This document shows positions 1-33,082 of a DNA stretch of 33,082 nucleotides, one piece after another. The DNA is from Sterolibacterium sp. (GTDB lineage: Bacteria > Pseudomonadota > Gammaproteobacteria > Burkholderiales > Rhodocyclaceae), in NCBI GenBank assembly GCA_018062105.1, contig JAGOSV010000023.1:1-33082 (forward strand), read 5' to 3'. Below the pieces are notes generated by a model. The model had not been told where the DNA came from. It worked only from the letters and a program-made list of their open reading frames with translations, and searched no databases. A program made the translations under genes and the position numbers. Each line of letters begins with the position of its first letter. The first letter of the stretch is position 1.

Positions 1-2220
1 GAACACTGGCGCGATCTGGTACTGGATGCCGCCAATTTGGGCGCTTGGGATATCGATCTCGTCAAAGGCACCACTTACCGTAGCGCACGACATAACGAAA
101 TCTTTGGTTACGGCCATCCCATCCTGACTGCCGATGCCCTGGATTTTTTCCGCCACGTCCTGCCGGAAGACCTCGACTACGTCAAGCAATGCTATGCCGA
201 TGCCCTTGCCAGCGGCCGGCATTTCATGGAAGTACGCATCCTGCGCACCGATGGCGAGCTGCGCTGGATCAGCGTCCGGGGTCAGGTGCTCTACGACGAT
301 CAGCGTCGTCCCATCCGCATGGTGGGTGTGCTGGCGGACATCACCGAGCGCAAACTCACCGAAGCACAGCAGCAAAGACAGAACCGCACCCTGCGTCTGC
401 TTTCTGAAACCAACGAAGCCTTGTTGCGCACCCGCGACGAAGGCGAACTGTTTGAAACCGTCTGCCGCCAGATTACCGACATCGGAGGTTATCCACTGGC
501 CTGGGTAGGCTTTGCTGTCGAGGATGACGACAAGACCATTCTGCCCGTGGCGCAAAGCGGCACAGAGGGTTTTGTCTCGCGACTTCAGCTGACCTGGGCC
601 GATACGCCCCACGGCAACGGCCCGACCGGGCTGGCCGTTCGTCAGGGCAAACCCATCATCATCCAGAACACCCAGCAGGATCTGCTCTTCGAACCATGGC
701 GTCAGCTGGCGGCTGACTGTCACTTCTTCAGCACCCTCTCTTTGCCCTTGCATAACGGCTCGAATGTCATGGGCGTACTGTCGATCTACGCGCGCGAGAC
801 CTACGCCTTCGACAACAACGAAGTGATCTTTCTGGAAAAGCTGGCCAACAACCTGGCCTACGGTATCGTCCATCTGCGCGAAATCCATAAACGCGAGTAT
901 TTCGAACAACAACTCGACTACCAGGCCCATTACGACCGCAGCACCGGCCTGCCCAACCGTGCCCTGTTCATGGAGCGGCTCAACCAGGCGATTGCCACTG
1001 CCCAGGAAGCCCGCCAGCCCATCGCCGTGCTGGTACTCGATCTGGACCGCTTCAAGAATTTCAACGACACACTGGGTCATGACGTGGGCGACCAACTGCT
1101 GAAACAGGTCGCCCAGCGCCTGACTCGTAACGTGTACGACAATCACCTCATCGGCCGCCTGTCGGTCGATGAATTCGGCATCATCGTCAATGGCTTCGGC
1201 AAAACCTCCGATGTCATGGACTACGCCACTCCGCTGCTGCAAGCCATCGCCAAGCCCGTCATCCTCGCCGGCCGCCAGTTCTACATCACGGCCAGTGCCG
1301 GCATCGGCATTTATCCGGACAGTGGCGAAAGCGCCGACGTACTGCTGCAGACAGCCTATGCCGCCATGTATGGCGCCAAAGCCAAAGGAGGCAACAACTG
1401 CCAGCTTTATGTGACGGACATGAGCCGTCACCTACCCAAGCGCTTGATGCTGGATGCTGCCTTGCGCCAAGCCATCGACAACAACCAACTGCAAGTTTAC
1501 TTCCAGCCCAAGGTTAGCCTGGAAAACGGCGGGATTGTTGGAGCTGAGGCGCTGTTGCGCTGGTCACATCCAGAAATGGGCATGGTCTCGCCGGTCGAGT
1601 TCATCCCGCTGGCAGAAGAAACCGGTCTTATCATCAGCATCGGCGAATGGGTCATCGATGCCACCTGCCGGCAGATGCGTACCTGGCTGGATGCCGGACT
1701 GGCTGTCCCACCTACGGCCATTAATCTCTCGGCACGCCAGTTCGGCCAGGAAAACCTGACTGCAATGATCCGCCGCATCCTCGCCACCCATCGTCTCGAT
1801 CCCGAGTTGCTGGTGCTGGAAATCACGGAAAGCACGGCCATGTTCGATGTCGAGAAAGCCATCAACATCCTCGGTGAGCTGAAGCAGATCGGCGTCAAGA
1901 TTTCGCTCGATGATTTCGGCACGGGCTACTCGTCACTCAGCTACCTCAAGCGCCTGCCACTCGACCACCTGAAAATCGACCGCGCCTTCGTCAACGACAT
2001 CACCCACGATCCGGACGATGCCGCCATCTGTGTGGCCGTCATCGGCCTCGGGCACAACCTGAAGATGACCGTTGTGGCCGAAGGCGTCGAAACCACGGAG
2101 CAGATGCATTTCCTGCGCCAGCACCGCTGCAATGAAATGCAGGGCTATCTGTTCAGCCGACCTGTTCCACCGACGGACTACGCCTCGATGCTGGCCAATG
2201 GCAAGAGCCAGAAGCTGTAA
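1..2220 (+). CDS. PAS-GAF-GGDEF-EAL cyclic-di-GMP signalling protein (5' end outside window)
   Basis: The frame is open from base 1, so the gene begins upstream and 739 residues are visible. Order in visible numbering: PAS/PAC fold to about residue 118, GAF domain about 130-290, GGDEF domain about 315-470, EAL domain about 490-725. The GGDEF signature is degenerate (SVDEF at 388-392), so cyclase activity is unlikely, although LDLDRFKNFND and the surrounding fold are kept. The EAL domain has the expected catalytic motifs: EALLRW at 516, NLSARQF, LEITES, DDFGTGYSS, KIDRAFV and VAEGVET. The likely role is hydrolysis of cyclic-di-GMP under control of the PAS and GAF sensors, with the GGDEF domain perhaps serving as an allosteric GTP site, as known for such hybrids. 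It ends 12 bp before a convergent gene. Further sensory or membrane domains may lie upstream. Confidence 0.93.
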   Translation, partial: EHWRDLVLDAANLGAWDIDLVKGTTYRSARHNEIFGYGHPILTADALDFFRHVLPEDLDYVKQCYADALASGRHFMEVRILRTDGELRWISVRGQVLYDDQRRPIRMVGVLADITERKLTEAQQQRQNRTLRLLSETNEALLRTRDEGELFETVCRQITDIGGYPLAWVGFAVEDDDKTILPVAQSGTEGFVSRLQLTWADTPHGNGPTGLAVRQGKPIIIQNTQQDLLFEPWRQLAADCHFFSTLSLPLHNGSNVMGVLSIYARETYAFDNNEVIFLEKLANNLAYGIVHLREIHKREYFEQQLDYQAHYDRSTGLPNRALFMERLNQAIATAQEARQPIAVLVLDLDRFKNFNDTLGHDVGDQLLKQVAQRLTRNVYDNHLIGRLSVDEFGIIVNGFGKTSDVMDYATPLLQAIAKPVILAGRQFYITASAGIGIYPDSGESADVLLQTAYAAMYGAKAKGGNNCQLYVTDMSRHLPKRLMLDAALRQAIDNNQLQVYFQPKVSLENGGIVGAEALLRWSHPEMGMVSPVEFIPLAEETGLIISIGEWVIDATCRQMRTWLDAGLAVPPTAINLSARQFGQENLTAMIRRILATHRLDPELLVLEITESTAMFDVEKAINILGELKQIGVKISLDDFGTGYSSLSYLKRLPLDHLKIDRAFVNDITHDPDDAAICVAVIGLGHNLKMTVVAEGVETTEQMHFLRQHRCNEMQGYLFSRPVPPTDYASMLANGKSQKL

Positions 2221-2232
2221 CCTCCGCGAACC

Positions 2233-2517
2233 TCAATCAGCGCCGAATGCGGATGATTCCGCCAGCAACTGCCGCGCCTGCTGCTGAAAATGCTGATAGG
2301 AGCGCTGCCATGCACCATCACGCGGCGTTGCCAGAACCAGCTGACGCAAAAGCGCCTCGCTCCGTTGCAACCGCTCCTGCAAGGCATCATAATCTGCCGC
2401 CGCGACCAGCTCGACCGGCCGATCTTGGCACACGCCGATACACGGTCGTGGTGCTTCGAGCTTGCCACAACCGATGCATTGCCAGGCGGGAATACGCTCG
2501 ACCATCGCGCGCTTCAT
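2233..2517 (-). CDS. Small Cys-motif protein, unknown function
   Basis: This is a 94-residue protein. I chose the start at 2517 because its ATG forms an ATGA overlap with the stop of the upstream gene, indicating translational coupling; an ATG three codons earlier (2526) is also possible. The N-terminal third holds the Cys cluster WQCIGCGKLEAPRPC followed by IGVCQDR, that is CxxC plus two more Cys, which could bind zinc or an Fe-S cluster. The rest is a charged, probably helical region (ALQERLQRSEALLRQLV). It is third in a marR-led operon. I do not recognise a named family. Its conservation with the two upstream genes would be the best clue to function. Confidence 0.75.
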   Translation of the reverse strand: MKRAMVERIPAWQCIGCGKLEAPRPCIGVCQDRPVELVAAADYDALQERLQRSEALLRQLVLATPRDGAWQRSYQHFQQQARQLLAESSAFGAD

Positions 2518-2780
2518 GACGCGCATCCATCATCCACAAGCGGAACGTCCGGGGCAATGGGTGGCTCTGCCGATGCTTCCGTCCCTGCCGGACGAGCAGC
2601 TGCCTCGCATTCCGCCTCGCGCGCCCGCTTGACCCGCAAGCGTTCATTCTTCGCATCATCGTTGAAGAACGCATAACGCCCTGCCAGCACGCAGCCCTTC
2701 ATCCCGGGATCACAAAGCTTTCGTGCCACCTTGTTGCAAAGGCCATCCTCCTCATGTGGACAACTCCATGCACCCGTCAT
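2514..2780 (-). CDS. Small Cys-rich protein, unknown function
   Basis: This is an 88-residue protein starting at ATG 2780, preceded by a good ribosome binding site (AAGGGAG). The first 40 residues carry four Cys in the pattern CPHEEDGLC ... LCDPGMKGC, a likely metal site. The C-terminal half is Ala/Glu/Arg-rich and low in complexity. It lies 13 bp downstream of the marR-type gene and overlaps the next small gene by ATGA, so the three are probably one transcript. The pairing of two small Cys-motif proteins with a MarR regulator suggests sensing of, or response to, a redox-active or aromatic ligand; that is inference from context only. Confidence 0.78.
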   Translation of the reverse strand: MTGAWSCPHEEDGLCNKVARKLCDPGMKGCVLAGRYAFFNDDAKNERLRVKRAREAECEAAARPAGTEASAEPPIAPDVPLVDDGCAS

Positions 2781-2793
2781 GATCTGTCTCCCT

Positions 2794-3237
2794 TCACGTC
2801 CGATGCCCAGAAAACCAGCCCGGTGCATTGAACTCATCACGCAACAATTCGACTTCATTCTGATGCAGCACCGCAATGCGCGACACCAGTTCATCCGCGC
2901 GCGGTAGCAGATGCACCTCGACCTGGCGACGATCCTCCCGGCCAGGCCGGCGCTCCACCAGACCGGATTTCTCGCAACGATCGATCAGAGCCACCACACC
3001 ATGATGTTTGGACTGCAACTGCTCGGCCAGTTCGCCAATGGTCGCCCATTCCCGAGTCTCGTCACCTTTCAGCTGCAGCAATAATTGATATTGCAAGGAC
3101 GTCAAGCCATTTTCCTGACATAGTGACTCGCTGGCACGTAAAAAACGGCGCAACCGATACCTGAAATGTGCCAGACGGACGTAGTCCTCTTTATCGAGCA
3201 CCTTTTTTTCCTCTGTTCTTGACAAAATGATTTTCAT
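2794..3237 (-). CDS. MarR-family transcriptional regulator
   Basis: This 147-residue protein has a winged helix-turn-helix typical of MarR: helix-rich N-terminus (YVRLAHFRYRLRRFLRASESLC), recognition region (TIGELAEQLQSKHHGVVALIDRCEKSGLVERR) and the wing DRRQVEVHLLP. It should act as a dimeric DNA-binding repressor released by a small ligand or by oxidation. The ATG at 3237 has a weak ribosome binding site; an in-frame GTG twelve codons downstream, preceded by GAGG, is a possible alternative start. A palindrome directly upstream (3245-3269) is a likely autoregulatory operator. It heads an operon with two small Cys-rich proteins. Confidence 0.9.
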   Translation of the reverse strand: MKIILSRTEEKKVLDKEDYVRLAHFRYRLRRFLRASESLCQENGLTSLQYQLLLQLKGDETREWATIGELAEQLQSKHHGVVALIDRCEKSGLVERRPGREDRRQVEVHLLPRADELVSRIAVLHQNEVELLRDEFNAPGWFSGHRT

Positions 3238-3244
3238 GAGCTTA

Positions 3245-3269
3245 AATCATATCATGTTGTGATATGTTT
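3245..3269. promoter_or_regulatory. Palindromic operator candidate upstream of marR-type gene
   Basis: CATATCA-tgttg-TGATATG (3248-3266) is a perfect 7-bp inverted repeat with a 5-bp spacer, flanked by matching AA and TT. It lies 8-32 bp upstream of the MarR start codon. The size and symmetry fit a MarR dimer site, and the position fits autorepression. Assignment to this regulator is inferred. Confidence 0.55.
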
Positions 3270-3417
3270 AGGTTGTGCGGGATTGCATGATGCAAGAGTC
3301 GCGGTACGAGGGTCGCGCGGCACGAGGGTCGTAACGCTTCCAGCCGTAGTGTCTTGCCTTCCTTATTCCAAGTCCATCAGGGATTATCGCCGTTTCAATG
3401 TCCGCAAGGAGCATCTC

Positions 3418-3987
3418 ATGAATATCACCCATATTTCCAAAATGCCATTCTCCTCAAGTGTGGCCTGGAAGGAACTGAAAGAACTGGCGCGGGTTGATGG
3501 CCAGATTGCCCGGCTGTTCCTCTTGCTGGTTGCCCCGCTCTCCCTGCTGCCACCGGCCATGATCCATCTGGCGGGAAGTCATTATGGCGATGCTTTCATC
3601 GAGGGCATCAGTGGCCGTCCCTGGGGAAAGATTTCAGCGGCGTTTTTTATCGGTGAATTGGTTTCAGTTGCGCTGATGGGCTGGCTGATCAAACAGGCTG
3701 CCAGCCACTGGCACGGTAACATCAGCACCCGGGGCGCGTATCTGCTAGCAGCGATTGCACCCATTCCGCTGTGGTTCTCCTCGCTGGGCTTGCTGGTACC
3801 CAGCCTGGCTCTGAATGCCGTGCTGTCTTTCGTCGCCTTGCTCCTGTCCTGCGGTCTCATCTACCAGGGTGTGCGCTCCCTGTGTGGCATCACTGAAGAC
3901 ATCGAGGCTGCTGCCGTAACCCAGGTCGTCTTTGGTTCCGGCCTGATCGTCTGGGGACTGCTGCTCTCGCTGGCATTGTTTTCCTGA
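3418..3987 (+). CDS. Yip1-family (DUF1282-like) inner-membrane protein
   Basis: This is a 189-residue protein starting at ATG 3418, preceded by AAGGAG. Upstream in-frame codons back to 3259 look non-coding and cover short repeats, so they were left out. The protein has about five hydrophobic segments: LFLLLVAPLSLLPPAMIHLA, ISAAFFIGELVSVALMGWL, AYLLAAIAPIPLWFSSLGLL, ALNAVLSFVALLLSCGLIY and VVFGSGLIVWGLLLSLAL. The layout, with the conserved LLLVAPLSLLPP-type first segment, matches bacterial Yip1-domain proteins of unknown biochemical role. It is monocistronic, divergent from the marR operon, and closed by a strong terminator. Confidence 0.75.
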   Translation: MNITHISKMPFSSSVAWKELKELARVDGQIARLFLLLVAPLSLLPPAMIHLAGSHYGDAFIEGISGRPWGKISAAFFIGELVSVALMGWLIKQAASHWHGNISTRGAYLLAAIAPIPLWFSSLGLLVPSLALNAVLSFVALLLSCGLIYQGVRSLCGITEDIEAAAVTQVVFGSGLIVWGLLLSLALFS

Positions 3988-4030
3988 CTTTGACGGATTG
4001 ACGGATTGCCTGGCTACCCTGGCACCTTCC

Positions 4031-4075
4031 AAAAAAATGGGGATGGATGCGTCGTGGCATCCATCCCCGTTTTTT
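4031..4075. terminator. Bidirectional rho-independent terminator
   Basis: A perfect 12-bp stem (GGGGATGGATGC at 4039-4050 and its complement at 4057-4068) encloses the 6-nt loop gtcgtg. An A7 run precedes it and a T6 run follows. It serves both the Yip1-like gene and the convergent GspE-type gene. Confidence 0.93.
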
Positions 4076-4094
4076 ATTCTGCCTTTCCTTAGCC

Positions 4095-5936
4095 TTAGCC
4101 CGGTGGTGCTACGCGCATCACTTCGTCCAGCGTCGTCAACCCTGCTGCCACCTTGATGGCACCAGAAATACGCAGCGGCTTCATGCCTTCCCGCGCCGCT
4201 TGTTCGCGAATCCGCAACAAATCCGCCCCCTCGCCCACCAGACGCTTGATCTCCGGGGACAACTGCAGGATTTCATAAATGCCCAATCGTCCACTGAAGC
4301 CAGTCATGCGACATTCCAGGCAACCGACCGCGCGCTGGATTCGCGCTGGTTTTTTCGATTTCCACGGTGCCACCAGTTCGTCCCATGCGGCATCATCCTC
4401 ACCGTTCATGTCGGCCGCCTGCTTGCAATGCGGACACAGCATGCGCACCAGGCGCTGCGCCATGATGCCGTTGATCGTTGAATTCAGCAGATAGGGTGGC
4501 ACCCCTAGATCGAGCAGGCGGGTCACCGCCGATGGTGCGTCGTTGGTATGCAGCGTTGATAACACAAGGTGTCCCGTCAATGCCGCCTGGATAGCCATTT
4601 CCGCCGTTTCCAGATCGCGAATTTCCCCCACCATGATGATGTCCGGATCCTGTCGCATCAGAGCCCGGATGCCCTCGGCAAATCCCATGTCGATGGCTGG
4701 CTGGACTTGCACCTGATTGAACGCTGGCTCGATCATCTCGATCGGATCCTCGATGGTGCAAACATTGACCTCAGGCGTGGCCAGCTGTCGGAGGGTTGAA
4801 TACAGCGTCGTCGTCTTGCCCGAGCCGGTAGGCCCGGTTACCAGTACGATACCGTGCGGCAAATCGGTCATCTGCTGCCAGCGCTGGCGATCCTCCTCGG
4901 AAAAGCCCATCTCCCGGGCATCGCGCACCAGTACTTCCGGATCGAAGATGCGCATCACCAGCTTTTCACCAAATGCCGTCGGCAGCGTCGACAGACGTAG
5001 CTCGATTTCCTCACCTTCCGGCGTGCGTGTCTTGATGCGGCCGTCCTGCGGCCGCCGCTTCTCGACCACATCCATGCGCCCCAGTATCTTGATGCGGCTA
5101 GTCATGGCCGTCAGCACCTGCATCGGAATCTGGTACACCTGATGCAGCACCCCGTCGATGCGAAAGCGCACGATGCCGATTTCACGGCGCGGCTCGATAT
5201 GGATGTCGCTGGCCCGCTGGTCGAATGCATACTGCCACAGCCAATCGACGATATGCACGATATGCTGGTCATTGGCATCCAGCGTCCGGCTGCCCCGCCC
5301 CAGCTCAACCAGCTGCTCAAAATTGGAAATTCCCGAAGGTGCAGCACCATCGCTGGAAGCCTTGGCCTTCTTGATCGAGCGCGCCAGATTGTAAAACTCC
5401 ACTTGAAAGCGAGCGATGTCCTCAGGATTGGCAACCACCCGCCGGATGTCCTTACGCAGGATTCCCTTGAGCTCGGCTTCCCAGGCCCGCTGAAAAGGCT
5501 CCGCAGTGGCGACGACCACCTCATTGAGGCGCACATCGACCGGCAAAATGCGGAAACGGGTGGCATAGGCACTCGACATTACTTCCGTCACCGCCGAAAA
5601 ATTGACCTTCAGCGGATCGATATGCAGATAATCCAGCCCGCACCAACGTGCCAACCACTGCGTCAGGGTTTCAATATCCAACAACCGGGCCGGCATATTC
5701 GCCATATCCGGCGGAGATGCTGCCATCTTCCATTTCTGCTCCGCAATGACGGCCAGCGGATGATGATCCCCACGAAAATGGCGGCGCTCCTGCTTGATCT
5801 GGCTGCCCTGTTCAGGCTGGATCAGGCCGTCGGCCACCAGGGCATCCACAACCTCCGTCAGGCTCAGGCGGCGTTCCCCTTCGACGGCCGGAGGTTCGTT
5901 CCCCTCGATGCGCCCGGTATGCTCAGCTTCCTTCAT
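4095..5936 (-). CDS. GspE/PilB-type secretion or pilus assembly ATPase
   Basis: The chosen start gives 613 residues: ATG 5936 has a GGGGAGGAG ribosome binding site upstream; an ATG at 5999 would add 21 residues. The N-terminal about 200 residues form a GspE_N-like domain (IDPLKVNFSAVTEVMS). The C-terminal ATPase has Walker A GPTGSGKTTT (about 368), an Asp box (CTIEDPIE), Walker B (DPDIIMVGEIRD, about 430), a His box (LSTLHTND) and a tetracysteine zinc site formed by CPHC (about 500) and CLEC (about 540). The family hydrolyses ATP at the inner face of the membrane to drive pseudopilus or pilus extension. No other secretion or pilus genes lie nearby, so this is an orphan copy whose partner machine is elsewhere. 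It cannot be assigned to type II secretion or type IV pili from this window. Confidence 0.9.
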   Translation of the reverse strand: MKEAEHTGRIEGNEPPAVEGERRLSLTEVVDALVADGLIQPEQGSQIKQERRHFRGDHHPLAVIAEQKWKMAASPPDMANMPARLLDIETLTQWLARWCGLDYLHIDPLKVNFSAVTEVMSSAYATRFRILPVDVRLNEVVVATAEPFQRAWEAELKGILRKDIRRVVANPEDIARFQVEFYNLARSIKKAKASSDGAAPSGISNFEQLVELGRGSRTLDANDQHIVHIVDWLWQYAFDQRASDIHIEPRREIGIVRFRIDGVLHQVYQIPMQVLTAMTSRIKILGRMDVVEKRRPQDGRIKTRTPEGEEIELRLSTLPTAFGEKLVMRIFDPEVLVRDAREMGFSEEDRQRWQQMTDLPHGIVLVTGPTGSGKTTTLYSTLRQLATPEVNVCTIEDPIEMIEPAFNQVQVQPAIDMGFAEGIRALMRQDPDIIMVGEIRDLETAEMAIQAALTGHLVLSTLHTNDAPSAVTRLLDLGVPPYLLNSTINGIMAQRLVRMLCPHCKQAADMNGEDDAAWDELVAPWKSKKPARIQRAVGCLECRMTGFSGRLGIYEILQLSPEIKRLVGEGADLLRIREQAAREGMKPLRISGAIKVAAGLTTLDEVMRVAPPG

Positions 5937-6049
5937 GCCTTTCACTCCTCCCCTGCCCCTCATTTTGGACAATGCCATACTACTCTGCACACCGTCCATT
6001 CGTGCGGAGTATGATGTACGCCGCCATATCCCATATCCGGGGGAACCTC

Positions 6050-6415
6050 ATGCACCGCACTGTCCTCACTGCCCTTACTGTCCTGTTGTCCCTGTTGTTT
6101 ATGGGCTTTCCCACCCATGCCCAAACCCTTCCGGCCAATCCAGTCAATCCAGCTCAGCCCATCCAGCCCCTACAGGATTGCCGGCTGGCTCGCGACTCGA
6201 CACGCTGTGCCGCACGGCAGCAGGCGCAACTGGACTGTCAGGGCAAACAAGGACGGGCGCGCCAGCAATGTTTGCTGACCCATCTGCCCGCCCCGGATTG
6301 TCGTCAGGCCGAGGATATCCAGCGTTGCGAAGCCCGCCAGCAGGCACGTCTCAAATGTCAGGAATTGACCGGGCGGGCCTTGCGGGCCTGCCTCAATAAA
6401 CACGGGCTGCACTAG
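6050..6415 (+). CDS. Small secreted protein with two Cys-patterned 40-residue repeats
   Basis: This is a 121-residue protein starting at ATG 6050, preceded by GGGGA. Residues 1-24 form a signal peptide ending THA before Gln. A Pro/Asn linker (NPVNPAQPIQP) encoded by imperfect DNA repeats follows. The mature part holds two tandem repeats of 40 residues, with Cys at 44, 53, 63, 74 and at 84, 93, 103, 114. The spacing is identical in both (C-x8-C-x9-C-x10-C), and the shared core is DCR...D..RC.ARQQA.L.CQ...GRA...CL. The composition suggests small helical hairpins held by periplasmic disulfides. I do not recognise the family. The gene is divergent from the GspE-type gene, and its stop codon sits in the loop of a terminator-like hairpin. 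Confidence 0.75.
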   Translation: MHRTVLTALTVLLSLLFMGFPTHAQTLPANPVNPAQPIQPLQDCRLARDSTRCAARQQAQLDCQGKQGRARQQCLLTHLPAPDCRQAEDIQRCEARQQARLKCQELTGRALRACLNKHGLH

Positions 6416-6425
6416 GCAGCCCGTG
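6401..6425. terminator. Hairpin overlapping the 3' end of the secreted-protein gene, likely htpG terminator
   Basis: A perfect 10-bp stem (CACGGGCTGC at 6401-6410, GCAGCCCGTG at 6416-6425) has a 5-nt loop containing the TAG stop of the plus-strand gene. Read on the minus strand it is followed by TTTATT, so it most likely terminates htpG transcription. On the plus strand no U-tract follows. Confidence 0.65.
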
Positions 6426-6477
6426 ACCTAAAACAACTGGCACAACCGGCACTACCGGCAACACCGCGACCTGTGCA

Positions 6478-8409
6478 TCAACCTTGCATCTCCAGCATCA
6501 GCTGATTGATGCGACGGACAAATCCGGCCGGATCATCGAGCTGCCCGCCTTCAGCCAGCAAGGCCTGATCGAACAACACGGCCGCCCAGTCATCAAAGCG
6601 TTTTTCTTCATGCTTTAGCCGTTGCACGACGGCATGTTTCGGATTGACTTCGAGAATGGGCCGGCTCTCCGGGGCTTGCTGGCCAGCGGCCTTCAGCATA
6701 CGCGCCAGGTTGCCCCCGATGTCGTGGCTGTCCGCCACCAGGCAGGCCGGGCTTTCCGTCAGACGATGCGTGATGCGCACTTCCTTGACACGCTCACCCA
6801 ATGAAGCCGCAATGCGATCAGTGAACTCCTTGAACTCATCCGCTTCCTTCTGCTGTTCTTCCTTCTCGGTGGCATCCTCCAGCGTCCCCAGATCCAGACC
6901 GCCGCGGGCCACCGAAACCAGCTGCTTGTCATCGAACTCCGGCAGATTGCCCGCCACCCACTCATCCACGCGCTCGGAGAGCAGCAGCACTTCGATGCCT
7001 TTCTTACGAAACACTTCGAGATGCGGGCTGTTCTTTGCCGCGTTGAAGGTTTCTGCCGTGACGTAATAAATCTTGTCCTGGCCTTCCTTCATGCGGCCGA
7101 TGTAATCCTTCAGGGATGCGCTCTCCTCGGCGGTATCTGCATGTGTCGAAGCAAAGCGCAGCAGACCGGCAATGCGTTCCTTGTTGGCAAAATCCTCACC
7201 GACCCCTTCCTTCAGCACCCGGCCAAACTCACGCCAGAACGTGATGAATTTCTCCGGCTGGTTTTCCGCCAAATCTTCCAGCATGGCCAGGGTGCGCTTG
7301 GTGCTGCCGGAACGGATGGCCTCGATATCACGGCTTTCCTGCAGGATTTCACGCGACACATTGAGCGGCAGATCGCTGCTGTCGATGATGCCGCGCACGA
7401 AGCGCAGATAGGTGGGCAGCAGCTGCTCGGCATCGTCCATGATGAAGACGCGACGGACATAGAGCTTGACGCCATGCTTGGAGTTGCGATCGAAAAGATC
7501 GAACGGTGCATGTGAGGGGATGTACAACAACTGGGTATATTCGGAACGCCCTTCGACGCGGGCATGGCTCCAAGTCAGCGGCTCGGAGTAATCGTGGCTG
7601 ACATGCTTGTAGAACTCGATGTATTCCTGATCCTCGATCGAGCTCTTAGAGCGCGCCCACAAGGCACTCGCCTGATTGACCGTTTCATCTTCGTCGGAGA
7701 TTTTCTGTGCCTGCGCCTCTTCGTCCCATGCTTCCTTCTTCATGACGATCGGTTGCAGGATGTGATCGGAATACTTGCGCACCAGGGTACGCAGGCGGTG
7801 ACCGGAAAGCAGGCTGTCTGCGCCCTCGCTGACATCATCACGCAGATGCAGGGTAATCTCGGTGCCTCGCGCCGGCTTGTCGACCAGCTCGATGGAGAAC
7901 TGGCCGCTGCCTTCGTCCTTCATGTCACATTCCCAGCGAATGCCTTGATCGGCATGCTCACCGGCGCGACGGCTATAGACCGTCACCTTGTCGGCCACGA
8001 TGAATGAAGAATAAAAACCGACGCCAAACTGGCCGATCAGATTGGCATCCTTTTGCTGGTCGCCGGACATGCGGGAGAAAAACTCGCGCGTGCCAGATTT
8101 AGCAATGGTGCCCAGATTCTGGATGGCGTCCTCGCGGTTCATGCCGATACCGTTATCGGCAATGGTCAGTGTTTTTGCCTCGGCATCGTAGGCAATGCGT
8201 ATTTTCAGGTCGCTGTCGCTCTCGAACAAGGCCGCATTGTGCAGCGCCTCGAAGCGTAGCTTGTCGCAAGCATCGGAAGCATTGGAAATCAGCTCGCGCA
8301 GAAAGATTTCATGGTTGCTGTACAGCGAGTGGATCATCAACTGGAGCAATTGTTTCACTTCAGCCTGGAAGCCGAGTGTTTCGCGCTCGGTACCGGTATT
8401 CACGGACAT
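6478..8409 (-). CDS. htpG: Chaperone protein HtpG (bacterial Hsp90)
   Basis: At 643 residues this has normal HtpG length. The N-terminal GHKL ATPase motifs are present: [35 protein letters not shown] and [11 protein letters not shown]. The middle domain carries RRVFIMDD and [11 protein letters not shown], and a C-terminal dimerisation region follows. It is a cytosolic ATP-dependent chaperone for late-stage client folding. The ATG at 8409 is preceded by AGGAG. A heat-shock sigma-32 promoter lies in the 79-bp gap to greB, so it can be induced separately from its neighbour. Confidence 0.98.
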
Positions 8410-8440
8410 GGGAATCTCCTGATAAAAAATCCAGCCGAAG

Positions 8441-8468
8441 AAATGGGGATGACCCCCTGAATTTCAAG
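8441..8468 (-). promoter_or_regulatory. Sigma-32 (RpoH) heat-shock promoter of htpG
   Basis: On the minus strand CTTGAAA (8468-8462) is followed by a 13-bp spacer and CCCCATTT (8448-8441). This is a near-perfect match to the known RpoH consensus CTTGAAA-N11-15-CCCCATnT. The start codon is about 32 bp downstream of the -10 element, leaving a short leader with the AGGAG site. Confidence 0.9.
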
Positions 8469-8488
8469 TCACCGCCAGCAAATCAGCC

Positions 8489-9043
8489 TCAACGATAATG
8501 AATCGCCTCGATTTCGAGCTCACGCACCCCCTGTGGACTCTGGAAACGCACGATATCGCCCACTCGCGCCTTCATCAATGCTCGTGACAAAGGTGCGATC
8601 CAGCTGATACGCCCTACCGAAGCATCGGCCTCATCGATCCCGACGATCTGATATATCTGGCTGTGCCCATCGTCCGAATCAAGATCGATGATGGTCACCG
8701 TGGCACCAAAGAACACCTGCTCTAGATTCTCCTGCTCACAAGGATCAACCACTACTGCGTTTTCCAGACGCTTGGTCAGATAACGTATGCGCCGATCCAT
8801 CTCGCGCAGACGCTTCTTGCCATAGATGTAATCGCCATTCTCGGAACGATCGCCATTGCTGGCAGCCCAGGAAATCACCTGCACCAGAGCCGGTCGCTCC
8901 GTCTTGACGAGACGTTCGAATTCTTCACGCAAGGCACGATGACCCGGCGGCGTCATGTAATTGACCTGACCTGCCGGTAATTCAGGGAGCGGGGCGAGAT
9001 CGATGTCCTCGTCCTCAGTTTCACGGGTAAACGCCTTGCTCAT
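8489..9043 (-). CDS. greB: Transcription elongation factor GreB
   Basis: This 184-residue protein matches GreB: an N-terminal coiled-coil hairpin (YMTPPGHRALREEFERLV through MDRRIRYLTKRLENA) with acidic tip residues in NGDRSENGDYIYGKKRLRE, then the FKBP-like C-terminal domain (IYQIVGIDEADASVGRISWIAPLSRALM). The YIYGKKRLREMDRRI signature favours GreB over GreA. It binds the RNA polymerase secondary channel and stimulates transcript cleavage in backtracked complexes. An extra N-terminal acidic stretch of about 25 residues precedes the coiled coil. The gene lies 22 bp downstream of the kinase-HDOD gene, so the two may be co-transcribed. Confidence 0.95.
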   Translation of the reverse strand: MSKAFTRETEDEDIDLAPLPELPAGQVNYMTPPGHRALREEFERLVKTERPALVQVISWAASNGDRSENGDYIYGKKRLREMDRRIRYLTKRLENAVVVDPCEQENLEQVFFGATVTIIDLDSDDGHSQIYQIVGIDEADASVGRISWIAPLSRALMKARVGDIVRFQSPQGVRELEIEAIHYR

Positions 9044-9065
9044 GAGATCGCGGGAGCAGTGTCCC

Positions 9066-11540
9066 TCACCGCCCCTGCTTGATGGCCAGCAAGGCTTGAT
9101 TACGTAAGGTCTTGAGCAGGCTGAGCACCTGCGGTGGAATCATGATATCTCCGGCATGACGCCGGTCGCAGTAAATCATGGCCACCGGCGTTCCCTTCAG
9201 GATCAAGGGAAACAGCACGAATGTCTCGGCTGGCACCTTGCTGCGATACCACTCCGGGATGCGGTCACCGATATTGGGATCATTGATATCGCTGATGATC
9301 AGATCGATCCCCTTGAGTGCCGCTGCCCGGAAAACATCGGTATCCCCAGCCAGGGAAAAACGAAAATGCGGCACCATCTCACCAGTATCGGCACCAAACC
9401 CGAAACGCCCCATCATGGAATTGGTCTTGGCATCTCGCACGCACAACAACACCCGGTCAAACCGCATGGCGCGGTACATGGTTTCCAGGATGATGCGCAG
9501 CACGTCATTCAACGAAAAATCATCGACCAGAGAATTGCTGATGTCCTGTATCCCGGCAGCCAGCGTAGCCTGGGCATCCTCCGGCACATTGCCGCCGGAT
9601 GATGTCTGCGCTCCGTCCATCGCATCCGCCGCGTCCTGGGCACCTTCCTGAAGCGCAGCAAACCCCGTCCCTTCAGGGCTGCCCGCACCCATCATGACCG
9701 AACGGGTCCAGTCGCTCCCGTCTGCACCGTCCTCCGCCTGGCTGCCAGCCCCGGCCAGATGCGCCACCCCGCCGCCCCAGGCCAGGGCCTGACGGACAAA
9801 CTGGCTTTGTTTCAGGTTGATCTGCAGGCTAATGGCAATCTGCTCAAGCTCTCCGACTGCCTTTTGCATCAGCTCCTTGAACTGGCCATCCGGCAAACGG
9901 ATACCCGCTGCAAAACGACCCGATATCTGCTTCATTGCCTTGGCGCGCTCTTCCGGTGGTGTATTGGCGATGCTGTCGCACAGCTCATTGGAGAAGCAGG
10001 CCACCAGATGCACCATGGCATCGCGAGTGGCCGGCTTCTTGACCACCCCAGGCGGCATCGGGCGCATGCTCTCCACCATGGATTCCGGAAAACCCCAATA
10101 TCGGGCAATGGTGGCGCCCAACTCACCGAACGACGTCCCCAGCACCTGATAGGCCGCCGCTTCCTGGCTGCATTCCTTCTGCATCGACAGACGGCGGATT
10201 TCCTCGACCTCATCAGGAAAGTAGAACTGCACCAACAGGCGACCGAGATCGTGAAACATCGCGCAGATGAAGACTTCCTCGGTTTCGCGCAGGGACATCT
10301 TCAGGCCGATGTCGCGTCCCAAAAGACCGGACAGGTTGGCTTTCAGGAAAGATTCCTTGATCTGGGCGGCATTAGCCTTGTCCTTCAGATGCTCGAACAT
10401 CACCAGCGTCAGGGCGATGTTGCGCACGGCATCAAAACCCAGCACGACCACAGCCCGGGAGACAGTGCTGATAGTCCCCCCCCCGGATTGTCGATACACC
10501 GGAGAATTAACCAGACGCAAGATTTTGGCCGTCAGGGCGTAATCGCGCAGGATGGTATTGGACAGGCGATTGATACTTTCCTTGTCAGAGTTCGTGATGC
10601 GGTTGATGGCCGTCACCGAATCCGAAAGTGCCGGGAAATCGGTCTTGTGGCGCATCCGGCGCAGCAAGAAATCCACCACCGCCTCCTGCTTCTCCCGCCC
10701 GGAGCCAACCTCGCCGTCAGACAGGGCATCGGGAGGATTGACGTAGTCACGCAATGCCTGCGCCATCTGGGCCGCATCCTGATAGCGCTTGGCTGGCTCA
10801 GGATCAACCGCCTTGAGGGCGATGGCCGCCATGCGCTCGTCAATCGCCCACTCCTCTTTCAGACGGACGGGCTGCTCGGTGATACTGGCCAGCATCGCCG
10901 GCACACTGGTCGCCAACCGGACACGCTGCCCGGCCAGCATCTCGATCAGAACCAGCCCGATGGCATAAATGTCCGAACGCTCATCACTAGTGCGATCCCG
11001 GACATACTCGGGTGCCATGTAAGGCAAGGTTCCCATCAGCGTCTGGTTTTTGCCCGCCTCACCATTGGGCTTTCCGGCCGCCCGCATTGCGATGCCAAAA
11101 TCCATGACCCGCGGCGCACCCTTGCTGTCGATGATGATATTGGAAGGCTTCAAGTCGCGATGGATGATGCTCTGGCCATGAGCCTCGGCCAGGGCATCGA
11201 GCACCGGTGCCAGGATGGTAGCGCCCCGTATCGAGTCAAGCGGACCTTTCCGCAGTACTTGCGCCAGGCTTTCCCCTGCGATGTATTCAAAGACCAGGTA
11301 GGGATCCCCGTCCTGCTCACCGGCCTCGAAGATCGGCACGATATTGGTGTGACGCAATTTGCTGACCATGCGTGCCTCGGCCAGCAAATGCGCGCTGAGG
11401 CGACGGTCTGCCTCGACAAAATGCAGGGTTTTGATGGCCACCTCGCGCTGCAGATGAGGATCGTTGCACAGATAAACCACGCTCTGTGCCCCGCGTCCCA
11501 GCTCGCGCACCACTTCAAAACGTCCGATTTTCTTCATCAT
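9066..11540 (-). CDS. Ser/Thr protein kinase - HDOD - GAF fusion protein
   Basis: This is an 824-residue cytoplasmic protein. Residues 7 to about 265 form a Hanks-type kinase with all key elements: glycine loop GRGAQS, Lys37 in VAIK, HRDLKPSN 127-134, DFG 147-149, APE 176-178. Residues about 285-495 form an HDOD domain (FPALSDSVTAINRITN, LRLVNSPVY, RAVVVLGFDAVRNIAL, FHDLGRLL). A low-complexity linker rich in Gly, Ala and Asp follows, then a GAF domain at about 650-810 (FDRVLLCVRDAKTNSMMGRFGFG). HDOD domains are non-catalytic relatives of HD-GYP found in signalling proteins. The architecture suggests a kinase whose activity is tuned by a GAF ligand and by partner binding to HDOD. No transmembrane segment is present. 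The start has a tandem ATGATG with GCAGG upstream. Confidence 0.92.
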   Translation of the reverse strand: MMKKIGRFEVVRELGRGAQSVVYLCNDPHLQREVAIKTLHFVEADRRLSAHLLAEARMVSKLRHTNIVPIFEAGEQDGDPYLVFEYIAGESLAQVLRKGPLDSIRGATILAPVLDALAEAHGQSIIHRDLKPSNIIIDSKGAPRVMDFGIAMRAAGKPNGEAGKNQTLMGTLPYMAPEYVRDRTSDERSDIYAIGLVLIEMLAGQRVRLATSVPAMLASITEQPVRLKEEWAIDERMAAIALKAVDPEPAKRYQDAAQMAQALRDYVNPPDALSDGEVGSGREKQEAVVDFLLRRMRHKTDFPALSDSVTAINRITNSDKESINRLSNTILRDYALTAKILRLVNSPVYRQSGGGTISTVSRAVVVLGFDAVRNIALTLVMFEHLKDKANAAQIKESFLKANLSGLLGRDIGLKMSLRETEEVFICAMFHDLGRLLVQFYFPDEVEEIRRLSMQKECSQEAAAYQVLGTSFGELGATIARYWGFPESMVESMRPMPPGVVKKPATRDAMVHLVACFSNELCDSIANTPPEERAKAMKQISGRFAAGIRLPDGQFKELMQKAVGELEQIAISLQINLKQSQFVRQALAWGGGVAHLAGAGSQAEDGADGSDWTRSVMMGAGSPEGTGFAALQEGAQDAADAMDGAQTSSGGNVPEDAQATLAAGIQDISNSLVDDFSLNDVLRIILETMYRAMRFDRVLLCVRDAKTNSMMGRFGFGADTGEMVPHFRFSLAGDTDVFRAAALKGIDLIISDINDPNIGDRIPEWYRSKVPAETFVLFPLILKGTPVAMIYCDRRHAGDIMIPPQVLSLLKTLRNQALLAIKQGR

Positions 11541-11955
11541 CCTGCAATCATTGCACCATATCGTGGCGTCGTGGCGTCGCAGCGTCGTAGCATCGTGTCG
11601 TACCGCACCACACCGTATTGCCCATCACATCACATGCCCTGCGCGCCACAGAATCCACAGGACAACCACAACCCACGCACTATAGCGTAATCACCCCAAG
11701 GCCGTGCAGCCACGCCGGCATTACGGACTCTGACCGAGACCTCATCGACGGAACAAATAGGGATTTACATATCATTTCCATGGACTACACTCAAAATCGT
11801 GACTGCCTCGACCGCAACAGCCTGCAACGGCTCGACAACAGTCTTGCCACCAGGCTCGAAACATCACCTGTCGGGCTCCAGTCACCGCTCATGAACGACA
11901 GAGTTGCTGCCTGCACAACTCCTGCATATTCCAACCCTCTTCCATGGAGGACAGC
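11541..11955. other. Divergent intergenic region with short tandem repeats
   Basis: These 415 bp separate the kinase gene (minus) from the CBS gene (plus). Bases 11560-11625 are a run of degenerate repeats around GTGGCGTCGTGGCGTCGCAG, then CATCGTGTCGTACCGCACC-like units. The remainder should hold both promoters, but I could not assign convincing -35/-10 pairs, and no open frame in it looks coding. Confidence 0.5.
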
Positions 11956-12426
11956 ATGAGAGCCATTTCCCACATCCTGAAAGAAAAGCCCTGCGCCACA
12001 GTTTATGCCACCGAGCCGGGTGCCACTGTTTTTGAGGCCCTGCAACTCATGGCCGAGAAAAATGTCGGTGCCGTGCTGGTCATGGAAGGAGAAAGCATCG
12101 TCGGCATCCTGTCCGAACGTGACTACGCCCGCAAGATCGCCCTGCAGGACCTTTCCTCCAGAACGACGCAGGTTCGGCAGATCATGTCCTCCCCCGTGGT
12201 GTTCGTGACACCGGAACAGACCAACGAAGAGTGCATGACGCTGATGACCAATGGCCGTCTGCGCCATCTGCCGGTACTTCAGGAAGGACGGCTGGTGGGC
12301 ATGATCTCCATCGGTGACCTGGTCAAGGACATCATCGCCGAACTCGAATTCTCCAACAGTCAGCTGGTGCACTACATCAGCGGTAGCCACGGCTCCATCG
12401 GCCATTTTCCGCACCATCTGCTTTAA
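11956..12426 (+). CDS. Tandem CBS-domain protein
   Basis: This is a 156-residue protein. I chose ATG 11956 because GGAGG lies at the right distance before it; an ATG four codons upstream overlaps that site. Two CBS domains fill the protein: about residues 8-65 (ATVFEALQLMAEKNVGAVLVM ... GILSERDYARKI) and about 75-135 (MTLMTNGRLRHLPVL ... GMISIGDLVKDII). Such stand-alone CBS pairs bind adenine nucleotides and act as energy or redox sensors; the binding partner here is unknown. The C-terminal tail (HYISGSHGSIGHFPHHLL) is His-rich. It stands alone, with 196 bp to the next gene. Confidence 0.88.
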   Translation: MRAISHILKEKPCATVYATEPGATVFEALQLMAEKNVGAVLVMEGESIVGILSERDYARKIALQDLSSRTTQVRQIMSSPVVFVTPEQTNEECMTLMTNGRLRHLPVLQEGRLVGMISIGDLVKDIIAELEFSNSQLVHYISGSHGSIGHFPHHLL

Positions 12427-12622
12427 AGAACGACCAGACGAGGACGGACCACGATTCCGTCCCTGTCAGGTGCCCCCGTCCGCAGGCGGGCCGGATGATG
12501 AACGAAACAAACGACCCGCAGGAAGCACGCCTGCCGCATCGCCGTAGCCACCAGAAATATCCCGGGAGGTCGAAGAAGAACCGATCCGGTCAAAAAAACG
12601 AAAGAACGAGGAGATCAGGATC

Positions 12623-12970
12623 ATGGACAGACCAACCACCCACTGCCTGGCGAAATTCTGCGTCGACCAAAGCCATTGTTTTGAGGCACAGGACTGGTTG
12701 CACCTAGACAGTATCGACCCAAAGTCCGTCGCACTGGCGGCGCGCTACCTGTCGATGACGAGCTGGTATGGCCACGAAGAAATACTGGCAGATATTGCCG
12801 ACCGTATCGAGCCGTCCCGTTGCAATGACAGTGCCTGTCTGTGTCGTGAGGCGGAGCAGATCGGCTTCGATCTGCCCTACTTCTCCTACACGGTTCGTCT
12901 CGGCCTCACCCAGACACGCCGGCAAACGCAGAACCTTTGGAACCCCATCCTGGCCGCGGCCTGCCTGTAA
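12623..12970 (+). CDS. Hypothetical Cys-containing protein
   Basis: This is a 115-residue protein starting at ATG 12623, preceded by GGAGATCAGG. It has seven Cys: 8, 13, 19, then 67, 72 and 74 in a CNDSACLC motif, and 114. The motif could hold a metal or cluster, but no family is recognised. No signal peptide or membrane segment is seen. It converges on the FmdE-like gene, with 28 bp between them. It sits between the CBS gene and the NO-response island and may belong to neither. Coding status rests on the ribosome binding site and a sensible composition. Confidence 0.55.
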   Translation: MDRPTTHCLAKFCVDQSHCFEAQDWLHLDSIDPKSVALAARYLSMTSWYGHEEILADIADRIEPSRCNDSACLCREAEQIGFDLPYFSYTVRLGLTQTRRQTQNLWNPILAAACL

Positions 12971-12998
12971 AAAAGAAGCGGTTACTCCTGTTACTCCT

Positions 12999-13610
12999 TT
13001 ATCCCACCGGTTGCACGACGAATACTGCTTCGTCATTGCCATGCTCCAGCAGCAGGCTGCGCACCCGCGCCTGCCAGAGCACACCAAACCGCTGCGACTG
13101 CTCCTTGCTACCAGTACCTTTCAAGCATTGCTGCATCAGGGTCAGCATCTCCGGGTCAGCCGGAACCTGACGCGGATCCGCTGCGGCATCCACTGCTGCG
13201 CCCGTATCGGTGCGGGTATAGCGCATCTCCAACGGAATTCCAACATTGAATGCCATCAGGCGGCGGCGGTCAAAGCGCCCGGCCAGCCCCTTGAAACCGG
13301 TATCGACCGTCGCCCCGGTCAACATCGAAACGACATTGGCCACAACGCCCGTCACCCCCTCCAAGACATCCTGGCGGAACGCCACGTGAATGGCTCCGCG
13401 CTCCGGTAGTTCCTCACCATACAGGGCATGCAACGCCCGCCGCGTCAGCCAGTAGGCACCGGCAACAGTCGGACAGGAATGTCCGGCCAGTTTGACAACA
13501 TCGGGGTAGCCATATTCAATCACCCCACCCGCACAAGCCCCCAGAAATTCGGCCAAAGGGTCACGCACGGTCAGCGTGGGAACTTGCGAAAAAAACTCAG
13601 GGATTTGCAT
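12999..13610 (-). CDS. FmdE-like (formylmethanofuran dehydrogenase subunit E domain) protein
   Basis: This is a 203-residue protein starting at ATG 13610 with AAGGAG six bases upstream. A further ATG nine codons upstream was rejected because it lacks a site. The segment KLAGHSCPTVAGAYWLTRRALHALYG followed by GAIHVAF resembles the FmdE domain, whose His and Cys near the N-terminus bind zinc. The assignment is by eye and tentative. FmdE-domain proteins occur far outside methanogens without a settled role. It is the last gene of the leftward arm of the NO island and overlaps nnrS by 14 bp, which implies coupled expression. Confidence 0.6.
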   Translation of the reverse strand: MQIPEFFSQVPTLTVRDPLAEFLGACAGGVIEYGYPDVVKLAGHSCPTVAGAYWLTRRALHALYGEELPERGAIHVAFRQDVLEGVTGVVANVVSMLTGATVDTGFKGLAGRFDRRRLMAFNVGIPLEMRYTRTDTGAAVDAAADPRQVPADPEMLTLMQQCLKGTGSKEQSQRFGVLWQARVRSLLLEHGNDEAVFVVQPVG

Positions 13611-14715
13611 GAGAAACTCCTTGTGTCGAGTAAACACGGCTACGCACGGCCGCCGTCAGCATGGTGCCGACGAACAAGGCCAGAGCCAGGCCGTTGCCCA
13701 AGGCCGCCCAGCCCCGCAACTGGGGCAGCGCATCAAACAGGGCATCTCCCAGCACCCGCAACAGCAACGATGCATGCAGTACCAGCAAGGGAATATAAAA
13801 AAACGGGTGGTAACCGATACGGATCCGGGCAACCGCTGGCAGGATGATAGGTGCATGACCAAAAATCATCGAAAACACAAAGCCGAGAAAAACAGTGTGC
13901 AAGGCGGCATCGCGCAAGGGAGTCCCGGCCTGTGCCACATCCAGCCCACCGGCCAGAGCCAGCACGCCGCCCAGCATCAGCCAGACATAGCCCGCCAGCA
14001 GACAGCTGGCCACGAAGCGGGTCAACCCTGCCTGCTTCACCGTGCGCCGGGCAATGTCACAACGCAGCAGCCAAAGCGCCAAGGCCAGCAAACCCGCACC
14101 GAAGAGCCGCAAGCTCACCGCCGCCGACCAGAACGCCCCCACCAGACCCAACAGGCAGCCCACCACGATAGCCATAAAAACGTGCCGCCGGGTAGTACTC
14201 ATGGGCAAAAAACGGGTCAGTTCCAAACGTTCCCCAGCAATCGTCAGCACCAGGAAAGCCATCCACCATGGGACGGCCAGTGTCATCAGCCCCGTCAGCC
14301 ACCAACTCAGGTTCCCCACCAGCCAGCACAGTGCCCCCAGAGCCAGTGTCGCCAGATACTGCGCCGGCTGACGCAGAAAAAGCCACAGGCTGCCCGTCGA
14401 CAAAACAGCTGCTGCCAAAATCATCAACAGATGAACCACCCACATGGGCATCGCAGCCACCAGCGCCAGGCCGCTCAAACCTGCACTCAAGGGCGCGAGA
14501 TAAGCCCAGCGCCGACCCAAGGCCACGGCACGCTCCAGGCTGATGACCGTTCCCAGAAAAGCAGGAATCATCAACGCACCGTGCGCACCTGCCTGTGCCG
14601 CCGCCAACTCCGGAACAGGCAGAGGTGCGGCCAGACGCACCAGCCCGGCCAGCACGCCCAGAACCAGCGCCACACCCCCCAGCAGCAGCAAGGGCAGACG
14701 TGCGAACGGTGACAC
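13597..14715 (-). CDS. nnrS: NnrS family membrane protein
   Basis: This 372-residue, extremely hydrophobic protein has about eleven transmembrane helices and a GTG start at 14715 with AAGAGG upstream. NnrS-type features are AHGALMIPAFLGTVISLERAVALG near the N-terminus, DAALHTVFLGFVFSMIFGHAPIILPAVAR, and His residues at predicted membrane interfaces. The family is haem- and copper-binding and is repeatedly found in NO-responsive regulons of denitrifiers, where it protects against nitrosative stress. It is placed between a DUF2249 gene (9 bp upstream) and the FmdE-like gene (overlapping), in an operon with a predicted NsrR site at its head. Confidence 0.85.
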   Translation of the reverse strand: MSPFARLPLLLLGGVALVLGVLAGLVRLAAPLPVPELAAAQAGAHGALMIPAFLGTVISLERAVALGRRWAYLAPLSAGLSGLALVAAMPMWVVHLLMILAAAVLSTGSLWLFLRQPAQYLATLALGALCWLVGNLSWWLTGLMTLAVPWWMAFLVLTIAGERLELTRFLPMSTTRRHVFMAIVVGCLLGLVGAFWSAAVSLRLFGAGLLALALWLLRCDIARRTVKQAGLTRFVASCLLAGYVWLMLGGVLALAGGLDVAQAGTPLRDAALHTVFLGFVFSMIFGHAPIILPAVARIRIGYHPFFYIPLLVLHASLLLRVLGDALFDALPQLRGWAALGNGLALALFVGTMLTAAVRSRVYSTQGVSHANP

Positions 14716-14724
14716 AGCCGCCTC

Positions 14725-15009
14725 TTATACCGCCTGGCTGCAGCACGGTGAAGCCACTGCCGGCTTCACCGCCTTGCCGATACGCACCCGCCAGACCTCA
14801 GGGCCTTGCTCCAGATAGTCCCAGGTAAACTCCCCGCGCGATTCAGAGTGAAACTGGTAGAACAAGGGCTTGGGGTCGTGGTCATTGACCAGCAGCAAGC
14901 CTTCCCCTGGCGCCAGGCCGTCGAAGGTGCTGAAAATCAAGGGGTGACGCTCACGCGGTGCGATCGAACGTACATCAATCGTGGTCTTGAAGCCCTCAGT
15001 CGTGCTCAT
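14725..15009 (-). CDS. DUF2249 domain protein (leftward copy)
   Basis: This is a 94-residue protein starting at ATG 15009 with GGAG upstream. The DUF2249 core is clear: TIDVRSIAPRERHPLIFSTFDGL, GEGLLLVNDHDPKPLFYQF and FTWDYLEQGPEVWRVRIGK. A vicinal CC occurs near the C-terminus (SPCCSQAV). The fold is TusA-like and the function is unsettled, but these proteins cluster with hemerythrins, NnrS and NO-reductase genes. A paralogue (16218-16514) sits on the other side of the nsrR-like gene. It is 87 bp downstream of the MIP18-like gene and 9 bp upstream of nnrS. Confidence 0.88.
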   Translation of the reverse strand: MSTTEGFKTTIDVRSIAPRERHPLIFSTFDGLAPGEGLLLVNDHDPKPLFYQFHSESRGEFTWDYLEQGPEVWRVRIGKAVKPAVASPCCSQAV

Positions 15010-15096
15010 GAAATTCTCCAGAAAATGAAAGATCAGGAAAATGGCGTCCTCACGGAAACCATCGGGCAAGGACGCCCACCCTGCATCGCTCCTCTT

Positions 15097-15423
15097 TCAC
15101 CAGCCATAGTGCTGCCGCGCTTCCTCGCTCATCATTTTGGGGCTCCATGGTGGCTCCCAGACCAGACGAACCACCACCACACTGTCTTCCGGCAGCACGG
15201 AGCGCATGACCGTCTCGACATCCTCGACGATCATCTCACCCATCGGACAAGCCGGTGAAGTCATGGTCATCTCGATCACGAGTGTTGCCCCCTCCTCTTC
15301 ATAAGCAACGCAATACACCAATCCGAGATCGACAATATTCATGCCGACTTCAGGGTCGATCACGCGGCGCAGCGACGCTCGCAAAGATTCAATATCGGGG
15401 AATCCGTCAGGAATGGTGCTCAT
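15097..15423 (-). CDS. MIP18/PaaD-like (DUF59) metal-sulfur cluster assembly protein
   Basis: This is a 108-residue protein with the MIP18 signature: LRASLRRVIDPEVGMNIVDLGLVY, then IEMTMTSPACPMGEMIVEDVE with its conserved Cys, and VRLVWEPPWSPKMMSEEAR at the end. The family assists Fe-S cluster assembly or repair (SufT, PaaD). The start is uncertain: 15423 gives the usual family N-terminus, while ATGs at 15450 and 15471 would add a repetitive DTTDTTDA stretch. None has a strong ribosome binding site. It is first in the leftward NO-island operon, which suggests repair of NO-damaged Fe-S centres. Confidence 0.85.
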   Translation of the reverse strand: MSTIPDGFPDIESLRASLRRVIDPEVGMNIVDLGLVYCVAYEEEGATLVIEMTMTSPACPMGEMIVEDVETVMRSVLPEDSVVVVRLVWEPPWSPKMMSEEARQHYGW

Positions 15424-15506
15424 GGCGTCCGTGGTGTCCGTAGTGTCCATGGTCTTTGAAAGATGCATCAACGATGCAGCTACAGACTAGCACCCGTGAC
15501 AACAAA

Positions 15507-15529
15507 AAGCAATATAAAAAATACCGTTT
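15507..15529 (-). promoter_or_regulatory. NsrR-like operator upstream of the MIP18-DUF2249-nnrS operon
   Basis: A 23-bp window reads AAGCAATATAA-a-AAATACCGTTT on the plus strand. By my count it matches the known NsrR consensus (AAGATGYATTT-n-AAATRCATCTT) at 14 of 22 positions, best in the right half. It is about 85-105 bp upstream of the chosen start codon, a promoter-like location. Confidence 0.45.
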
Positions 15530-15636
15530 AATTCGCCCAGCAACGCCATGGCGACGCCTCCGGTCGCTATCACCGTAATACCACGGCACCACCCGACACC
15601 CCCAAAAGTGCGGTGATGGTCATGGCATCCCGGAGA

Positions 15637-16107
15637 TTACGATGTCGGGGAAGTGCGGGTGGAACGTCGAGTTTTGACCGGGTTCAGCAATTTCACCATG
15701 CTCCCCCCCTGCCCCATCAGGTCGGCCAGCGTGTACTCGTCGAGCTTGTCATAAAACGCGGCAAAGGCACTTTCCAGTATCCCGCTCAGCTGACAGGCTG
15801 GTGCAATGCAGCAGGCCATCTTGTCGCTGCCCATGCACTCAACGATGGGGGCCTCTCCCTCACTGGAACGCACTACGGCCCCCAGGCGTATCCTGCTGGC
15901 CGGGCCCGCCAGGCGGATGCCACCGCCCTTGCCGCGCATCGAATCGACAAAACCGTTGCGAGCAAGCTGATGAACGACCTTCATCAGATGATTTTCAGAA
16001 ATGCCATAGGCCGTCGCCACCTCGGGAATAGTGGCCTGCCGGTCTGGATCCAGAGCCAGATACATCAGGACACGCAAGGTGTAGTCCGTAAAGGTGGTCA
16101 TCCTCAT
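15637..16107 (-). CDS. nsrR: Rrf2-family NO-sensing repressor, NsrR-like
   Basis: This is a 156-residue protein. The N-terminus (MTTFTDYTLRVLMYLA) and the winged helix (TIPEVATAYGISENHLMKVVHQLARNGFVDSMRGKGGGIRLA) are typical of NsrR. Cys at 91, 99, 100 and 105 (VEC...ACCIAPACQL) fit the three-Cys site that holds the [Fe-S] cluster in NsrR; either 99 or 100 could be the middle ligand. NO nitrosylates this cluster and lifts repression. The ATG at 16107 has GGTGA upstream. The C-terminus is extended and basic (KTRRSTRTSPTS). It lies between the two arms of the island and should control both and itself. Confidence 0.88.
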   Translation of the reverse strand: MRMTTFTDYTLRVLMYLALDPDRQATIPEVATAYGISENHLMKVVHQLARNGFVDSMRGKGGGIRLAGPASRIRLGAVVRSSEGEAPIVECMGSDKMACCIAPACQLSGILESAFAAFYDKLDEYTLADLMGQGGSMVKLLNPVKTRRSTRTSPTS

Positions 16108-16120
16108 ATCAATTCACCGT

Positions 16121-16143
16121 AAGATGTGCAATAAATATTGCTT
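16121..16143. promoter_or_regulatory. NsrR-like operator 1 in the nsrR/DUF2249 divergent region
   Basis: AAGATGTGCAA-t-AAATATTGCTT is 23 bp and matches the NsrR consensus at 15 of 22 positions, including an intact AAGATG left end. It contains the perfect inverted repeat GCAATA-aa-TATTGC. It lies 14-36 bp upstream of the nsrR start, suited to autorepression. Confidence 0.6.
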
Positions 16144-16167
16144 TACTGACGCCCAACTGCTAGCATC

Positions 16168-16190
16168 AAGGTACGCAGTAAATATACCTT
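16168..16190. promoter_or_regulatory. NsrR-like operator 2 in the nsrR/DUF2249 divergent region
   Basis: AAGGTACGCAG-t-AAATATACCTT is 23 bp with AAGGTA/TACCTT outer arms and a right half matching 9 of 11 consensus bases. It is centred 47 bp from operator 1 and 28-50 bp upstream of the DUF2249 start at 16218, so it would control the rightward arm. Confidence 0.55.
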
Positions 16191-16217
16191 ATGTCACCAC
16201 TAAATGAGAGGTTTGTC

Positions 16218-16514
16218 ATGCGCCATGAACAAAGTCTCCCTACCCGTCTGGATTTACGCGAAATTCCGGCTGAAGAACGTCGCCTGCGGGTGTTGTCGAC
16301 CTTCGGTCATCTACATCCTGGCGACACCTTGCTGCTGACCCACTCTCATCCCTCGAATCCCCTGCGCTACCTTCTGTTGGCCGAAGCCCCGCGCGCCTTC
16401 ACCTGGCAGTACCTCGAAGAAGGCCCGCAGATATGGCGCATCTGCATCCGCAAAATGCTGCAACCCTTGGCTGCCGGTTGCGATCGTGGCGCACGGCAAG
16501 GCAGGACATCATGA
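16218..16514 (+). CDS. DUF2249 domain protein (rightward copy)
   Basis: This is a 98-residue paralogue of the leftward DUF2249 protein: RLDLREIPAEERRLRVLSTFGHL, GDTLLLTHSHPSNPLRYLLL and FTWQYLEEGPQIWRICIRK. ATG 16218 was chosen because GAGAGG lies six bases upstream; an ATG at 16191 abuts the NsrR-like site and lacks a ribosome binding site. It is the first gene of the rightward arm. Its stop overlaps the next start (ATGA), so the flavoprotein is translationally coupled to it. Confidence 0.88.
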   Translation: MRHEQSLPTRLDLREIPAEERRLRVLSTFGHLHPGDTLLLTHSHPSNPLRYLLLAEAPRAFTWQYLEEGPQIWRICIRKMLQPLAAGCDRGARQGRTS

Positions 16515-17380
16515 ATACCCCGCTTTGCGCCATCGCACCAGATACCAGCAAAGACGCCGGTATTGATGACGGCGCCAGCACCAGCATCGTTACGGCACCT
16601 GGCAACGAAAAATGGACGACGGAGCGTGTGCTGTCGGTACGGCGCTGGACGCCGAATCTGTTTTCCTTTCGCACGACCCGCCATGCCAGTTTCCGATTTA
16701 CACCGGGGCAGTTCGCCCGTCTTGGTGTTCCATTGCATGCAGATGACCCCGACAGCCCCCTGGTCTGGCGCGCCTACTCGATGGCCTGTGCGACTTATGA
16801 CGAATATCTCGAGTTTTATTCCATCGTCGTACCCGGCGGTGAATTCACCTCGCGCTTGCAGAGCCTGCGCCCGGGCGATCCGCTGTGCATCGAAAAAACG
16901 AGCTATGGATTCCTGACGACGGATCGTTTTGTCGGTGGGCAGGATTTATGGCTGCTGGCCAGCGGTACCGGTATTGCGCCCTTTCTCTCCATCCTTCATG
17001 ACCCGCAGCTCTGGCAGGACTATCGTCATCTGATCCTCGTCCACAGCGTACGCCAGCAGGATGAACTGGCCTACCAGGAGGAAATCGCCGTTCTGCCTCA
17101 TCACGAGTTACTGCGTCACAGCCCTGCCCATCTGCGTTATCTGCCCGTCGTCACACGCGAACCGCATGCCGGGGTATTGAACGAACGTCTCACCCGGCTC
17201 ATCAGCAATGGTCGACTGGAAGCTGCGGCCGGCCTGCCACTCGAAGTCGAGCGCTCGCGCCTGATGATCTGCGGCAACCCGCAAATGGCCGCCGACCTGC
17301 GCGACCTGCTAACCAAACGCGGCTTCCGGGTCGGCCGGCGCGGTGTCCCTGGCCAGCTGGCCTTTGAAAATTATTGGTAA
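16511..17380 (+). CDS. Ferredoxin-NADP+ reductase-like flavoprotein
   Basis: This is a 289-residue protein starting in an ATGA overlap with the DUF2249 gene. After a variable 32-residue N-terminus comes an FAD domain with RAYS at 87-90 and a preceding FTPGQFARLG. An NADP domain follows, with GTGIAPF at 152-158, the MICGNPQM motif, and a C-terminus ending FENYW, as in bacterial plant-type FNR (Fpr) proteins. It should transfer electrons between NADPH and a ferredoxin, flavodoxin or haem/di-iron partner. In this operon a plausible partner is the hemerythrin encoded next, but that is inference. Confidence 0.88.
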   Translation: MNTPLCAIAPDTSKDAGIDDGASTSIVTAPGNEKWTTERVLSVRRWTPNLFSFRTTRHASFRFTPGQFARLGVPLHADDPDSPLVWRAYSMACATYDEYLEFYSIVVPGGEFTSRLQSLRPGDPLCIEKTSYGFLTTDRFVGGQDLWLLASGTGIAPFLSILHDPQLWQDYRHLILVHSVRQQDELAYQEEIAVLPHHELLRHSPAHLRYLPVVTREPHAGVLNERLTRLISNGRLEAAAGLPLEVERSRLMICGNPQMAADLRDLLTKRGFRVGRRGVPGQLAFENYW

Positions 17381-17409
17381 ATCACCCTGCCCCCATCATG
17401 GAGCACGCC

Positions 17410-17874
17410 ATGAAACGCCGTCCCGAATTACTGCAACTGTCACGTGAACATCACACCGCCCTGGTGCTGGCCAAACGCGCCCAACGATTGGCCCAGGGCG
17501 CGGCTACGGACGCCCGTGAATTCATGGACGAGCTGCCCGCACGCTTTGCCAGCGAGCTCGAGCCCCACTTTCAGGTCGAAGAAATCGCCCTGCTCTCCGC
17601 TTTGCAAGACAGCCACCCGGAAGATGACATCATCCAGATGGTGGCGCGCACCCTGCTGGAACACAACCAGCTGAGAACCCTGGCAACACGCCTCGGCCAG
17701 CAGGACTTTTCCCGTCTCGCCCCGTTTGGCGAACTACTGGGCAATCATGTCCGCTTCGAAGAGCGAGAGCTGTTCCAGGCCGCTGAAACCCTGCTGAGCC
17801 CGGCCGCCCTGTCCCGCATCGAGACTGCCTGCCAGCAGTCTGGCGCCGGCTGCACCTCGGCGCTTCCCTCATAA
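17410..17874 (+). CDS. Hemerythrin HHE-domain protein
   Basis: This is a 154-residue protein starting at ATG 17410 with GGAG seven bases upstream. A four-helix hemerythrin fold is suggested by candidate ligands His15 (REHHTAL), His53 and Glu57 (EPHFQVEE), His85 (LLEHNQL), and His113 with Glu118 (NHVRFEERELF). Such di-iron proteins bind O2 or NO, or repair Fe-S clusters in the manner of YtfE. It lacks the N-terminal ScdA domain of YtfE. Two Cys occur near the C-terminus (ETACQQSGAGC). It lies 29 bp after the flavoprotein gene, in the same operon. Confidence 0.9.
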   Translation: MKRRPELLQLSREHHTALVLAKRAQRLAQGAATDAREFMDELPARFASELEPHFQVEEIALLSALQDSHPEDDIIQMVARTLLEHNQLRTLATRLGQQDFSRLAPFGELLGNHVRFEERELFQAAETLLSPAALSRIETACQQSGAGCTSALPS

Positions 17875-17905
17875 TCGGCCCATCACCCTGCAAGGAGCCC
17901 GACTC

Positions 17906-18238
17906 ATGGCCATGTCCCACGCCGCCTCCGGCGACATCATCAACATCCGGCCATTGGCCGAGCAGCTGAAACAAACCCCCTCCAGCACCCTGGTACGTGC
18001 CCCGCACCTCGAAGTATTCCGGCTGGTTTTACCCGCCGGCAAAGCTACCCAGGAGCATCGCGCCGCCGGCACCATCACCATCCAATGCCTCGAAGGGCGG
18101 CTGGAACTCGATGCCCATCAACAAACCCGAATCATGCAGGCCGGCGACCTGGTCTATCTTGCCGATGCCGAACCACATGCCGTCCGTGCCATTGAAGACA
18201 CCGCGCTGCTGATCACCGTACTGCTGCATCGTGAATAA
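17906..18238 (+). CDS. Small cupin-domain protein
   Basis: This is a 110-residue single cupin starting at ATG 17906 with AAGGAG upstream. The barrel motif is visible: LPAGKATQEHRAAGTITIQCLEGRLEL, then MQAGDLVYLADAEPHAVRAIEDTALLITVLL. One His of the usual metal-binding pair in motif 1 appears to be replaced, so metal binding is uncertain. It resembles small cupins found beside hemerythrin and DUF2249 genes in NO-related clusters. It is the last gene of the rightward arm, 31 bp after the hemerythrin gene, and is followed by about 208 bp without a recognisable gene. Confidence 0.85.
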   Translation: MAMSHAASGDIINIRPLAEQLKQTPSSTLVRAPHLEVFRLVLPAGKATQEHRAAGTITIQCLEGRLELDAHQQTRIMQAGDLVYLADAEPHAVRAIEDTALLITVLLHRE

Positions 18239-18446
18239 AGGCCACCCACCGGCGTGACCACAAAACATCCCGGCTTATGCCAATGCGGTTCATGCCAATG
18301 AACTGCAACGAACATGCCGGCAATGAGCAGGCAACTGGCAGCAAGTTGTTTCCTAAATGCCCGACAGTGCATGGCAATTGACGATCCACCGCCACCTTCG
18401 GTAACATTGCCCCCTTTCGTCACGCTGCCTTCAGGCCACCGAAGTT

Positions 18447-20078
18447 TTGCCCACCAAGCGCATTCTCCCCTGCTTGCCCTTCCGCCCCCTGCTCCTGGCT
18501 GCCTGGATCCTTAGTTCCGGAGCCACCGGGCTGTCATTTGCCCAGCCCTCAGGGCAAGCGACTGCGATGGTGCTGGCAACGAGCGACCATTTGACGACCA
18601 GTTCCCCCGAAACACGGTCACCTTTCAGCTTCGCCCTTGGCGCTCTGCAACCAACCACCCCCGGGCCCTCTGCTGCCCCTCAAGTCCCACCGTCCGCATC
18701 GACAAACCCGGCAAACCCGGTAAATCCTGCACCACCACCGGCCAATCCGCCCGCCCCCTCCGCCCCGATATCTTTATCGCCGAACAAAGTCATCTCCACC
18801 TCTCCGCCCCCACTGAATACCCTGGGCGGGGTACCGCTGGAAATCCATGACGCACTGCCCCCGCTCACCAGCATCGATCTCATCACCCCGCCGGACGATC
18901 TCTGGCAGCGCGTGCGAAACGGCTTTTCGATGGCCAATCTCGACAATCCTCTGGTGGCCGAGCGTCAGGCCTGGTACCTGAACCGGCCGGAGCTGCTGAA
19001 GGGCATCCTCAACCGCAGCAGCCGCTACCTGTTCTATATCGTCGGCGAGCTTGAAAAACGTGGCATGCCCACCGAGCTGGCCTTGCTGCCCATGGTCGAA
19101 AGCGCCTACAACCCACGCGCCCTCTCACCCGCCCAGGCTGCCGGGCTATGGCAATTCATCCCCTCAACCGGCCGCAACTACCGTCTCGAACAGGACTGGT
19201 GGCAGGATCAACGCCGCGACATCATCGCCTCGACGGGTGCCGCCCTGGATTACCTGCAAACCATATACGAGATGCACGGTGACTGGCACCTGGCGCTGGC
19301 CTCCTACAACTGGGGTGAAGCCGCCGTGGCACGCGCCATTGCCAAGAACGCCGCCAAAAACCTGCCCACCGATTACGCCCACATCAACATGCCGCAGGAG
19401 ACGCGCTACTACGTCCCCAAGCTGCAGGCACTGAAAAACATCATCGCCCGACCAGACCTGTTCGGTATCAAAATCGACCCGATCCCTAATCAGCCTTATT
19501 TCGACACTGTCAACAAAACCGGCACCATGGATGTCACCCTGGCCGCCAAGCTGGCCGAAATGCCGCTCAACGAATTCCTGGCCCTCAACCCGTCCTACAA
19601 CCGTCCGGTCATGCCTGCCGGGAAAGACAGCCCCATCATCTTGCCAACGGATCGCGTACAGACCTTCCTCGACAACCTCGAACAGCATAAAGCCGCAGAA
19701 AAACCGCTGAGCAACTGGACAACCCATACCCTGAAAAAAGGTGAGCGGCTAGACAAAATTGCTGCGCGTTTTCATATTCCCCTGTCACATCTCAAACAGA
19801 TCAACGGCATCAGTTCGCGCACCCAAGTACGCCCTGGCAACACCTTACTGGTTCCCGGCAAGGCACTGCAAGCCGCCGCCGAAGCCGCAGAGCGGGCCCA
19901 GCCACCTCAGGAAACCTCCCCAACCCAGAAACGCACCTCGGTGCGCAGCGCCCATCGGAACAAAGGGAGCAGCGCAAAATCTCACGGTAAAACCCGCAGC
20001 AAGGCCAAAGTCAAAGCCACCGCCCGCAGCAAACCAGCCCACAAAACAACCAGCACCAAAAAGCGCAAGCGTCGCTGA
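18447..20078 (+). CDS. mltD: MltD-like membrane-associated lytic murein transglycosylase with basic tail
   Basis: This is a 543-residue protein. The only start giving a signal peptide is a TTG at 18447 (MPTKRILPCL then LLLAAWILSS); its ribosome binding site is poor. No lipobox Cys is present. A Pro/Ala/Asn linker follows (about 65-120). The SLT domain (about 170-330) has catalytic Glu218 in PMVESAYNP plus AAGLWQFIPSTGRNY and ALASYNWGE. One LysM domain lies at about 424-470 (THTLKKGERLDKIA ... VRPGNTLLVPG). The last 50 residues are Lys/Arg/Ser/Ala-rich, ending TSTKKRKRR. It should cleave glycan strands to anhydro-muropeptides in the periplasm. It is followed at 46 bp by two solute-binding protein genes. 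Confidence 0.9.
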   Translation: MPTKRILPCLPFRPLLLAAWILSSGATGLSFAQPSGQATAMVLATSDHLTTSSPETRSPFSFALGALQPTTPGPSAAPQVPPSASTNPANPVNPAPPPANPPAPSAPISLSPNKVISTSPPPLNTLGGVPLEIHDALPPLTSIDLITPPDDLWQRVRNGFSMANLDNPLVAERQAWYLNRPELLKGILNRSSRYLFYIVGELEKRGMPTELALLPMVESAYNPRALSPAQAAGLWQFIPSTGRNYRLEQDWWQDQRRDIIASTGAALDYLQTIYEMHGDWHLALASYNWGEAAVARAIAKNAAKNLPTDYAHINMPQETRYYVPKLQALKNIIARPDLFGIKIDPIPNQPYFDTVNKTGTMDVTLAAKLAEMPLNEFLALNPSYNRPVMPAGKDSPIILPTDRVQTFLDNLEQHKAAEKPLSNWTTHTLKKGERLDKIAARFHIPLSHLKQINGISSRTQVRPGNTLLVPGKALQAAAEAAERAQPPQETSPTQKRTSVRSAHRNKGSSAKSHGKTRSKAKVKATARSKPAHKTTSTKKRKRR

Positions 20079-20124
20079 CCCTCCTCCCCCACCCGCGCAG
20101 CGCGCCCCGGAAAGGCTGGCCCTC

Positions 20125-21906
20125 ATGCCCAAACCACGCGCCTACCTCCTGTCGCTCCTGCTGCTGCCCCTGCTCCTGCTGGCTGCCCCGGCAGCAGCAA
20201 CAATGGCCGCCGACCCGAACAAGGTCGTCCACACCTACTTCCCGGCTGCCGAAGACGGTTTCGACCCAGTGCAATCTGCCAGTGCCTACGTCGTCACACT
20301 GACCGAAGCCCTCTTCGAACGCCTGCTGACCTACGATTACCTCGCTCGCCCGGTCAGGGTCGTTCCCATGACGGCCGAAGCCCTGCCGGACATCAGTGCG
20401 GATGGCCGCACCTACACCTTCCGTCTGCGAAAAGGCATCCATTTCATTCCCGACCCGGCCTTCAAAGGTCAGCCGCGTGAGCTCACCGCCGAAGATTACG
20501 CTTACACCATCAAGCGTTTCATGGACCCCAGCCTGCGCTCCCCCTGGCAATTCCTGTTCGAGGGCAAAATTACCGGGCTGGACGAACTGGCAGCCAGCGC
20601 CAAAAAAACCGGCCGCTTCGACTACGACCGCAAGATTGCCGGGCTGACCGTGCCCGACCGCTACACCCTGCGCATCCGGCTCAACGCCCCCGATTACAAC
20701 TTTCACTACATCATGGCGCACGGTGCGCTGGGAGCGATGGCTCGTGAAGTCGTCGAAGCCTATGGTAGCGACATCATCGCCCACCCGGTCGGCACCGGCC
20801 CCTACCAGCTTAAGGACTGGAAACGGCGCAACCGCATCACCCTCGTCGCCAACCCTGGCTACCGGGGCTTTATCTGGGATTTTCAGCCCTCAGCAGACCC
20901 GGACGATGCCGTACTGGTTCAAACCATGAAAGGCAAACACATGCCGCAGGTAGGGCGTGTGGAGATCAGCCTCATCGAAGAACCCCAATCCGTCTGGCTG
21001 GCCTTCAAGGGTGGGCAGCTCGATGCCGTCAATCTGCCGCAACAGTTTGCTCCAGAAGCCCTGATCGACGGCCAGCTCTCCCCCGCCTTGCACCATCAGG
21101 GCATCCGCATGTCCCGTACCACCGACCCGGAAATCACCTACACCTTCTTCAATTTCAAGGATCCCATCCTGGGCGGGTTCAGCAAGGAAAAAATTGCCCT
21201 GCGTCGCGCCATCGCCCTGGCTTACAACCTCGACGAAGAAATCCGCGTCATCCGGCAAGGACAGGCCATTCCGGCCCAGATGGTCATCCCGCCCGGCGTC
21301 GTCGGTCACGACCCGAAGTACCGCTCCAGCATCCAGTACGATCCGGAACTTGCCAATCGCCTGCTCGACCGTTTCGGCTACAAGAAAGGTGCCGACGGCT
21401 GGCGCACTCTGCCGGACGGCCGCCCGCTGCGTCTGAAAATGCGCGGTGATGCCAGCGGCGCCCAGCGCCCCTACGATGAACTATGGAAAAAATCCCTCGA
21501 TGCCATTGGCCTGCACATCGAATTTGAGAAAAGCAACTTCGCCGACAACCTCAAGGCCGCCCGTGCCTGTACCTTGCAGATGATGGGTGCTGCCTGGGGT
21601 GCGGATTACCCTGACGGCGACAACTTCATGCAGAACCTCTACGGCCCCAATACCGGCCAGAGCAACAGCGGCTGCTACCAGTCGCCGGCCTTCGACCGGC
21701 TCTACGAACAATCCCGCCGCCTGCCCGACAGCCCCGAGCGCAACCGCCTGTTCGTGCAGATGAACCGCCTGATGGAAGCCGACACCGCCTGGAGTCTGCA
21801 CACCACCCGCCGGCGCACCATGCTGATCCAGCCCTGGCTGCAAGGCTACAAGAAACACCCCATCCTCAATGCCAACTGGCAATATCTGGACATCCTCCCG
21901 CACTGA
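20125..21906 (+). CDS. ABC-type family 5 solute-binding protein (copy 1)
   Basis: This is a 593-residue protein starting at ATG 20125 with GGAAAGG upstream. Residues 1-29 are a signal peptide (LLSLLLLPLLLLAAPAAA). The rest is an SBP_bac_5 (DppA/OppA-like) periplasmic peptide-binding fold: LTYDYLARPVRVVPMTAEALPDIS, YTFRLRKGIHF, HPVGTGPYQLKDW, LRRAIALAYNLDEEI and DYPDGDNFMQNLYGPNTGQSN. It is a close tandem paralogue of the next gene, whose ATG overlaps its TGA. No permease or ATPase gene is adjacent, so it must deliver to a transporter encoded elsewhere or act otherwise. Confidence 0.92.
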   Translation: MPKPRAYLLSLLLLPLLLLAAPAAATMAADPNKVVHTYFPAAEDGFDPVQSASAYVVTLTEALFERLLTYDYLARPVRVVPMTAEALPDISADGRTYTFRLRKGIHFIPDPAFKGQPRELTAEDYAYTIKRFMDPSLRSPWQFLFEGKITGLDELAASAKKTGRFDYDRKIAGLTVPDRYTLRIRLNAPDYNFHYIMAHGALGAMAREVVEAYGSDIIAHPVGTGPYQLKDWKRRNRITLVANPGYRGFIWDFQPSADPDDAVLVQTMKGKHMPQVGRVEISLIEEPQSVWLAFKGGQLDAVNLPQQFAPEALIDGQLSPALHHQGIRMSRTTDPEITYTFFNFKDPILGGFSKEKIALRRAIALAYNLDEEIRVIRQGQAIPAQMVIPPGVVGHDPKYRSSIQYDPELANRLLDRFGYKKGADGWRTLPDGRPLRLKMRGDASGAQRPYDELWKKSLDAIGLHIEFEKSNFADNLKAARACTLQMMGAAWGADYPDGDNFMQNLYGPNTGQSNSGCYQSPAFDRLYEQSRRLPDSPERNRLFVQMNRLMEADTAWSLHTTRRRTMLIQPWLQGYKKHPILNANWQYLDILPH

Positions 21907-23810
21907 TGAACGGCACGCGCTTCCTCTCTTCCCACAGCCTGTGCCAGCAACCCGGCCTGCGGATCACGCTCCTGGCGGTATTCACGGCGGCATGCCTGGC
22001 CTCCGGCACGCTCCTCGCCGCCCCCCCTACGTCCCCTACATCCCCTACGTCCCTGACATCCTCCACTCCCGCTGCACCGGTCAAATCCCTGCGCTGGGTC
22101 TTTTCTGCCGCCGAAACCGGCTTCGACCCAGCCGGCGTACATGACTATTACTCCGGCACCATCATCGAAGCCATCTTTGAAACCCTGCTGACCTACGACT
22201 ACCTGGCTCGCCCGGCCAAACTCGTTCCGCTGGCCGCCGCAGCCCTGCCGGAGGTTTCTGCCGATGGCAAAACCTGGACGATACGCCTCAAGCCCGGCAT
22301 CCATTTCGCCCCCGATGCCGCCTTTGGCGGGCGGCCACGCGAGCTGACCGCAGCCGATTACGTCTACAGCCTCAAGCGGCTGATCGACCCGGCCGTGCGC
22401 TCGCCTTACATCTTCCTGGTCGAACACAAATTCGTCGGCCTCGATGCGCTGGCCGAACAAGCAAAGAAATCAGGAAAATTCGATTACGAAACCCGCATCC
22501 CCGGCATCGAGGCACTCGACAAATACACCTTACGCCTGCAACTGACCGAGATCGACCACAACCTCGCCTACGTGCTGGCTTTTCCGCAAACCAGCGCCGT
22601 AGCGCGTGAAGTCATTGAAAAATATCGCGACGAAACAGGGCGGGCGATGGCACATCCCGTCGGTACCGGCCCTTTTCGCTTGAGCCAATGGACACGCGGT
22701 GCGAAGATCGTGCTCGAAGCCAATCCGTCCTACCGTGGCCTGGTCTGGCAGTTCGAGCCCGGCAACGATCCGGAAAACCAGCGCATCGCCGCGCAGATGC
22801 AAGGCAAACGCCTGCCTGCCCTGCAACGCATCGAAATCGCCATCATGGAAGAAGACCAGTCACGCTGGCTGGCCTTCCAGAATGGCGAACTCGACGTCAT
22901 GAACATGGATGGCCCACTAGCACCGCGTGCCCTGGGCGACCGCCACGGTGAACATGGTGACCAGCTCAAGCCGGAGCTGGCACAACGCGGCATCCGGCTG
23001 TCCCGCATCGTCGACCCGGAAGTCGTCTACCACTACTGGCAGTGGAATGATCCCGTCGTCGGCGGCACCGGCAAGCCGCAAATCGCCCTGCGCCGTGCCC
23101 TGGCCATGGCCTACGACGTAGCCGAAGAAATCCGCATCGTGCGTAACGGCCAGGCCGTTGCTCTCGACTACCCCATCCCGCCCGGAGTCGTCGGCCACGA
23201 ACCAGACTGGCGCAGCAGCGTGCACAAGGATGTCGCCACGGCCAACGCACTGCTCGACAAATTCGGCTACCGCAAAGGTGCGGATGGCTGGCGCAGCCTG
23301 CCCAATGGCCAGCCTTTCGCCATCCGCTACGCCAGCCGGCCGGATTCCACCGGACGACTGCAGGAAGAAACCTGGAAAAAAGCCTTCGACAGCCTGGCCA
23401 TCCACATGGAATCGCAGAAAGCCCCTTTCCCCGAGCTGCTCAAGCAAGAGAAGCAGTGCAAGCTGCAAATGCGTACCGCCGGCTGGATCGCCGACTACCC
23501 CGACGGCGACAACTTCATGCAACTGCTCTATGGCCCGCGCAGCGGCCAGAGCAATGCCGGCTGCGTCCGGCTGCCGGAATATGACCGGCTCTACGAACAA
23601 TCGAAGCGCCTGCCGGCCGGCCCTGAGCGCAACCGCCTGTATCACCGGATGACACGCCTCATCGAAGTGTACGCCCCGTGGCGGCTCGATCTCGCCCGGG
23701 TACGCAACATGCTCGTCCAGCCTTGGGTCCAGGGCTACAAAAAACACCCCATCCTGCATGCCGAATGGCTCTACATGGATATCGACCCCGCCCGGAATCC
23801 CTCACCATGA
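21906..23810 (+). CDS. ABC-type family 5 solute-binding protein (copy 2)
   Basis: This is a 634-residue protein whose ATG overlaps the preceding TGA by one base (TGATG). It has a signal peptide at about 1-39, then a Thr/Ser/Pro stretch (PPTSPTSPTSLTSS) encoded by imperfect 9-bp repeats. The binding domain parallels copy 1: LTYDYLARPAKLVPLAAAALPEVS, HPVGTGPFRLSQW, LRRALAMAYDVAEEI, DYPDGDNFMQLLYGPRSGQSN and PWVQGYKKHPIL. Divergence between the copies suggests different peptide or substrate preference. Its stop overlaps the next start (ATGA), tying it to the peptidase. Confidence 0.92.
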   Translation: MNGTRFLSSHSLCQQPGLRITLLAVFTAACLASGTLLAAPPTSPTSPTSLTSSTPAAPVKSLRWVFSAAETGFDPAGVHDYYSGTIIEAIFETLLTYDYLARPAKLVPLAAAALPEVSADGKTWTIRLKPGIHFAPDAAFGGRPRELTAADYVYSLKRLIDPAVRSPYIFLVEHKFVGLDALAEQAKKSGKFDYETRIPGIEALDKYTLRLQLTEIDHNLAYVLAFPQTSAVAREVIEKYRDETGRAMAHPVGTGPFRLSQWTRGAKIVLEANPSYRGLVWQFEPGNDPENQRIAAQMQGKRLPALQRIEIAIMEEDQSRWLAFQNGELDVMNMDGPLAPRALGDRHGEHGDQLKPELAQRGIRLSRIVDPEVVYHYWQWNDPVVGGTGKPQIALRRALAMAYDVAEEIRIVRNGQAVALDYPIPPGVVGHEPDWRSSVHKDVATANALLDKFGYRKGADGWRSLPNGQPFAIRYASRPDSTGRLQEETWKKAFDSLAIHMESQKAPFPELLKQEKQCKLQMRTAGWIADYPDGDNFMQLLYGPRSGQSNAGCVRLPEYDRLYEQSKRLPAGPERNRLYHRMTRLIEVYAPWRLDLARVRNMLVQPWVQGYKKHPILHAEWLYMDIDPARNPSP

Positions 23811-25897
23811 CGACGCACAGCAAACACTGGCGCCTGCTCGCCCTCCCCCTCCTGCTGCCGCTGTTCATCGGCCTGCCTCGGGCAGGTGCAGCACCCTCTC
23901 CTGAACTACCCACCTTACCCGTCTGGGATGCGGCCACCCTGACCCGGCACTGCGATCAGGAACTGGCCAGCCTGCACCAGCAGCTCGCCCAGCTGGCGCA
24001 GCCCGCTCCTGGGACGACGGCGCCCACTGCCCAGAACATATCAAACGTACCCAACGTATCAAACGCACCCAATGTACTGGCTGCGCTAAACGCACTGCAA
24101 ATCCGGCAGGAAGACATCGAAGGCCCGGTCTACCTCCTCAACAACGTCTCGCCCGCTGCCGATGTCCGCCAGGCCGCCGATGCCTGTCTGCTGAAATACA
24201 ACGACTTCAGCAGCACGCTCTACCAAAACACCGCGCTCTATCAGCAAATACGCGCCGTCGAGCCACAAGATGCCATCGACGCCAAGCTGAAGCAGGACCT
24301 GCTCGATGCCTTCGAGGATACCGGCGTTGTCCTGGCCGAATCCCAGCGCCAGCGCATGAAACAGATCCTCGAGCGGCTGGAAACGGTTCGCCAGGAATTT
24401 TCCCGCAACCTGCGCGACGACAAGACCCGCCTCGCCTTTTCCCCGGCAGAAGCCGCCGGCCTGCCCGAGGACTACCTGAAACGTGCACAGCGTGATCAAG
24501 CCGGCAACCTCCTGCTCGGCTTCGACTATCCGGACTATCTCCCCTTCATGGAAAACGCCCGTGATGGTGCCGCCCGGCAACGTTACCAATATGCCTACAG
24601 CCGCCGTGGCGGCATGCGCAACATTACCCTGCTGGACGAAACCCTGACCTTGCGCCGTGACATGGCCGCATTGCTGGGCTATCCCTCTTATGCCGATTTC
24701 ATTCTGCGGCGGCGCATGGCGCAAACCCCGGCCGCCGTGGATACCTTCCTCGGTGAAGTGATCGACAAGGTACGCGCCAGCGAACAGCGCGAGCTCAAAG
24801 AGCTGCGCCACGCCAAGGCAGAGGAACAACAACAGCCGCTGGCACAGGTCAAACTCGAACGCTGGGACATCGCCTACTACCAGGAGCGGCTCAAGCGTCA
24901 GCGCTACGACATCGACCAGGAAGCCTTGCGCCGCTACTTTCCGGTCGATGCCACCATTGCCTGGGCAATGGACATCTCATCCCAGCTCTACGGCCTGCGC
25001 TTTCAGCCCAACAACAGCGCCCCACTCTGGCACCCGGACGTGCGGCGCTACGACGTATTCGATACCGACAGCCACCACTATCTCGGCAGCCTTTATCTCG
25101 ACCTGTTTCCCCGTGCCGGAAAATTCACCCACGCCGCCGCCTTCGGCGTGCGCGGTGCCAGCCAGCACGCCGGGCGCACGCCGATTTCCGTACTGGTCAC
25201 CAATATCAACCGCCAGGGACTGGATTTCAACGAGCTGGAAACCCTGATGCACGAATTCGGCCACGTCCTGCACGGCATTCTGTCCCGAACCCGCTACGTG
25301 GCTCAAGCCGGCACCAGTGTCGAAACCGATTTTGTCGAAGCCCCTTCGCAGATGTACGAAGGCTGGGCGCAACGACTCGAATCCGTCCAGCAGATTTCAC
25401 GCTTCTGCCAAGGCTGTCCGCAGATCGATGCGGCCATGATGACACGCCTCAACGCCGCCCGCCAATTCGGTCGCGGCATCCGTTACGCCCGCCAGCACCT
25501 GTACGCCCGCTACGACATGGCGCTCTATGGCCGGCAACCCGCCGCCGCCCTGGAAACCTGGCAAACGATGGAAAGTGCCACCCCTCTGGGCCACATCACC
25601 GACACCCTGTTCCCCGCCCAGTTCGAGCACATCCTGCGTCAGTACGGTGCCGGCTACTACGGCTACCTGTGGTCGGAAGTCCTGGCACTGGATATGCGCG
25701 CCGCCTTCGGCCAGAACCTGATGAACCCGACCGTCGGGCGACGCTTCCGTCAGAACATCCTCGAACGGGGCGGCGAGCGCCGTGCCAGTGCGCTGGTGCG
25801 CGACTTCCTCGGCCGCGCCCCATCTTCCCAAGCCTTCTTCGACGAAATTTCACGACCTTCCGAAGCTGCCAACGCCGTCTCAGCCAACGGACATTGA
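23807..25897 (+). CDS. Exported M3-family metallopeptidase (oligopeptidase-like)
   Basis: This is a 696-residue protein starting at ATG 23807 in an ATGA overlap. Residues 1-28 look like a signal peptide (LLALPLLLPLFIGLPRAGA), unlike cytosolic PrlC-type M3 enzymes, so the protein is predicted periplasmic. The zinc site is HEFGH (first His about 482) with the downstream Glu in TDFVEAPSQMYEGW. The family cleaves short oligopeptides inside a deep channel. An insert near residue 70 (NISNVPNVSNAPNV) comes from imperfect DNA repeats and is probably not functional. Coupling to two peptide-binding proteins suggests joint handling of periplasmic peptides. Confidence 0.92.
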   Translation: MTTHSKHWRLLALPLLLPLFIGLPRAGAAPSPELPTLPVWDAATLTRHCDQELASLHQQLAQLAQPAPGTTAPTAQNISNVPNVSNAPNVLAALNALQIRQEDIEGPVYLLNNVSPAADVRQAADACLLKYNDFSSTLYQNTALYQQIRAVEPQDAIDAKLKQDLLDAFEDTGVVLAESQRQRMKQILERLETVRQEFSRNLRDDKTRLAFSPAEAAGLPEDYLKRAQRDQAGNLLLGFDYPDYLPFMENARDGAARQRYQYAYSRRGGMRNITLLDETLTLRRDMAALLGYPSYADFILRRRMAQTPAAVDTFLGEVIDKVRASEQRELKELRHAKAEEQQQPLAQVKLERWDIAYYQERLKRQRYDIDQEALRRYFPVDATIAWAMDISSQLYGLRFQPNNSAPLWHPDVRRYDVFDTDSHHYLGSLYLDLFPRAGKFTHAAAFGVRGASQHAGRTPISVLVTNINRQGLDFNELETLMHEFGHVLHGILSRTRYVAQAGTSVETDFVEAPSQMYEGWAQRLESVQQISRFCQGCPQIDAAMMTRLNAARQFGRGIRYARQHLYARYDMALYGRQPAAALETWQTMESATPLGHITDTLFPAQFEHILRQYGAGYYGYLWSEVLALDMRAAFGQNLMNPTVGRRFRQNILERGGERRASALVRDFLGRAPSSQAFFDEISRPSEAANAVSANGH

Positions 25898-25932
25898 ACC
25901 CACCTGCACCCACCTGCTCACCCACCAAACGA

Positions 25933-25967
25933 AAACCGCCCGGGCCTCACTTGGACTCGGGCGGTTT
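25933..25967. terminator. Rho-independent terminator candidate between convergent genes
   Basis: A perfect 10-bp stem (AAACCGCCCG at 25933-25942, CGGGCGGTTT at 25958-25967) has a 15-nt loop. It lies between the M3 peptidase gene and the convergent zinc-ribbon gene. The T run is only three bases inside the stem, so efficiency is uncertain. Confidence 0.6.
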
Positions 25968-25997
25968 CGGGTGCAGCACAACAGGGACGAAACAGGA

Positions 25998-26669
25998 TCA
26001 GGAGGGTTTGCTGCTGTCGTATTGCTGGCTCAGAACCAGGGCACCCAGCGGCGCCGTCAGGATGACTCCGATAAAGAACAGCAACATCCCCACCCAGCTG
26101 ATGATCATGCCCACGATGTAGGACAGGAACCAATCGACCGGGCGGGCCTGTATGGTGGCTATTGCCCACTTGATGGCTTCGGTGAAATCACTGCGCCGGT
26201 CGATGATCAGGTAGAACCCCGGCAATGCCGCAAAGCCGATAGCGGCCGAAGCCAGCGCCCCCAACACCGGCACAACCCCGACGATAGCCGCGGCAATCAC
26301 CACGATGATGGCGTAAATCAACAGATTGCCAAAACAATCCCAGGCGTTGAACAGGTCACCAACCTCGGCACGCCCTTCACCGCGCATCACCTTCAGGATG
26401 GCGCGTGCATAGCCGGCAAAGAAGCCGATATTGGCAATGGGAATCCAGCCCACTAGCATCAGCACCAGCGTCAACACAGCCAGATCCCCCAGATTCATCT
26501 TCCAGATGATCAGCGAAGCATTGAACTGGTCGCCAAAATTACTCTGATAGGATGCTCCACCAGCAGCAGGTGCAGGCACCTTGGCAGGGGTGGCCACGAG
26601 CTTAGCCCCGCACTGCGGACACTGCACAACATGTTCGGTAACTTCAGCCTGACAGTGTGGACATTGCAT
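25998..26669 (-). CDS. Zinc-ribbon multi-pass membrane protein
   Basis: This is a 223-residue protein starting at ATG 26669 with GAGGAGG six bases upstream. The N-terminus is a zinc ribbon with two CxxC knuckles (MQCPHCQAEVTEHVVQCPQCGAKL). A Pro/Ala linker follows, then about four to five hydrophobic segments (AVLTLVLMLVGWIPIANIGF, LLIYAIIVVIAAAIVGVVPVLGAL, FLSYIVGMIISWVGMLLFFIGVILTAPLGAL). It resembles bacterial zinc-ribbon DUF membrane proteins of unknown role. It appears monocistronic. Confidence 0.8.
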   Translation of the reverse strand: MQCPHCQAEVTEHVVQCPQCGAKLVATPAKVPAPAAGGASYQSNFGDQFNASLIIWKMNLGDLAVLTLVLMLVGWIPIANIGFFAGYARAILKVMRGEGRAEVGDLFNAWDCFGNLLIYAIIVVIAAAIVGVVPVLGALASAAIGFAALPGFYLIIDRRSDFTEAIKWAIATIQARPVDWFLSYIVGMIISWVGMLLFFIGVILTAPLGALVLSQQYDSSKPS

Positions 26670-26796
26670 GAGAACCTCCTCGTTGAATGAAACGTCATGA
26701 AGAAATGACGGCAGTATCACGATGCCTTGCAGCCCCTGTCAACTGCCCCGTTCATGCCATGCACACCATGTGCACCGTAGCTTTCTCGCCTCCCGC

Positions 26797-28371
26797 TCAG
26801 CCTACCTCACGCGTTTCCATGAACCTGAGTTCGGGAAAACGTTCCTGGGTCAGGCGCAGATTCACCGTATTCGGTGCCAGGTAGACCGGATCGCCAGCAC
26901 CATCCAATGCCATGTTCTGCGGGTATTTTTCGGCAATTCTCTTGAGGTCTTCATCGCTGCCCTGCAACCAGCGCACGGTCGCCACCGACACGGGTTCGAA
27001 GAGCGCATCGACGCCATATTCGTGTTCGAGACGATGGGCAACCACATCGAATTGCAATGTACCTACCGCCCCCAAAATCAGGTCATTAGAAACTTCCGGG
27101 CGAAACAGTTGGGTAGCCCCTTCTTCAGCCAATTGCTGAAGACCTTTCTGCAGTTGCTTGAGTTTCAATGGATTTCTCAAAATAGCCCGCTGGAAAATTT
27201 CCGGAGCAAACGAAGGAATACCGGTAAAGCGCAGTTCCTCACCTTCGGTAAAGGTTTCGCCCAGCCGCACCGTGCCGTGGTTGGGGATGCCGATGATGTC
27301 GCCAGCGTAGGCTTCATCGGTGGTGTTACGGTCGCGCGCCATGAAGGTAATGGCGTTATTGACGGCCATCGACTTGCCTCCGGCCACCTGGCGAATCTTC
27401 ATGCCGCGCTCGAAGCGCCCGGAACAGACGCGCAAGAAGGCAATGCGATCCCGGTGCTTCGGGTCCATGTTGGCCTGTATCTTGAAGATGAAGCCGGAGA
27501 ATTTTTCTTCGTGGGGCGAGACTTCGCGCGTTTCCGTCGGTCGTGACAAAGGCCCCGGGGAAAGCTCCACCACGGCATCGAGCAGGGATTGCACACCGAA
27601 GTTGTTGGCCGCCGAACCAAAAAATACCGGGCACTGCCTGCCAGCCAGGTAGGCGGCTGCATCAAAGGTGTGGGAGGCACCGCGTACCAGTTCGATATCC
27701 AGCCGCAGCTCATCTGCCTGCGCCCCGATCAGCTCATCCAGCCGCGGATTGTCGAGCCCCTCGATGATTTCCGATGTGCCTTTCTCCGCCTGTGGATCGA
27801 AGAACATGATGCTGTCGTTGTAGAGGTGATACACCCCGCGAAACAACCCGCCCATGCCGATCGGCCAGGTCATCGGGGCACACTGGATATTCAATACCGA
27901 CTCGATTTCATCGAGCAGCTCGATGGGCGGCCGGCCATCGCGGTCGAGCTTGTTGATGAAAGTGATGATGGGTGTATCGCGCAGCCGGCAGACGTTGAGC
28001 AGCTTGATGGTCTGCGCTTCGACCCCCTTGACTGAATCAATCACCATCACCGCCGAGTCGACAGCCGTCAGGGTACGGTAGGTGTCCTCGGAAAAATCTT
28101 CGTGCCCCGGCGTATCGAGCAGATTGATCATGCACTCGCGATAGGGAAACTGCATGACCGATGAGGTCACCGAGATGCCGCGCTGCTTTTCCAGCTCCAT
28201 CCAGTCGGAGGTGGCATGTTTGCCGGATTTGCGCGCACGCACGGCACCGGCCATCAGGATGGCACCACCGTACCAAAGCAGCTTTTCGGTCAGGGTCGTC
28301 TTGCCCGCATCGGGGTGGGAGATGATGGCGAAGGTACGGCGCCGGCGGATTTCGTCGTCGAGTAGGGTCAC
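26797..28371 (-). CDS. prfC: Peptide chain release factor 3 (RF3)
   Basis: At 524 residues this is the normal RF3 length. The GTPase motifs are G1 HPDAGKTT (19-26), G3 DTPGHEDF and G4 NKLDRDG. RF3-specific sequence includes [38 protein letters not shown] and [28 protein letters not shown]. It recycles RF1 and RF2 from ribosomes after peptide release. The start is GTG at 28371 with no clear ribosome binding site; the N-terminus aligns with the usual family start. Confidence 0.97.
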
Positions 28372-28396
28372 GGCTGAAGGAAGGCAAAAACCACAA

Positions 28397-28402
28397 ATTA
28401 TA
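28397..28402 (-). promoter_or_regulatory. Putative -10 element of prfC
   Basis: A consensus TATAAT lies 25 bp upstream of the GTG start on the minus strand. No good -35 hexamer was found at 16-18 bp, so the call rests on the -10 alone. It implies a leader of only about 20 nt. Confidence 0.35.
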
Positions 28403-28648
28403 GAGACAGTCGTCGTACAGGGCGCAGCTTGTTGCGATTAGAGTCTGTCTCCCTCATGTTCAGGAGACCCCTGTGGACCTTCCTTGTTGTCGACCGGAAA
28501 CCGGTATCGACATGTTTTCGGCAAGGTAACCGCGGGCATCTGTCCTGTTCGCTGCGACCTTGCCTCCTGCTGGCAAGGGCACCCACCACCACCCCGCTCC
28601 ACGATGACGGGATTTCCGGTGTTTTCGGTGGCGGCAATCCCTTGGATC
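28403..28648. other. Gene-free region upstream of prfC
   Basis: Several short frames are open, but none has a ribosome binding site or protein-like composition. One imperfect hairpin is visible at 28489-28512 (GTCGACCGG, loop AAA, CCGGT-at-CGAC). The region runs directly into the repeat-dense element at 28649. Confidence 0.4.
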
Positions 28649-29001
28649 ATCCTAGAAACCGCAGTTGGAAGCCTTCGAGTGTGCGTTTTTCCGGTGGTCT
28701 GACAAGATGCGACGACGCTGCATGCTCGATGCCTGCAAGGAGGAGCAACGCAGTCAGGCCGACGGAAAAACGTACAATCGGAGGTTTAGGGAAACGCTGA
28801 AGAAGCCCAGATTTCGTCATTCCCGCGAAGGCGGGAATCCATGGTTTCAACAACTTACTGGATTCCCACCTTCGCGGGAATGACTTGATCAGTGTTTCCT
28901 TAGCGTTCTCACCCAAAAGGTGAGGGCTAATCAGAGACAAAATGTTTAGAAAAACAAGGACTTCATACTGGAAATCAGCGGTCAACTGCGGTTTCCAGGA
29001 T
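28649..29001. mobile_element. Candidate non-autonomous element or IS remnant bounded by 19-bp inverted repeats
   Basis: ATCCTAGAAACCGCAGTTG (28649-28667) recurs inverted at 28983-29001 with one mismatch (A to G at position 6). Inside are a second inverted pair at 28681-28693 and 28763-28775 (GTGCGTTTTTCCG, one mismatch), a third at 28787-28800 and 28889-28902 (TAGGGAAACGCTGA, two mismatches), a REP-type hairpin, and a small CTCACC/GGTGAG hairpin at 28908-28924. No transposase is present. It lies just upstream of a degraded mgtA gene. I cannot name the element family. Confidence 0.5.
28816..28884. repeat. REP/BIME-type inverted repeat with ATTCCC-N8-GGGAAT cores
   Basis: Two 26-bp arms (28816-28841 and 28859-28884) are reverse complements with one mismatch and a 17-bp spacer. 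Each arm is itself a small palindrome with the core ATTCCC-N8-GGGAAT (GCGAAGGC centre), the layout known for dRS3-like repeats in Neisseria and for many REP sequences in betaproteobacteria. These arms would form a strong hairpin. Confidence 0.85.
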
Positions 29002-29125
29002 CATTGATGAATGCCTCGAGTGAACGTCACGCGCAGCACGGGCAACCTGTGATGACACATTCGTGGCGACAAGGCTGAGCCGCCACCGACAGGGATGCTC
29101 AGTCTGAATGACACGGAGCATTTTC

Positions 29126-30096
29126 ATGAATTTCAATCTCCTGAAAGAGTTTTTTGCGCGTTTTTTGCGCACCCGCCATATCGCCCGGCATTTCCGTCGC
29201 CGGGCACTGCTCGATACTTGACCCCGGAGCTGCTGGCACGCATCCGCACACTGACCACCGGGCTCAACGAAGAAGGTCTGCGCATCGTCCGCATCCTCAA
29301 GGCGCAGGGGCATGTCGTCGGCTTCATGGGCGATGGCATCAACGACGCCCCGGCGCTTCATGCTGCCGACATCGGCATTTCAGTCGATACCGCTGTCGAC
29401 ATCGCCAAAGAAGCGGCCGACATCATCCTGCTCGAAAAGAGCCTGATGGTGCTGGAAGAAGGCGTGCTGGAAGGCCGGCGCACCTTCGTCAATATGATCA
29501 AGTACATCAAGATGACGGCCAGCTCGAATTTCGGCAATGTCTTTTCAGTGCTGGTGGCGGCTGCCTTCCTTCCCTTCCTGCCGATGCTGCCCATGCATCT
29601 GCTGGTGCAAAACCTGCTCTACGACATCTCGCAGATCGCCATTCCCTTCGACAACGTCGACGATGAGCTGCTGCGTACGCCACAGCGCTGGCAGCCCGGT
29701 GACATCGGCCGGTTCATGGTGTTCTTCGGCCCGATCAGTTCAGTATTCGACATCACCACATTTGCCATGATGTGGTTCATCTTCGATGCCCGCACGCCGG
29801 CGCAGCAGACACTGTTCCAGTCCGGCTGGTTCGTCGTCGGCCTGCTGACCCAGACCCTGATCGTGCACATGATCCGTACCGCCCGGCTGCCCTTCATCGA
29901 AAGCCGCGCCGCCACACCCCTCATGGTCATGACGGCCGCCATCATGGCCATCGGCATCTTCCTGCCGATGGGGCCGCTGGCGCATTATTTCAAGCTGCAG
30001 GCGCTGCCGCCGCTGTATTTCCTGTTCCTGCCCTTTATCCTGCTCGGCTACATGGCCCTGACGCAGGCAGTCAAAGGCTTTTACCGGCGGCATTAG
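29126..30096 (+). pseudogene. mgtA: Decayed Mg2+-transporting P-type ATPase (MgtA type) with two internal deletions
   Basis: An intact ribosome binding site (GGAG) and ATG at 29126 begin a 31-residue MgtA-like N-terminus (MNFNLLKEFFARFLRTRHIA...) that hits TGA at 29219. In another frame, from about 29218, comes a short P-domain-side piece (LTPELLARIRTLTTGLNEEGLRIV) joined directly to RILKAQGHVVGFMGDGINDAPAL and the whole membrane C-terminus to 30096. Compared with E. coli MgtA from memory, roughly 450 codons are missing at the first junction and about 115 at the second. The DKTGT phosphorylation motif, actuator domain and first membrane helices are lost, so no transport is possible. An alternative reading as a 333-residue gene from 29095 is unlikely. 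Confidence 0.88.
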
Positions 30097-30145
30097 GGCT
30101 GGCAGTAACCCGCACCCGCATCCGCATCCGGGATTCCTCACCTCG

Positions 30146-31054
30146 TCAGGCAAGCCGTCCAGCGCGGTAATCGGCAAAAGCCTGACGGATTTCTTCCTCG
30201 CTGTTCATCACGAACGGCCCATGCTGGACGATGGGCTCGTGCAACGGCTGGCCGGCGACGAGCAGAAGGTGGCAGTCCTCATCGACCCGCACCAATACCC
30301 CCTCTGCCTCGCCATCCTGCCCAAGGATGGCCAATTGGTCGGCCTGCACCCGCGTTCCGGGAGACTGTCCCAGCCAGGCACTGCCTCGATAGACCACGAC
30401 AAAGGCATGATGGGCGGAAAGCAAAGGCTGCGCATAAGAACTTCCCGCCGGCAGATGAATATCCAGATACAGCGGGGCAGTGGCAGCGCGCTGCACCGCA
30501 CCCGCAACCCCATGGCTGGCCCCGGCAATCACCCGCACCCGCACGCCACCTTCCGTGCAGAACTGCGGAATTTCATGCTGCTGAAAATCCCGGTACCACG
30601 GCGCCTGCCCCTTGTCGGCCGCCGGCAGGTTGAGCCACAGCTGGACACCTTCCATCAGGCCATCCTGCTGCTGCGGCATCTCGGAATGAATGACACCCCG
30701 TCAGGCCGTCATCCATTGCACCCCACCACTTTCCAGCAACCCTTCATGACCGGCACTGTCGCGGTGATGCATGCGGCCGGCCAGCATGTAAGTAATCGTC
30801 TCGAAGCCGCGGTGCGGATGGTCGGGAAAACCACCGAGATAATCGCGCGGATCATTGTTGCGGAAGATGTCCATCATCAGCCAGGGATCGAGCCGCTGCT
30901 GCCACTCTCTCGTCAGCAGGCGACGGATACGCACCCCATCACCGTCCGTGACCTCACGTCCCTCCACGAGATGTTCGACGCTGCGGCTGCGCGCAACCGG
31001 CACGGAACTCACGACAGGCAGAGAGGGCGACGAGGCAAGGCCAGAAGCACGCAC
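30146..31054 (-). pseudogene. Pirin family protein interrupted by an in-frame TGA
   Basis: The reading frame from GTG 31054 (AAGGGGG upstream) encodes a pirin N-domain with the metal-site motif [27 protein letters not shown] and [12 protein letters not shown]. It then meets TGA at 30701-30703 and continues in the same frame as [27 protein letters not shown] to the normal pirin C-terminus at 30146. The family has Gly at the stop position (MTAGRGVIHSE), so a single GGA-to-TGA change explains it. Without the stop the protein would be 302 residues, a usual pirin length. TGA is the normal stop in neighbouring genes, so recoding is unlikely. Pirins are cupin-fold Fe proteins, some with quercetinase activity. 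Confidence 0.88.
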
Positions 31055-31180
31055 TGCCCCCTTCTCCGTCTCACCCAGGAAGACGGTGGGATAAAGGGAA
31101 AGGGAGAATTCTGTTCAAAATCCGTCAAATCAGCGAAAATGCGCGGTTTCACGCACCTTTTTCCCCCTCCTTTCGCTGCC

Positions 31181-32704
31181 ATGACCGACCAGACTGATTC
31201 GATCGCCCCAAGTGCCTCCAGCGCCCCCGCCCAGGACGAAAACCACATCATCGCCGAACGCCGCGCCAAGCTTGCCGAGTGGCGAGCCGGCGGCCGCGCC
31301 TTTCCCAACGACTTCCGCCGCGAAAACACTGCCGGCCGCATCGACGAGCTGTATGGCGACAAAACCCGCGAAGCGCTGGAAGCCACACCGGTCGAAATCC
31401 GGGTCGCCGGCCGCATCATGCTCAAGCGCGTCATGGGCAAGGCCAGCTTTGCCACGATCCAGGATCTCTCCGGTCGCATTCAGGTATTCATCAGCAATGA
31501 CAAGACAGGCGAATCCGCCCACGCCGAGTTCAAGCGTTGGGACAGTGGCGACATCATCGGTGTTACGGGAACCTTGTTCCGTACCAAGACCAACGAACTG
31601 ACCATCCAGGCCAGCGAAATCCGCTTGCTGACCAAATCACTGCGTCCGTTGCCGGAGAAGTTTCACGGCCTCACCGATGTCGAGCAGAAATACCGTGCCC
31701 GCTATCTCGACCTGATGACCAACGAGCAGACGCGCTTCACCTTCGTGGCGCGCAGCCGCATGATCCAGTCGATCCGCAACTACATGGTGAATCACGGCTT
31801 CCTCGAAGTCGAAACGCCGATGATGCATCCGATCCCCGGCGGCGCCGCGGCCAAGCCCTTCAAGACCCACCACAATGCGCTCGACATGGAGCTCTACCTG
31901 CGCATCGCACCGGAACTGTACCTCAAGCGCCTGGTGGTTGGCGGCTTCGAGAAGGTATTCGAGGTCAACCGCAACTTCCGCAACGAAGGCATCTCGCCGC
32001 GCCACAATCCAGAATTCACCATGATGGAATTCTACGAGGCCTATGCAGACTACCGGATGCTGATGGACTTCACCGAAGGGCTGCTGCGTCACTCCGCACG
32101 CGAAGCACTCGGCACCGAAGTATTCCAGTATCAAGGCCGCGAACTCGATCTATCCAAGCCCTTCGCACGGCTGACCATTGTTGGTGCCATCCAGAAACAC
32201 CACCCTGGCTTTCAGACGGAACAGCTCAACGATGCCACCTGGCTCAAACAAAAAATCAGGGATTTCGGTGAAGCCGTCAAACCCGGCGGTCTGGGATCAT
32301 TGCAACTGCAGCTGTTTGAAGCCTGCGCCGAGGCCCAGCTATGGGAGCCGACCTTCATCATCGACTATCCGGCCGAAGTCTCGCCGCTGGCGCGCCGCAA
32401 CGACGCCAACCCGGACATCACCGAGCGTTTCGAACTGTTCATCGTCGGCCGCGAAATCGCCAACGGCTTCTCCGAGCTGAATGATGCCGAAGATCAGTCC
32501 GCCCGTTTTCTGGAACAGGCCAGAGCCAAAGAAGCCGGTGACGAAGAAGCCATGTATTACGACGCCGATTTCATCCGCGCCCTCGAATACGGCCTGCCGC
32601 CCACCGGTGGCTGTGGCATCGGTATCGACCGGCTGGTCATGCTGCTCACCGACAGCCCGAACATCCGTGATGTCATCCTCTTCCCGCAGATGCGGGCGGA
32701 ATGA
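31181..32704 (+). CDS. lysS: Lysyl-tRNA synthetase, class II
   Basis: At 507 residues from ATG 31181 this is the normal length. Upstream in-frame sequence belongs to the opposite-strand pirin gene and was excluded. The N-terminal OB-fold anticodon-binding domain (VRVAGR-like [32 protein letters not shown]) is followed by the class II core: motif 1 around [21 protein letters not shown], motif 2 [20 protein letters not shown] (about 255-280) and motif 3 [16 protein letters not shown] (about 474). It charges tRNA-Lys. The ribosome binding site is weak. The gene is divergent from the pirin pseudogene with 126 bp between. Confidence 0.98.
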
Positions 32705-33082
32705 CCGGTGCCCCACCCAGGGGAAAGCAAAAACCAGCAGCGCCTCACACCAGGCCGGACGGGTTTTCTCAAACCATCTCCACCGTGACATCACCCTCGG
32801 GTTCGACGGTGAATGAGGACATCACGAACGGGGACGGGATGACGGTGCATATCTTTGCCACGTTGGACGCGATTCTCTGGCGGTGGAGACAGGGGCAGAG
32901 AGGGCAACATAACATTCATCATGAATCAATGACATTGGCGTGATAATGAATTATTCCTGAATCCGTGACCACCCACTGCCATCCGCCCCTTGGCCTGAGT
33001 CGCTTGCGATGCTGCTCCCACCTGTGCTCATTTACCCGATTGCACTGCCTTTGCACCGCAATAACCGGCCGTATGTGCGCCC
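32705..33082. other. Terminal 378 bp with no supported gene
   Basis: No terminator-like hairpin with a T run follows lysS. A 48-codon minus-strand frame (about 32926 down to 32780) ends with a protein-like FTVEPEGDVTVEMV but has no ribosome binding site. An AT-richer patch at 32908-32960 contains the palindrome ATTCAT-c-ATGAAT (32914-32926), which may be an operator for a gene beyond the window. Confidence 0.4.

Follow-up and report, generated by a model that had tools for sequence, protein, structure and literature searches.

A two-armed gene island of Sterolibacterium with an NsrR-like regulator, predicted paired operators and a conserved MIP18-membrane protein gene pair

The gene of a MIP18-like Fe-S assembly protein and the gene of a 12-helix membrane protein keep a common order that is beyond chance and near-universal in the loci found via the membrane protein. 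In Sterolibacterium sp. (contig JAGOSV010000023.1), the pair belongs to an island of nine genes on either side of predicted NsrR-type operators (Table 1). Throughout, the window denotes the whole stretch of 33,082 nucleotides, and window-wide site ranks refer to its full length. The nine open reading frames and the two-armed layout described in the initial annotation are all present, and the ATGA overlap by which it had coupled the second DUF2249 gene to the flavoprotein gene lies at 16511-16514. With moderate confidence, the island is read as an NsrR-controlled module of denitrifiers for nitric oxide (NO) defence and for Fe-S and iron maintenance. In this scheme, an NsrR-type [4Fe-4S] repressor would bind pairs of operators, spaced 47 bp in most cases, ahead of the MIP18 operon; within this genus it would also occupy operators in the gap that separates rrf2 from the right arm (DUF2249, flavoprotein, hemerythrin and cupin). 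NO arising from nitrite reduction would destroy the NsrR cluster and thereby open both arms. The core product would be a membrane protein of the heme-copper-oxidase fold, sister to NnrS, which probably holds heme via H45 and H273/H287 and, at the membrane, may bind or shield NO. The MIP18-like protein would probably supply or repair Fe-S or iron centres of the membrane protein or of NO-damaged targets, with the DUF2249 protein, the hemerythrin and the NAD(P)H flavoprotein as putative helpers.

Table 1. Genes and predicted operators of the island, in window coordinates
Feature	Position	Strand	Remarks
FmdE-like protein, GHSCP motif	12999..13610	(-)	ORF; PF02663 18.1 bits, under the Pfam cut-off of 22.9; 14-base overlap with membrane gene
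12-helix membrane protein, predicted heme-copper-oxidase fold, NnrS-like, outside PF05940	13597..14715	(-)	
DUF2249 protein, COG4309 type, left arm	14725..15009	(-)	PF10006 111.7 bits
MIP18/SufT-like Fe-S assembly protein	15097..15471	(-)	PF01883 52.3 bits, exceeding the cut-off of 23.5
Proximal NsrR-type operator, left arm	15462..15480		1 mismatch to published consensus; best-scoring in window
Distal NsrR-type operator, left arm	15509..15527		47 bp from proximal
NsrR-like Rrf2 regulator	15637..16107	(-)	D8, R12, C91, C99, C105
NsrR-type operator, rrf2-right arm gap	16123..16141		Third-best in window
Degenerate second right-arm site	16170..16188		47 bp from first; 2.0 bits, rank 33 in window
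Second DUF2249 protein	16218..16514, ORF opening at 16191	(+)	PF10006 66.2 bits
FNR-type flavoprotein	16511..17380	(+)	PF00175; ATGA overlap with DUF2249
Hemerythrin (HHE) protein	17410..17874	(+)	PF01814 32.7 bits
Cupin protein	17906..18238	(+)	PF07883 34 bits

Seven of the nine island proteins pass the curated Pfam cut-offs and keep the family names first given to them, whereas the FmdE label falls under its cut-off and the NnrS label corresponds to no Pfam family. The GHSCP motif of the FmdE-like protein is the same in 8/8 aligned sequences, and its single match among solved structures (E 0.03) was judged to be due to chance. The SufT, SUF-associated and PaaD matches of the MIP18-like protein in NCBIfam are all under cut-off. 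Since the proximal operator reaches into its reading frame, translation of this protein probably begins at the ATG at 15450 or 15423. The flavoprotein matches ferredoxin-NADP reductase PRK10926 at 181 bits, under the NCBIfam cut-off of 390, and none of its Pfam matches is to a 2Fe-2S domain. Matches of DUF2249 to solved structures are chance ones to designed repeats only; the family may be related to the TusA fold.

The loci compared were collected through the membrane gene. MIP18 is directly upstream of that gene in 90 of the 94 deduplicated loci listed, unnamed ones included; among the 80 named loci, which are the best of 552 confirmed, it was found in 77 and directly upstream in 76. The complete set of nine genes was seen only in the window and three congeners, four genomes of one genus, and the seven other island genes are looser companions of the pair. 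The refuting condition of the initial annotation, a gene order not kept in other genomes, had a mixed outcome, as the order of the pair is conserved but that of all nine genes stops at the genus; the co-occurrence proposed for betaproteobacterial genomes is found for part of the set, with all nine families together in one genus only. nor genes or a true NnrS gene lie within 8 kb in 22/98 listed loci, duplicates kept; the neighbour labels NorB, NorC, NorD and NorQ were assigned in this analysis, and one representative each of NnrS, NorB, NorQ and NorD was checked against Pfam. A related arrangement is present in the norR-ytfE-norB region of Cupriavidus necator pHG1, where MIP18, homologous membrane, Rrf2, DUF2249 and hemerythrin genes likewise lie together. 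In contrast to the island, the pHG1 locus is beside nrdDG and norB, and FmdE-like and flavoprotein genes were not found in its (incomplete) gene table. The pHG1 homologue of the membrane protein is annotated as 'hypothetical protein'.

The three top NsrR-type operators of the window are all in the promoters of the two arms. In counts over the listed loci that, like the NirS and NOR association tests below, take no account of relatedness among genomes, the published NsrR consensus (up to 2 mismatches) stands before MIP18 in 16/36 loci with an adjacent Rrf2 gene and in 2/58 without one (p 1.4e-6), the shuffled control giving 0.3-0.4%. After removal of duplicates, the figures are 14/33 and 2/57 (p 6e-6). 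A learned palindrome, scored leave-one-out and not trained on right-arm promoters, reaches at least 10 bits in 27/33 of these loci with Rrf2 and 3/57 without, against 2% of shuffles. Moreover, in 21 of the 33 listed loci with adjacent Rrf2, exactly 47 bp separate the best two sites, and a spacing of 46-48 bp occurs in 23/33 compared to 1/57 (mean 0.8 and maximum 4 in 200 shuffles). In the right-arm promoters of the four congeners, the best two sites are 47, 47, 47, and 49 bp apart, and the equivalents of the degenerate right-arm site of the window score 10.7, 10.2, and 11.7 bits in the other three. Within the genus, copies of the operator core pattern are not restricted to this locus. With at most one mismatch it occurs at 5, 8, 2, and 7 sites per genome in the four genomes, where the reversed control pattern gives 0, 0, 1, and 5; one-mismatch sites lie outside this locus in all four, and the sole perfect copy is at this locus in G002 (a 99% complete congener) and G003. 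NsrR control is not universal, because an Rrf2 neighbour, and mostly such an operator too, is lacking in 57 of the 90 listed loci where MIP18 precedes the membrane gene. FNR/DNR boxes were sought in the listed Rrf2-less loci, and a perfect box was found in 2/58 and one with up to 2 mismatches in 10/58, against 4% of shuffles.

The naming of the regulator as an NsrR-like sensor is supported, as all Fe-S ligands are conserved and predicted operators are present in both arms. Residues D8, R12, C91, C99, and C105 are invariant in 26/26 aligned sequences and match ScNsrR, for which the available portion of PMC5411485 describes three cysteines and Asp8 as cluster ligands, together with Arg12. In NCBIfam, NsrR is the best model, yet its 136 bits stay under the cut-off of 182 and RirA is close at 124 (IscR 50); the closest solved structures are those of NsrR (5n07/5n08). 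The protein is probably an NsrR-type [4Fe-4S] regulator with predicted NO-sensitive DNA binding.

The membrane protein had been called NnrS, and this assignment does not hold. It matches neither PF05940 nor any other Pfam family at E<=10 and no NCBIfam family at E<=0.001, and a comparison of its family profile with that of NnrS falls short of significance (probability 3-5%). Among its closer relatives, 1/50 matches PF05940 at E<=0.01; in a wider set with distant relatives, 3/18 match at E<=1 (best 1.9e-4), and these weak matches suggest a possible distant kinship of the two families. The PF05940 model used as control finds matches in 34/41 genomes of the family; in the genome of the island it gave no match in a search in which the controls also gave none. 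The family profile has no match among the sequences of solved structures. According to its predicted structure (pLDDT 94), the protein is a member of an unnamed 12-helix family with the heme-copper-oxidase fold. Its best PDB matches in Foldseek are heme-copper oxidases and NORs, with a probability of 1.00, yet a best E-value of 3.2e-3 and none <=0.001; a modelled NnrS, taken as control, falls in the same fold class. A viral fold library yielded nothing at E<=0.001; its two top matches had probabilities of 0.95 and 0.30 and TM <0.3. The model shares its overall fold with NorB of cNOR (TM by query length 0.58-0.62) and with cbb3 oxidase subunit I (0.64-0.69), but at an identity of ~12-15%. NorB and cbb3 carry CuB/FeB ligands on TM6 and TM7, whereas in the membrane family these helices are without conserved histidines: over residues 144-193 of 50 sequences, no histidine is conserved at >=85%, and the conserved CuB/FeB histidines expected of a heme-copper oxidase or NOR are missing. 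NnrS likewise has 12 predicted helices and the heme-copper-oxidase fold, and three histidines are colinear in the non-significant profile alignment. The NnrS motifs WHAHEM and GHTGR are replaced by HGxLM and GHAP in the membrane protein.

Other contigs of the same genome encode cNorB and cytochrome cd1 NirS. The statement that no known NO reductase is present is hence correct for the island but not for the genome; an organism without NO reductase is ruled out by cNorB, and because the genome holds both NirS and cNOR, no case can be made here for a replacement or stand-alone detoxification route. NirS-type matches occur in 17/19 genomes with the membrane gene and in 16/42 without. The association would weaken if the matches in G012 and G035 (46% identical) were not NirS; with these dropped it is 15/19 compared to 16/42, for which p is 0.005 overall but 0.30 within the family. 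NOR, defined as matches of at least 60 bits (38/61 genomes), is weakly associated, with 15/19 and 23/42, respectively (p 0.09); the NOR, NirS, and membrane-gene lists were read by eye, and for the congener G003 the NOR call is based on a match of 178 bits and 35% identity and the NirS call on a fragment of 143 residues. NirK exceeds the cut-off of its NCBIfam model in 4/61 genomes. The membrane gene as a replacement of NOR is unsupported: it is present in 4/6 NirS+ NOR- genomes and 13/27 NirS+ NOR+ genomes (11/25 without the two doubtful NirS matches), which are too few to distinguish.

An unlikely but serious alternative is that the island belongs with the ordinary NsrR regulons predicted in 2005: its membrane protein would be a divergent NnrS, its hypothetical genes ones already linked to NO, and the local gene order alone would be new. 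In the accessible part of Rodionov et al. 2005 (PMC1274295), betaproteobacterial NsrR regulons have, as here, an Rrf2/NsrR regulator, the operator gATGyAT-N5-ATrCATc, and nnrS-type and COG4309 (DUF2249) genes as predicted targets. The fold class common to NnrS and the membrane protein and the few PF05940 matches of the wider set point the same way, as does the repression of the suf operon by NsrR in E. coli, reported in the portion of PMC8593673 consulted. Unlike the regulons in that part of PMC1274295, the island has no hmp, hcp, or norB, and it has MIP18 and unnamed membrane-family targets as well as operators paired 47 bp apart. The absence of NnrS-model matches in the membrane protein and nearly all of its closer relatives argues against the ordinary regulon, and true NnrS is a distinct gene near the membrane gene in several loci and can stand side by side with it. 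Neither the MIP18 pairing nor the 47-bp operator pairs were met in the parts of the cited literature at hand; the accessible part of PMC8593673 deals with SufT in one section and with NsrR in another, and among the literature matches listed, as far as their text was available, SufT, MIP18, and 'metal-sulfur cluster' were not found.

Alternatively, MIP18, the FmdE-like protein, DUF2249, and the membrane protein may assemble or insert cofactors of denitrification or other Fe-S/heme enzymes, with NO acting as the switch only. This maturation module is likewise thought unlikely, though it deserves weight: SufT-type (DUF59) proteins function in Fe-S protein maturation according to the available sections of PMC8593673, the constant part of the loci is the MIP18-membrane pair and contains no known NO-consuming enzyme, conserved TM6/TM7 histidines are lacking, and the association is stronger with NirS than with NOR. 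On the other hand, no partner or target has been identified, and 16/33 genomes with a NirS-type match have no membrane gene. The initial annotation had suggested an electron route from NADPH through the flavoprotein to the hemerythrin, whose di-iron site would reduce NO or repair Fe-S clusters. The right-arm genes are contiguous, coupled by ATGA, and kept in this order in the four congeners, but the contiguous order is seen in this genus only, most loci examined have no flavoprotein (it is directly 3' of the membrane gene in 6 of the 94 listed), the flavoprotein shows no 2Fe-2S domain in Pfam, and the host has cNOR; such a route is considered very improbable. Improbable too, if less extremely so, is a reading of the pair as a novel kind of NO-handling enzyme of the membrane, with the heme-copper-oxidase fold. 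Its metal site would be non-canonical, with the invariant E162, E165, and H287 as candidates, and its maturation would fall to its own MIP18 partner; such an enzyme would consume or sequester NO and enable life with NirS but without NOR.

The escape of NO and N2O is set by the handling of NO in denitrifiers, and several NO-linked families have no assigned role. The proposed NsrR-controlled defence and maintenance module defines one of these families sharply, by an oxidase-fold membrane protein, a near-constant MIP18 partner, and a paired operator. Besides the suf operon of E. coli, the link between NsrR and Fe-S assembly would then include a MIP18 gene dedicated to this purpose and paired with a membrane protein. 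The natural hosts of the membrane family include NO makers without a known NO reductase, and since relatives with NirS but no NOR exist, such as Ca. Desulfobacillus denitrificans, the MIP18-membrane pair is worth testing. This organism is one of the four NirS+ NOR- genomes with the membrane gene and is reported to be without norBC.

The island is real and conserved in part, and its new features are an unnamed oxidase-fold family, the near-constant MIP18 partner of that family, and predicted operators paired at 47 bp. All nine genes of the initial annotation are present in the order it gave, in a host draft genome of 2.79 Mb that is 88.5% complete, and seven of the nine proteins pass Pfam cut-offs. 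The FmdE-like protein falls slightly below (18.1 bits against 22.9), and its GHSCP motif is kept in the eight aligned sequences. The two DUF2249 copies differ in motif, and H44 is invariant across nine aligned sequences.

Features of the window, of the host genome (G000) and of representative loci (L) with a membrane-gene relative
Feature	Location	Strand	Remark
HtpG	6478-8409
GreB	8489-9043
824-residue protein	9066-11540	-	single protein adjoining GreB and HtpG; protein kinase, HDOD and weak GAF matches
115-residue ORF	12623-12970	+	no Pfam match; just past the FmdE-like gene
Membrane protein	13597-14715	-
DUF2249, left arm	14725-15009	-	HDPKPL
Predicted operator	15462-15480		published consensus with one mismatch
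Predicted operator	15509-15527
Rrf2 regulator	15637-16107	-
Predicted operator	16123-16141
DUF2249, right arm	16218-16514	+	HxSxPL
Cytochrome cd1 nitrite reductase	G000:C79		1bl9 match at 2.5e-159
cNOR	G000:C121		3o0r match at 4e-223
380-residue ORF	L071:5871-7013		no Pfam match
DsrC-like gene	L074:8703-9071		representative tested
MarR-like gene	L080:8734-9174		representative

Loci were collected through the membrane protein, and all locus counts are conditional on it. Its gene was found in 19 of the 61 genomes of the neighbourhood searched with this protein. Named genome contigs were scanned with the membrane-protein alignment, which confirmed at least 552 relatives; the best 80 were taken. 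Their titles are mostly betaproteobacterial (Aromatoleum, Azoarcus, Thauera, Dechloromonas, Gallionella and others), and the few remaining titles include Methylophaga, Sedimenticola, and MAGs labelled Magnetospirillum, Chitinophaga and Anaerolineae. Around these best 80, MIP18 occurs in 77, DUF2249 in 29, Rrf2 in 28, hemerythrin in 26, the flavoprotein in 11 (some distant paralogues), the FmdE-like gene in 8, and the cupin in 3. With 17 unnamed loci and the window added and four duplicates removed, 94 deduplicated loci were obtained. In 90 of them, the membrane gene has MIP18 no more than 1.2 kb upstream; the four exceptions, all named loci, are one at a contig end, one whose MIP18 is some 3 kb distant, and two with none. 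The flavoprotein gene comes directly after the membrane gene, in the same orientation, in six other loci of the 94. Among the loci examined, the complete two-armed set is present only in the window and three congeners, and the nearest to it (L091) has seven of the nine families over ~16 kb in a different order. The expected co-occurrence holds for the MIP18-membrane pair among these loci, and the full nine-gene order was seen in one genus only. Since the nine-gene set was seen only in that genus and MIP18 is near-constant, the gene pair is the core and the island is one genus's layout of the usual companion genes.

The description of the regulator as NsrR-like is supported. NsrR is the best NCBIfam match of the Rrf2 protein (136 bits, below the cut-off of 182), and its best solved-structure matches are S. 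coelicolor NsrR, whose [4Fe-4S] ligands are three cysteines and Asp8, with Arg12 (PMC5411485). The counterparts C91, C99, C105, D8, and R12 are invariant in 26 aligned sequences. The published NsrR consensus (PMC1274295) at ≤3 mismatches shows no excess over the whole window (6 seen, 4.2 expected), so the position of the sites is decisive. At ≤2 mismatches, the consensus is found before MIP18 in 16/36 loci with an adjacent Rrf2 gene versus 2/58 without (shuffles 0.3-0.4%; p 1.4e-6), or 14/33 versus 2/57 with duplicates removed (p 6e-6). When a palindromic motif was trained on the promoters next to Rrf2 and scored leave-one-out, it reached ≥10 bits in 27/33 versus 3/57 (p 5e-14). Because related loci remain in the motif training, the comparison by consensus is the fairer of the two; both are uncorrected for shared ancestry. 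The top three of 33,064 window positions are the predicted operators of the table, all in the two arm promoters, and sites of ≥12 bits off promoters are rare (11 per 1.4 million positions).

In 21 of the 33 Rrf2-adjacent loci, exactly 47 bp separate the two top-scoring sites, and the distance is 46-48 bp in 23/33 versus 1/57 without Rrf2 (shuffled mean 0.8, maximum 4, 200 rounds). In the right-arm promoter, which was outside the motif training, the spacing is 47, 47, 47, and 49 bp in the four congeners; in the window, little is left of the second site (2.0 bits, rank 33). The spacing suggests that two repressor dimers may act together. Across the four genomes of the genus, perfect core-pattern copies occur only once in each of two congeners (G002, G003), both times at the island locus. 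With ≤1 mismatch, the own genome has 5, G001 8, G002 2, and G003 7 (reversed control 0, 0, 1, 5), which makes further targets elsewhere in these genomes possible. Where Rrf2 is adjacent, sequence evidence indicates that the genes are very probably NO-regulated via NsrR; beyond regulation, we infer the island's function.

The membrane protein, initially labelled NnrS, has no Pfam family match at E≤10. Comparing the profile of its family with that of true NnrS gives no significant match (probability 5% and 3%), and the second alignment covers most of the length and places H45, H273, and H287 opposite NnrS histidines. PF05940 is matched at E≤0.01 by 1 of 50 closer relatives, and at E≤1 by 3/18 in a set including more distant ones (best 1.9e-4). 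An AlphaFold2 prediction built on 50 sequences has high confidence (pLDDT 94.4) and shows 12 long helices. In a PDB fold search listing 50 rows, the top 38 are all heme-copper oxidases, NO reductases, or supercomplexes of the respiratory chain containing such an oxidase (probability 0.99-1.00 for the top 30; TM normalised by query length ≤0.69; best E-value 3.2e-3), and a viral fold library gave nothing comparable. True NnrS, modelled as a control from 11 sequences (pLDDT 85), likewise finds heme-copper oxidases, complex IV, and NORs among its top 14 rows. H45, H273, H287, E61, E162, and E165 are invariant (50/50), and H314 is kept in 49/50. The protein is likely to hold heme. No histidine is conserved at ≥85% among the 50 sequences in helices 144-169 and 174-193, the position of the CuB/FeB ligands in oxidases and NORs; classical NO or O2 reduction appears unlikely. 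We read the protein as a putative second, unnamed NnrS-type family. Of the ten plasmid records that contain a relative, seven annotate its gene as 'hypothetical protein' and three do not list it.

The proposal of a substitute detoxification module presumed that NO reductase is absent, and this premise does not hold here, since the host genome has a cNOR besides its cytochrome cd1 nitrite reductase. NirS-type matches occur in 17/19 genomes with the membrane gene versus 16/42 without (p 2e-4), and in 15/17 versus 11/20 within the host's family (p 0.04). If two doubtful 46%-identical matches are not NirS, the counts are 15/19 versus 16/42 (p 0.005; within family p 0.30). NOR occurs in 15/19 versus 23/42 (p 0.09); relatedness is uncontrolled in all these comparisons over the 61 genomes. 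Ca. Desulfobacillus denitrificans (AP021857.1) carries MIP18, DUF2249, the membrane gene, Rrf2, and paired NsrR-type sites (L119). It has nirS and is reported to be without norBC and norVW (PMC8402940); a NorB search of its matched genome (G013) gave oxidase-level matches only. L119 offers a natural setting in which to test what the pair does.

Related settings are known. A 2005 regulon study predicted nnrS and COG4309 as betaproteobacterial NsrR targets and linked COG4309 to NorB (PMC1274295). SufT-type proteins take part in the maturation of Fe-S proteins, and the E. coli suf operon is under NsrR repression (PMC8593673). Haloarchaea induce DUF2249 proteins during denitrification (PMC11218638), such proteins were studied in Thermus nitrate respiration (PMC6282519), and NnrS is said to shield the iron pool from dinitrosyl iron complexes (PMC11526790, citing others). 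A limited literature search found no text linking MIP18/SufT with NnrS or denitrification. About 12 kb of C. necator pHG1 combines norR-ytfE-norB and nrdDG with MIP18, the membrane gene, Rrf2, DUF2249, and hemerythrin, and on a Paraburkholderia plasmid true NnrS, hemerythrin, DUF2249, and Rrf2 face MIP18, DUF2249, and the membrane gene. A 380-residue hydrophobic ORF lies near the membrane gene in L071, L026 (same contig), L091, L094, and L135, beside nor genes in some loci. A DsrC-like gene is found within 6 kb of the membrane gene in seven loci (L025, L027, L072, L074, L078, L080, L081), and a MarR-like gene is nearby in seven, five of them shared with the DsrC-like set.
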